Below are positions 1 through 51,079 of a stretch of DNA of 51,079 bases, in pieces (the stretch's first letter is position 1; each line of letters begins with the position of its first letter). Under the pieces are notes generated by a model, which was not told the origin of the DNA, did not search any database, and saw nothing but the letters and a program-made list of their open reading frames with translations. This DNA is from a bacterium (GTDB taxonomy: Bacteria > Gemmatimonadota > Glassbacteria > GWA2-58-10), in contig JAJFUG010000177.1 in the NCBI GenBank assembly GCA_021372515.1, forward strand, positions 1 through 51,079. Direction: 5' to 3'. A program made the translations under genes and the position numbers.

Positions 1-12
1 TTTGGCGGGATG

Positions 13-236
13 GTCGCCCCTCGCGCAGGGGCGTGGATTGAAACAAGCATGGCCAGCGGGGGCCTTGAGCTGCAACTCAAGTCGCCCCTCGCGCAGGGGC
101 GTGGATTGAAACTCGAACGCAGGCCAGTCGTCCCAGCCTCGGCTTTGTCGCCCCTCGCGCAGGGGCGTGGATTGAAACGATTTCTTTGACAATGACCTGC
201 CGGACGGCGCGGGTCGCCCCTCGCGCAGGGGCGTGG
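13..236 (+). CRISPR. Type I-C-like CRISPR array, trailer end
   Basis: Three identical 32-bp repeats lie at 13-44, 81-112 and 147-178, and a fourth at 213-236 matches only its first 24 bases. Spacers are 36, 34 and 34 bp (45-80, 113-146, 179-212). The repeat starts GTCGCCCC, contains a GCCCCT/AGGGGC stem and ends ATTGAAAC, which is the type I-C repeat style. The truncated, degenerate last repeat marks the leader-distal end, so the leader, and probably more repeats and any cas genes, lie to the left of the window. No cas gene is present in the window. Spacer targets cannot be told from the sequence alone. Confidence 0.95.
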
Positions 237-578
237 CTGTTCGACTGGAGGTTGGATTAAGAACAATCATGCAGAGCGCTCCCAGTGGCATGACCGCTGT
301 TGTGGGTGAGGCATTGACACGCTATCTGCCTCCCCGCTTCCTCATTTGACTGTCTTTGACTCTACGCGCCATTTATCCCTGAAGCCTGCACCGGTGATCT
401 GAATCAAGTCAGTCTCACCCCGTCTCCTCCTCAGTTTCATTCAAACATTACCAAATGGTAATCTTACGGCAATTTCCCGATAATTTGAATACCTTTATAT
501 TTATTACGATACCCGTTCGGTACTGTGGAGAACGGAAAGGCATTTTAACACGCGACGTTCAGTGATCCGGTGAGTCCG
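237..578. other. Intergenic region between CRISPR array and efflux operon
   Basis: No gene is seen here. The right half (about 440-540) is AT-rich and probably holds the efflux operon promoter. A 5-bp inverted repeat, TTACC-AAAT-GGTAA, lies at 448-461 and could be a regulator site. A weak -35/-10 pair may exist around TTGAAT (485-490), with GATACC 17 bp downstream. These are readings by eye only. Confidence 0.4.
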
Positions 579-1805
579 ATGAGACCCATGCCTGCATGCT
601 TTATCATCTGCCTAATGTTTTTGATTGCCTCAGGCCCGGGGATGGCCCGCGCCGAAACACTGATGGATTTGTACCGGGACGCTCTGGCGCATTACCCGTC
701 CATCAGGGCCATGGAATTCCAGGAAAAGGCACTGCGGAGCGAAAAGACCGGCCTGGCCTGGCAGAAATACCTCAACCTGGACGGCGCGGTGGATTATTTC
801 CACTTTTCCACCAGAGACCTGGGCCGCTACACGAGCGGAGACATCGGGCTGTTCAACACAATCGATCTGTTCAACAAGAAAGGTCTGGAGCGGACTGGCC
901 TGGGCTACGAAATCCAGAAAAACCGCTCTCTGACCCGGATCCAAAAGAAAGACATTTTCAGCCAGCTGGCGGAGGCATACTACGGCGTGCTGTATCACAG
1001 TCGCCTGCTGCAGGTGCACACAGCAAGCCTGGCCTTGATCGAGAGGAATATCCTTCTGGCCAGCCAGGGGGTGGATAAGGGCGTGTTCCCGGCCACCGAG
1101 ATCAGCCGCTGGACAGTGGAGAAGCTGAACTGCCAGAACTCGGTCCGTTCGGACAGTCTCGGTCTGAATAACGCAATCCGGGCTCTGCGCACCCTGACCG
1201 GCCTGGACAGTGTCGCTGTGGACAGCCTCGACACGGCCGGGCCGCCCGCTGTGAGTGAGACGGACCTGCTGGCACGTTCACCGGAGCTTGCGGTCCTGGA
1301 GCTGGAGAGGAAACAGGCGCTGCTGGAGGTCAGCCGGGAGAGCCGGGACCATCTGCCCGACCTGCAGGTGGGCAATTCCCTGGTCCGAAACCGCGAGCCG
1401 GGCAGCACCGGGGACCAGTATATGGTGTCGGCCAGTCTGTTGTTCAAGCTGTTCGACGGGGGCAGGCGCTACCGGATATCGGCGGCCAGGGCCCGTGCCG
1501 AGGCCGCAGCCGAGCAGGAGCGGGCCGCCCGGGCCGAGCTTGCCGATTTCTACAGCAGCCGGCTCCAGGAGATCGAGACCCGACGGGAGATGCTGACAAA
1601 CCTGGAAACCGCCACACAGCTTTCCGATAACACCCTGGGAAAGCTGCTGGAGGGATACCGGCGGCGGTTTGTGGATTTTAACACCGTGTTCAACGCGTTC
1701 AGGGATGATGTCGCGCTGCGGGAGAATTACGAGAGCACACGCTTCGAGTACGAGAAACTCGGGCAGTTACTGAATCACCTGTCAGCCGGAGATATTTTCG
1801 AGTGA
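579..1805 (+). CDS. TolC-like outer membrane efflux channel
   Basis: This predicted outer-membrane factor would form the exit duct of a tripartite efflux pump. The product of about 408 residues begins with a signal peptide (hydrophobic stretch, cleavage near ARA-ET) and continues as the long, charged alpha-helical repeats of the TolC family, with coiled-coil stretches around the GxDxG-like turns and an ELAVLELERKQALLEVSRES segment typical of this family. Length is close to the usual 400-450. A GTG nine bases upstream (570) is an alternative start; ATG 579 is preferred because GGTGAG lies just before it. The stop codon overlaps the GTG start of the adaptor gene, so the three pump genes are translationally coupled. 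Confidence 0.85.
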   Translation: MRPMPACFIICLMFLIASGPGMARAETLMDLYRDALAHYPSIRAMEFQEKALRSEKTGLAWQKYLNLDGAVDYFHFSTRDLGRYTSGDIGLFNTIDLFNKKGLERTGLGYEIQKNRSLTRIQKKDIFSQLAEAYYGVLYHSRLLQVHTASLALIERNILLASQGVDKGVFPATEISRWTVEKLNCQNSVRSDSLGLNNAIRALRTLTGLDSVAVDSLDTAGPPAVSETDLLARSPELAVLELERKQALLEVSRESRDHLPDLQVGNSLVRNREPGSTGDQYMVSASLLFKLFDGGRRYRISAARARAEAAAEQERAARAELADFYSSRLQEIETRREMLTNLETATQLSDNTLGKLLEGYRRRFVDFNTVFNAFRDDVALRENYESTRFEYEKLGQLLNHLSAGDIFE

Positions 1806-2866
1806 ACAACAGGCGAATGATATGGACAGTCTCCGCCCTGGCGCTGACAGCGATCGCCGTGCTGGCGGTAGTGATGTTGCGCCGCGGGGGACAGTCAGAG
1901 GCGGAGCCGGAGCCAGAGCCGCTGGTGGAGGTCACTGTGGCCCGGCCTGCCGGTGTGATCGACACTCTGGTATTCAGCGCCCAGGGCCGGGTGGTCGCCC
2001 GGACGAGCTTCGCGGTCACCGCGCTGTCGGAGGGCAAGATCGGCCGGATGTACGTATCGGTGGGACAGCCAGTGGAGAAAGGCCAGCCGGTCGCCCGTCT
2101 GGAGAACACCGAGCTGGATCGCGAGCTTGAACTCCAGAAAGAAAAGCTGGAGCTGAGCCACGCAACAGTAGAGGCCCTGGACAGGAAAGTGGAGGACGCA
2201 GCCGAGATGCTCCGGCTCGGGATAATCTCCGAGAACGACAACGTGGCGATCAAACAGGAGCTGAACAACCAGAAAGCCCAGGCTCGGGACCAGCAGATAA
2301 CGAGCGGCCGCCTGGAGGGACGGGAGAGAAATTACGTGGTGACAGCGGGCAGTTCCGGGTACGTGGCCGAGGTTCTTGCCGAACAGAGCTTCGTCACCTA
2401 CGGGCAGACGGTGGCGCGTATCGTGTCGCCGCAGGATGAACAGGTGGAGGCCTATGTGCCGTACGGCGCACTGGAGCAGCCTCAGCCGGGCCAACTGGTC
2501 ACGATCTCCTGCAACGGCCGGAGCGTGGCGGGAAGGGTCAGCCACAGCTATCCCTCGGCCGATGCCAACCAGCTCCGGGTGATAATCCGGCCGGAGGAAC
2601 CGACGCCGCTGAACCTGGAGGTGACAGTGACTTTTCACCTGCGGACTGCAAAGGGGCTGCTGATCCCGAAGAGCGCGGTGGTGCTGGACGAGGACAAGCC
2701 AGCCGTGTTTGTGGTCCGGAACAATGTAGCCTACAGGAAATACATCACCGTGGAAAAAGACTACCTCGACCGGGTGGTGATCGCCGGCGGGCTGGGGCCG
2801 GATGAAGAGCTGGTCACCGGCAACGCCTATCTTCTCTCAGACGCAATGAATGTAAGGGTGAAATGA
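1802..2866 (+). CDS. RND efflux periplasmic adaptor (membrane fusion protein)
   Basis: This is the HlyD/AcrA-type adaptor that would link the inner-membrane pump to the TolC-like channel. The 354-residue protein has an N-terminal membrane anchor (about residues 5-27), then a split biotinyl-lipoyl-like domain (about 60-100 and 180-205, with the motif VGQPVEKGQPVARLENTELD) around a short helical hairpin, followed by beta-barrel and membrane-proximal domains. The GTG start at 1802 overlaps the TolC-like stop, and the end overlaps the pump ATG in an ATGA junction. The hairpin is short, as in many RND adaptors outside the AcrA group. The substrate cannot be read from the sequence. Confidence 0.88.
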   Translation: MNNRRMIWTVSALALTAIAVLAVVMLRRGGQSEAEPEPEPLVEVTVARPAGVIDTLVFSAQGRVVARTSFAVTALSEGKIGRMYVSVGQPVEKGQPVARLENTELDRELELQKEKLELSHATVEALDRKVEDAAEMLRLGIISENDNVAIKQELNNQKAQARDQQITSGRLEGRERNYVVTAGSSGYVAEVLAEQSFVTYGQTVARIVSPQDEQVEAYVPYGALEQPQPGQLVTISCNGRSVAGRVSHSYPSADANQLRVIIRPEEPTPLNLEVTVTFHLRTAKGLLIPKSAVVLDEDKPAVFVVRNNVAYRKYITVEKDYLDRVVIAGGLGPDEELVTGNAYLLSDAMNVRVK

Positions 2867-5800
2867 GGCGCTCGTTTTTCCTCTATCTGCTGAAGAACAA
2901 GATAGCAATCTTCATCGTGATTTTCATCCTCAGCCTCGTCGGGTACAAACTGGCCGGAAACATCACCCAGGGCGTGTTCCCCAACGTCTACTTCCCGCGG
3001 GTGCAGGTCACGATCGAAAACGGCTACGCCCCGATCCGGCAGGTGCTGTTCCAGATCACCAAGCCGGCCGAGGAGAGCATCAAGACCATCCAGGGCGTGG
3101 AGCGGGTGATCTCCACTACCTCGGTCGGCGCGACCGAGATCAATATCTATTTCACCTGGAGCACCGACCCCTACCAGGCCCTGCAGTTCGTGCAAGCCCG
3201 GATGGCGGAGATCAAGAACGAGATACCGCCCGAGGCCAAGGTGACAATCCTGCAGGCCTCGCCCGCCCGTTTCCCGATTGCTATGTACGCGATCGGCTCC
3301 GAGACGGCGCCCCGCAACCGTCTGACCGAAACCCTCTATTACCAGCTCCGGCCCGTGCTCCTTTCGGTCAAGGGAATGTACAACGTGGAGATACGGGCGC
3401 CGCAGTACACCGAGTACAAAATCGTACTGGACAACGAAAAGGTCAAAGCCTGCGGCCTGGACATGGACTCGGTGGTGCGGTTCCTGAAAGAGCAGGATGC
3501 CATCGATTTCCTGGGCCTGATCCGCGACTACGACCGTCAGTACGTGCTCTCGCTGACCCAGAAACCCGAGAGTATAAAGGACATTCCGGTACTCAAGATA
3601 CCGCTGGCGGATGGCCGCTACGTGGAGCTTTCAGACCTGGCACTGACCATTGAGGACCACACTCCGGCCACCAGCATGACCGCGGCCAGCGGGTTCAAGA
3701 ACGCCGTGGTGTTCAACGTGATCCGCCAGCCGGACGGCAACAGCCGTCAGGTGGTCCAGGCGGTTGACCGCATGGTGGCGGGATTCAACCGCAGCCTGGC
3801 CGGCCGGGGCATGCAGATACGGAAATACTACGACGAGACCCAGTTCATCGGCGAGGCGATCCGCAGCGTGGTGGATGCCATCATCCTGGGCACGCTGATC
3901 GCCTCGTTCATCGTCTTCCTGTTCCTGCGTAAAAAGCGCCTTTCCTTCTTCCTCCTGCTGATTGTCCCGATAATTTTCCTGGTCACGATAATCGGGATCA
4001 AGGTGGTGCATTTCGATTTCAACATCTTTTCGCTGGGGGGCATGGCCGCGGCGGTCGGGGGGCTGATCGACCACCTGGTCATTGTGATCGAAAACATCGA
4101 GCGCCACTACCGCCGCTCAGGCTCCAAGCAGGAGGCGGTGATCGAGGGCTCGCGCGAGATACTGCCGATAATGACAGTCGCCACCCTGATCTCGATCTCG
4201 ATTTTCCTGCCGCTTCTTCTGCTCTCCGGGGTGGTGGGGGTGTTTTTCAAGCAGCTCGCTTTCGTACTGATTTCGACCTACGTAATCTCCCAGTTACTGG
4301 CCATTTTCGTCACCCCGATAATCGCCTATATCGCCCTGCCGGAGCATCCGAAGCCTGAGGGCGGGCGCTGGCTGGACACTCTGGCGGACCGTCACGAGGG
4401 GCTTTTGCGGCGTTTCCTGGGCCGGGCCTGGATCTCGCTTCCGATCACCGCGGTGGGAATCCTGCTCAGCGTCCTGCTGTACAAGGGCCTGCCGGCCACG
4501 TTCCTGCCCAAGTGGGACGAGGGGAATTTTGTGGTCGATATCGCGCTGCCGGCCGGGACCTCGCTTGAGGAGAGCGACCGCGAATTCCGGGACATCGGCC
4601 GGATAATCGACCGGGCGCCGGAGGTCGAGGGCTGGACGCTCCGGATCGGCAACTCGCTGGGCCATGTCTCCGAGCAGCCCAACGTGGGGGATTTCCTGGT
4701 CAGCCTGAAAAAGAAGCGCTCCCGCACGATCTACGAGGTGCGCGACGACCTTCTGAACCGGATCGGGACCCGCTACCCGCACCTGCTGGAGTTCGATATC
4801 CCGATGGTGCTGGAGGACCGCCTGGGCGACATCCTGGGCGAGGAGTCGCCGATCACGGTGGTGCTGTACGGTTCCGACCCCGACTCACTGGTCGCCCGGG
4901 GGGCCGAGGTGCGCGACACCCTCCGCGCGGTGAGCGGACTGGAGGAGGTGAACCTCAAGACCACCTACACCTCGCCCTTTATCGGGGTGAAACTCAAGCC
5001 GGATGCGGAAGCGATTTACGGGATTGATGTCAGCACCCTGTCGGCGCAGATCAACGCACAGTACTGGGGCGCCCTGGTGGGAAGCGTGATCCAGGGCGAG
5101 AAAGTCCTGGGCCTCAGGGTGATGCTGGACCGCCCGGACCGCGACCCGATCGAGTACCTGCGCCGCTCCCTGACAGTCTACTCGCCCCGCACCGGCCGTC
5201 AGGTGCCGCTCGGCAGCGTGGCCGAGATCAGCCTGGCCGAGAAAGTCCCGGAGATAACGCACTACGACCTGTCACCCGTGTCGGTGGTCTCGGTGCGGTT
5301 CAAGGGCAACGACATGACAGCGGCGGTGGAGAAAGTGCGCACCGCCCTGGCCGGCCTCGACCTGCCGCCGGACATCACCCCGGACATTTCCGGGTTTTAC
5401 CGCGAGCAGCAGAGGACTTTCGGCGAGATGGCGCTGGTGATCGCGCTTTCCATCTTGATAATGTTCACCGCCCTGCTGTTCCAGTTCGGCAGCCTGCGCA
5501 TCTCGACAATCATAATGCTGGGGCTGGTTCTGACCATGCTCGGGATATTCGCCGGGTTGCTGGTGACCGGCAAGCCGCTGGACATCACGGCGTTCATGGG
5601 CATGCTGATCGTGCTGAGCATCGTGATCAACAACAACATCCTGATATTCGACTACTACCTGATCCGCAGACGAAGCGGCGACAGCGAGCAGACGGCCATG
5701 CTGGGCGCGGTTCGGACCCGGTTCCGGCCGATTGTGATGACCATGCTGGCCAACGCTTTCGCTCTTCTACCTGTGGCGTTCGCCCTGGGCACCGGCACCC

Positions 5801-5940
5801 AGATAATCCAGAACCTGGCCATCTCGATCATGGGCGGCCTGACTTTCGCCATCTTCGTCAACCTGTTCGTGGTGCCCCTGCTGATGCTCTGGTGCGGCAG
5901 GACGTCTTTTTTTCAGCGGTTCCGGCCTGACAAGCATTAA
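2863..5940 (+). CDS. RND family efflux transporter permease
   Basis: This is an inner-membrane proton-driven pump of the AcrB/CusA/MexF superfamily (1025 residues, usual length 1020-1050). One hydrophobic segment lies at residues 10-30, followed by a large periplasmic loop, then TM bundles around 335-490, a second periplasmic loop, and a final bundle at 860-1015. The TM4 motif reads GLIDHLVIVIENIE, with D403 and E410 spaced as in the HAE/HME families, but H404 where AcrB has its second Asp. TM10 reads VINNNILIF where AcrB has the essential Lys-Asn. The neighbouring CusRS-like system hints at metal or envelope stress, but the ion-relay residues do not match either classic class, so the substrate is open. 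Confidence 0.9.
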   Translation: MRRSFFLYLLKNKIAIFIVIFILSLVGYKLAGNITQGVFPNVYFPRVQVTIENGYAPIRQVLFQITKPAEESIKTIQGVERVISTTSVGATEINIYFTWSTDPYQALQFVQARMAEIKNEIPPEAKVTILQASPARFPIAMYAIGSETAPRNRLTETLYYQLRPVLLSVKGMYNVEIRAPQYTEYKIVLDNEKVKACGLDMDSVVRFLKEQDAIDFLGLIRDYDRQYVLSLTQKPESIKDIPVLKIPLADGRYVELSDLALTIEDHTPATSMTAASGFKNAVVFNVIRQPDGNSRQVVQAVDRMVAGFNRSLAGRGMQIRKYYDETQFIGEAIRSVVDAIILGTLIASFIVFLFLRKKRLSFFLLLIVPIIFLVTIIGIKVVHFDFNIFSLGGMAAAVGGLIDHLVIVIENIERHYRRSGSKQEAVIEGSREILPIMTVATLISISIFLPLLLLSGVVGVFFKQLAFVLISTYVISQLLAIFVTPIIAYIALPEHPKPEGGRWLDTLADRHEGLLRRFLGRAWISLPITAVGILLSVLLYKGLPATFLPKWDEGNFVVDIALPAGTSLEESDREFRDIGRIIDRAPEVEGWTLRIGNSLGHVSEQPNVGDFLVSLKKKRSRTIYEVRDDLLNRIGTRYPHLLEFDIPMVLEDRLGDILGEESPITVVLYGSDPDSLVARGAEVRDTLRAVSGLEEVNLKTTYTSPFIGVKLKPDAEAIYGIDVSTLSAQINAQYWGALVGSVIQGEKVLGLRVMLDRPDRDPIEYLRRSLTVYSPRTGRQVPLGSVAEISLAEKVPEITHYDLSPVSVVSVRFKGNDMTAAVEKVRTALAGLDLPPDITPDISGFYREQQRTFGEMALVIALSILIMFTALLFQFGSLRISTIIMLGLVLTMLGIFAGLLVTGKPLDITAFMGMLIVLSIVINNNILIFDYYLIRRRSGDSEQTAMLGAVRTRFRPIVMTMLANAFALLPVAFALGTGTQIIQNLAISIMGGLTFAIFVNLFVVPLLMLWCGRTSFFQRFRPDKH

Positions 5941-6046
5941 AACTCAGGCTTGAGATCGTGTTGATACATCTTCTGCAGGCTGTATTTCTCCTTTCCTTTA
6001 TCGACCTCCCCTCCCGACAGACAGAAAACCCGCCTTGAAACCGGGC

Positions 6047-6064
6047 CTCCGGGTCCACCCGGAG
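6047..6064. terminator. GC-rich palindrome between convergent operons
   Basis: An 18-bp inverted repeat (CTCCGGGT-CC-ACCCGGAG) sits in the 209-bp gap between the convergent pump gene and histidine kinase gene. There is no T-tract, so termination (Rho-assisted or bidirectional) is only a guess. Confidence 0.3.
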
Positions 6065-6149
6065 TGCTGCGAATGAGTTTGAAACGCTTTATGCATAGCT
6101 CGATAAACCTAACCGGAAGATTAAATTTTGGTAATACTCGAGTTGTGGA

Positions 6150-7562
6150 TTAATGAGAGGCGGAAAGACGGGGCAGCGCGACAGTGAAACCGCTTCCCTT
6201 GCCGGGCTGGCTTTTTACCTGTATTTCGCCGCCGTGGGCGTGTACGATCGCTCTGACCAGGCTGAGCCCCAGGCCGTTGCCGGGAGTCGACCGGCTCTTG
6301 TCCACCCGGTAGAAGCGTTCGAAAATTCTGTCCAACTCTTTCTGATCCATCCCCATACCCGAATCGATCACGGAGATCAGCACCCGGTCGACCGTAGCGC
6401 CTGCGGTCAGTTGTACCTCCCCGCCTTCGGGCGTGAACTTGATGGCATTATCCACGAGGTTGGCTATAGCCCGCTGAAGGCGGGAAATGTTACCGGAAGT
6501 GAAAAAGGGTTCCTGCGGGAGCGACAACCGGAACCGGATATCCTTGCCCTCTGCGACCGGGAGAAAAATATCGTAGGCATCCCGGACAACCTCGTTGATG
6601 TTCACCGTGGTCCTGGCGGTGGTTTCCATCCCGGAATCCGTAGCCGCAATTTCGAGCATGGTGTTGATTATCTCCACCAGACGGTCGCTTTCCTCCACGA
6701 CTACGCCGGCCATTTCCTGGTATTCCTCGAGGCTTTTCCCGTTGGTGAGTGTGGTCTCCGCGATCCCCCGGATCCTTGTTATCGGGCTGCGCAGGTCGTG
6801 GGCGATGTTGTTCGAGACATCTTTCAGCTCCCTTACGAGAACGCAGATGCGCTGAAGCATATCGTTGAAGGCCGAAACGAGATTTTCAATTTCCTCACCC
6901 TCGTTCCCGGCCGGCACCCTCTGACCGAGAGTCCCCCGGCTGATCTGGATGGCTGTCTGCGTGACCCTCTCCACACCCGCCATGGCCCGGCGGGCCATCA
7001 CCAGCCCCAGAAATCCTCCGCATGTCATCATCAACAATAGGCCGACGATAAAAATATTCCTGTATCCCTCATATATCTCTTCATCATCTTCCAAGGAGGC
7101 GCCGAGGACCATGATATTGCCGTCTCCGATCTTTTTGTAAATTAATCTCACCTTATACTCCTGCCCCGGTACGGACAGGGTTTTGAAGCTGGCCTTGTCC
7201 GACAGATCGGCATATTTATCCGCAGTCAGACCAATCCCCTGCCAAGCGCTGAGATCGGAGGAGGCGAGGATTTGGGAGGAGGGAGACAGCAGAAGGTTGA
7301 AAACGCGTGATATCCCGTCGCCGGCCGCCTCGTCGACGAACATCCTGTTTGTTTTTATTAGTCCGTTTTCCTTGTAGCAGGCCTCGTATTCCCGCATGTT
7401 GTCGAGCAGCTCTTCATCCGCGCGCTGCCGCAGGTCCGAGGTCAGCATCGCAAAGATGAGTGAAAAAACCGTGATGGAAAAAGTGGCAAAAAGGGCCAGA
7501 TACCACACGGTGAGGCGGAAAGTCACTTTTCTGAGAAAGCCACTATTTTTCTTCCAGAACAT
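6150..7562 (-). CDS. CusS-like sensor histidine kinase
   Basis: This membrane sensor kinase would sense an envelope or metal signal and phosphorylate the adjacent regulator. The 470-residue protein has TM1 at about 15-42, a periplasmic sensor of about 130 residues, TM2 at about 172-192, a HAMP linker, a HisKA domain with the H-box NIAHDLRSPITR (phospho-accepting H255) and a HATPase domain with N-box (LQRAIANLVDNAIKFT), G1 (DSGMGMD) and G2 (GNGLGLSLVRAI). The NIAHDLRSPI form of the H-box is typical of the CusS/heavy-metal sensor kinase group. The start overlaps the regulator gene by 20 bp, so the two are co-translated. It faces the efflux operon convergently, which suggests but does not prove control of it. 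Confidence 0.9.
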   Translation of the reverse strand: MFWKKNSGFLRKVTFRLTVWYLALFATFSITVFSLIFAMLTSDLRQRADEELLDNMREYEACYKENGLIKTNRMFVDEAAGDGISRVFNLLLSPSSQILASSDLSAWQGIGLTADKYADLSDKASFKTLSVPGQEYKVRLIYKKIGDGNIMVLGASLEDDEEIYEGYRNIFIVGLLLMMTCGGFLGLVMARRAMAGVERVTQTAIQISRGTLGQRVPAGNEGEEIENLVSAFNDMLQRICVLVRELKDVSNNIAHDLRSPITRIRGIAETTLTNGKSLEEYQEMAGVVVEESDRLVEIINTMLEIAATDSGMETTARTTVNINEVVRDAYDIFLPVAEGKDIRFRLSLPQEPFFTSGNISRLQRAIANLVDNAIKFTPEGGEVQLTAGATVDRVLISVIDSGMGMDQKELDRIFERFYRVDKSRSTPGNGLGLSLVRAIVHAHGGEIQVKSQPGKGSGFTVALPRLSASH

Positions 7563-8217
7563 ATCCCATTCCCCGGACCGTATGAATCATCTTCGTCTCT
7601 GAATCACGGTCGATTTTATCCCTCAACTTGCAGATCCGGGCTTCCACCACATTGGTCTGCGGGTCGAAATTATAGTCCCAGACATGCTCCATTATCATGG
7701 TTTTCGAAATGACGCGGCCGGGGTTCCGCATGAGATATTCAAGAAGAACATATTCACGGGGCTGAAGTAATATCTCTTTCCCGGCACGGAACACTTTCCT
7801 CCTGATCAGGTCGATGGACAAATCCCCCACGGTCAGGCTTGTCGGCTCGGAAACAGAATGCGTTCTCCGTATGAGCGCCTGTATACGGGCCAACAGTTCG
7901 GCGAAGGCAAACGGTTTGACGAGATAATCGTCCCCCCCGAACTCCAGGCCTTGAATCCGGTCGTCCACCGAATTCCTGGCGCTGAGTACGATGACCGGAG
8001 TCAACACTTTCCGTCGGCGGAGCTCTTTGATCAGCGTAAGGCCATCCAACCTGGGCAGCATGATATCGATCACAGCCGTGTCGTAGGATTCCACCAGAGC
8101 CCGGTTCAAGCCCTCTTCACCGTCCGCGGCGTGTTCTACCACATAGCCTTCCTGCTGCAGACCATTCTTTATAAACGAAGCCGTCCTCAAATCATCTTCA
8201 ACCAACAGGATCCGCAT
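7543..8217 (-). CDS. OmpR/CusR-family response regulator
   Basis: This is a DNA-binding regulator paired with the overlapping kinase gene. The 224-residue product has a receiver (acid pocket E7-D8-D9, phospho-acceptor D51, Lys in YLVKPFAF) and a C-terminal winged helix of the OmpR type (LLEYLMRNPGRVISKTMIMEHVWDY, and VRGMGYVLEEK at the end). The start at 8217 is chosen because GGAG lies 5-7 bases upstream of this ATG and the product then begins MRILLVEDD, the usual start of the family; an in-frame extension to 8247 lacks a ribosome-binding site. It probably controls its own promoter and the RND operon. Confidence 0.9.
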   Translation of the reverse strand: MRILLVEDDLRTASFIKNGLQQEGYVVEHAADGEEGLNRALVESYDTAVIDIMLPRLDGLTLIKELRRRKVLTPVIVLSARNSVDDRIQGLEFGGDDYLVKPFAFAELLARIQALIRRTHSVSEPTSLTVGDLSIDLIRRKVFRAGKEILLQPREYVLLEYLMRNPGRVISKTMIMEHVWDYNFDPQTNVVEARICKLRDKIDRDSETKMIHTVRGMGYVLEEK

Positions 8218-8291
8218 TTTTTCTCCGATAGCGCTGTTGTACGCCATAAGAGCCTGATAGTGGAACTGGGCATTTCATATTAAGAGGCCGC

Positions 8292-8320
8292 GCCAAGAAA
8301 ATGCAACCGTTTTTCTTGGC
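8292..8320. promoter_or_regulatory. 10-bp inverted repeat upstream of response regulator
   Basis: GCCAAGAAAA and TTTTCTTGGC form perfect 10-bp arms around a 9-base loop, 75-103 bp upstream of the response regulator start. It could be a terminator for the decayed gene that ends at 8440, or an operator for the two-component system. Nothing in the sequence decides between these. Confidence 0.35.
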
Positions 8321-8439
8321 TGTTCTTGAACTTGATAATTCGTCCTGCTGCGGAGAGAACGGTGAAAAACAAAGGCTTTCCGGACCGATTTCACCGCCGA
8401 TCCGGCAAACCTGATTCGATACAAGCTGATCCATATTCT

Positions 8440-9079
8440 TCAGAGCTGTAACTTAAATAGACCCAGGGAGGAGGCCTCGCTGAACCCCTCCGGCGGAGTG
8501 TAGTTCATCCGCATCACGTTGAGCCGGTCAACTCCTCCACCTGCAGCACCAGCCGCATCGCCCCCGGTGTGCCGATCCACCCGACTTAAGAATACTCCAG
8601 GCTGGGGTATTTCCACATTGGCCCAGAGGATAGTCCGGATTATCCGCGGGTCACCCTCAGGGAGGTGGTTGTGTGGATTCATCGGCGGGATCACACACTC
8701 CAGCGGAAAGCCGGCCAGGTCACGGTACAGGTGCTATAGAAGGCTTGTGTCGAACACCGACAGCCTCGCATGGGTCTCCAGCGCTCCCTGCACCAGGCGA
8801 CCCCAGGCTTGTCCGGCTGTTGTCCTCGTTCCCCAGGAATGACTCCCCGACCAGACAGACATACTTGTCCTTTACCTTTGAAGTGTGCTCCGGGTGGCCG
8901 CAGCTGAACTCCAGCATCCCCTCCGGAACCTCGATCGTTGTCCGTCTGGAACCTTTGGGCAGCATCTCCATGTCGAACATCTGTGACGGACAAGAATCCT
9001 CGGATCTGTTGTTTTCCGCATTCTGATCATCAACGAACACCAATTCGTTGATGATAGTGCATCGGATGATGATTTCCAC
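8440..9079 (-). pseudogene. Decayed gene of unknown family (frameshift plus stop)
   Basis: Two minus-strand frames join into one protein-like sequence. The upstream part (9079 down to about 8790) reads ...KVKDKYVCLVGESFLGNEDNSRTSLG. After a +1 shift the sequence continues RLVQGALETHARLSVFDTSL, meets an in-frame TAG near 8740, and continues HLYRDLAGFPLECVIPPMNP to a stop at 8440. Composition and continuity across the break are those of a real protein, so this is probably a gene with at least two lesions and perhaps a missing 5' end: the first start is GTG without a ribosome-binding site. I do not recognise the family. An assembly error could explain one lesion but is unlikely to explain both. 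Confidence 0.6.
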
Positions 9080-9407
9080 CTTGCTGCGATTTTTACTAAG
9101 TTATTATCAAACAGTTAAGCCCGGTTGCAGACATTCCTGATGTTTATTCCGTGCGCCAGCGAGAGTGTGTGTCAGCCGCGGGGCAATCCCTGGCCGCGGT
9201 GCAGATTGAAGACATAAGTCACAGGCCTGGCCGAGGCTGCATTCACTGGGCTTTGAGGTCAAGCGGCTACAGTGGCGAAGCCCCCCGGGCAAGCCGCCGC
9301 TTCGCACGCCCGGCAGGCAACCGGTCGGCGGCGCGGACGATGGATGGCACTCCAACCCGGCGCCCGCCCACCCTGTCAGCCGGATCAAGTCCGGTTCCAC
9401 GGGAAAC
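9080..9407. other. Non-coding stretch between pseudogene and HTH/AbrB gene
   Basis: About 330 bp with no convincing gene. Short open frames exist on both strands but none has a ribosome-binding site or protein-like composition. It is AT-rich near 9085-9130 and GC-rich after that. Confidence 0.4.
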
Positions 9408-9440
9408 AAAAAAGCCGGGCCGAATTCCCGGCCCGGCTTT
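9408..9440 (-). terminator. Rho-independent terminator of HTH/AbrB-like gene, copy 1
   Basis: AAAGCCGGGCC pairs with GGCCCGGCTTT (11-bp arms, 8-base loop). Read on the minus strand the stem is followed by a run of six T. It lies 21 bp after the stop of the 9461-9772 gene. An almost identical terminator follows the paralogue at 27101-27131. Confidence 0.85.
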
Positions 9441-9460
9441 CAACCTCTTCCGGCAAACAC

Positions 9461-9772
9461 TCACACCTTGGTCAGCGTGATCGTGCCGCCTTCAATCGAC
9501 ATCTCGAACTGATCGCCCTGCTTGAACTGAGGTTCGAGCTGGGCGCGGGGGATGATGAGCCCCATCTTGGTCAGCTTGCGGTTGCCGGTCGAGCGGGCGG
9601 ACATGCCGGCCACCTGAAGGACCTCGCCCTTCTCGATCATCACATCGGCGAGGGCAACTTTAAACGCGGCTTTATTTTTTATTCCCAACTCGCTCATTAT
9701 CGCCTGGGCGCTTTTGCCGGCTTTCACAAGCTTATACAGTTTTGCCTTGTCTATACCTTTTCCTCTGGGCAT
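9461..9772 (-). CDS. Small HTH plus AbrB-like DNA-binding protein, copy 1
   Basis: The 103-residue protein starts MPRGKGIDKAKLYKLVKAGK. The N-terminal half looks like a helix-turn-helix (LVKAGKSAQAIMSELGIKNKAAFKVAL). The C-terminal half (GLIIPRAQLEPQFKQGDQFEMSIEGGTITL) resembles a SpoVT/AbrB swapped-hairpin strand pattern, so a DNA-binding regulator is the best guess; this is fold-level inference. The ATG at 9772 is chosen because AGGAGG lies 6 bases upstream; a frame extension to 9802 is not needed. A near-identical paralogue lies at 27156-27467 with matching promoter and terminator. A palindrome overlapping the -10 box (9818-9839) suggests autoregulation. Confidence 0.8.
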   Translation of the reverse strand: MPRGKGIDKAKLYKLVKAGKSAQAIMSELGIKNKAAFKVALADVMIEKGEVLQVAGMSARSTGNRKLTKMGLIIPRAQLEPQFKQGDQFEMSIEGGTITLTKV

Positions 9773-9817
9773 TGTAACCTCCTGTGATTGAATGATTGAC
9801 AAATCGTCTTAATATTA

Positions 9818-9862
9818 ATATTGAATCTAAATTCAATATATGCTAACAGAGAGAATAATCAA
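9818..9862 (-). promoter_or_regulatory. Promoter and palindromic operator of HTH/AbrB copy 1
   Basis: On the minus strand TTGATT (9857-9862) and TATATT (9835-9840) form a -35/-10 pair with 16-bp spacing. A perfect inverted repeat, ATATTGAAT-CTAA-ATTCAATAT (9818-9839), covers the -10 box and the likely transcription start, the position expected of a repressor operator. The same -35/-10 layout and the intervening ATTCTCTCTGTTA are conserved at the paralogue. Confidence 0.7.
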
Positions 9863-10333
9863 ACAAAAATCTTCATATTTGAAGATGCGTGTTAGCGCTG
9901 AATGATTTCTATCTTGACAATATGGAACGATGTGAATGTGTTAAAAGTAATCAACTTGTTGAATAGTATTGAATCGATAGGGAAAGCTGTGTTTATCTGA
10001 TGCCGCTGTAGACGGGCGTGCCATTATCATTGCTTAACGCGGCGCGAAAATACCGTTCCGGGCCTCGGACTCCTTATTCAAGTCATGCCCTTGGGATTAT
10101 AATCGAGCCGGGGCCGAGGCGGCGCCTGAAGCGTGGGCCGAAGGGATGCCGTCAGAAGCCCCGCACCTTTGGAATGCCTGTAACGGCTTGTCGTCTGTGG
10201 GATGCATCCCTATCCTAAAAACTGCCGGGCAATATCAGCCGTTCGGATGTAGTCCTTGCTTCCGGGAGCAAATGCTGCCGGCTTGAATTACTCCGTTTAT
10301 CGCTGTCGAATGCTATGAACAGGCGCAGGTGAG
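9863..10333. other. AT-rich upstream region and non-coding spacer
   Basis: There is no convincing gene. The first roughly 170 bp are AT-rich and show patchy similarity to the region upstream of the second HTH/AbrB copy (about 27551-27715), for example AAAGTAAT and ATCTGATNCNGCT blocks in the same order. The rest (10035-10330) is GC-rich and featureless to the eye. Confidence 0.45.
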
Positions 10334-10757
10334 ATGCCGAGGAAACAGAAAGCTGCGAACCAGTCCACCGGCCTGACGGTCGCGGGGAACCTCCGCCCGC
10401 ACCGACCGATGCGATCCTGGAGAGTATCTCCGACGGTGTTTTCACCGTAGAGGCAGACTGGCGCATAACCTCGTCTAACCGCGCGGCCGGGGAGAACACC
10501 AGGATCAGCCGGTAGGACGCCCTCGGCCGCCTGTGCCCGGAGGTGCTGCGCTCCAGCATGTGCGAGAGCGAGTGCGCCCTGCGGTGCACCCTCGGTTCGG
10601 GCCGTCCGGTTATCGGCAGGGCCTGCTACATAATCGACGCGGAGGGCGGGCGTATCCCGATCAGCATCTCCACCGCGGTGCTGCGGGACTCAAACGGGCA
10701 GGTGATAGGAGGGGCGGAGACGTTCCGCGACCTGAGCGAGAGCGAGTCAAGGACTTG
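10334..10757 (+). pseudogene. Remnant of PAS-containing sigma-54-type regulator
   Basis: The stretch starts at ATG 10334 (MPRKQKAANQ...), shifts frame around 10390-10400, then reads AILESISDGVFTVEADWRIT, hits TAG at 10513-10515, and continues DALGRLCPEVLRSSMCESEC to ISISTAVLRDSNGQVIGGAETFRDL near 10740. This is the N-terminal PAS domain, with its Cys-containing CESECAL segment, usually found in front of an NtrC-type AAA+ domain and Fis HTH. Both of those domains are missing here. It has a frameshift, a stop and a 3' truncation, so it is a dead gene. The homology is recognised from family knowledge and was not searched. Confidence 0.75.
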
Positions 10758-11250
10758 GGAGATTTTCCCGGGTCCTTTTTCTTTTAGTGCAATCAATCAT
10801 CCCCACACCATACCCCACAAGCCCGGAGTATTCCCAAGGTAAACACGGTCTGTATGTGGACTGATCCAAAGAGGTTCTTCCGATCCGTCCAACCTGTCCG
10901 GAAGTCTTGCCCACAGGGCGGGTTCGCCGTCCCGACAGGCAGGCGTTCCCGCCCGATCTCTCTTATGCGGAAACCTGGAAACGATCGTCACCGGCAGTAA
11001 AAGATGGGGCTGGGACCGGTCAAGATCGTACGCCTCAACGCCCGGCCTCAAGACCAAACTTGACTTTATCCAGGACTGCGATTTTAATAAGACTGCCCAT
11101 AAGCAAAGAACAGCCTCATCCGGTTGTATCACAATCTCCGCCCGTGTCTTTTTTCAGTTCCGCCGGCAACCGGTGTTTTTTTTGTTTCCATGGAACAGAT
11201 CAGCGTTATCGAAAAATGGTCTGATTATTGCTTTATGTGAGGTTGTCGCC
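10758..11250. other. Spacer before the large sensor kinase
   Basis: About 490 bp without a gene that I can support. Open frames on both strands look like chance frames. The kinase promoter probably lies in the T-rich part near 11150-11230, but no clear -35/-10 pair stands out. Confidence 0.35.
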
Positions 11251-14200
11251 GTGCCTTCCGTGAAATTTCATCCTGAACTCGAGAGAACCTTTTTGCGCTT
11301 CCTCCAGGTGCCTTTTATACCCGCTTTTCGGTGGGTTTCAACCTTGCTTCTGTTCACCCTGTTATCGCCTTCGGACCGTCCGCTCTGCAGCGAGCCTGCG
11401 GATTGGCGTTTCTTTCAGGCGCCGCAGGGCGCCGAGGAATCTTATATCTCTCATGTGACAATCGGACCCGGAGAGAGAATCTGGATTACGCACGGCTCGA
11501 CAAGAACCGCGAGCTGGATGGACGGTTGGCCGGACGAGAACGGTAAACTTGTTTTTCCTTTCCCCTCTCCCGGTCAGTTCACGACAATAAAGGAAAACAG
11601 TCAGGGACAACTGTGGTCTTACACTCCGGGAGAAATAAAGCTATTTCTGGGAAGCGGATGGGTGTCTTTCTTTGCCGAACCCGGACAAGTCGAGAATAAG
11701 TACCCGGAAATATATCATATTTTTCCGAAAGACGTTCCATTCCTACCGGGGGACAAAGACCGGCTTTATTATCTGACGGGGAAGGGTCTGGTTCTATTTG
11801 ACGCCGCTGAGCAGCGATGTATGGAACTGTTTCAATCCGACCAGACCGGGATTGGTCCTTTTCTGGACCTGACCGGATCCCGGGAAGGCCGTTTTTGGAT
11901 TACCGGCAACCGGGGGATAGGCCTGTACGACCCGCACTCCGCTTCCCCGGAACAGGCTTGGCAGGAATTCCACACCCCCTGGGCTGAATATGCTTCGTTC
12001 CGGTCTCCGGTCGAGGGCGGCAAGGGGGAACTGTATATTGTCGCCGACAATATCAAAAAAAACAAAAAGGATTTACTGGTTTTCGAAAACAAGCGATGGA
12101 TGAGAAAAACCGGGTATTCCGGTTCCATAGACATCGGCTGGCCAGGGATTAAGGACAGTTACTGGATAATCAATGACAATGGCGATCTTTACAGGATTTC
12201 AGCGGGGAAAGGCGAATCGAAAGAGGCGGCTGGAGTATTATCGGGTAACATAAGCAAAGAAGTCGCTCTGGATGAAAACGGAGTGTTCTGGCTGGCTACC
12301 AGCCGCGGCCTGGCAAGATACACGCCGCCGCTCTGGCAGATGCCGCCCGGGCTGGATGAGGAGCTGACAAGATGCCACGCTATCTACGAGGATTCCTCCG
12401 GTAATATCTATCTGGCTGCGGACAGGAACGTGTTGGTGTATGATGGCCGACAATGGCGGAAGTTCGATTTGCCCAGGGGAATCACGAGCATCGACCGTAT
12501 GCCGGTCACCCTGTTCTCTCTACCTGGCAACAGGGTGGCCGTTTTTTTCCCGGGGAAACGAGGGTGCTATTTGATCTCGCCTTCCGGATTGAGCCGGCTT
12601 CCCTATCATGATCCGAATCCTCCGGTTAAAGACGGGGAAAGAATTCCTGACATGATTTTTCCGGGCTTCAATCATAAAGCCTGGCTTTCAACTGTCTGTG
12701 AAACAGATTCTCCGATTCAAAGGCTTGAGGTTTTCGACGGTGAGGTATACAAACCGGTCATCACCCTTAAGGAACCCTATGAGATAATATGTTTTCTTGA
12801 AGCTTCAAACGGTGTTATCTGGAGTGGATCATCCGTATCGGAGCACGGACTGGAAATTTTCCGGAATGGCAGGCTCGAGAAGGTCGGGCCCGAGCAGGGC
12901 TATTCAGGGGGAGGAGTGTTTTGCTTCCACGAATTCGAGGACGGTAAAATCTGGGCGGGCGGACGGAATGAGATTTTCGAATTCGATGGCAGTAAATGGT
13001 CCCTGGTCCGGAATTGGGGCCTGGACAACGTTTATTCGATCCACGGCCGCAGCTACGGCAGCAAATGGGTAGCCTCGACAACCGGCATCCACCGGTATTT
13101 CAAGGGAACATGGGTCACTTACACCTCGGAGGACGGGCTGCCCAACACGGCAGCGAACTTCGTCTTCGAGGACAGCCATGGTACGGTCTGGGCCGGAACG
13201 ACTCAAGGCGTGAGATGCTTTCATCCTGAAGCGGATTCGGATCCGCCCAGGACTTTGATCAGCAAGCGGGACAACCTGGAGGAAATATCTCCCTCCGGGG
13301 AAACCAGGCTGGTTTTTTCAGCGGTGGATAAATGGAATTTCACCCGGCCGGAAAGACTGTTCTATTCCTACCGGTTGGATGACCAGGAGTGGTCCCCCTT
13401 CAAGACCAGCACTATTGCCTGGTTGAGCAACTTGTCCTCCGGGCCTCACACATTCGAAGTCCGGTCCATGGATGTCAATTACAACTGCGACCTTTACCCG
13501 GCGCAGTTCCATTTCAAAGTGCTGCCGCCCTGGTACCGGGAAACCGGGTTCGTGCTTCTGGCCACTGTGGGGAGCATTATGATTATCGTTCTCCTCGGTT
13601 ACGCCATTCACCGTCATTTTACTCTGGAAAGACTGGTCCTCGAGCGGACCGACGAACTGCACCAGGCCAACGTGCAGTTGACCACGGAACAGGAGAAACT
13701 GCTCAACGCGCTGCAATATGAAAAACTGCTGGCCAGGGTCTCCTCCCGCCTCAATTCCACGGACGACTTTTTCGGAATCCTCGACGACTTGATGGAAACG
13801 GTAGGGGAGGAATTGAATATCGGCGGGGTGTTGCTGTACAGGCTGGAGCCGGAACCGGCAACAGCCTCGGTAATCGGGCAGTGGTTCAGAGAGCCTTTGC
13901 ATCCCGGAGAAACAAGCTCTTTTGCCCTGAGCCGCAGGGAACTTGACCCTTTCGGCAAAAGACTGGCTGAGGAGGGAGAGATACTCATATCGGATTTTTC
14001 TGATTTGAACGCGAACCTGAGGCATGCTTTGCAGCGGGGTAATATCGGCCGTTTGCTGATCCTTCCCGTGGGCACGATGGACAGGCTGATGGGATTCATC
14101 TGCTTCTGCCAGAAAGAATCACCCCTTGCAGAGCTTTCCGGAAACGATATTTTCAAAACCATCGCCGATATCATTGCCAATACCTGGGGCAGATATGCCC

Positions 14201-14985
14201 AGTTCCAGGCCCGCCTGGAGGCGGAACGGCAACAGAAGGAGGCTTTGCAGGTGGCGGAAAGAGCCTCCCGGATGGCCTCGATAGGTGTGATTTCGGCCGG
14301 GATCACCCATGAGATCAACCAGCCCCTGAACGATATCAAGGTGATCGCGGACAGCCTGTTGTTCTGGAACAAGCGGAACCAGGGCCTGATCCCCCAGAAG
14401 TACCGGATGTGGCTGCAATCCATCTCGGGCAGCGTTAACAGAATTACCGAAATCATCAAGCAGATGCGATCGTACTGGATATCTCCGGACAGGACGAAAG
14501 AGGAACAGTTCAGCCTTCAGGAGGCGGTGCGCGAGGCCGTTTCGTTGATCGGCACACAGTTGGCGACTCACATGATCCGGCTCGATGTGGTGGGGGACGA
14601 CAGCCCGCTGAAGCTCAGGGGGAACAAGATAAACCTGGAGCAGATAGTCCTCAACCTGGTGGTCAACGCGATGCACGCCTTGGATACACTGGAAAAAAGG
14701 GATAAAAGAATAACGATTGCTCTCTCTTCCAACGGCAATTTCGCCCGGATGGAAGTGCGGGACAACGGGCCGGGTATCCTCGAGGGCGCGGGCAGCAAGC
14801 TATTCGATCCTTTCTATACTACAAAAAGGGATGAGCAGGGGATGGGCCTGGGCCTGGCGATTGTCAAACGGTTCTGCGAAGGTTTCGGAGGAAGGGTGAA
14901 AGCCGGCAACACGGAAGACGGAGGGGCCTCTTTCGTGGTGGAAATCCCTCTTTACAACGGTCACAATCCCACGGAGCGTTCATGA
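11251..14985 (+). CDS. Propeller/Y_Y_Y sensor histidine kinase with GAF domain
   Basis: This is a large membrane sensor kinase (about 1244 residues), similar in plan to the hybrid two-component sensors of Bacteroidota but without fused receiver and HTH. An N-terminal membrane segment (about 25-45) leads to two Reg_prop-type beta-propellers (about 60-690; repeats such as GVFWLATSRGLARY, KIWAGGRNEIFEF, TVWAGTTQGVRCF), a Y_Y_Y domain (about 690-760), one TM segment (about 765-785), a coiled coil, a GAF domain (about 835-985), HisKA with ITHEINQPL (H1020) and a HATPase with DNGPGI and GMGLGLAIVKRF. GTG 11251 is chosen because TGAGGT lies 7 bases upstream; an in-frame GTG at 11173 is possible. It overlaps the regulator gene by ATGA. 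Confidence 0.88.
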   Translation: MPSVKFHPELERTFLRFLQVPFIPAFRWVSTLLLFTLLSPSDRPLCSEPADWRFFQAPQGAEESYISHVTIGPGERIWITHGSTRTASWMDGWPDENGKLVFPFPSPGQFTTIKENSQGQLWSYTPGEIKLFLGSGWVSFFAEPGQVENKYPEIYHIFPKDVPFLPGDKDRLYYLTGKGLVLFDAAEQRCMELFQSDQTGIGPFLDLTGSREGRFWITGNRGIGLYDPHSASPEQAWQEFHTPWAEYASFRSPVEGGKGELYIVADNIKKNKKDLLVFENKRWMRKTGYSGSIDIGWPGIKDSYWIINDNGDLYRISAGKGESKEAAGVLSGNISKEVALDENGVFWLATSRGLARYTPPLWQMPPGLDEELTRCHAIYEDSSGNIYLAADRNVLVYDGRQWRKFDLPRGITSIDRMPVTLFSLPGNRVAVFFPGKRGCYLISPSGLSRLPYHDPNPPVKDGERIPDMIFPGFNHKAWLSTVCETDSPIQRLEVFDGEVYKPVITLKEPYEIICFLEASNGVIWSGSSVSEHGLEIFRNGRLEKVGPEQGYSGGGVFCFHEFEDGKIWAGGRNEIFEFDGSKWSLVRNWGLDNVYSIHGRSYGSKWVASTTGIHRYFKGTWVTYTSEDGLPNTAANFVFEDSHGTVWAGTTQGVRCFHPEADSDPPRTLISKRDNLEEISPSGETRLVFSAVDKWNFTRPERLFYSYRLDDQEWSPFKTSTIAWLSNLSSGPHTFEVRSMDVNYNCDLYPAQFHFKVLPPWYRETGFVLLATVGSIMIIVLLGYAIHRHFTLERLVLERTDELHQANVQLTTEQEKLLNALQYEKLLARVSSRLNSTDDFFGILDDLMETVGEELNIGGVLLYRLEPEPATASVIGQWFREPLHPGETSSFALSRRELDPFGKRLAEEGEILISDFSDLNANLRHALQRGNIGRLLILPVGTMDRLMGFICFCQKESPLAELSGNDIFKTIADIIANTWGRYAQFQARLEAERQQKEALQVAERASRMASIGVISAGITHEINQPLNDIKVIADSLLFWNKRNQGLIPQKYRMWLQSISGSVNRITEIIKQMRSYWISPDRTKEEQFSLQEAVREAVSLIGTQLATHMIRLDVVGDDSPLKLRGNKINLEQIVLNLVVNAMHALDTLEKRDKRITIALSSNGNFARMEVRDNGPGILEGAGSKLFDPFYTTKRDEQGMGLGLAIVKRFCEGFGGRVKAGNTEDGGASFVVEIPLYNGHNPTERS

Positions 14986-16460
14986 ATATCCTTTTTGTCG
15001 ATGATGAGCCTCTGGGACGCGATGTGCTGGCGGACCATCTTGAGAATCAACTGGGACACCGGGTGGTCCAGTGCGATTCAGCGGAAAAGGCCCTCGAGAT
15101 ATTCAGCCGGGAACATTTCCCTCTGGTGCTTACCGATATCCGCATGCCGGGGATGGACGGGATCGAGCTCCTGAACAGGATAAAAGAAATGCCTCAGGGC
15201 CAGGGGACGGATATAATCCTGATCACCGCCCACGGAGACATGACCACGGCCATAGCTGCCCTGCGGGCCGGGGCCTACGACTACCTGAACAAACCGATCC
15301 AGCTCGAGGAGCTGAACTCCGTGGTCGACCGGGTGGTGGAGCATCAGGCGCTGATCAGGGAGAACTACGAGCTTACAAAGCATTTCAAGGAAAAGGTGAA
15401 AGAGGCGACACGGGAGACGGAGTCCAAGCTCGAGCAACTCCGTCACACCTGCGCCGACATCGACGGCATCGGTGAGATCGGGATTTTTTCCAAGGCCATG
15501 GAAGAGGTGATGACTTTGGCCCGGAAAATGAGCAAGGACAAGATGATCCCGGTCCTGATCGAGGGAGAGACCGGCACGGGAAAAGAAATAGTGGCCCGCA
15601 TGATTCACTACGGAGACAAGGGACGCTCCACTCCGTTTGTGGCCATCAACTGCCCGGCCATATCGCCGAGCCTCTTTGAAAGCGAGCTTTTCGGTTATGA
15701 CGGGGGGGCTTTCACCGGCGCCAAGAAAACCGGACAGATCGGAAAGTTCGAGCTGGCCCAGGATGGGACTGTTTTCCTGGATGAAATCGGTGACATGCCC
15801 AGGGAGATGCAGCCCAAACTGCTGCGCGTGCTGCAGGAACGGAATTTCTTCCGGGTGGGCGGGCTGCGCAAGATCAACCTGGAAGCCCAGGTGATCTGCG
15901 CCACGAATCATGACCTCGAGAAACTGGTGAAGAGAGGCCGTTTCCGGGAAGACCTGTTCTACCGTCTGAACATGTGCCGGATTTTCATCCCACCGCTACG
16001 GGAGAGAAAAGAGGAAATCCTGCCGCTGGCCCGGATGTTTCTTTCGAGATACGCCGGGAGACGGGGACGCCGCTTCAGGTCGATCGATCCGGGCGCCGAG
16101 AGGATTCTGGAGAATTACTCCTGGCCCGGAAACGTGCGCGAGCTCCAGAACATTGTCGACATGGCGGTCCTCCTGAACGACGCACCCGAACTGCGGCAGG
16201 AGCATTTCTCTTTCAGGATCGCCGGCAGTCAAAGGCAGTCCGGCGCTCCGGCCAGCCACGAGGCCGTCGATTCCTTTTCCGTTCACTTGCCGAAAGAGGG
16301 GCTCAGCCTGGACGAAATCGAGGCCCAGGCCCTGAAAAAGATCCTGGCCCTGTTCAAGGGTAACAAAACCAAGGTCGCCTCCTATCTCGGAATAACCAGA
16401 TATTCCCTGAGGAACAAGTTGAAAAGACTTTCCCGGTATGCGGTCGAAGAAAAACCCTGA
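14982..16460 (+). CDS. NtrC-family sigma-54-dependent response regulator
   Basis: This is an activator of RpoN promoters, paired with the overlapping sensor kinase. The 492-residue protein has a receiver (D7-D8, phospho-acceptor D52, Lys in YLNKPIQ), a coiled linker, an AAA+ domain (Walker A GETGTGKE, the sigma-54 loop GAFTGA, Walker B GTVFLDEIGDM, arginine-rich sensor region) and a Fis-type HTH at the C-terminus (GNKTKVASYLGITRYSLRNKLKR). All key residues are present, so it should be active. The sigma-54 loop is preceded by ELFGYDGGAFTGA in place of the more usual HEKG. No -24/-12 promoter was found by eye upstream of the downstream TonB gene, so the target is unknown. Confidence 0.93.
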   Translation: MNILFVDDEPLGRDVLADHLENQLGHRVVQCDSAEKALEIFSREHFPLVLTDIRMPGMDGIELLNRIKEMPQGQGTDIILITAHGDMTTAIAALRAGAYDYLNKPIQLEELNSVVDRVVEHQALIRENYELTKHFKEKVKEATRETESKLEQLRHTCADIDGIGEIGIFSKAMEEVMTLARKMSKDKMIPVLIEGETGTGKEIVARMIHYGDKGRSTPFVAINCPAISPSLFESELFGYDGGAFTGAKKTGQIGKFELAQDGTVFLDEIGDMPREMQPKLLRVLQERNFFRVGGLRKINLEAQVICATNHDLEKLVKRGRFREDLFYRLNMCRIFIPPLRERKEEILPLARMFLSRYAGRRGRRFRSIDPGAERILENYSWPGNVRELQNIVDMAVLLNDAPELRQEHFSFRIAGSQRQSGAPASHEAVDSFSVHLPKEGLSLDEIEAQALKKILALFKGNKTKVASYLGITRYSLRNKLKRLSRYAVEEKP

Positions 16461-16491
16461 CTGCGGGAAAGGCTTCAACACCGCCACAACG

Positions 16492-16539
16492 GGCTAAATA
16501 ATAGCCGGCTAAATTATGTCTCGCGGCTAATTGTTAGCC
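16492..16539. promoter_or_regulatory. Cluster of GGCTAA inverted repeats
   Basis: GGCTA-AATAA-TAGCC (16492-16506) and GGCTAA-TTG-TTAGCC (16525-16539) flank a third GGCTAA at 16507; TAGCCGGCTA at 16502-16511 is itself a perfect palindrome. A similar AGCCGGCTAA occurs at 17248-17257 ahead of the TonB gene. The cluster sits just after the sigma-54 regulator stop and before the receiver gene. It may be a binding site for a dimeric regulator or a weak terminator. Confidence 0.4.
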
Positions 16540-16709
16540 ACCATCCCGTCGTGCTCTCTTGTCGTCTATCATCAATTACATCAGTGAATTAATCGATATC
16601 CTGCTGCTGGTATCCTTCTTGTATTGCTCCTGCCAGATGTTTCCTGTTTTGCCCCCCGGGCCGTAGGGAACAGCGGGTTAAATCGCCCTTGACCACCAGG
16701 TGACAGAGA

Positions 16710-17120
16710 ATGGCTCGCAGGGGAATGCCTTTCACAAAGAAAATAGTCCTGATAGACGACGATCTCGAATTCATGAAAATCGTGGCGGATACGCTCGGTT
16801 TGCTTGGCTATCACTCCCTCCTTTTCCAGAATCCCCGGCAGGCGCTGGAGACTGTCCAGCAAATCGAGATCGGTCTGGTCATCACGGATTTCCACATGCA
16901 GGAAATGACCGCGCTGGATGTGATCAAAGCGATTAAGACTCACGATGCAAGCATTCCGGTGATTGTGGTCACCGGGGACCTGAGCCTGGAGACCGAAAAG
17001 GCCTCGATGCAGAGAGGAGCTTATGCCTATATCTATAAACCCGTTGATTTCAACAAGCTTATAAGGTTGACTGCCAAAATTTGCGATAAAACGAAAAAAC
17101 GACAAGTGGATTCACTGTGA
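16710..17120 (+). CDS. Stand-alone CheY-like receiver protein
   Basis: This single-domain receiver of about 136 residues has an acid pocket in LIDDD, an acceptor Asp in VITDFHMQEM, a Thr in VVTGD and a Lys in YIYKPVDF. No output domain follows, so it may act as a phosphate shuttle or sink, or bind a partner. It follows the sensor kinase and sigma-54 regulator after 250 bp, in the same direction, and precedes the TonB operon. ATG 16725 (MPFTKKIVLIDDD, after GCAGGGGA) is an equally plausible start; the longer one has AGGTG 7-8 bases upstream. The C-terminus is short and basic (KTKKRQ). Confidence 0.85.
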   Translation: MARRGMPFTKKIVLIDDDLEFMKIVADTLGLLGYHSLLFQNPRQALETVQQIEIGLVITDFHMQEMTALDVIKAIKTHDASIPVIVVTGDLSLETEKASMQRGAYAYIYKPVDFNKLIRLTAKICDKTKKRQVDSL

Positions 17121-17220
17121 GTTGATGTCCCGCCTCTTTTGTCGGGGACTTGTTCTCCGTCTGGCGGGCTCGAAACGGATGAAATGCCGCCGGGACCGAT
17201 CCGGTGGCGATAGCGGGAGA

Positions 17221-17250
17221 GGCTGCCCGGGACGACAGTCCCGGGCAGCC
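17221..17250. promoter_or_regulatory. Perfect 13-bp stem-loop upstream of TonB gene
   Basis: GGCTGCCCGGGAC pairs exactly with GTCCCGGGCAGCC across a GACA loop. No T-tract follows, so it is not a classic terminator. It lies 147 bp before the TonB-dependent receptor start and could be an mRNA leader structure, a Rho-type end for the receiver transcript, or a protected 5' end. Confidence 0.5.
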
Positions 17251-17396
17251 GGCTAACCAAACGGAGAAAGGAGCTGCCTATAAGCGCAGAGTGGTGAATC
17301 TGTGTGCCTTAGATCGAGCCATATCGTGTGCACCATCAGGGAACTCCTTCGCCGGACGGTCGACGCGAAGGAGGATTCTTATTTGGAGGGCGATCT

Positions 17397-20300
17397 ATGT
17401 TGAAACCAACGAAGTTGAACTTCCTGTGCGTAATCGCGGCCTTGCTGTGTACGTGCTCAAGCCTGATGGCTCAGTTGAGCACGGTGAAGATCGAGGGGAT
17501 TGTCCGTGACAAGGATACGGGCAACCCTATACAGGGGGCGCAGGTGTCTGTTGAGGGCACCCGGCTGGGCAATGTCACCAATACCGACGGTTACTATTTC
17601 ATTCTCAGCGTCCCGCCCGGCCGCCAGGCCATCACCTTCACCTACACCGGCTATCAGAAGCTGACCATCAAGGACCAGTTGCTGCTGGCCGGCCAGACCG
17701 CCACCGTGAACGCGAATCTGAGTTCCACGGTGGTCGAGATGCAGGGGATCACGATCGAGGGTGAATCCGAAATCCTGGTGCCCCGCGACAACACGGTGAC
17801 AAAGCAGCGCCTGACCGCCACTGACATAGCCGAGACCCCGGCCACGAGGCTCGAGGACATGATGGTCCTGCAGGCCGGAGTGCAGATCGGCGGACGTGAC
17901 GCAGCGGGGCGCGGCCTGCGCATCCGCGGCGGCCGTCTGGGCGAGGAAGGCATGGTTGTGGACGGGATCATGGTCCGCAACTACACCGCAAATCCCTTTG
18001 CCAACGGCGCGAGCTGGGTTTTCGAGCAGGAGATCGGCTCCACCAGCGAGGACGCCACGCCGCAGGAATTCTCGGTTGACGCGGTGGAGCAGGTGGATAT
18101 CATCACCGGCGGGTTCCAGGCCGAGTACGGCAATGTCCAGTCCGGCATAATCAACATCGTGACCAAGGAAGGCGGCCCGGACTATCGCGGGAGCCTCCGT
18201 TTCACGACTGACGAGCAGCAGCCGCGCACCTCGGACTGGGGCTACAACCAGGTCCAGGCCAGTATCGGCGGCCCGGTCCCGCTGGTCCCGAACATGTATT
18301 TCCAGGGTTCCGGCGAAATCCAGGGCCAGGCCGACCGCACCCCGACCCATGCGGACGAGGGCTTCCGCGGCGTGAACCAGGATTTCGTCGACCGCATGAA
18401 CGAGGCTATCCGCAACGATTCATACCTGAGCAAGCTCGCCACCCCGCCGTACAACCTCGACATGTTCAAGACCGGCCACGCTTTCTACGCCTCCAAAACC
18501 GGAGTGCAGGCCTCGCTGTTCTCGCCCGGCAACCCGGTCCGCCTGCCCGGCAACTGGGGCGACCGCACGCTGAGTTCGGGCAAGATCACCTATTCACCCG
18601 TCAAGAACCTCAAACTGCTGGTTTCGAACAACTGGACGCGCAACCAGATGTCCTACCCCTGGGGCTGGTCGGGTGAGGGCAACTATTTCCAGAGCGGGGT
18701 GATCGACCGGACCACCGATTTCTATAACCGCTACATATCGGCGTCCTGGGAAAACAGTCCGTACTGGGCGAAGGGCTTTGACCGGTTCGTCGTCCCGCAG
18801 TCTTTCGGACGCCGCAGCCGGACGAATACGACGCTCCTGGGGGCAGATTGGTTCTTCTGGCAGAATGCCTCGCGCAGCGCCAACCTGCAGTTCCGCTACA
18901 TGCGGTTGAACACCCAGGAAATCAACTCCTCGAGCCTGAGGACCAACTACGAGCGCGACACTTTCCTGAGCTGGTCCCCGCACGACATCCAGTTCGAGGT
19001 CGAGACCTATCCGAACAAGGAAAACCCGCTGCTGCCGGAAAAGAAGCTGGCGTACCTGCCCAACGGCAACGAGGCCTGGCTGCAGGGGCAGTACTATGAA
19101 ACCGCCTTCGCCATGGAAACCATGTCCGTGTACTACCTTTCGTACCGTTATCTGAAGGAGCAGCAGGATAACTACAAGGTGGACCTGGATTTCCAGATGA
19201 ACCGCACCAACCGCGCGAAGATCGGTTACCAGTACACCGGGATCAACAACGACCAGTACAGCATCATTTACTCGAGCCCTCTGCGCGACCCGCGCAACGA
19301 GTTCCACTACAAGCCGCCTATCTATGCGGCTTACGTGCAGAACCGGACCGACCTGGGTGATTTCGTGTTCAACTACGGCCTGCGCTATGACGGTTTCCAG
19401 CATAACGCGAACTGGGGGTTGACCGCTTCGAACCAGTACGGTGACAGGTTCAGTCCGCATGCATTCCACGAATGGTCGCCCCGCTTCGACGTCGGGTTCC
19501 CGGTGACCGACAAATCGCAGCTTCGTTTCAGCTACGGTGTGTTCTCGCAGCTTCCCACCCTGGCCCTGATGTTCGACCGGGCCAATCCGGGCGGACTGGA
19601 ATACAGCCGCACGGACGCTTTCGAGAGCGGCCTGAGCTACCTGGTGAACAACGACCTGATGCTGGATGTCGTGGCTTTCTACCGGGATGTGGACGGGAAC
19701 GTGGCCCAGAAGACCTTCTTCCGTGACTACTACGCCTGGCACGAGCAACTGCGCAGCCGCGATTGGATCGAGGGCTACACCAACCGCGACAACGGGAATA
19801 TCAAGGGCGTGGATTTCAAGCTGGCCAAGCGCTTCTCCAAAAACTACTCCTATAACCTGATGTACACCCTGCAGTTCAGCCGCACCACCGGAAGCGCCTA
19901 CAACAGCAGTCCGTCGATAGACGCCTCCACGAACGAGATTTTCACGCCCCCGGACGAGCTGCGCCCCATCGACGGTGACCGCACGCACAAGTTCACGGCC
20001 CAGTTCAACTACCTTGTCCCGCAGGATTTCAAGGCCGGGACTGTCTACAACAAGATACTGAGCAACGTGCGGGGTTACGCTCTCTTTTCGTTCCAGAGCG
20101 GCGAGCCGCTCCTGAAACGCGGCAACGGCTCCGGCTATACGAAGCAGGAGGATGCGGCCCTGACGAGCATGTGGGACGGTTACAATTTCTTCCGCGGCCG
20201 TTGGTACACGAACATGGATATCCGTCTGTCCAAGGCTTTCAGGCTGGGTCGCACGCGCCAGGTGTCGGTCTTCGGAGAGGTCTTCAACCTCCTGAACCGC

Positions 20301-20567
20301 CGGAACAACTCACAGTATCCCACCTACGGCGGCTACGAGCAGTCCGTGAAGACCCAGAACGCCGGACTGGACCTGGTCTGGGATGATCTGACCTCCAGCG
20401 ATTCCAGGCACGTTCTGTTCAACAGCGATTTCAACGGCGACGGGATCCTGAGCCGGTCCGAAGCGGTGTTGGGCGCCTATGCCGAAAGCATGCTCCAGAA
20501 CACAATGGATAAGCGCATCTGGGGCACGGCGCGTCAGATCCGCATGGGAATCGATTTCTCTTTCTGA
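17397..20567 (+). CDS. TonB-dependent receptor with CarboxypepD_reg domain
   Basis: This outer-membrane receptor of about 1056 residues has a signal peptide (cleavage near LMAQ-LS), a CarboxypepD_reg-like beta-sandwich (about 28-105, GIVRDKDTGNPIQGAQVSVEGTRLGNVTN), a plug (about 120-260, with RGLRIRGGRLGEEGMVVDGI), and a 22-strand-type barrel ending in Phe (IDFSF). Near the C-terminus, about D1011, DFNGDGILSRSE is an EF-hand-like calcium loop. This architecture takes up ligands in SusC-like and related families. ATG 17397 is chosen for GGAGGG 6 bases upstream; the open frame reaches back to 17328 without a site. The next two genes in the same direction are a secreted protein and a PorV/PorQ-like barrel, so one transcript is likely. 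Confidence 0.92.
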   Translation: MLKPTKLNFLCVIAALLCTCSSLMAQLSTVKIEGIVRDKDTGNPIQGAQVSVEGTRLGNVTNTDGYYFILSVPPGRQAITFTYTGYQKLTIKDQLLLAGQTATVNANLSSTVVEMQGITIEGESEILVPRDNTVTKQRLTATDIAETPATRLEDMMVLQAGVQIGGRDAAGRGLRIRGGRLGEEGMVVDGIMVRNYTANPFANGASWVFEQEIGSTSEDATPQEFSVDAVEQVDIITGGFQAEYGNVQSGIINIVTKEGGPDYRGSLRFTTDEQQPRTSDWGYNQVQASIGGPVPLVPNMYFQGSGEIQGQADRTPTHADEGFRGVNQDFVDRMNEAIRNDSYLSKLATPPYNLDMFKTGHAFYASKTGVQASLFSPGNPVRLPGNWGDRTLSSGKITYSPVKNLKLLVSNNWTRNQMSYPWGWSGEGNYFQSGVIDRTTDFYNRYISASWENSPYWAKGFDRFVVPQSFGRRSRTNTTLLGADWFFWQNASRSANLQFRYMRLNTQEINSSSLRTNYERDTFLSWSPHDIQFEVETYPNKENPLLPEKKLAYLPNGNEAWLQGQYYETAFAMETMSVYYLSYRYLKEQQDNYKVDLDFQMNRTNRAKIGYQYTGINNDQYSIIYSSPLRDPRNEFHYKPPIYAAYVQNRTDLGDFVFNYGLRYDGFQHNANWGLTASNQYGDRFSPHAFHEWSPRFDVGFPVTDKSQLRFSYGVFSQLPTLALMFDRANPGGLEYSRTDAFESGLSYLVNNDLMLDVVAFYRDVDGNVAQKTFFRDYYAWHEQLRSRDWIEGYTNRDNGNIKGVDFKLAKRFSKNYSYNLMYTLQFSRTTGSAYNSSPSIDASTNEIFTPPDELRPIDGDRTHKFTAQFNYLVPQDFKAGTVYNKILSNVRGYALFSFQSGEPLLKRGNGSGYTKQEDAALTSMWDGYNFFRGRWYTNMDIRLSKAFRLGRTRQVSVFGEVFNLLNRRNNSQYPTYGGYEQSVKTQNAGLDLVWDDLTSSDSRHVLFNSDFNGDGILSRSEAVLGAYAESMLQNTMDKRIWGTARQIRMGIDFSF

Positions 20568-20635
20568 GCCGGACCTTGAGACGGCGGAAAGGTTTCGCTC
20601 GGCTTAATTGTCAGTGAGAAACAGTGGAGATTACT

Positions 20636-23600
20636 ATGATGCGAAATGGCATTATTCTGGTTACACTCGCGGCGATTCTCGGCCTGACGGTCTCACCGTC
20701 CCAGGCTGAGATGCTGTCGAGCCGGTTCTCCACCGGGAACAATGTCGGATTTCAGATACAATCGAGCGGTTGGGGCGGTGCGTTTCACAGCACCAGCGTC
20801 CAGTTCCCGCGCGGTTCCGGCAACTACATGGGCAACGACAACTGGAATTTCGTCATCTGCACCACCCGCGATTTCAACGGCGACGGTCTCCCGGAAGACA
20901 CCTGCATGCAGCAGGACGGACGCAACGATGTCAGCGGCTGGTGCTCACCGCTGCCGGAGTGCGAGCAGTACCTCGCCGAGACATTCGCGGCCGGCGATGA
21001 CAATCTGGAAGGCCCGACGCTGTCTAAGTACCGGCAGGTCTGGAGCACCAAGGATGCGGACAACCTGCTGGACTGGCCGATCGAGGCGCGCGAGGGGTTT
21101 TCTCCCAGCGGAGCCCCGATAGTCCACGGCGCGGAGACCATGTTCGTGCACACGGGCGATGCGCTGCTGACCTGGCTGAACAACATTTCCACCTGCAGTT
21201 ATATCGGGATCAGCGCTTATTTCCTGGACTTCGCCGAGGGGAATAACATCGTTTTCCTGCATTACCTGGTCGGCAATTCTTCGATGTATGCCAAATACCA
21301 CAGTAACAGAGGGATTAAAGCGTCGAACCCGGATCCGAGAATCATGAACAACCAGGACGGCTGGACCTGGAAAGGCGTGATGGTCTGGGAAAGCCGCCAG
21401 ATGAATTTCGGCGGTGATGGTGATATCGCCTGGGGTTATCATCCGGAGAAAGAGATCTGGATGACTTACTCCGAAAAGCCCACTCTCAGCACCTACACCC
21501 CCCAGTATCCGTTCCTGGTGGGCGGCAAGATGCTGAAACCGCCCATGTACAACGGCGAATCCGCCCGGATGACCAACCTGATCCATTCCGGCTCCGATTT
21601 CGGGTTCAAAGCCGGACCCGACATGTATTACAGCGCGGTCTCTCCGGAAGGCAAGAAATACCGGATGGGAAGGGGTTTGGTGGACGAGTGCGCCCCTTAT
21701 TTCCTGGGCACGGTCAGTCCCTGGACCGGACGGGAGGGGACCGGCACTCCGGGTGTGCTGCAGCCCTCGGATGCGAATTATTCCAAGTGGCTCTGGGGGG
21801 CCAGCAACTGGAGAGACGTGGCTTTCTATTCCGAGCTTCACGACGTCACGTCGCGCGACACGTTCTCCTTCGATTACGCCTACATGTTCTGCTATCCGGC
21901 CACTTTGCCGCTGCAGCTTCCGACCAAGACAGTGGACAACATCATCTCCGGTTATATCCAGGAAGCGTTCAAGCCCATGGAGCAGTATGCCGAGGTGGCG
22001 CAGTCGGTGCACGATGGCGGGTACATCCTTCCGACCGCTCCGCTGGTGCCTGAGATGACCATCATTCCCGGTGACCGCCAGGTCACGCTCACCTGGAGCG
22101 ATATCGATGTCCAGAGCCCGGACCCGTATTACACTTTCCTGCAGGCGAACAACCTCGACCCGAACAACCATTATGTCGAGTACGATTTCGAGGGTTTCCG
22201 TCTGTTCCGCAGCTATGTCGGTCCGAACGACACGCACAGCGAACTGCTGATGGACTGCAACAAGTCGTCCAACAACCTGAAGTTTTTCTACGTGGACAAA
22301 CTTGCGGACGACCGTCTTTACAGCCGCATGAAGAACGGGATGAAGGTCTGGTACGCGCTGGTGCCTTACGACAAGAATTACGACCCGGCCACAGGCGCCC
22401 AGTTCAGCCTGCCGGATGCGGCCTCGGGCAAGGTCTGGAACCGGACCGGCGTACCGGGGCTGTACAACGTGATTCCGCGCTCCGATGCCAGCAATTTCAA
22501 GGCGGCCAGCATCGCCAGCGTAAACTACATCCCGGCGGATGGCCTGGAGCGCCAGGACGCTTTCATTTACACTCTGGCCGGCGACGGAACGGGCAGGATC
22601 GTTGAAGACCCGTTGCTGCTGGCGCCCGCGATATCCGCGATGAGTTTCATTCCGGTGAACAACGAGCGGATAACGCAGGATAAAACTCTCTACATCAAGT
22701 GCGTAAGCTATGACAAGTACTGGAACTGCTCGGGCCGGAACACCACGGGCGGCATGAGGGGGCTGGTTCTGGTGGACGGCAGCTACGAGACCCCGGAGTT
22801 TGATCTCTACGGCGGCAAGACCAACGATCAGACAATCACTTTCCAGGGCCCGGTCGATGCTGTCGGCCTCAATTATGCCATGGATGTGACCTTCACCAGC
22901 CTGATAACCCAGGTTTCGAATAAGACCACCTCCTACATGGAAGCAGGGGCGGACACCGCGCGGTTCAAGATCACCATCCCCAATGTCGCCGATTGCGCAG
23001 GTGTCGCGTCCAGACCCAATCAGCCGCCGAGCATGGTGTCCCTGACCCGGAACGGAAGGTTCTCGGTGACCTGGAAGGATGCTGGAGGCGGCAACTTGAC
23101 CCTGGAGGTCAAGGACCTGACACGCAACCGGGCCGTGCCGCATGCGGACTACCCGGATCAGGACGGCTGGGGTTTCCAGACCAAGGAAGGTTTCGGCGCG
23201 AATATCGGCGCCAACAACAAACGCGGCACGTATTTCGACGAGGCTTTCGTCGCCCTGCTGCCGTTCAATGAGCGTACGGTCAAGATGCCGGAGACCATGC
23301 CCGCCGATAACATTGAGCATTTCGGGTTGTACCTGAACGGCATCCTGTGGCGTTTCGACCTCGCAGGCACCAACGGCGACGGCGTGGATGGAATCACGAT
23401 GCCGCTGCCCGGCTCGGTTTGGACCGTGACCAACGTTTTCGGAAGCTGGAACAGCGACAAGACCGTGTTCACGCAAGTCCCCGAGCTTCCCGCTGTCGGC
23501 GACAAATGGGAGATCAAGATCGACCGGAGCACGCTGAATCCGGAGGACGCCGACCTGAGTAGGATCAAGGCGGTCCCGAACCCGTACATCGCCAGCTCGT

Positions 23601-23929
23601 TGCTCGACCTGTCGGCCACGCAACGCCGCATCGATTTCGTCAACCTGCCGGACCGCTGCACTATCCGTATCTTCTCGATGGGCGGCAACCTGGTCAACGT
23701 GCTCAACCACATCGGGGCGAACCGTTCCGGCTGGGGGAATTACACCGACTGGGACCATCTGACCGTGAACGAACCCAAGGTCATGACCGGTTTCGACAAT
23801 CACAGTGGAAATGAACCGTGGGATCTGAGGAACCGTTTCGGACAGACGGTCGCCAGCGGCCTCTATTTCTTCCACGTGACGGATTCGCGGGGCAAGACAT
23901 TTACGGGCAAGTTCTATATCGTCCTTTAA
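20636..23929 (+). CDS. Large secreted protein with FlgD/type IX-like C-terminal domain
   Basis: The 1097-residue protein begins with a signal peptide (MMRNGIILVTLAAILGLTV..., cleavage near SQA-EM). The middle contains an FnIII-like region (about 465-560, PGDRQVTLTWSDID) and no catalytic motif that I recognise. The last roughly 100 residues (AVPNPYIASS, TIRIFSMGGNLVNVL, GQTVASGLYFFHVTDSRGK, FTGKFYIVL) match the FlgD-like/por-secretion C-terminal fold that marks cargo of type IX-like export in FCB bacteria. ATG 20636 has GTGGAG upstream; the adjacent ATG 20639 is possible. Sitting between the TonB receptor and the PorV-like gene, it is likely a surface partner of the receptor. Its ligand is unknown. 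Confidence 0.8.
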   Translation: MMRNGIILVTLAAILGLTVSPSQAEMLSSRFSTGNNVGFQIQSSGWGGAFHSTSVQFPRGSGNYMGNDNWNFVICTTRDFNGDGLPEDTCMQQDGRNDVSGWCSPLPECEQYLAETFAAGDDNLEGPTLSKYRQVWSTKDADNLLDWPIEAREGFSPSGAPIVHGAETMFVHTGDALLTWLNNISTCSYIGISAYFLDFAEGNNIVFLHYLVGNSSMYAKYHSNRGIKASNPDPRIMNNQDGWTWKGVMVWESRQMNFGGDGDIAWGYHPEKEIWMTYSEKPTLSTYTPQYPFLVGGKMLKPPMYNGESARMTNLIHSGSDFGFKAGPDMYYSAVSPEGKKYRMGRGLVDECAPYFLGTVSPWTGREGTGTPGVLQPSDANYSKWLWGASNWRDVAFYSELHDVTSRDTFSFDYAYMFCYPATLPLQLPTKTVDNIISGYIQEAFKPMEQYAEVAQSVHDGGYILPTAPLVPEMTIIPGDRQVTLTWSDIDVQSPDPYYTFLQANNLDPNNHYVEYDFEGFRLFRSYVGPNDTHSELLMDCNKSSNNLKFFYVDKLADDRLYSRMKNGMKVWYALVPYDKNYDPATGAQFSLPDAASGKVWNRTGVPGLYNVIPRSDASNFKAASIASVNYIPADGLERQDAFIYTLAGDGTGRIVEDPLLLAPAISAMSFIPVNNERITQDKTLYIKCVSYDKYWNCSGRNTTGGMRGLVLVDGSYETPEFDLYGGKTNDQTITFQGPVDAVGLNYAMDVTFTSLITQVSNKTTSYMEAGADTARFKITIPNVADCAGVASRPNQPPSMVSLTRNGRFSVTWKDAGGGNLTLEVKDLTRNRAVPHADYPDQDGWGFQTKEGFGANIGANNKRGTYFDEAFVALLPFNERTVKMPETMPADNIEHFGLYLNGILWRFDLAGTNGDGVDGITMPLPGSVWTVTNVFGSWNSDKTVFTQVPELPAVGDKWEIKIDRSTLNPEDADLSRIKAVPNPYIASSLLDLSATQRRIDFVNLPDRCTIRIFSMGGNLVNVLNHIGANRSGWGNYTDWDHLTVNEPKVMTGFDNHSGNEPWDLRNRFGQTVASGLYFFHVTDSRGKTFTGKFYIVL

Positions 23930-23990
23930 CAGGATCAACACCTTGAACTTGAACGGGATCTTTCCCCGCTGCCTATACGGAGGTTTGATA

Positions 23991-25205
23991 ATGATAAGTA
24001 AAACGGCCATACGAGCCATGTTCACGGCCTGTGCGGTCCTGACACTGGTGGCGGCCGGCCTGCAAGCGCAGGGCGTGGGCCGTCAGGACTACTCCGGGCT
24101 GGATAAGTACATCGACCAGGGGCGGATGGACAACTCCTCGTTTGTCGGAGTCCGCGCCGCGGAGTTCCTGACCATCCCGGTGGGAGCACGGGGTATCGCC
24201 CTGGGCAGCGCCTACACCGCGGTCACGGACGATATCAGCTCGATCTGGTGGAACCCGGCCGGTCTGGGATTCCTGCGTAACCGCGAAATGATGCTGAACG
24301 TAGTCGACTACACCCTGGACCTGACCTACAGCTATGCTGCCGCGGCCATGCCGTTTGCCGACGGTAAGGTGGTGGTGGGCGGGTTCTTCGGTTACCTCGA
24401 CATTCCGGACATGGAGATCACCACGATCTCCAGCCCCGAGGGCACCGGAAGCACGTTCAACGCCTACGATTTCCAGATGGGCGGATCGCTGGCCTACAAT
24501 TTCTCGGATCGCTTCGTCGGCGGCCTGAGCGCCAAGTACGTGCATCAGGACGTGTGGGGCAACCTGGGCGCCAACGCGTTCGCCATTGACGCCGGTGCGA
24601 TCTACCACACCGAGTTCATGGAGCGCGAGATCCGTTTCGCTTTCGCGATCCAGAACCTGGGCACCAACATGACCATGAACGGGCCGGTGCTCCTGGAATC
24701 CGTCGGGCCACAGAGCCTCCAGACCGGCAACCTGCCAGGCGGCTATGAGGATTATCCCAACGATCCTTACGCCATGAGCCGCCGTCTGGACCGGGAGGTT
24801 TTCTTCCGCACCCACACCTACCGGCTGCCCACGACGATGAAGATCGCGCTGGCCTACAACCTTTACACCGGCGAGAAGATGAACTGGATGGCCTCCGCCG
24901 AGCTCTGGCGTCCCAGCTACATTCCGCTTTCCTACGCCACCGGCACCGAGATAAACTACAACTTCAATCCGGCCATTTCGGCGGCCCTGCGGCTGGGCTG
25001 GCAGATCCAGACCGACGAGTACACCGAGGATAAGGACCAGATGGGTTACGAGTACCTCGGGGATGATCCGACCTGGCGCGGGTTCAGCGTCGGAGGCGGC
25101 GTGCAGCGCACGATCGGCGACATGATCCTGCGTTTCAACTATGCCTGGAAGAACAAGGGTCGGTTGTCCGCGGATAACTTCTTCTCCGTGTCCTTCGGGT
25201 TCTGA
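23991..25205 (+). CDS. PorV/PorQ-like outer membrane barrel protein
   Basis: This 404-residue protein has a signal peptide (cleavage near LQAQ-GV) followed by the family hallmark FLTIPVGARGIALGSAYTAVTDDISSIWWNPAGL (shown in parts: VGARGIALGSA and WWNPAGL), then alternating beta strands and a terminal aromatic (SVSFGF). It belongs to the FadL-like PorV/PorQ group that helps type IX export or surface attachment. ATG 23991 is selected because GGAGG lies 8 bases upstream; an in-frame TTG at 23943 is unlikely. It follows the secreted C-terminal-domain protein by 61 bp, consistent with joint action at the cell surface. Confidence 0.87.
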   Translation: MISKTAIRAMFTACAVLTLVAAGLQAQGVGRQDYSGLDKYIDQGRMDNSSFVGVRAAEFLTIPVGARGIALGSAYTAVTDDISSIWWNPAGLGFLRNREMMLNVVDYTLDLTYSYAAAAMPFADGKVVVGGFFGYLDIPDMEITTISSPEGTGSTFNAYDFQMGGSLAYNFSDRFVGGLSAKYVHQDVWGNLGANAFAIDAGAIYHTEFMEREIRFAFAIQNLGTNMTMNGPVLLESVGPQSLQTGNLPGGYEDYPNDPYAMSRRLDREVFFRTHTYRLPTTMKIALAYNLYTGEKMNWMASAELWRPSYIPLSYATGTEINYNFNPAISAALRLGWQIQTDEYTEDKDQMGYEYLGDDPTWRGFSVGGGVQRTIGDMILRFNYAWKNKGRLSADNFFSVSFGF

Positions 25206-25228
25206 CCTTTCTGCAGCAACTTGAAACG

Positions 25229-25280
25229 GCCTGCCCCCTGAATCCTGCCCGCAACGGCGGACTGGATGAAGGGGGCAGGC
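25229..25280. terminator. Long-loop GC-rich inverted repeat after PorV-like gene
   Basis: GCCTGCCCCC (25229-25238) pairs with GGGGGCAGGC (25271-25280) around a 32-base loop, 24 bp after the PorV-like stop. There is no T-tract, so it may be an mRNA-end or Rho-assisted stop and not an intrinsic terminator. Confidence 0.4.
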
Positions 25281-25423
25281 TGATCAGTTATGGAACACCT
25301 GCCGGGAACGTTGCCCGTTTTCCGATATACGGGCGGCGGGATGGAAGGACAAGCTCCGGCGGGTCCTGAAACGACGCGACTTTACCCCGGGCCAGACCCG
25401 ATTGCAGGGAGATAGGGCAAAGG

Positions 25424-27052
25424 ATGACTTGCACAAAGCCGTTAAAACACAAGCCTGTGTTTCTGATTCTGGGAGTTACGGTCTCGCTCCTGATGGTCGG
25501 CTTGCTGAGAGCGGTCACCGAATCGCAGGGTGCGAACGGGGTGGTGTATCAGGAGGATGTGAACGGGGACGGCGAGGTGACGCTGATGGATGCGCTGGCC
25601 CTTCTGCTGCTCGGCCGGGCCGACCCGTCCGACCCCAGGGCGGATTACAACTGGGACGGCGTATATTCGATGGCCGATGTCAAAGCGATGCTGATCAACA
25701 TTGTCCGCGAACGTCTGACGCCTCTCGAAACCGTGGTGTACCCGGTCAGGACCGACGAGTTCCTTCTGAACCCAGGCATGGGTTTCTGCTCCATAGGCGC
25801 TTTCTACTCCTGGCTGAAGACTTACGACCCCAAATATCCCCCCTGCGCCAATGTCTATTACCGCTGGTACTGGAGCCAGATCCAGCCGGCCGAGGACAAG
25901 ATCGATTTCGAGATGATCGACGGGCTGATGGACAAGGCGAAGAGAGAGGGCCAGACTTTCTGCATGCGCGTGATGTGCCAGGACGGCGCGGTGTACGTGC
26001 CGCAGTGGCTGATAGACAAGGGGCTCAAGGGCCGGTATTACGATGAAAAGGACCATTCGAAAGGGTTTCAGCCGGATTATTCGGACCCTCTGTTCATCGA
26101 GTACCACAGCCGGTTGATCAAGGCGCTGGCGGAGCGTTACGATGGAGACCCGAACCTGTATTATGTTGACATTGGGTCGGTCGGTTCCTGGGGTGAATGG
26201 AACACGGCCGGAGCGCCGGAAGGCTTCCAGATGCCTGCGGAACCGGTATTAAATGACATAATAAAGCTCTACCTGGATAGTTTCACCAAAACAAAGCTTT
26301 TGATGCTGATAGGCGATTACATGGATTACGCTATCGAGCGCGGGACGGGCTACCGCGCCGATTGCCTGGGCGACTGGGGCATGTGGAGCGACAACTGGAG
26401 CCACATGACCACCATCTACCCCGACTTTTTGGCAAAAACCCCGAAAGCCCTGGAGGCCTGGAAGCACTCGCCGGTGGCGTTCGAGGCCTGCAACACCTGC
26501 ACCACCTGGTACCTCGACGGCATGGGCGGCCGCTTCACCCGGGAGATGGCCCGCGACACCACGATCGCGCAGTCCCTGGCCTGGCACCTTTCCTGGATGA
26601 ACCTGTGTTACGGTCCCAAATTCGAGGAACTGCCCGATGAATGGATCCAGGCCTACCTCGAATGGGGCAAGAAAATGGGCTACCGCTTCGTGCTGCGCAG
26701 CCTGGCCCACCCGTCCCGCGTGACCGCGGGCGGGCAGCTGCCGCTCAGGATGGACTGGGAGAATGCCGGAGTGGCGCCCTCTTACTACTTGCACCCCCTG
26801 GCCGTGCAGTTCCGCAACACCGTGAGCAAGGAAACCTGGGTCGTAAATACGGATGCCGACATCCGGGAGTGGCTGCCCGGGCAGGTGAATTACAACACGG
26901 TCGTGACCGTGCCGGACAGCCTGACTCCGGGCGAGTACGAACTCGGTCTTGCCATGCTCGACAGGACCGGCAAAGACCCCAGGATAAAATTCGCCGTCGA
27001 GGGAGCGGCCGAGGACGGCTGGTACCGTCTGAGCCGCGTGCGGGTGCACTGA
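25424..27052 (+). CDS. Secreted dockerin-containing DUF4832 (glycoside-hydrolase-like) protein
   Basis: The 542-residue protein has an N-terminal signal or anchor helix (about 11-30), then a type I dockerin pair: DVNGDGEVTLMDALALL (calcium loop at D45-N47-D49) and ADYNWDGVYSMADVKAML (D74-N76-D78). From about 105 onward a beta/alpha-barrel-like domain with YYRWYWSQIQP and SWGEWNTAG matches the GH42-like N-terminal part of DUF4832 proteins; the end (about 425-542) is beta-rich, DUF4832-like. The dockerin at the N-terminus suggests calcium-dependent docking to a cohesin-like partner, none of which is in the window. Substrate is unknown; polysaccharide or glycan is inferred from the fold. A GGGAG lies about 10 bases before the start. 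Confidence 0.82.
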   Translation: MTCTKPLKHKPVFLILGVTVSLLMVGLLRAVTESQGANGVVYQEDVNGDGEVTLMDALALLLLGRADPSDPRADYNWDGVYSMADVKAMLINIVRERLTPLETVVYPVRTDEFLLNPGMGFCSIGAFYSWLKTYDPKYPPCANVYYRWYWSQIQPAEDKIDFEMIDGLMDKAKREGQTFCMRVMCQDGAVYVPQWLIDKGLKGRYYDEKDHSKGFQPDYSDPLFIEYHSRLIKALAERYDGDPNLYYVDIGSVGSWGEWNTAGAPEGFQMPAEPVLNDIIKLYLDSFTKTKLLMLIGDYMDYAIERGTGYRADCLGDWGMWSDNWSHMTTIYPDFLAKTPKALEAWKHSPVAFEACNTCTTWYLDGMGGRFTREMARDTTIAQSLAWHLSWMNLCYGPKFEELPDEWIQAYLEWGKKMGYRFVLRSLAHPSRVTAGGQLPLRMDWENAGVAPSYYLHPLAVQFRNTVSKETWVVNTDADIREWLPGQVNYNTVVTVPDSLTPGEYELGLAMLDRTGKDPRIKFAVEGAAEDGWYRLSRVRVH

Positions 27053-27100
27053 CCGGTAAGGACTGGGTATTACCGGGGGATGACTGTTTCCGGTGGGAGT

Positions 27101-27131
27101 AAAAAAGCCGGGCCGAATTTCCGGCCCGGCT
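27101..27131 (-). terminator. Rho-independent terminator of HTH/AbrB-like gene, copy 2
   Basis: AGCCGGGCC pairs with GGCCCGGCT (9-bp arms, 8-base loop), with six T after the stem on the minus strand. It is the counterpart of the terminator at 9408-9440 and 25 bp from the stop at 27156. Confidence 0.85.
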
Positions 27132-27155
27132 GTAACCGTATCTTCCGGCAGACAC

Positions 27156-27467
27156 TCACACCTTGGTCAGAGTGATCGTGCCGCCTTCGATCGACATCTC
27201 GAACTGATCGCCCTGCTTGAACTGAGGTTCGAGCTGGGCGCGGGGGATGATGAGCCCCATCTTGGTCAGCTTGCGGTTGCCGGTGGCGCGGGCGGACATG
27301 CCGGCCACCTGCAGGACCTCGCCCTTTTCGATCATCACATCGGCCAGGGCCAGCTTGAGCGCGGCCTTGTTTTTGATCCCCAGTTCGGCCATTATCGACT
27401 GGGCGCTTTTACCTGCCTTAACAAGCTTGTACAGCTTAGCTTTGTCGATACCTTTCCCTCTCGGCAC
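27156..27467 (-). CDS. Small HTH plus AbrB-like DNA-binding protein, copy 2
   Basis: This 103-residue paralogue of the 9461-9772 product has identical layout and only a few substitutions (for example AQSIMAELGIKNKAALKLAL). It would act as a small DNA-binding regulator, with a possible swapped-hairpin AbrB-like C-terminus. GTG 27467 is chosen because GGAGG lies 5 bases upstream and the product then lines up with copy 1 from PRGKGID; an ATG 12 bases upstream overlaps the ribosome-binding site. Promoter, spacing and terminator are conserved with copy 1, so the whole cassette was duplicated. It sits between unrelated genes, convergent with DUF4832. Confidence 0.8.
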   Translation of the reverse strand: MPRGKGIDKAKLYKLVKAGKSAQSIMAELGIKNKAALKLALADVMIEKGEVLQVAGMSARATGNRKLTKMGLIIPRAQLEPQFKQGDQFEMSIEGGTITLTKV

Positions 27468-27522
27468 TAAAACCTCCAATGGCTGATGTTGGATTGGCTG
27501 CCTTGTTATTGATTCTCAATTC

Positions 27523-27550
27523 AATATATATTAACAGAGAGAATAGTCAA
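27523..27550 (-). promoter_or_regulatory. Promoter of HTH/AbrB copy 2
   Basis: On the minus strand TTGACT (27545-27550) and TATATT (27523-27528) are separated by 16 bp. The spacer ATTCTCTCTGTTA is shared with copy 1. The inverted repeat seen at copy 1 is only partly kept here (TTGA...TCAAT around 27509-27525). Confidence 0.7.
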
Positions 27551-27985
27551 AAGAAAATACCGATATTTTGTGATGTGCATACGAGCGGATAATCTTCATT
27601 TGCAATTTGGATTTGATTTAAAAGTGTCGAAAGTAATATGGCTCTATGGATCACATTGCACCGAAAGAAAAAATCATGTTCATCTGATACTGCTCTAACT
27701 CTGTGCGTGGTTAACAGATAAAAGCGGCAATCCTGGAAGCGAGTATTGATGAGGCTTATCCCGATATCAAGTTGCGTATTCGGGATTGTAATCGATGAGA
27801 AGTTTGACAGGTTGTAATCACGTGCCGCCATCATGACGACAGGGCGACACCGAGCTTCGTGCGCCCGGGGCTTGACTGCGGCGGGTGGATCGGGCTAAAA
27901 TCCGGTGTGCCGTGCCCCGGCGGAAATCCGTCGGCCTCCTTCATGCCGTTCTGGAGACTCGTTTCTTCCTCTCGGAGAGAACAAA
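27551..27985. other. AT-rich upstream region and spacer
   Basis: No gene is supported. The AT-rich first roughly 170 bp keep patches of similarity with the same region upstream of copy 1 of the HTH/AbrB gene. An open frame on the minus strand (27547-27834) has no ribosome-binding site and looks like chance. The remainder leads into the Tat lipoprotein gene. Confidence 0.4.
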
Positions 27986-28657
27986 ATGGCCAGAAAACCC
28001 CTCCTTACCCGGCGAACTTTCCTGGGCGGCGCTCCTGCGGCCGCGGCCGCGCTCATGGCCGGCTGCGCCCGGGCCGAGGGCAACCCGATCCCCCAGCCGG
28101 ATTACAGCATCCCCCAGAACGGTTTCCAGGGCAAAGCCGAAAACAAACGGCAGTGGAACGGCGACCCGCGCTCGGACAAGGTGGTCTTCGTCGCCCACTG
28201 CGTGCTGAACCAGAACGCCCGCATGATCGACTGCGCCGATTTCCCGGCCATGTTCGACCCGCTGGTGGACTTTCTGCAGGAGCGCCAGGTCGGAATGATC
28301 CAGATGGTCTGCCCGGAGCTCTACTGCCTGGGCCTGGGGCGGTTCGACGTGCGGGTGGGCCTGGAGAGCGGGCCCGGCGGCAAGCGCCTCGAACGCCTGA
28401 TCGACGACCTGGTGTTCACACTCAAGGAATACCGCTTCCAGGGATTCGAGGTGGTGGGCATCCTGGGCAAGCAGGGCTCGCCCTCCTGCGGCGTGACCCG
28501 GACCTGGCTGGACGGGAAGGAGCAGGACGGCGAGGGGGTGTTCATCCGCCAGCTAAAAAAACGTCTGGCCGCGGAACAACTGGACACTCCCGTGATCGGC
28601 GTGGCCGACTACGAGCAGGACAAGGCCATCGAGTGGCTGAAAGAGCGTCTGGGTTGA
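27986..28657 (+). CDS. Tat-exported TudS/DUF523-related putative desulfidase lipoprotein
   Basis: This 223-residue protein has a twin-arginine signal (LTRRTFLGG) followed by a hydrophobic stretch and a lipobox ending at C27 (LMAGC). The rest carries the TudS/DUF523-type pattern: VAHCVLNQNAR (C72), CPELYCLG and GSPSCGV, cysteines that in the family hold an Fe-S cluster used for desulfuration of thiolated bases. An envelope-targeted member is unusual, and Tat export fits a cofactor loaded in the cytoplasm. ATG 27986 is preferred because CGGAGAGAAC lies upstream; an earlier in-frame start (27905) would hide the signal. The substrate is unknown. The assignment is family-level. Confidence 0.78.
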   Translation: MARKPLLTRRTFLGGAPAAAAALMAGCARAEGNPIPQPDYSIPQNGFQGKAENKRQWNGDPRSDKVVFVAHCVLNQNARMIDCADFPAMFDPLVDFLQERQVGMIQMVCPELYCLGLGRFDVRVGLESGPGGKRLERLIDDLVFTLKEYRFQGFEVVGILGKQGSPSCGVTRTWLDGKEQDGEGVFIRQLKKRLAAEQLDTPVIGVADYEQDKAIEWLKERLG

Positions 28658-28697
28658 CATTGCGGTGCTGAAAGAAGATAACAATCTCTCACAGATA

Positions 28698-28745
28698 AAA
28701 AGCCGGGCCACCCCGAATCCCACAGGGCGGCCCGGCTTCTTGTTC
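28698..28745. terminator. Bidirectional terminator between convergent genes
   Basis: AAGCCGGGCC (28700-28709) pairs with GGCCCGGCTT (28729-28738), with A residues before and TTCTTGTT after. It sits between the convergent 27986-28657 and 28759-31266 genes and can serve both strands. Confidence 0.8.
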
Positions 28746-28758
28746 CCTGGTTGAAGTC

Positions 28759-31266
28759 TCAGCGCAGACGGTCCAGACCGGGCACGGGCAGGTTAGTGAT
28801 ATCCTCCACCACGCCCTCCACGCCCGTGGCCGGGCCGTGGAATACGCTCCCGCCGAAACTTGTCAGGTAGAGCATCCCCGGGTGCGCCGGGTCGAACACC
28901 GGGCGGTGGCCCCACTTGAAATTGTAGCCGCCCAGGCGCTTCCAGGTCTCTCCGCGGTCATCGCTGCGGAAAGCGCTGCTGTCGAAGGTGTTGATAATGA
29001 CGGTGTTCGGGTTCTGCGGGTCCACCGCCGCGGCGTAGACATGCATCTTCTCGTCGAACACCTGCTTCCAGGTCGCTCCTCCGTCCTCGGTGCGGAACAG
29101 CCCGCCGCCTTTCTCACTCCGCCCCATCTCGAGCTGGTCACCCTCGACCACGCCGGCCTCGCGGGACTGCTCGCGCGCCAGACGTGAGCCGGCGTTGAGC
29201 GGCCAGCAGGACAGGTACATCCGCTGCGGGTCGGAGGGGTCATAAACCAGGTCGTTGGGCATCGTGGCCCCGGCCGGCAGGGCCAGGGGCTGCCAGGACT
29301 CGGCCTTGTCATCGCTGGTGTAGAGCGCGCCGGAGGTCTGGCCGCTGCCCTCCACTCCGGCCCGGACCACCAGCAGGATCAGCCGTCCGGAGGGCAGACG
29401 GGTGATGCGCCAGCAGTTGAGGTTGGCCGGGTCGATCCCCTTGCGCTTGAGGTCCCATGTCCCGCCGCCATCGGTGGATTTCCACACCCCCCAGCCGTAG
29501 TCGCAGACATACAGGGTGCGCTGGCGCACCGGGCTGTCGGGGTCGAGCACGATATGAGTGGGCACCGCGGCCAGGCGCATCCGGTGCACGTAGTCGCCCT
29601 CCACCAGCTCGCCGCGGGAGAGGATGCCCCAGTTCCGGCCGCCGTCGCCCGAGACCGCCACTCCGCCCTGCTGGTTGCCGTTGGTCAGGTTGCCCGAGCG
29701 GTGCATCTTGGGTCGCGGCAGGTCGTGGACATTCGACCAGACCGAATAGACCCGTCCCCGCACCGCCGGGTCGAACTCCAGCCAGTAGCAGGTGTTGCGC
29801 CACTGCTGCGGGATGCCGGTGATCGCCTGGTGCCAGCTCGTGCCGCCGTTGAACGTGTGGAACAGGCCGATGTCGGTGTAGGTGATGAAGAAATGCTCTG
29901 GGTTGAAGGGGTCGAAATGGACCCCGTAATCGGTGGTCACATCCAGGCCCCGCGTGGTGAACGAGCCGTCCGGCAGGTCGCGGCTGATCACCTGTTTCCA
30001 GCTCACGCCGCCGTCCAGCGTGCGGAACGTGCGGCCCGAGTCGGTCGAGTAGCAGATATCCGGGTCGGAGGGACTGACCCCCAGGTGCGAGGGCGCGCCG
30101 AACCAGCCCAGGTTGCGGAGCAGCCAGCCGCCCGTGTAATTATGGGTCAGGATGTCCCCGCCGCAGACTTGCAGCGCCCAGTTCCAGCTTTCCCCCGAAT
30201 CCGTGGACTTGAGGATGCCCGAGACCCGCTGGATGCTCCCGTTCATTTCCTGCGGCATCCCGGCAACGGACATGTAGACCACCTCGGGGCGCCCCGCGCA
30301 GACCGCCAGGGCGCGGTAGCGGCTGCCGAAACGCCGCCGCATCCCGGAGTCGGCGCTGGTGTCCGGCTCCACGGCCAGGGAACTGTCCGCTTTCACCCAA
30401 CTGCGGCCCAGGTCGGTGGAGCGGAAGACTCCCCCGGCTGCGCCCAGGAGATAAATCCGGCTGCCGCAGGGGCCGCTGCCGCCCTCGGCCGCCGAGGCAG
30501 CCTCCACCGGCAGGGCGAATGTCTCGCTCCCGCCGCCGTCCAGGCGCACCCGGCAGCCGGCGCTGGAGGTGATAACCACCACCTTGCCGCTGTCCTCGCC
30601 CCAACTGCCGGGGAAAATGGCCAGCACCTCGCGTCCCTCCACCTCGGCCACGCTCTGCCAGGAGCGGCCCCGGTCGGCGGAGGTGAGGATCGACTGTCCG
30701 CTGCCGCGGAACCCCCGTCCGCCGCGGGCGATAGTGATCCGTCTGGAGTCCTGCGGGTCCACCCGGATAAGGCCGATTTCGCCCGCTCCGGAGCTGTCCT
30801 CGGTGACAAAGCTCTGGCCGGCGTGGTCGCCGGACATCCTCTCGCCGGTCACCCGGGCCGGGTCGGGCAGGACCAGCTCCCAGGTGGCGCCGCGGTCGCC
30901 CGAGCGGTAGAGCCCGGTGTTGCAGGCGTAGACCGTGTTCGGGTCGAGAGGGTCGAACTCGAAATCCTCCACTACCGTGCGCAGGTTGAACATGTGCCAG
31001 TTGTCGCCGCTGTCGCTCGTGACATAGGCGGCGGTCATGTCGCAGCGCACGAGCACGTTGGCCGGGTCGTGGGGGTTGAGCGTGGGGATGAACTGCGCTC
31101 CCCCGCCGCCCGGACCGAGCACGGTCCAGCCGTGGAGGCCGGGCGCCTGGAAAGCCTCAGCCGCTGGGGCGGCCGCTTTCCGGCACTCCCGGCAGCCGGC
31201 GGATAGCGCCAGCGCCAGTAACAGCGATGAAACCACAAACAGGGCCGTTCGTCTCGCGGGACGCAT
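28759..31266 (-). CDS. BNR/Asp-box repeat beta-propeller lipoprotein
   Basis: The 835-residue lipoprotein has a signal ending in LSAGC (C25). About a dozen Asp-box-like motifs (S-x-D-x-G-x-T-W: SGDRGATWELV, SADRGRSWQSV, STDSGESWNWA, STDGGGTWDLK, RTEDGGATWKQV, RSDDRGETWKRL) are spread over the length, so it folds as two or more tandem beta-propellers of the sialidase/VPS10/GH74-like type. No complete catalytic set of a known enzyme was recognised, so binding or glycan hydrolysis are both open. The final residues of the window-facing side are GVEGVVEDITNLPVPG. The start is ATG 31266; the promoter region beyond has no obvious -35/-10. Confidence 0.85.
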   Translation of the reverse strand: MRPARRTALFVVSSLLLALALSAGCRECRKAAAPAAEAFQAPGLHGWTVLGPGGGGAQFIPTLNPHDPANVLVRCDMTAAYVTSDSGDNWHMFNLRTVVEDFEFDPLDPNTVYACNTGLYRSGDRGATWELVLPDPARVTGERMSGDHAGQSFVTEDSSGAGEIGLIRVDPQDSRRITIARGGRGFRGSGQSILTSADRGRSWQSVAEVEGREVLAIFPGSWGEDSGKVVVITSSAGCRVRLDGGGSETFALPVEAASAAEGGSGPCGSRIYLLGAAGGVFRSTDLGRSWVKADSSLAVEPDTSADSGMRRRFGSRYRALAVCAGRPEVVYMSVAGMPQEMNGSIQRVSGILKSTDSGESWNWALQVCGGDILTHNYTGGWLLRNLGWFGAPSHLGVSPSDPDICYSTDSGRTFRTLDGGVSWKQVISRDLPDGSFTTRGLDVTTDYGVHFDPFNPEHFFITYTDIGLFHTFNGGTSWHQAITGIPQQWRNTCYWLEFDPAVRGRVYSVWSNVHDLPRPKMHRSGNLTNGNQQGGVAVSGDGGRNWGILSRGELVEGDYVHRMRLAAVPTHIVLDPDSPVRQRTLYVCDYGWGVWKSTDGGGTWDLKRKGIDPANLNCWRITRLPSGRLILLVVRAGVEGSGQTSGALYTSDDKAESWQPLALPAGATMPNDLVYDPSDPQRMYLSCWPLNAGSRLAREQSREAGVVEGDQLEMGRSEKGGGLFRTEDGGATWKQVFDEKMHVYAAAVDPQNPNTVIINTFDSSAFRSDDRGETWKRLGGYNFKWGHRPVFDPAHPGMLYLTSFGGSVFHGPATGVEGVVEDITNLPVPGLDRLR

Positions 31267-31920
31267 TTCGAGCTCCGGGTTAGGGTGAGAAAGAGCTTCA
31301 GGACGGGACCGGCAGCCGGGCTTGGCTCTTCAGGCGTTCTGGCAGAGAATGGCTCAGCGGCATCCGGTCAGTGCTAAAGCATACAGCCAAAACGCGGTCC
31401 CGGCAACAGGAAATGCCCGGCCCCCGGCGCAGTCTGTCCTGCCACCCGAATCAAAAGTCCCGGGCTTTCCACACCCTGAGGTCTCCCTGCGGACCGGTCC
31501 ATGACGCCACCGGGCTGGACAGAATTATCTCCCCGCGCTGACGGATGGGTGCTCAATGTCCGGGAATCGTGCAAATCAAGGTCCTGCGGCATGCCGGCTT
31601 AACGGAAGGGCGATTGATTAAAGTGAGAGCTATTAGCCTCTCGGGTGATCTATAGATGTTGAATAAATAAAAGAGACTATCCTCTATTGACATTCAAATT
31701 GGAAAACAATAATGCTAAAGAAGTAAGCCCGCGCGCTTGAATAAAGGCAATGTCAGACAGATGGAACATCGATATTGGGTTGGTATTTCTGCGGGGCCGG
31801 ATCATCCCGTTGACCTGATTGAGACTGGGACGGTCGATTTGTGGACGTGAGGCTGCATTTCGGCATCTCTGCCTTTCCTGCCCCCGCGATACTGAATCAA
31901 TTCCCGGACTAAGAGTATCC
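31267..31920. other. Intergenic region with possible chemosensory operon promoter
   Basis: About 650 bp without a gene. The stretch at 31600-31770 is AT-rich. TTGACA (31687-31692) is a good -35, with TAATGC 17 bp downstream (31710-31715) as a poor -10, on the plus strand. It would drive the CheW operon starting at 31921. The left part carries only chance open frames. Confidence 0.4.
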
Positions 31921-32391
31921 ATGTCTTCTGCGGAAAAACTCGTGGTTTTCCGTCTGGACGATACCCTTCACGCCCTGCGGCTGGAGAACGTACTGCGGGT
32001 GGTGCGGGCTGTCCAGCTCACCGCCCTGCCCGACGCTCCGGCCACGGTCGCGGGAGTGGTGAACGTCCAGGGGGAGGTGCTGCCGGTGATCGACACCCGC
32101 CGGCGGTTCGGTCTGGGCGCCAAGGCGCTGGAACCCTCCGACCGCCTGATCCTGGCCAGCCTGGATACGCGGCGGGCCGCCCTGCTGGTGGATGCGGTGG
32201 AGGGTGTGCTGAGCCCGGAGGCCGGCAGCGTGACCCCGGCCGAGCGGGTGGTCCCGTCCATGGAACTGACCGAGGGCGCGCTGCGGCTGGAGGATGGGAT
32301 GATCCTGATTTACAACCTGGAGCGCTTCCTCTCACTGGACGACAGGCGGCAACTGGAACAGGCCCTGGAAAGACTGTCGCGCGATGGGTGA
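31921..32391 (+). CDS. CheW-like scaffold protein
   Basis: This is the first gene of the chemosensory operon. The 156-residue protein has the CheW fold: LVVFRLDDTLHALRLENVLRVVR, GVVNVQGEVLPVIDTRRRFGLG, and the late DGMILIYNLERFL strand. CheW links receptor to CheA. A CheW-B type partner in the same operon is at 33903. ATG 31921 is the first in-frame start and lacks a strong ribosome-binding site. The end overlaps the CheR start (32384) by 8 bp. Confidence 0.88.
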   Translation: MSSAEKLVVFRLDDTLHALRLENVLRVVRAVQLTALPDAPATVAGVVNVQGEVLPVIDTRRRFGLGAKALEPSDRLILASLDTRRAALLVDAVEGVLSPEAGSVTPAERVVPSMELTEGALRLEDGMILIYNLERFLSLDDRRQLEQALERLSRDG

Positions 32392-33928
32392 GCCGCTGTC
32401 GGAATACGAACTGGGACGGCTGAGCGAACTGATCTCGACCCGGCTCGGGCTTTATTTCCCCCGCGAGCGCTGGGTCGATATGCAGAAGAAGACGGAGGCC
32501 GCGGCGTTCGAATCCGGGGCGCCGGACCTGAGGGCTTTCCTGGAGGGCCTGTTCTCGGGAAGCTTGAGTCGTGAGACCATACAGAGGCTGGCCGGCAGCC
32601 TCACAGTGGGGGAGACGTATTTCTTCCGCGAGCGGCCCTCGTTCGAGGCCCTGCGGGAGACAATCCTGCCGGAGCTGATCCGGCGGCGGGCCGGCCAGGA
32701 CAAGCTGATCCGTATCTGGAGCGCCGGCTGCGCCACGGGCGAGGAACCCTATTCGCTGGCGATCCTGCTGAAAAGCCTCGAGCTGGAGAAGCTCGGGTGC
32801 CAGGCCACGATCCTGGCCACGGACCTGAATACAGGTGCGCTGGAGAGCGCGCGGCGTGGGGAGTACCGGCGCTGGTCTTTCCGTGACCCGGCCGCCCCGC
32901 CGTCCGCGGGTTGCTTCGAGGAGATGGAGGGCGAGGTAAGGAGGGTCGCCAGGCGCATCCGGGAAATGGTGCAGTTCGATTACCTCAACCTGGCCGAGGA
33001 CTGCTACCCCTCGCTACTGGGCGGCACGAACGCGCTGGACCTGATCCTTTGCCGCAACGTGCTGATGTATTTCAGTCCTCAGAGGCAGCGGGAGGTCATC
33101 TCGCGATTCCTGCTCTGCCTGCGCCCGGGCGGCTGGCTGCTGGTCAGCCCCTGCGAGGCGAGCGCCTGGCTGTTTTCGGAGTTCGATACGGTCAGTCTGC
33201 CCCAGATGTCGGCGTTCCGCAAGCCGGAGCCCGGGACGGTCAAGCCCGCTGCAGCGGTCCAGCGGCAGGCGGCCGGGAGGAAAGAGGCTCCGCACCCGTC
33301 GCGGGCGACGGCGCGAAAAGAGGAACCCGCGGGGAAAGAACGGGAGGCTGCGGCCAAACCTCCGGCTTCGCCCGAACCCGCTCCCGGCAGCCGTGCCGTG
33401 GGTGAGGTCGGGAAGTTGTTCCAGGCTGGCGATTACGCGGCCGTGGTCGAGCGCCTGGCGACGGTCCCGACTCCGGAGCCGGCCGGGGCGATATGCCTGA
33501 TCAAGTCCCTGGCCAACCTGGGCGAGCTGGGCCGTAGCCTCGAACTCTGCCGCAGTCAGGTGGAACAACGCCGCCTGGACCCGGCGCTGCACTATCTGCT
33601 GGCGATGCTGCTGGTCGAATCGGGACAGGGGGCCGAGGCGGCCGCGGAGCTGGGCAGGACGCTCTACCTGGAGCCGGGGCACGCGCTGGCGCATTTCGCG
33701 CTGGGCCGTCTGGCGTTCCAGGCCGGGCAGCGCACTCAGGCGGAAAAGCACCTGCGCAACTGCCTGGCGGCCCTTCAGCGGCTCGCCCCCGATCAGGAGG
33801 TGGCCGAATCGGACGGATTGACCGCGGGGCGCCTGGAGCGCCTGATAAGCCAGATGCTGCCGCAGATGAGCGGACAGAGCAAAACGGGAAAGGCGGCAGG
33901 CCATGAAAGCCGGAAAGCGAAAGGCTGA
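32384..33928 (+). CDS. CheR-type methyltransferase with TPR domain
   Basis: The 514-residue protein has a CheR N-terminal domain (about 10-80), a SAM-binding core (about 100-280) with the motif IWSAGCATGEEPYSLA and a LILCRNVLMYF segment, a Pro/Ala/Lys-rich linker (about 285-335) and C-terminal TPR repeats (about 345-490; HALAHFALGRLAFQAGQRTQAEKHL). CheR methylates receptor glutamates. TPR-fused CheR is known from Frz- and Wsp-type alternative chemosensory systems, where the TPRs tune receptor access. It overlaps the upstream CheW and the downstream CheW genes, so translation is coupled. Confidence 0.9.
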   Translation: MGEPLSEYELGRLSELISTRLGLYFPRERWVDMQKKTEAAAFESGAPDLRAFLEGLFSGSLSRETIQRLAGSLTVGETYFFRERPSFEALRETILPELIRRRAGQDKLIRIWSAGCATGEEPYSLAILLKSLELEKLGCQATILATDLNTGALESARRGEYRRWSFRDPAAPPSAGCFEEMEGEVRRVARRIREMVQFDYLNLAEDCYPSLLGGTNALDLILCRNVLMYFSPQRQREVISRFLLCLRPGGWLLVSPCEASAWLFSEFDTVSLPQMSAFRKPEPGTVKPAAAVQRQAAGRKEAPHPSRATARKEEPAGKEREAAAKPPASPEPAPGSRAVGEVGKLFQAGDYAAVVERLATVPTPEPAGAICLIKSLANLGELGRSLELCRSQVEQRRLDPALHYLLAMLLVESGQGAEAAAELGRTLYLEPGHALAHFALGRLAFQAGQRTQAEKHLRNCLAALQRLAPDQEVAESDGLTAGRLERLISQMLPQMSGQSKTGKAAGHESRKAKG

Positions 33929-34475
33929 CCCCAGGACCGAATCGGTCCTCAAGGAGCGCGCCAGGGCCCTGGCCCGTCAGGAACAGAGCCATCGGAGACC
34001 GCAAAAGCAGCTCAGCGTGGTCATGTTTCAGCTGGCGCAGGAGGACTACGCGGTCGAGACCCGTTTCGTCCGCCAGGTCCACCCCTTGAAAGAGTTGACC
34101 GAGATTCCAGGCACGCCGGATTTCGTGCTGGGAGTGGTGAATATTCACGGCGAGATACTGTCCCTGGTGGAGCTGAAAAAATTCTTTGGGCTGCCCGAGC
34201 GCGGTCTGACCGACCTGAACAAGATTCTGGTCCTGGAGGACGGGCGGATGGAATTCGGCGTGCTGGCGGATGAGGTCCACGGGACCCGCCTGCTGGATGC
34301 GGACCAGATCCGCCCGCCCGGGTCGAGCCTGAACGGCATCGGGGACAAGTACCTTCTCGGCGTGACCCCGGAGCGGATCATCGTGCTCAACGCGGCGAAA
34401 CTCCTCTCGGACCCGGAGCTGCGGGTGAACGACCCCCCGTCGCTCGGGCGTGACATCAACGGACGGCTCACCTGA
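33903..34475 (+). CDS. Second CheW-like scaffold protein
   Basis: This 190-residue CheW has a basic N-terminal extension of about 35 residues (MKAGKRKADPRTESVLKE...) ahead of a full CheW domain: SVVMFQLAQEDYAVETRFVRQV, GVVNIHGEILSLVELKKFFGLP and KYLLGVTPERIIVLNAAKLL. Two CheWs in one operon, as in Wsp (WspB and WspD), allow receptor-array versions. It overlaps CheR by 26 bp and is followed 18 bp later by the receptor. Confidence 0.88.
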   Translation: MKAGKRKADPRTESVLKERARALARQEQSHRRPQKQLSVVMFQLAQEDYAVETRFVRQVHPLKELTEIPGTPDFVLGVVNIHGEILSLVELKKFFGLPERGLTDLNKILVLEDGRMEFGVLADEVHGTRLLDADQIRPPGSSLNGIGDKYLLGVTPERIIVLNAAKLLSDPELRVNDPPSLGRDINGRLT

Positions 34476-34493
34476 ACCGGTGGAGGTCGGGCG

Positions 34494-36107
34494 ATGAAAT
34501 GGTCGATCGGCAGGAAAATATCTCTTGGACTGGGCCTCGGGGCGCTGCTGATTCTGCTGATAGGCACGGTGTCCTTACGGAACAACCTCTCGCTCATGGA
34601 GACAGTATCCTGGGTGAACCGCACCAACCAGGAAATTTGGACCCTTGAAATAACTTTCTCACACCTGAGAGAGGCGCAAAACTCCTGCCGCGGATTCCTG
34701 CTTGCCCGTGACACGCTGTATCTGAAAGACTACCGGGATGCAGTGACCAAGCTCGGAACGGATTTCGATACGCTTCAGACTCTGGGCCTGTCGATTCAGC
34801 AGGACCGGGCCCGGCTTGGCGCCTTGAAGACCCTGGTCGATGAAATGATCGCCGAGTTGCAGGGCCAGATCGATCTGGCAAGGGGGAGTGATTTCGAGAC
34901 GGCCATTGCACAGATGAAAATCGGCCGTTCCAATGACTTGCGGGATAAAATCTACAGCGGAATAAGAGGCATTCGCACAGGGGAACTGGCCCAGCTGACC
35001 GAGCGCAGCGCAGCCATGCAGAAAAGCTCTTCTTTGGCGCGTAATTTCATTGTTTTCGGCAGCCTGATCGGGCTGGTGCTGCTGATCATGGCCGGCACAA
35101 TCATCACCCGCGACATCACCCGTCCGCTGGGCATGGTCGTCGCCGTATCGAGCGATATCGCCGGCGGCGACCTGACCACCAGCATCCCGGAAGACAGACG
35201 GAAAGACGAGGTGGGAGAGCTGAACGAATCTTTCCGCAGCATGCTGGCCAACCTGCGGCAGCAGACGCGCAGCATCGCGGAGGTGGTGAACTCGCTGGCG
35301 GCCTCCTCCAGCGAGATTTCCACCACCGTTTCGCAACTGGCGGCCAGTACGGCCGAGACCTCGACCGCGGTGAGCGAGACCTCCACCACGGCCGAGGAAA
35401 TCCGCCAGACCGCCGAGGTGTCGAGCAACAAGGCCGAGAACGTGGCCACACTGGCCCGCGAGGCCGAGGACTATTCACGCTCCGGCCGCGAGGCCCTGGA
35501 GGACACGCTGGGCGGGATGTCCGAAATCCAGATACGGATGGAATCGATCGGCGAGAGCATCATGCGCCTGAGCGAGCAGAGCCAGGCGATCGGCGAGATA
35601 ATCGCCTCGGTGGACGACCTGGCGGACCAGTCGAACCTGCTGGCAGTCAACGCGGCGATCGAGGCCGCCCGCTACGAGGACCAGGGCAAGGGTTTCACCG
35701 TGGTGGCCCAGGAGATTCGCAGTCTGGCCGACCAGTCCAAGCAGGGCACCAAGAAAGTGCGCACGATCCTCAACGACGTGCAGAAAGCCACGACCAACGC
35801 CGTGCTGGCGGTGGAGCAGGGCGGCAAGACAGTCGAGGCGGCGATGAAACAGTCGCAGAAAGCCCGCGAGGCGATCCAATCCATGACCGAGAGCATAGCC
35901 GACACGGCGCAGGCCGGCAAGCAGATCGCTGCCTCGAACCAGCAGCAGACCGCCGGGATAGAGCAGATCGTGGTGGCGATCGACAACATCCGTCAGGCCA
36001 CCACCCAGAACGCGATCGGCACCCGCCAGATCGAGGAGACCACGCGCCGTCTGGCCGAGCTTGGGCAGAGTCTCAAGGAACTGGTGAACCGGTACAAGCT
36101 GGACTGA
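34494..36107 (+). CDS. Methyl-accepting chemotaxis receptor with CHASE3-like sensor
   Basis: This is the membrane receptor of the operon (537 residues). TM1 is at about 8-28, with an extracellular helical bundle of about 150 residues (CHASE3/4HB-like, with QNSCRGFLLARDTLYLKDYRD), TM2 at about 182-204, a HAMP domain (about 205-258) and a long cytoplasmic signalling hairpin, whose tip is ADQSNLLAVNAAIEAARYEDQGKGF (shown in part: NLLAVNAAIEAA). The receptor ends without a CheR-docking pentapeptide (YKLD). Ser/Thr/Glu-rich coiled stretches provide methylation sites. GGAGG precedes the ATG by about 7 bases. A fixed-envelope receptor of this type usually senses surface or mechanical cues in Wsp; the ligand here is unknown. 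Confidence 0.9.
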   Translation: MKWSIGRKISLGLGLGALLILLIGTVSLRNNLSLMETVSWVNRTNQEIWTLEITFSHLREAQNSCRGFLLARDTLYLKDYRDAVTKLGTDFDTLQTLGLSIQQDRARLGALKTLVDEMIAELQGQIDLARGSDFETAIAQMKIGRSNDLRDKIYSGIRGIRTGELAQLTERSAAMQKSSSLARNFIVFGSLIGLVLLIMAGTIITRDITRPLGMVVAVSSDIAGGDLTTSIPEDRRKDEVGELNESFRSMLANLRQQTRSIAEVVNSLAASSSEISTTVSQLAASTAETSTAVSETSTTAEEIRQTAEVSSNKAENVATLAREAEDYSRSGREALEDTLGGMSEIQIRMESIGESIMRLSEQSQAIGEIIASVDDLADQSNLLAVNAAIEAARYEDQGKGFTVVAQEIRSLADQSKQGTKKVRTILNDVQKATTNAVLAVEQGGKTVEAAMKQSQKAREAIQSMTESIADTAQAGKQIAASNQQQTAGIEQIVVAIDNIRQATTQNAIGTRQIEETTRRLAELGQSLKELVNRYKLD

Positions 36108-36129
36108 TCCGGGGGCGGACGGGACAACG

Positions 36130-38466
36130 ATGAACGAAGAAGACAGAGCTTTTCTGGCCCGCCTGCTCGAGGCGTTCCGTCTCGAAGCGGCGGAGCATGT
36201 CGAAAACATGTCCAACCTGCTGCTGGAGCTGGAGAAATCCTCCGACGGCCAGCAACGGGCCGACCTGGTGCAGTCGGTGTTCCGGGAGGCGCACAGCCTG
36301 AAAGGCGCGGCCCGCTCGGTGGGCCTGGTGCAGATCGAGGCGCTCTGCAGGGCCATGGAGAGTGTCTTCTCGGGCTGGAAAAGCCAGGGCCTGGCCGCCA
36401 CGCCGGAGCTGTTCGACCTGCTGCATACGGCCCTTGAGAGCCTGAACGACGCGGTCGGTGCGAACCCGGAGGCGGAGCCGGACCTGTCGGACCTGGCGGG
36501 CAAACTCGAAGCCCGGGCTTCGGGAGCGGTTATCCCGGCCGCGCAGGCCGTTGCCGTGACAGCCGTGCCCGAGGCTGCGCCCGCGCCGGAGTTGCAGGCA
36601 GAGACAGACCTGTCACCCCTGACACCTGAGGACAGTCCGGAGTTCCCGGCCGCCGCCGCGGAGAACGGCGGCGTCGAAAGATTGAGCCGGGACACGGTCC
36701 GGGTGAGCGCCAGGCGTCTGGAGGCGATCCTGCGCAAGACCGAGGAGATGACGGTCCTCAAGCTGGCCAACGCGCAGATACTGGAGCAGACAGCCGAGAT
36801 GCGCCAGGAGCTGGACCTCTGGCGCCGCGACCTGGGCCGTCTGCAACCCGTGCTTCGTCAGTTGGGCCGGACATTGGAGACGGCTTCCGGTCAGAGGCTG
36901 GACAACCATTCGGTCAACCGCCTGCTGGAGTACGTCGACTCCGGTGGCGGCCGGATGCGGCGGCTGGAGGGACTCTCCTCCGGCCTCGAGAAATCGGTAG
37001 TCGAATATAGCCGTTCCCTGTCGCGGTCAGTCGATTTCCTTCTGGCTGAGACGCTCGGCCTGCTCACTCTTCCGGCGTCCTCCCTGTTCCGCACCTACCC
37101 CAAGCTCGTGCGCCGTCTGGCCCGGGAGCAGGGCAAGCAGATCGGTTTCGAGCTGGAGGGCGAGAGCCTGGAGCTGGACCGGCGGGTGCTGCAGGAACTC
37201 AAGGATCCGCTCAACCACATATTGCGCAACTCGATCGACCACGGGATCGAAAAACCCGAGGACCGTCTGGCCGCGGGCAAGCCGGCGGAGGGACGGATCA
37301 GCCTGCGCACCCGCCGGCTGGACAGCGGACGGATCGAGATCGCGGTCTCGGATGACGGGCGCGGGGTGGATGTGGAGTCGCTGCGGCGGGAGGCGCAGAA
37401 AAAACGGATCCTCGCCGGAGAGAGCGCAGAGGATACCGACCGCAACCGTCTGCTGGCCCTGGCTTTCGAGCCGGGGCTGTCCACGAGCGCGTTCGTCACC
37501 GACCTGTCCGGCCGCGGCCTGGGGCTGAACATTGTGCGCGAGGCTCTGGGCCGTCTGGGCGGGACAGTGTCGCTCGAATCGACGCCGCTGCAGGGGACCT
37601 GCGTGCGGATGGTGGTCCCGGTCTCTGTCTCGACCACCCGGGCGGTCCTGCTGCGCAGCGGGGGACGGCTGTTCCTGATCCCCTCGGTGAAAGTCGGCGC
37701 CGCGCTGAAAGTGCCGCGGGACAAGGTGGGGACAGTGGAGAACCGGGAAACTGTCCGCTGGGAAGGGGTCGAGGCGCCGCTGGTCAAGCTGCGGGAGGTC
37801 CTTCGCCTGCGCACGCAGCAGGAGGAGGGTCCGGAGGGTGACGGAGCGGTGGTGGCCCTGATACTGAGCGAGGCCGGGCGAAGCGTGGCCCTGCAGGTGG
37901 ACGAGGTCCTGGCCGAGCAGGAGGTGCTGATCAAGGGCCTGGGCCGTCAACTGGTCCGGGTGCGCAATGTCACCGGCGTGGCCGTGATCGGCACGGGGCA
38001 GGCGGTCCCGGTGCTGCACGCGGCCGACCTGGTGCATACCGCCGCCGCCCGGGCGGAAAGCCCGGCCGGGGACGGGCCCTCCGCTCAGGAAACTCAGGAG
38101 AGGAAGGCCTCGCTCATGGTGGTCGAGGATTCCCCGACCTCCAGAATGCTGCTCAAGAACATCCTGGAGATGTCCGGCTACGGCGTGGAGACCGCGACCA
38201 ACGGGGCGGAAGCGTTCGCCCGGCTCAAGGAGCGCGCTTTCGACTTGGTGGTCTCGGATGTCGACATGCCGAAAATGAACGGTTTCGTGCTGACTTCCAG
38301 GATAAGGGCCGACAAATCGCTTGCCGCCCTGCCGGTGATACTGGTCACCGCACTCGACTCCGATAGCGACCGCGAGCGGGGGTTCGATGTGGGGGCAAGC
38401 GCCTACATAGTCAAAAGCAGCTTCGATCAGGGAAACCTTCTCGAAACAATAAAACGCTTTATCTAA
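36130..38466 (+). CDS. CheA histidine kinase fused to a receiver domain
   Basis: The 778-residue protein is built as a WspE-like CheA-REC. It has P1 (about 1-110) with REAHSLKGAARS (phospho-accepting H55), a variable Ala/Pro/Glu linker (111-185) in place of a clear P2, P3 dimer helices (about 185-320), a P4 ATPase (about 330-497: LNHILRNSIDHGIE, SDDGRGVD, GRGLGLNIVREALG), a P5 CheW-like domain (about 500-640) and a C-terminal receiver (about 658-778, SLMVVEDSPTSRMLL, VVSDVDMPKMNG). The fused receiver may act as a phosphate sink. It is the kinase of the operon, feeding CheB, the hybrid kinase receiver and/or the HD-GYP receiver. Confidence 0.93.
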   Translation: MNEEDRAFLARLLEAFRLEAAEHVENMSNLLLELEKSSDGQQRADLVQSVFREAHSLKGAARSVGLVQIEALCRAMESVFSGWKSQGLAATPELFDLLHTALESLNDAVGANPEAEPDLSDLAGKLEARASGAVIPAAQAVAVTAVPEAAPAPELQAETDLSPLTPEDSPEFPAAAAENGGVERLSRDTVRVSARRLEAILRKTEEMTVLKLANAQILEQTAEMRQELDLWRRDLGRLQPVLRQLGRTLETASGQRLDNHSVNRLLEYVDSGGGRMRRLEGLSSGLEKSVVEYSRSLSRSVDFLLAETLGLLTLPASSLFRTYPKLVRRLAREQGKQIGFELEGESLELDRRVLQELKDPLNHILRNSIDHGIEKPEDRLAAGKPAEGRISLRTRRLDSGRIEIAVSDDGRGVDVESLRREAQKKRILAGESAEDTDRNRLLALAFEPGLSTSAFVTDLSGRGLGLNIVREALGRLGGTVSLESTPLQGTCVRMVVPVSVSTTRAVLLRSGGRLFLIPSVKVGAALKVPRDKVGTVENRETVRWEGVEAPLVKLREVLRLRTQQEEGPEGDGAVVALILSEAGRSVALQVDEVLAEQEVLIKGLGRQLVRVRNVTGVAVIGTGQAVPVLHAADLVHTAAARAESPAGDGPSAQETQERKASLMVVEDSPTSRMLLKNILEMSGYGVETATNGAEAFARLKERAFDLVVSDVDMPKMNGFVLTSRIRADKSLAALPVILVTALDSDSDRERGFDVGASAYIVKSSFDQGNLLETIKRFI

Positions 38467-38481
38467 GAAGGAAGCCGGCCT

Positions 38482-39582
38482 GTGATCAGATTGATGGTTG
38501 CAGAGGATTCAGCCGTTGTCCGCGCCAACCTGGTGCATATCCTGGAGAGCGACCCGGAGCTGACAGTGGTGGCCCAGGCTCGCAACGGATTGGAGGCGGT
38601 GAGTCTGGCCCGGACAAAACGTCCGGATGTCATCACGATGGATATCCACATGCCGGAGCTGGACGGTTTCCAGGCCACACGGGAAATCATGGCCTCCAGT
38701 CCGGTTCCCATCGTGATTGTCACCGCGAGCTGGGACCAGGAGCAGTTGTCCAAGACTTTCCAGGCGATCGAGGCCGGGGCGGTCAACATCGCGGGCAAGC
38801 CGCCCGCGGTCGGTCACCCGAAGTACGACCATTCGGCCCGGGAGCTGATACAACTGGTCAAGGCGATGTCCGAGGTGAAAGTGGTCCGCCGCATCCGGTC
38901 GCTGACCCCCGCGGCGCCATCCGGCAGCGGCATGAAAGCCTCCGGACCGGGGCCCGGGCGCCGCGACATCCGGCTGGTGGCCATCGGGGCCTCCACCGGT
39001 GGTCCGCCGGTGCTGCAGACAATCCTGTCCGGTCTGCCGCGGAATTTCCCAGCGCCGGTGCTGGTGGTCCAGCATATAACCGTGGGTTTTATCCAGGGGC
39101 TGATCGACTGGCTGGACTCCAGCTCGAGCGTCCAGGTGCGGCTGGCGCAGGACGGCGAGGTGCTCATGCCGGGCCGGGCCTATTTCGCTCCGGACAATTA
39201 CCAGATGGGCCTGCTCGACCCGAACCGGATCAGCCTGGTGGACGACCCGCCCGAGAACCACCTGCGCCCCTCGGTTTCATACCTGTTCCGCTCGGTGGCC
39301 CGGGTCTGCGGAAAGCAGGCCGCCGCGGTGCTGCTGACCGGGATGGGCTGTGACGGGGCGGCGGAGATGAACCTGATCCGCGAGAGCGGCGGCCTGACAA
39401 TCGCACAGGACCGCGAGTCCTCCATGATTTTCGGGATGCCGGGCGAGGCCCAGAAACTGGGCGCGGCCGGACTCGTCCTGCCTCCCGGACAGATCGTGGA
39501 CGCTCTGCTCGGTTCGGTCCAGAGCGAGGCGCCGCGTGACGCTGTCGACAAGGCCTGGAGCGAGACCGGGGAGGAGACATGA
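38482..39582 (+). CDS. CheB-type receptor methylesterase
   Basis: This 366-residue protein has a receiver (about 1-120, LMVAEDSAVVRANL, VITMDIHMPELDGF) and a CheB methylesterase domain (about 165-355): AIGASTGGPPVLQTI (S171), VVQHITVGF (H198) and LTGMGCDGAAEM with the catalytic Asp. It removes methyl groups added by CheR. GTG start with AAGGAAG upstream. ATGA overlap with the following hybrid kinase. Confidence 0.92.
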   Translation: MIRLMVAEDSAVVRANLVHILESDPELTVVAQARNGLEAVSLARTKRPDVITMDIHMPELDGFQATREIMASSPVPIVIVTASWDQEQLSKTFQAIEAGAVNIAGKPPAVGHPKYDHSARELIQLVKAMSEVKVVRRIRSLTPAAPSGSGMKASGPGPGRRDIRLVAIGASTGGPPVLQTILSGLPRNFPAPVLVVQHITVGFIQGLIDWLDSSSSVQVRLAQDGEVLMPGRAYFAPDNYQMGLLDPNRISLVDDPPENHLRPSVSYLFRSVARVCGKQAAAVLLTGMGCDGAAEMNLIRESGGLTIAQDRESSMIFGMPGEAQKLGAAGLVLPPGQIVDALLGSVQSEAPRDAVDKAWSETGEET

Positions 39583-42500
39583 CCGAGCCGAAGATCAACA
39601 AGGGCGAGATCGACATCCTGATCGTGGAGGACAGCCCGACTCAGGCGTTGCGGCTCCAGCACGTGCTGCAGAAAGACGGCTACCGGGTGACCTGGAGCCA
39701 GAACGGCCGGCAGGCCCTGGCCCTGGCCCGTCAGACCCCCCCGGCTATCGTCATCTCGGACGTGGTCATGCCCGAGATGGACGGGTTCGAGCTGTGCCGC
39801 CAGATCAAGAGCGACCCGCAGCTTAAATCCACACCGGTCATACTGGTCTCGGCCCTGAACGAGCCGGATGACATTGTCCAGGGCCTGATCAGCGGGGCGG
39901 ACAATTTCCTCACCAAGCCCTACGAGGACGATCTCCTGCTGTCCCGGGTCGAGTACACCCTGATCAACCGGGACCTACGCTGGCAGCCGGTCTCGGAGCG
40001 CGGCCTGGAGGTGTTTTTCCTGGGCAAGAAACATCTGATCAACTCCGACCGTTCGCAGATACTCGACCTGCTGTTTTCCACCTATGAAAGCGTGATGTTG
40101 CGGGGCAAGGAGCTGGAAAAGAAGAACGTGGAGCTGAACAAGGCACACCAGGATTTGCGGGCCCTGAACCAGAGCCTGGAAAAGCAGGTGCTGGAGCGGA
40201 CCGAAAGGATCAGGAACCTCAACCGGATCATCCTGGCGGTGCGGAACGTGAACAAGCTGATTGCCAAGGAAAAGGATCGCGGCCGTCTGCTGCAGGGGGT
40301 CTGCGACAGCCTGGTCTCGACCGGGGCGTTCAAGTGCGCCAGAGTATTCGTGCTCTGCGAGAAAGGCGGTCTGGAGTGGCATGCCGACAGCGAAACTATG
40401 GGTCGCATGCGCTATAGCGCCAAGAAGATGCACCTGCCGAGCATACCGGCGATTTTCGAGCGGGCGCTGCAAAGCCCGGAGGTCGTGCTTCTCGATAAAG
40501 ATGACTATGAGGATTCCGACCTGTTCGATTGCAGGAGCTGCCCGATAGAAAAGATGGTTCTGGTGCGGGTGGAGAACAACGCCAAGGTGTTCGGGTTGCT
40601 GGTCGTGACCCTGCCCGAGGGGACGCCGTTGGACGAGGAGGGCCAACAGGTCCTGCTCGAGGTGGCGCTGGATATCGGTCTCGGCCTGGGCAACGCCGAT
40701 CTGGAGCTGGAGAAGCTGCTCTCGCAGATAACCCTGGTGACCAGTGAGCAGAAATACCGCTCCCTGTTCGAAAACATGTACTCGGGCTTCTCCTATCACG
40801 AAATGATCCTGGAAGACGGTAAAGCCGTGGATTACCGTTTCCTGGAGGTTAATTCCAGTTTCGAGAAGCAGACCGGCCTGAAAAGGAGCGACCTTATTGG
40901 CAAGACAGCCTCCGCGATACTGGCCCGGCACCCGGGCGGGATACCCGATCTGACCGATATCTCCACGCGTGTGATGAAGAAGAAAAAAGCCGGAGTGGAG
41001 GACTTTTATTTCGAACCGCGCGACAAATGGTTCTCCCTGGTGGTCTATTCCCCCGACCCGAGCCATTTCGCCGCGATCTACAACGACATCACGGACCGCA
41101 TGCGGATGGAGCAGGAGCTGCGCCAGTCGGAGGCGGCCTATCACGAGCTGTACGAGAACGCCCCGGTGGGCTATCAAGAGCTGGACTCCAAAGGGAGCAT
41201 CGTTCGAGTCAACCGGACCGAGAGCGAACTGCTGGGCTACTCTCCCGAGCAACTGCTGGGCCGCCCGGTGTTTGACCTGATTGACCCGGAGGAGCGGGAA
41301 ATTTCCAGAAAGAATTTCAGCCTCAAGATCGCGGGGAAAAAAGAGGTCGCCCCGTTCAACCGTCGCTATCTCTGCCGTGACGGGCGGGTGATCGACTGCA
41401 TGCTGGATGAGAAGCTGGTCTACGACCAGTCCGGGGCGATCTGCGGCATCCGGACCACGGTCAAGGATATCTCCGAGCTGAAGCGCGCCGAGGAGGCGCT
41501 CGAGCACCGCCTGGAGATCGAAAAATTCGTCGCCTCCATCGCCACGGTGTTCAACAACCTGAAAGACGGCCAGGAGGACAGCGGGCTGGATTACACCCTG
41601 GAGGCATTGGGAGAGTTCGCGGATTTCGAGCATGTCTATCTTTCCCTGTTGTCGCGGGATTCCCTGAACATGGCGAGGATATATTCCTGGCATACCTCCT
41701 CCGTCCAGCCCCAGGCGACCGAGGTGATGACTTTCCCGGCGGAACATTTCCCCTGGTGTCTGGAAAGGTTGCACCGTTTCGAAAAGATTGCGGTTTCCGA
41801 CGTGGACAGCCTTCCGGAGCAGGCGGCGACCGACCGGGAATGGCTGAAAAGCTACTCTCTCACCTCGCTGGTGATCCTGCCGCTGGTCAGCGAGTTTACG
41901 CTGTTCGGTTTTCTGGGGTTCGATACAAGCCGGGGGGCCAAGCCGCTGGGTGAGGATTTCCTCAGTCCACTGGTGCTGGTCGGAGAGATAGTGGTCAATG
42001 TCCTGGAACGCAAGCGCATGGGCGAGGCGCGCCGTCTGCTGCAGGCCGCTTTCGAGCAGGCCGCCGAGACCGTGATCATCGCCGACACCCAGAGGAACAT
42101 CGAATATGTCAACCCGGCCCTGGAGCAAGTTTCGGGCTACAGCCGCCAGGAGATACTGGGCCGGAGCATCCACCTGTTCAAGAGCGACCGTCAGGACGAG
42201 GACCAGTACAAGGAGCTCTGGGACACGGTCGATGCGGGCGATTTCTGGCAGGGACGGTTGATCAGCCGCCGGAAGGACGGGACGGACTACCACGAGGACG
42301 TCACTTTTTCGCCGGTCAAGGACGCTTCCGGACGGGTGGTCCATTACGTGGCGGTCAAGCGCGATATCAGCCAGGAGCTGGAGCTGGAAAACCAGCTCGT
42401 GCAGGCGCAGAAAATGGAATCCATCGGCCTGCTGGCCGGCGGCGTGGCCCACGATTTCAACAACATCCTGGCCATAGTCCTGGGCTATGCCAACCTGCTG

Positions 42501-43532
42501 GTGCGCTCGCCTAACATCCCGGAAAAGGACCGGAAGAAGCTGGAGGAGATCGAGCAGGCCGCCCAGCGCGGGGCGGTGCTGACCCGCCAGTTGCTCACTT
42601 TCAGCCGCAAGGGCAAGCCGCGCTTCGCGGTGGTCAATTTCAACGACATTCTGAACGAGTCACTCGGTTTCCTGCAGCGCACCATCGGCCCGGACTGCTC
42701 GATCGACCTGGACCTGGCCGGGGATCTGGGGCAGATCAGGGCGGACGCCACCCAGATGCAGCAGGTGCTGATGAACCTGGCGATCAACTCCCGCGACGCC
42801 ATGCCGGGGGGCGGCAAGATCAGCTTCAAGACCGCCAACATTGACATCGACAAGCGCTACCTGAGCAACCATCTGGACATCGAGCCCGGCAACTACATCC
42901 AGGTGTCGGTCACGGACACCGGCGCCGGGATGCCCCCCGAAATCCAGGCCCGGATTTTCGAGCCGTTTTTCACCACCAAGGAGACCGGCAAGGGCACCGG
43001 TCTGGGCCTGAGCGTGGTCTACGGCATAGTGAAATCGCACCGCGGCCTGATAAACGTGTACAGCGAGCCGGGCTGCGGCACCACTTTCCGCATCTACCTA
43101 CCCCGCACCAACGATCAGGTGGAGGACAAGTCCGCTTCCGAGGTAGTGGTCAAGGGCGGGACTGAGAACGTGCTCCTGGTGGATGACGAGCAGCCGATCC
43201 TGCAGATGGCCGCCAGTATCCTGGCCGAGTTCGGCTACAAGTGCTGTCAGGCCGCCAGCGGTGAAGAGGCCCTCGGAATATTCGCCGAGGCCGGCTCCCG
43301 GATCGATCTGGTGATCTCGGATATCGGCATGCCCAATATGAACGGCACGGAGCTGATGCAAAGGCTGCGCGCCGTCAACCCCAAGGTTAAAATCATTTTC
43401 TCGAGCGGTTACGCCCCGCAGAGCACGCGCGAGATGATAGAGATGGGAGTGAACGGTTTTGTTGCCAAGCCTTACCAGGCCAAGGCCCTGGCGCAGGCGG
43501 TGAGAAAAGTGCTCGATGGTGAACATGTCTGA
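39579..43532 (+). CDS. Multi-domain REC/GAF/PAS hybrid histidine kinase
   Basis: This very long protein (1317 residues) carries, in order: receiver (about 10-125), coiled coil (about 170-215), GAF (about 227-385), PAS (about 389-505), PAS (about 507-640), GAF (about 645-812), PAS (about 815-935), HisKA (about 945-1015, VAHDFNNIL with H958), HATPase (about 1055-1175: [32 protein letters not shown]) and a second receiver (about 1196-1312). No membrane segment is seen, so it is cytoplasmic. The N-terminal receiver could be the target of CheA-REC, linking the chemosensory array to a second kinase and its own receiver. The final 17 bases overlap a frame upstream of the HD-GYP gene, whose likely start (43546) lies 13 bp after its stop. 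Confidence 0.9.
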
Positions 43533-43545
43533 CGGAGAGTGGATC

Positions 43546-44637
43546 ATGGATGTCCTGGAGGAAAAAACGCGCCTGCTGATTGTCGACGATGACCCGTTCA
43601 TCCGCACCTTTGTCCGCAGTGTTTTCGAGGACGGGCAGTTCGAGATCGACGAGGCGCAGGACGGCTCGCAGGCGGTCGAGATGGTCAGGGCGGAAGAGGC
43701 GGGCTACGACCTGGCTTTCGTGGATATCAACATGCCCGGCATGAGCGGCCTTCAGGCCCTGCCGATCCTGCTCAAGCACAGCCAGGACCTGGCCGTGATC
43801 ATCATGTCGGGGTTCGCCGAGGTGGACACCGCGGTCGAGGCGATGAAAGCCGGGGCCTATGACCTGCTCCAGAAACCGATCAACGTGGACGAGCTGGAGA
43901 CCCGTGTCCAGAAAGCCCTGGAGCAACGGGCGCTGCGGATCGAGCACCGCCGCTACATCTTCGACATCGAGCGGCGGGTGGCCGAGCGCACCGGTGAGCT
44001 GGAGGCCACCCGCAAGGCCACGATCATCGCCCTGGCCCGCCTGGCCGAAACCCGGGACAAGGAGACCGGCGACCATATCCACCGGATGGCCTACTACACG
44101 GTGGCCGTGGCCCGTTCCCTGTACGACCGGAAACTGCACCGCAACATCCTGGACGAGCAGTATTTCAGCCTACTGTTCGAGTCGGCCCCCCTGCACGACA
44201 TCGGCAAGGTGGGCATCCCGGACTCGATCCTCAACAAGCCGGGCAAGTTGACCCCGGAAGAATACGAAGTTATGAAAAGGCACACCGTGATCGGCGCCGA
44301 GGCGATACGCAACATTTTCCTGGAGACCGGGGTCCAGAGTTTCCTGAACCTGGGGGCCGAGATCGCCCTGAGCCACCACGAGCGTTACGACGGTACGGGC
44401 TATCCGCAGGGGCTCAAAGGGGAGGAGATCCCCCTGTCGGCCCGGATCCTGGGCCTGGCCGATTTCTACGACGCGGTGTCCTCGCCGCGGGTCTACCGTC
44501 CCTATGCGATGCCGCACGAGGAAATCAAAAAATTGATGCTGTCCCTGGCTGGGCTGCATTTCGACCCGGACGTGGTCGAGGCCTTTTTCGCGGTCGAGCC
44601 GCAGATACTGGAAATCCGTCAGAATTTCAGCAATTGA
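43546..44637 (+). CDS. REC-HD-GYP response regulator (c-di-GMP phosphodiesterase type)
   Basis: The 363-residue protein has a receiver (about 5-125; LLIVDDDPF, acceptor in LAFVDINMPG) and an HD-GYP domain (about 165-355): APLHDIGKVGIPDSIL (H217-D218), HHERYDGTGYP (GYP at 285-287) and ADFYDAVSSPRVYRP. All metal-binding and GYP residues of active phosphodiesterases are present, so c-di-GMP hydrolysis (or pGpG/cyclic-dinucleotide turnover) is likely. It is the output of the chemosensory operon. ATG 43546 is selected for GGAGAG 6 bases upstream; in-frame earlier codons would overlap the upstream gene. Confidence 0.93.
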   Translation: MDVLEEKTRLLIVDDDPFIRTFVRSVFEDGQFEIDEAQDGSQAVEMVRAEEAGYDLAFVDINMPGMSGLQALPILLKHSQDLAVIIMSGFAEVDTAVEAMKAGAYDLLQKPINVDELETRVQKALEQRALRIEHRRYIFDIERRVAERTGELEATRKATIIALARLAETRDKETGDHIHRMAYYTVAVARSLYDRKLHRNILDEQYFSLLFESAPLHDIGKVGIPDSILNKPGKLTPEEYEVMKRHTVIGAEAIRNIFLETGVQSFLNLGAEIALSHHERYDGTGYPQGLKGEEIPLSARILGLADFYDAVSSPRVYRPYAMPHEEIKKLMLSLAGLHFDPDVVEAFFAVEPQILEIRQNFSN

Positions 44638-44915
44638 GCCCCGTGTAACGCCCAGGGCGCATGTTCCGCAGATGAAAGTCCAGTCCCACCCCTGGGCTGT
44701 CAACCTGCGCAGGTGTATCCTGCCGCTTGTCCACCCCTGTTGCGCCGCGGCAGGGGCGCCGCCTGTCCCCCGCTGGAAAAAACCTAATCCACCGCTGACG
44801 AATTAATGAATAATGTTGTGCATAATTCGTCTTGGAGATTATAATATGTGCACGCCCGCCTAAGCCGCCGACAAGCGGCAATGCCGCCCAACCCCGCACC
44901 CGGAGTGAGACGCCG
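44638..44915. promoter_or_regulatory. Promoter region of tandem secreted genes with inverted repeat
   Basis: This 278-bp gap has GCCCAGGG (44650-44657) and CCCTGGGC (44690-44697) just after the HD-GYP stop, a possible end structure. ACGAATTA (44798-44805) and TAATTCGT (44823-44830) form an 8-bp inverted repeat, with TATAAT at 44840-44845 as a -10. The -35 is weak (TTGTGC, 44816-44821). The repeat covers the -35 area, where an activator or repressor dimer could bind. Confidence 0.5.
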
Positions 44916-45710
44916 ATGAGAGCCGCCGCATTAATCCCGGTTTGTCTGCTGCTGTTCACCGCGCCGTACTGCCGCGCCCAGAGTGAGGATTCGTTGCTGA
45001 TACTGCAACACAAGCAGATGGTGGCCGAGCTGGACTCGCTCCACGCTGACTATCTGAGGGCCTGCCAGGCGGCCTCGGCCGTCGACTTTGTCAACCTCGA
45101 CCAGAGGGCGCGCAAGCTCATCGGGCACTATCAGGCATTGGGAGTGACCGATACTCACAGGTACGACGAGAATCAGGAGAAGCGAAAGATTTGGGAGAAT
45201 TTCGATTTCGATAAGGTCGGCGACCTCGGTATGGATGTTGGGCATTATTCGGACGCAATCGACTATGGCGGCTACCTGCTCCGGGTGGCGGACAGCCTGG
45301 ACAGCCATTCCCCCCTGCGTAACTACACCCTTTATGCGGAGATTTGGGCTGAAACCGGTGAGGATGCCTGGTGGGGTGCGCCCGACATCGACCTGGCATA
45401 CCAGTATGAAAGGGAGTTCCCCCAGGGGCCGTTCATCGAACAGGTGCTGGAAATGATCGGTAATTGTAACACGGACCTTTATCACCACCTTGTCTGCGAG
45501 AAAAAGGGCGATGACGATTACCACGACTGCACGCCTTCCTCTTGCCCGGACCAGCCGCTTGATGTACAGATAGCCGCCGCCCGCCAGGAGGCGCTCAAGT
45601 ACTGGCAGCGTTTGAAAGTGCGGTATCCGTCCCGTCGCGCCGAGTTCAATGAGGAGATAGGGAGTTTAACAGAAGATGCAGTCTCTTCATGGCACTACTG
45701 CGCGGACTGA
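44916..45710 (+). CDS. Secreted protein of unknown function, tandem paralogue 1
   Basis: This 264-residue protein has a signal peptide (about 1-22; LLLFTAPYCRA-QS) and no recognised domain. The mature part is acidic, helix-rich in the first half (LDSLHADYLRACQAASAVDFVNL) and has four or more Cys near the end (GNCNTDLYHHLVCEK, HDCTPSSCPDQ, HYCAD), which could be disulfides. The product shares layout with the next gene (45759), with the same LFTAPYCRAQ signal and the same FVNLDQRAR/FVSLDQRAQ and YEREFPQGPFI/YEKEFPQGPYI motifs. ATG 44916 has GGAG about 9 bases upstream; the frame extends to 44832 without a site. Function unknown. Confidence 0.75.
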   Translation: MRAAALIPVCLLLFTAPYCRAQSEDSLLILQHKQMVAELDSLHADYLRACQAASAVDFVNLDQRARKLIGHYQALGVTDTHRYDENQEKRKIWENFDFDKVGDLGMDVGHYSDAIDYGGYLLRVADSLDSHSPLRNYTLYAEIWAETGEDAWWGAPDIDLAYQYEREFPQGPFIEQVLEMIGNCNTDLYHHLVCEKKGDDDYHDCTPSSCPDQPLDVQIAAARQEALKYWQRLKVRYPSRRAEFNEEIGSLTEDAVSSWHYCAD

Positions 45711-45758
45711 GCGCCGCCGGCCAGACCGTCCAAACCATCAACCACGCCCGAGGCCAGG

Positions 45759-46544
45759 ATGAAAGCCGCCGCAATCTTTCTGTCACTGTCTCTGCTGTTC
45801 ACCGCGCCGTACTGCCGCGCCCAGGAGGAGGACCCCGCGCGGCGGGAGGCTTACATTCAGTTCCTGGCGGGCCTGGACTCGCTGTGCGCCGATTACCAGC
45901 TTGTCCTCGAGGACATGTCCGTGGCGGCTTTTGTCAGCCTGGACCAGCGGGCCCAGCGCCTGATCGAGCATTACGATTCGCTCGGGGCCACCAACCTGGA
46001 AGCCTGCAACTCGGAGCACTACCCCGGCCTGCCGCCGTTCGATTCGGACAAATACGGCGACATCGGGTTCGAGGTCGAGTATTACAGCATAAATGTGGTG
46101 TACGACGGTCTTTTCCTCTGGCAGGCCCACCAACTCGACCCGGACTCACCGTTCCGCAAATACACCCTCTACGCCGCGATCTACGGCGATGAGGGCTACC
46201 TGAAATACGACTTGCCCAATATCGAGTTGGCTTTGCAGTACGAGAAGGAGTTCCCGCAGGGGCCGTACATCAGTGATGTTTTATACGTGCTGGGTGGGTT
46301 CTACCATGACAAATATTTTTGCCTGCTGTGGATGAAAGCACAGGACAACCGTTACGAATGCAGTTGCAGCTTCGATGAGACGGTGCACCCTTACCGGACG
46401 CTGGAGGAACAGATCGAGGAGACGAAAGCTCTGGCGATAAGCTACTGGGAGAAACTGGCGCGCTACAAGCCGCAGCTTTCCAGCGAGATCATCGGATGCA
46501 TCAACGCGGGGCAGGACAACCACTCGTTCAACTGCCCGGACTGA
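45759..46544 (+). CDS. Secreted protein of unknown function, tandem paralogue 2
   Basis: This 261-residue protein is a diverged tandem copy of the preceding one: signal peptide (cleavage near CRAQ), SLDQRAQRLIEHYDSLG helix, YEKEFPQGPYI, and Cys-bearing C-terminus (YECSCSFDETVHPYRTL, NCPD end). The repeated LAGLDSLCADYQ helix suggests binding helices. The spacing between the two genes is 48 bp and one transcript is likely. The pattern of paired secreted paralogues with conserved FPQGP motif is unassigned; no enzyme motif was seen. Confidence 0.75.
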   Translation: MKAAAIFLSLSLLFTAPYCRAQEEDPARREAYIQFLAGLDSLCADYQLVLEDMSVAAFVSLDQRAQRLIEHYDSLGATNLEACNSEHYPGLPPFDSDKYGDIGFEVEYYSINVVYDGLFLWQAHQLDPDSPFRKYTLYAAIYGDEGYLKYDLPNIELALQYEKEFPQGPYISDVLYVLGGFYHDKYFCLLWMKAQDNRYECSCSFDETVHPYRTLEEQIEETKALAISYWEKLARYKPQLSSEIIGCINAGQDNHSFNCPD

Positions 46545-46552
46545 GCGCGGGC

Positions 46553-47035
46553 TCAGGCCCGGAAAACCTCCTCGTACATCCGGTAATGGGCCTCGCGCAT
46601 GCCCAGGCTTTCATAGGTCTGCCGGGCCGCCGTGTTGTCCGTCTCCACGTACAGGCGCAGGCCGCAGACCAGACGGTCGGCTTGGGCCAGCTCGCGCACG
46701 CGGCTGTACATGGCCCGGTAGATGCCCTTGCGGCGGTGCTCCGGGCTCACGTACACGCTCTGCACCCACCAGAACAGGCCGTTGCGCCAGTCGCTCCACT
46801 CGTAGGTGACCAGCAGGCAGGCCGCGGGCTCGCCGCTCCACTCGGCCACGAGGTAGAAACCATACTCCGGCCGTGCGATCAGGCCCTCCACCCCGGCCAG
46901 AAGGCGCGCCCGGTCCAGGGCGCGCCCCTCGGTCTCCTCGGCCATGGCGGCGTTGAACCGTGCGATCAGCGCGGAGTCCGCGGCCACGGCCGGGCGGATG
47001 GCAAGCGTAGCGGTTCCCTCCCCGGCCCCGCTCAC
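46553..47035 (-). CDS. GNAT family N-acetyltransferase
   Basis: The 160-residue protein has a GNAT fold with the acetyl-CoA loop motif VYVSPEHRRKGIYRAMY (Q/R-x-x-G-x-G/A variant) and the terminal YESLGMREAHYRMYEE strand. It would acetylate an amine or protein N-terminus. GTG 47035 is chosen because it overlaps the TGA stop of the upstream ABC-F gene in a GTGA junction. The open frame extends to 47107 but that would give a long overlap and a Pro/Gln-rich lead. It is convergent with the secreted paralogue (9-bp gap). Confidence 0.85.
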   Translation of the reverse strand: MSGAGEGTATLAIRPAVAADSALIARFNAAMAEETEGRALDRARLLAGVEGLIARPEYGFYLVAEWSGEPAACLLVTYEWSDWRNGLFWWVQSVYVSPEHRRKGIYRAMYSRVRELAQADRLVCGLRLYVETDNTAARQTYESLGMREAHYRMYEEVFRA

Positions 47036-48702
47036 TTGCGTACCAGCTTGCGGTAACGGCTGCGCCGGTTCTCGAACAGGCCCGAGCCCAGCTCTTTCTT
47101 GCGCCATTCCTCATAGTCCCGGAAATTCCCGTCGAACCAGCGCACCTGGCCCCCACCCTCGAACACCAGCAGGTGGGTGCAGATACGGTCGAGGAAGAAA
47201 CGGTCGTGGCTGATTACCAGGGCGCAGCCGCTGAAATCGAGGATCGCCTCCTCCAGCATGCGCAGGGTGTTGACATCCAGGTCGTTGGTCGGCTCATCCA
47301 GCAACAGCACGTTGCCGCCGACTTTCAGCACCTTGGCCAGTTGGCAGCGGTTGGTCTCGCCGCCCGAGAGCTGGCCCACGGTTTTCTGCTGGTCGGGGCC
47401 GCGGAACCCGAAGAGCGACAGATAGCGCCGTAGCGGCATGCTGCGCTTGCCCAGGCTGACCTCGCTCGCGCCCTCGCCGATCTCATCCAGCAGGCTGCGG
47501 CCCTGGTCGAGGCCGCTGCGCTCCTGCTCGGAGTAGGCGATCTTCACGCTCTTGCCCACCACCACCTCGCCCGTGTCGGGCTTCTCGGCCCCGGTGATCA
47601 GGCGGAACAGGGTGGTCTTGCCCGCGCCGTTGGGCCCCACCAGCCCCACGATCGCGCCCTTGGGCACCGAGAAGTTGAGGTCGCGGATCACCGGCTCGCC
47701 GCCGGCGTAGGCCTTTGTCACCCCGCGCAGCTCGATCACCTGGTCGCCCAGCTCGGGGCCGGGGGCGATCTGGATCAGCTCGCTCTCCTCGGAGGACTCA
47801 CGGGCCACCAGCTTCTCGAACTCGCGCAGACGGTTCTGGCTCAGGTCGTGACGGTCCTTGTTGTTCATCCGGATCCAGGCCAGCTCGCGCTCCAGCATAC
47901 GGTAGCGGGGGGATTCCTTTTTCTCCTGGCCCAGCAGCTTTTGCAGTTTCTGCTCGATCCAGGTGCTGTAGTTGCCCTCCCAGGGCACCCCGTGGCCGCC
48001 ATCCAGCTCCAGTATCCAGCGGGTGATGTTGTCCAGGAAATAGCGGTCGTGGGTGACCACGATCACGGTGCCGGGGTAGTCGACGAGCTGGGATTCGAGC
48101 CAGTCGACAGTTTCGGGGTCCAGGTGGTTGGTGGGCTCATCCAGCAGAAGGAGGTCGGGCTGCTCGAGCAGGGCCTTGCACAGGGCCACGCGCCGTCGCT
48201 CGCCGCCCGACAGGCTGTCCACGATCCGCTCGTCATCCGGCAGCATCAGGGCCTCGGCGGCCTGCTTGAGCTTGGTGTCCAGGTTCCAGGCATCCACGGC
48301 GTCCAGCTTTTCCTGCAGCTCGCCCATGCGGTCCAGGGCTTTCTGCATCTGGTCGTCATCCAGCGGCTCGCCCATCTTGGCGGTCACTTCCTCGTACTCG
48401 CGCATGAGGGCCATCGTGCCAGCGAAAGCCTGCTCCAGGTTTTCGCGCACCGTTTTGTCGCCGTCCAGCTCCGGGTCCTGGGCTACCATCCCGGCCCGGA
48501 AGCCCTTGGTGATCTCGGCCCGGCCCTGGAACTCCTCATCCAGGCCGGCCATGATCCGCAGCACGGTGGATTTGCCCGAGCCGTTCTCACCCACGATCCC
48601 GATCTTGGCCCCGGGAAAGAAGCAGAGGTTGATGTCCTTGAGCACCTGTTTCTGTCCGTAGAACTTATTCAGCCTCAGCATGGTAAAAATATATTGTTCC
48701 AT
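47032..48702 (-). CDS. ettA: EttA-type ABC-F ATPase (translational throttle)
   Basis: This 556-residue cytoplasmic protein carries two ABC cassettes and no membrane segment. Cassette 1 has Walker A GENGSGKST, the signature LSGGERRRVA and DEPTNHLD. Cassette 2 has GPNGAGKTT, LSGGETNRCQLA and DEPTNDLD. The length, the WEGNYSTWIEQK segment and the interdomain linker match EttA, an ABC-F protein that binds the ribosome E site and gates early elongation by energy state. Start 48702 (MEQYIFTMLRLNKFYG) is preferred over a frame extension to 48819; GAGAG lies about 10 bases upstream. The downstream GNAT gene overlaps it. Confidence 0.93.
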   Translation of the reverse strand: MEQYIFTMLRLNKFYGQKQVLKDINLCFFPGAKIGIVGENGSGKSTVLRIMAGLDEEFQGRAEITKGFRAGMVAQDPELDGDKTVRENLEQAFAGTMALMREYEEVTAKMGEPLDDDQMQKALDRMGELQEKLDAVDAWNLDTKLKQAAEALMLPDDERIVDSLSGGERRRVALCKALLEQPDLLLLDEPTNHLDPETVDWLESQLVDYPGTVIVVTHDRYFLDNITRWILELDGGHGVPWEGNYSTWIEQKLQKLLGQEKKESPRYRMLERELAWIRMNNKDRHDLSQNRLREFEKLVARESSEESELIQIAPGPELGDQVIELRGVTKAYAGGEPVIRDLNFSVPKGAIVGLVGPNGAGKTTLFRLITGAEKPDTGEVVVGKSVKIAYSEQERSGLDQGRSLLDEIGEGASEVSLGKRSMPLRRYLSLFGFRGPDQQKTVGQLSGGETNRCQLAKVLKVGGNVLLLDEPTNDLDVNTLRMLEEAILDFSGCALVISHDRFFLDRICTHLLVFEGGGQVRWFDGNFRDYEEWRKKELGSGLFENRRSRYRKLVRK

Positions 48703-48936
48703 AGCCGTACTCTCATCCGGTGAAAAGGTTGTCGCCCGCACCCGGCGGGCCGCAGTCGGGGGGAGTCCGCCGACAGTGTTCCGTGCGGAAAGATAACGCT
48801 TTACATACCCGCCTGGCAAGGGCTCGTGGAGGCATCGGTCTGGACAAGCGCCCCCACAGTTGCGATATTTGATTGGTCCCGGCCGACGCTGCCCCGGCGC
48901 GCCGGGAGAACCCCTGTCCCCGAGAGGGCCCCATAG

Positions 48937-50277
48937 ATGCGTTCTTTCCGCCTGCCCGCTTTTTCTGTCTGTCTGTCGCTATTTGTCCTGTTCGCCTGCC
49001 ATGAAAAGCCGGGGGCCAAGGCTCCCGCCGCAGTGATGTTCCGCGGCGATGCCGCCCGCACCGGGTTCTGCGACCTGGAGGGCCCGGCCAGACATAAGGG
49101 AGTCAAGTGGATCGCCCGCGGCGGTGGGCGCTTTTTCTCATCCCCGGTGCTGAGCGGCGGGGTCCTGTTCGCCGGCTGCGATGACAGTTGCCTCTACGCG
49201 GTGGAGGCCGCCAGCGGCCGCGGGGTCTGGAAATTCCGCAGCCTGGCCCCGGTGCGCTCGACACCCGCCGTGTCCGAGGGTGTGGTCTGTTTCACCGGGG
49301 GGGACGGTTCGTTCTATGCGTTGCGGGCCTCGGACGGAGATACGTTCTGGGAGTTCGCCACCCGCGGCGAGAATCATTACTCCAGCGGCGGGCTGTTCGG
49401 CTTGGCCGGACGGGACACGGTCCTGACCGACCCCTGGGACTTTTTCGACTCCTCCCCCGCGATCTGGCAGGGCAAGGTGTATTTCGGCAGTGGGGACGGC
49501 AGCCTGTACTGCCTGGAGCTGGCTACGGGCCGCGAGGTCTGGCGTTTCCCCACCTGCGACGTGGTGCATTCCTCGCCCGCGCTGGCGGAGGGGCGCGTGT
49601 TCGTGGGCGGCTACGACACCAATTTCTACGCCCTGGACGCCGAAACCGGCCGGGAGCTCTGGCGTTTCTCCACCGGCGCCGACCCCAAGGGCAACCTGAT
49701 GCGCGGCAACCAGGGCTCACCCGCGGCGGGCGGCGGCGCGGTCTATTTCGGCAGCCGGGACGGGCACCTCTACGCCCTGGAGGCGGCCTCCGGAAAGCAA
49801 CTCTGGGCCTATTCCACCGAGCCCTCCTGGGTGGTGGATTCGCCCGCCCTGACCGACAGCCTGGTGCTGTTCGGCACCTCGGACAGCGGACGGTTCATTG
49901 CCCTGGACCGGGCCACGGGTGCGCTGCGGTTCGAGTTCGACGCCAAGATGTTCGTGTTCTCCTCACCCGTGGCCGCGCGCAACGCGGTCTATGTCGGCTC
50001 GTTCAACGGCCGTCTGTACGCCCTGGGCCTGCCCGGGGGCGAAAAGCTCTGGGAGTACAGCACGCTCGGCTCGCGCAGCGACCCGCGCGGCGTGCTCCTG
50101 CCGGATGGAGCGATGAACAAGGCGGCGTTCAAGCTTACCGACCAGCCGGTGTACGACCAGATGTGCCAGCAACTGGAGAGCATGCTCTGCGCAGGCGCGG
50201 TGATCACCTCGCCCCTGGTGACAAAGGAGGCGGTCTATTTCGCCGCCACGGACAGTTGCCTCTACGCGGTGGAGTGA
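48937..50277 (+). CDS. PQQ-like beta-propeller lipoprotein
   Basis: This 446-residue lipoprotein has a signal ending in the lipobox LFAC (C21 region) and repeats of the PQQ/BamB-like propeller (GGRFFSSPVLSGGVLFAGCDDSCLYAVEAASGRGVWKF, in parts: LYAVEAASGRGVWKF, FYALDAETGRELWRF, LYALEAASGKQLWAY). It would be anchored in the envelope facing the periplasm. The repeats support protein-protein or cofactor binding; catalytic motifs were not seen. It is divergent from ettA and its stop is 29 bp before the FGE-like gene, suggesting an operon. Confidence 0.87.
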   Translation: MRSFRLPAFSVCLSLFVLFACHEKPGAKAPAAVMFRGDAARTGFCDLEGPARHKGVKWIARGGGRFFSSPVLSGGVLFAGCDDSCLYAVEAASGRGVWKFRSLAPVRSTPAVSEGVVCFTGGDGSFYALRASDGDTFWEFATRGENHYSSGGLFGLAGRDTVLTDPWDFFDSSPAIWQGKVYFGSGDGSLYCLELATGREVWRFPTCDVVHSSPALAEGRVFVGGYDTNFYALDAETGRELWRFSTGADPKGNLMRGNQGSPAAGGGAVYFGSRDGHLYALEAASGKQLWAYSTEPSWVVDSPALTDSLVLFGTSDSGRFIALDRATGALRFEFDAKMFVFSSPVAARNAVYVGSFNGRLYALGLPGGEKLWEYSTLGSRSDPRGVLLPDGAMNKAAFKLTDQPVYDQMCQQLESMLCAGAVITSPLVTKEAVYFAATDSCLYAVE

Positions 50278-50306
50278 ATCTGCGTGATAAACGAAAGGAG
50301 CGACGG

Positions 50307-51079
50307 ATGAGATTGAAAGCGATACTGCCACTCGCGCTCGCCGCACTGGCCGCCTCCGCGGCGACTGGCTCCGCGGCGGAGGACCTGGTGAACATCCCGG
50401 CCACGGAAAGAAGCTATCCCGATCCGGCCACACTGGTCAACGTAACCGTCCGGATCAGCCCGTTCCTGATGGGCCGCGCCGAGGTGACCCAGGCGCAGTT
50501 CCAGGCCGTGATGGGTTACAACCCCGCGCTGCACCGGGGCGGCGAACTGCCCGTGGATAACGTGAGCTGGTGGGAGGCGCTGCGCTACTGCAACGCGCTG
50601 AGCCTCAAAGAGAGCCTCCGCCCCTGCTATGACCTTTCCTCCGGGGCCTGCGATTTTGCGGCGGACGGGTACCGTCTGCCCACGGATGCCGAATGGAGCG
50701 CCGCCGACAGCCAGGCCGCGCCCGCCGACTCGGCGGCCCTGTTGCGGGCGGCCAACCTTGGAGGTCCGGACAACGAGAGTGTCCCCCGCCTTCTGGCCGA
50801 CCTGAAATCCCACTCCACCCGCCCGGTGGGCAGCTACCCGCCCAATTTCTACGGCCTGTACGACATGCGGGGCAACCTCTGGGAGTGGGTGAACGACAAC
50901 CACGACCCCCTGGCCGAGGAGGCCCTCCCTACGGACAACCCCACTGGCCGAGCCTGGAGCCCGGAGCGCACCGTGCGCGGGGGGAGCTTTCTCTCGCTGG
51001 TCAGCAGTTGGGGCCGCGGCTACCGCTCCTGCCTCGACCCGGAGCGCAAGAGCCGTTTCGTGGGTTTCCGGGTCTGCCG
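50307..51079 (+). CDS. FGE/SUMF1-domain secreted protein (truncated by window edge)
   Basis: The ORF begins at ATG 50307 (AAAGGAG 6 bases upstream), carries a signal peptide (ALAASAATGSAA) and runs open to the end of the window (257 codons). The sulfatase-modifying-factor fold is clear: RAEVTQAQFQAVMGYNP, NVSWWEALRYCNALS, GYRLPTDAEW, GLYDMRGNLWEWVND, VRGGSF and GFRVC. The pattern around YRSCLDPERKSR does not show the Cys pair of true formylglycine-generating enzymes, so it may be a non-catalytic or other-activity member. It likely works with the PQQ-propeller protein just upstream. The 3' end is missing. Confidence 0.85.
   Translation, partial: MRLKAILPLALAALAASAATGSAAEDLVNIPATERSYPDPATLVNVTVRISPFLMGRAEVTQAQFQAVMGYNPALHRGGELPVDNVSWWEALRYCNALSLKESLRPCYDLSSGACDFAADGYRLPTDAEWSAADSQAAPADSAALLRAANLGGPDNESVPRLLADLKSHSTRPVGSYPPNFYGLYDMRGNLWEWVNDNHDPLAEEALPTDNPTGRAWSPERTVRGGSFLSLVSSWGRGYRSCLDPERKSRFVGFRVC

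Follow-up and report, generated by a model that had tools for sequence, protein, structure and literature searches.

Two small genes on the same contig, whose protein products are closely similar, raise the questions of what kind of protein they encode, how their expression is controlled and how the pair came to reside in this genome. The window analysed here, a stretch of DNA of 51,079 nt, is one entire contig, and the two genes with their Shine-Dalgarno sites are placed in it as follows.

9461 to 9772, minus strand: gene copy 1, an open frame of 103 aa with an ATG start, carrying an N-terminal helix-turn-helix (HTH) and a C-terminal AbrB-like domain (family assigned by a profile-profile match)
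9776 to 9783, minus strand: Shine-Dalgarno site AGGAGGTT of copy 1 (sequence reading)
27156 to 27467, minus strand: gene copy 2, an open frame of 103 aa with a GTG start
27472 to 27477, minus strand: Shine-Dalgarno site GGAGGT of copy 2 (sequence reading)

The preliminary description had reported a near-identical pair of 103-residue genes 17.7 kb apart. Both genes are present, at a distance of 17,695 bp and with 94% identity between the proteins, but their divergence is distributed as a mosaic along the gene. No third gene copy was found in searches of the host's own genome (4.87 Mb, 99.5% complete). Upstream of copy 1, at window positions 10350-10800, lies an apparent decayed gene for a PAS-domain regulator, whose frame, as judged by eye only, is broken by a stop.

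The signals flanking the two genes were identified by consensus scan (promoters), sequence reading or pattern search (palindromes) and scanning with folding (terminators).

9835 to 9862, minus strand: promoter of copy 1, TTGATT (9862-9857), 16 nt, TATATT (9840-9835)
9831 to 9857, minus strand: 27-nt promoter block of copy 1, with 25 fixed positions exact in copy 2, including the ATTCTCTCTGTTA spacer
9818 to 9839: palindrome ATATTGAATCTAAATTCAATAT of copy 1, a likely operator, which overlaps both the -10 box and the presumed start of transcription
9410 to 9441, minus strand: intrinsic terminator of copy 1
27523 to 27550, minus strand: promoter of copy 2, TTGACT (27550-27545), 16 nt, TATATT (27528-27523)
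27507 to 27526: copy-2 palindrome TATTGATTCTCAATTCAATA, imperfect by one mismatch
27106 to 27131, minus strand: intrinsic terminator of copy 2

Both promoters are sigma-70-like, and the promoter block TATTCTCTCTGTTANNATATATTGAAT matches exactly between the copies. The terminators are GC-rich and fold at -31.2 kcal/mol (z -3.4) for copy 1 and at -30.1 kcal/mol (z -3.7) for copy 2; their stem pattern has no other occurrence in the window (0 expected). The start signals, promoter layout with its 16-nt spacing, spacer and terminator had been described earlier as common to the two genes, and all of these were recovered at both. A promoter-motif query had been proposed as a check for further copies; the genome-wide search with the promoter block at up to 3 mismatches returned only the two known sites. 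Each locus is most likely a self-contained one-gene transcription unit comprising promoter, operator, gene and terminator. An Rfam search gave no match. The upstream region has two DNA matches outside this genome that were judged to be chance similarities, one (on contig C29) lying within a coding gene and the other (on C113) preceding the terminator of another gene. At L013 (1502-1519 of G000:C113), 19 bp of the copy-2 promoter region recur exactly, directly before a terminator-like hairpin, and this match is probably fortuitous.

The inverted repeat noted earlier over the -10 box of copy 1 is indeed perfect at 9818-9839 (ATATTGAAT-CTAA-ATTCAATAT), and the one-mismatch counterpart at copy 2 is an addition to it. 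The pattern TATTGAATNNNNATTCAATA, allowed up to 3 mismatches, occurs at two sites in the 51 kb, one per promoter, as against 0.01 expected. An equivalent palindrome is absent from the relatives examined (see below), and the operator is therefore lineage-specific at best.

The identity of the proteins was approached through their relatives, since the window proteins alone have no significant match in Pfam, NCBIfam, PHROGs or PDB, and no close relative of the window protein turned up in collections of genome and viral contigs, phages and plasmids. A query composed to resemble a Desulfobacterota protein, and an alignment with rows of this kind, served as bait, solely to reach real records: the query retrieved an actual protein from a Desulfosarcina ovata plasmid, and the bait alignment seven more Desulfobacterales loci. 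The family alignments on which the conclusions rest (A3 to A8) contain real sequences only, and one comparison with an alignment that includes the window proteins was set aside as circular. Two viral matches to the D. ovata plasmid protein were rejected as short chance similarities in phage head genes. The window pair, left out of the alignment of the eight real Desulfobacterota proteins, matches it by hhalign over residues 1-102 (Prob 97.5, E 7e-12), and closer relatives occur in other genomes of the same phylum, such as L059, to which a window protein has 38% identity by BLASTP (E 1e-15).

The C-terminus of the relatives matches PF04014, PF14250 and TIGR01439, near or below the curated cut-offs, and individual relatives match HTH_20, GerE, HTH_7 and HTH_40. 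At its C-terminal end the family profile matches PDB entry 2glw (4.9e-5), and at its N-terminal end it has a weak match to the HTH of gamma-delta resolvase (0.064). Two low-confidence structural models (pLDDT 61.5 and 66) concur in three helices followed by strands; the top of the Foldseek list for such a low-confidence model consists of SpoVT, AbrB and MazE, at E 0.4-1.8 and probability up to 0.92, none significant singly. The original assignment of an HTH with a C-terminal AbrB domain is therefore supported by way of the relatives. The observation that this fold order was unfamiliar also stands, in that no named family model searched here describes an HTH followed by AbrB, although proteins of this kind are already in the databases under a generic AbrB/MazE/SpoVT name. 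No paper on this family was found in the open-access literature, and the weak PADLOC matches of its members are spread over unrelated models.

The Desulfobacterota HTH-AbrB proteins, such as WP_155326369.1 of D. ovata plasmid Do28_1, are collinear with the window proteins over the full length, with the same domain order and a similar size. They are often present in several copies per genome, some adjoining recombinases, and WP_155326369.1 is annotated only as an AbrB/MazE/SpoVT family DNA-binding domain-containing protein. They share 23-41% identity with the window pair, which differs from them in its shorter linker and its own palindrome. C-terminal AbrB proteins are already known in the cyAbrB of cyanobacteria (PF14250), where the AbrB domain likewise follows a helical region, and it is in this domain that the family profile matches Calothrix P0004; however, most of the N-terminal region does not align, and PF14250 has no match in the host genome up to E 10, so a cyAbrB origin was rejected. 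The predicted C-terminal swapped-hairpin fold resembles that of AbrB and SpoVT of Bacillus subtilis, in which the swapped-hairpin domain is N-terminal with no HTH before it. MazE and VapB antitoxins have the DNA-binding fold class predicted for the window proteins, which differ in carrying an additional HTH and in having no toxin partner in sight.

The age of the pair was assessed from the coding sequences. Over 312 positions these show 33 differences, mostly silent, of which 25 fall at third codon positions (dN 0.026, dS 0.50, dN/dS about 0.05). By these values the two copies are under strong purifying selection. Synonymous changes are concentrated in the 5' part, where they affect 21 of 60 codons; the 3' part has them in 2 of 42 (Fisher p 2e-4; the cut was placed after inspection of the data). 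An identical run of 95 nt between the copies was never attained in 20,000 permutations. The affected tract is delimited below.

9446 to 9589, minus strand: likely gene-conversion tract covering the 3' part of copy 1 and its 3' flank, with a nearly unchanged counterpart in copy 2 (27141-27284; alignment and synonymous-change test; 5' limit approximate)

The simplest reading suggested by this pattern is homogenisation of the 3' part by gene conversion; nucleotide-level constraint on that part is a possible alternative. A recent duplication, one of the two origins first proposed, was rejected on account of the dS of about 0.5 together with the mosaic silent divergence and the probable conversion. 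The history of the pair would rather comprise a long-ago duplication, strong purifying selection and partial homogenisation by gene conversion.

With these elements in place, the preferred reading, to which a probability of about 0.6 is assigned, is that each cassette encodes a two-domain DNA-binding regulator predicted to repress itself. A three-helix HTH (about residues 8-48) would be followed by a SpoVT/AbrB swapped-hairpin domain (about residues 65-103), and dimerisation would be expected from the latter. The protein would most likely bind the palindrome that covers the -10 box and start of transcription of its own gene and thereby shut off its own synthesis, and the copies probably cross-regulate each other, since both operators are retained. 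Autorepression, as suggested earlier, is plausible, and the palindrome conserved at copy 2 strengthens the case for it, whereas the imperfection of that palindrome was counted against it. A small unit that is autonomous, seems to regulate itself and combines two kinds of DNA-binding domain could reveal the role of such multicopy regulators.

Among the alternatives, a protein that coats AT-rich DNA generally, with low specificity and in the manner of a nucleoid protein, is very unlikely. Binding to AT-rich DNA with little sequence specificity is common among AbrB-type proteins, and about 200 bp of AT-rich DNA (27-34% GC, as against 60% in the contig) precede both copies, with a weak upstream similarity of the copies that reaches into this stretch and only marginally exceeds that of shuffled sequences; the conserved 20-bp palindrome and 27-bp promoter block, however, point to a specific site. 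It is most unlikely that the genes encode orphan antitoxins of the MazE or VapB kind, which formerly neutralised a toxin or act on one encoded elsewhere. The C-terminal domain family does include antitoxins (PF04014, TIGR02609), but neither window copy adjoins a toxin gene, unless a very small unannotated one, the genes are closed by terminators and an additional N-terminal HTH is present. The RelE/ParE toxin near the D. ovata relative is in the opposite orientation and has a CopG antitoxin of its own.

A third alternative, doubtful but with several observations in its favour, holds that the proteins regulate excision, integration or replication genes of integrative elements and that the window copies are leftovers after loss of the element. 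The relatives fall into two arrangements. Type a, a lone cassette closed by a terminator of its own, is seen at the window pair and at many of the relative copies examined, while members of the type-b branch lie directly upstream of two PF00589 tyrosine recombinases, with a Prim-Pol/AAA_25 protein (primase-helicase) nearby. The type-b arrangement speaks for regulators of integrative elements, as do the mobilizable plasmid that carries the D. ovata relative, the clustering of copies in variable regions of genomes G808 and G839 and the absence of the family from the remaining 394 host-phylum genomes sampled. Against it, the type-a relatives, which have the highest identity to the window pair, mostly do not adjoin a recombinase, none was seen in the window either, and the larger genes tested near its copies are of two-component, TonB, glycosidase-like and efflux types. 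It is improbable, further, that the whole promoter-gene-terminator unit is a dispersed, self-regulating HTH-AbrB cassette that spreads within genomes and links variable islands by homology, a spread perhaps aided by the tyrosine recombinases beside the type-b relatives.

The distribution of the relatives bears on the earlier suggestion of a family of dispersed small regulators, which holds for other genomes, namely Desulfobacterota with several copies each, but not here, where only two are present. Copies were found in 48 of 327 sampled genomes of the class of G791, up to 15 per genome, in the phylum of the Desulfobacteraceae genome UBA2174 (G398); in a whole-phylum sample at a stricter threshold, 8 of 395 genomes pass. 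Genome G808 has five copies that are 90-97% identical, four of them with a common hairpin terminator and all with differing flanks. Among the genes near the copies in these regions are some for STAND-type ATPase, DUF4365, ORC-CDC6-like and HATPase proteins, kinds that occur in variable islands. A family poorly fitted by Pfam and NCBIfam models nevertheless attains up to 15 copies in some sulfate reducers, partly beside recombinases in variable regions.

Two further observations were made in these genomes. The region G808:C4:1-80000 (L087-L090) contains island-like units with recombinases, Prim-Pol, XRE regulators and ATPases of putative defence-like role, each unit having one HTH-AbrB gene, spaced every 4-22 kb. 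At L098 (10778-12848), two conserved proteins of 302 and 366 aa without a Pfam match were noted, which recur near type-b recombinases in several genomes.

As to the origin of the window pair, the phylogenetic tree groups it with members of the class of G791 (support 99/97), where it branches outside these members and is separated from them by a long branch. No other full-length member was found among the 395 sampled genomes of the host phylum, the weak matches there being due to chance or to the C-terminal AbrB domain only. Because the full-length protein was found in the host phylum here alone, the gene was likely acquired horizontally from outside that phylum, and none of the sampled sequences is close to the putative donor.

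Two other features of the window lie apart from the cassettes. Positions 6-244 hold the end of a CRISPR array, cut at the contig end, with four repeats GTCGCCCCTCGCGCAGGGGCGTGGATTGAAAC placed 66-68 bp apart, the last of them degenerate; the repeat is presumably type I-C-like, judging from its appearance. At 44832-46544, two adjacent and mutually similar secreted-protein-like genes have a common start region of 41 bp with 93% identity.
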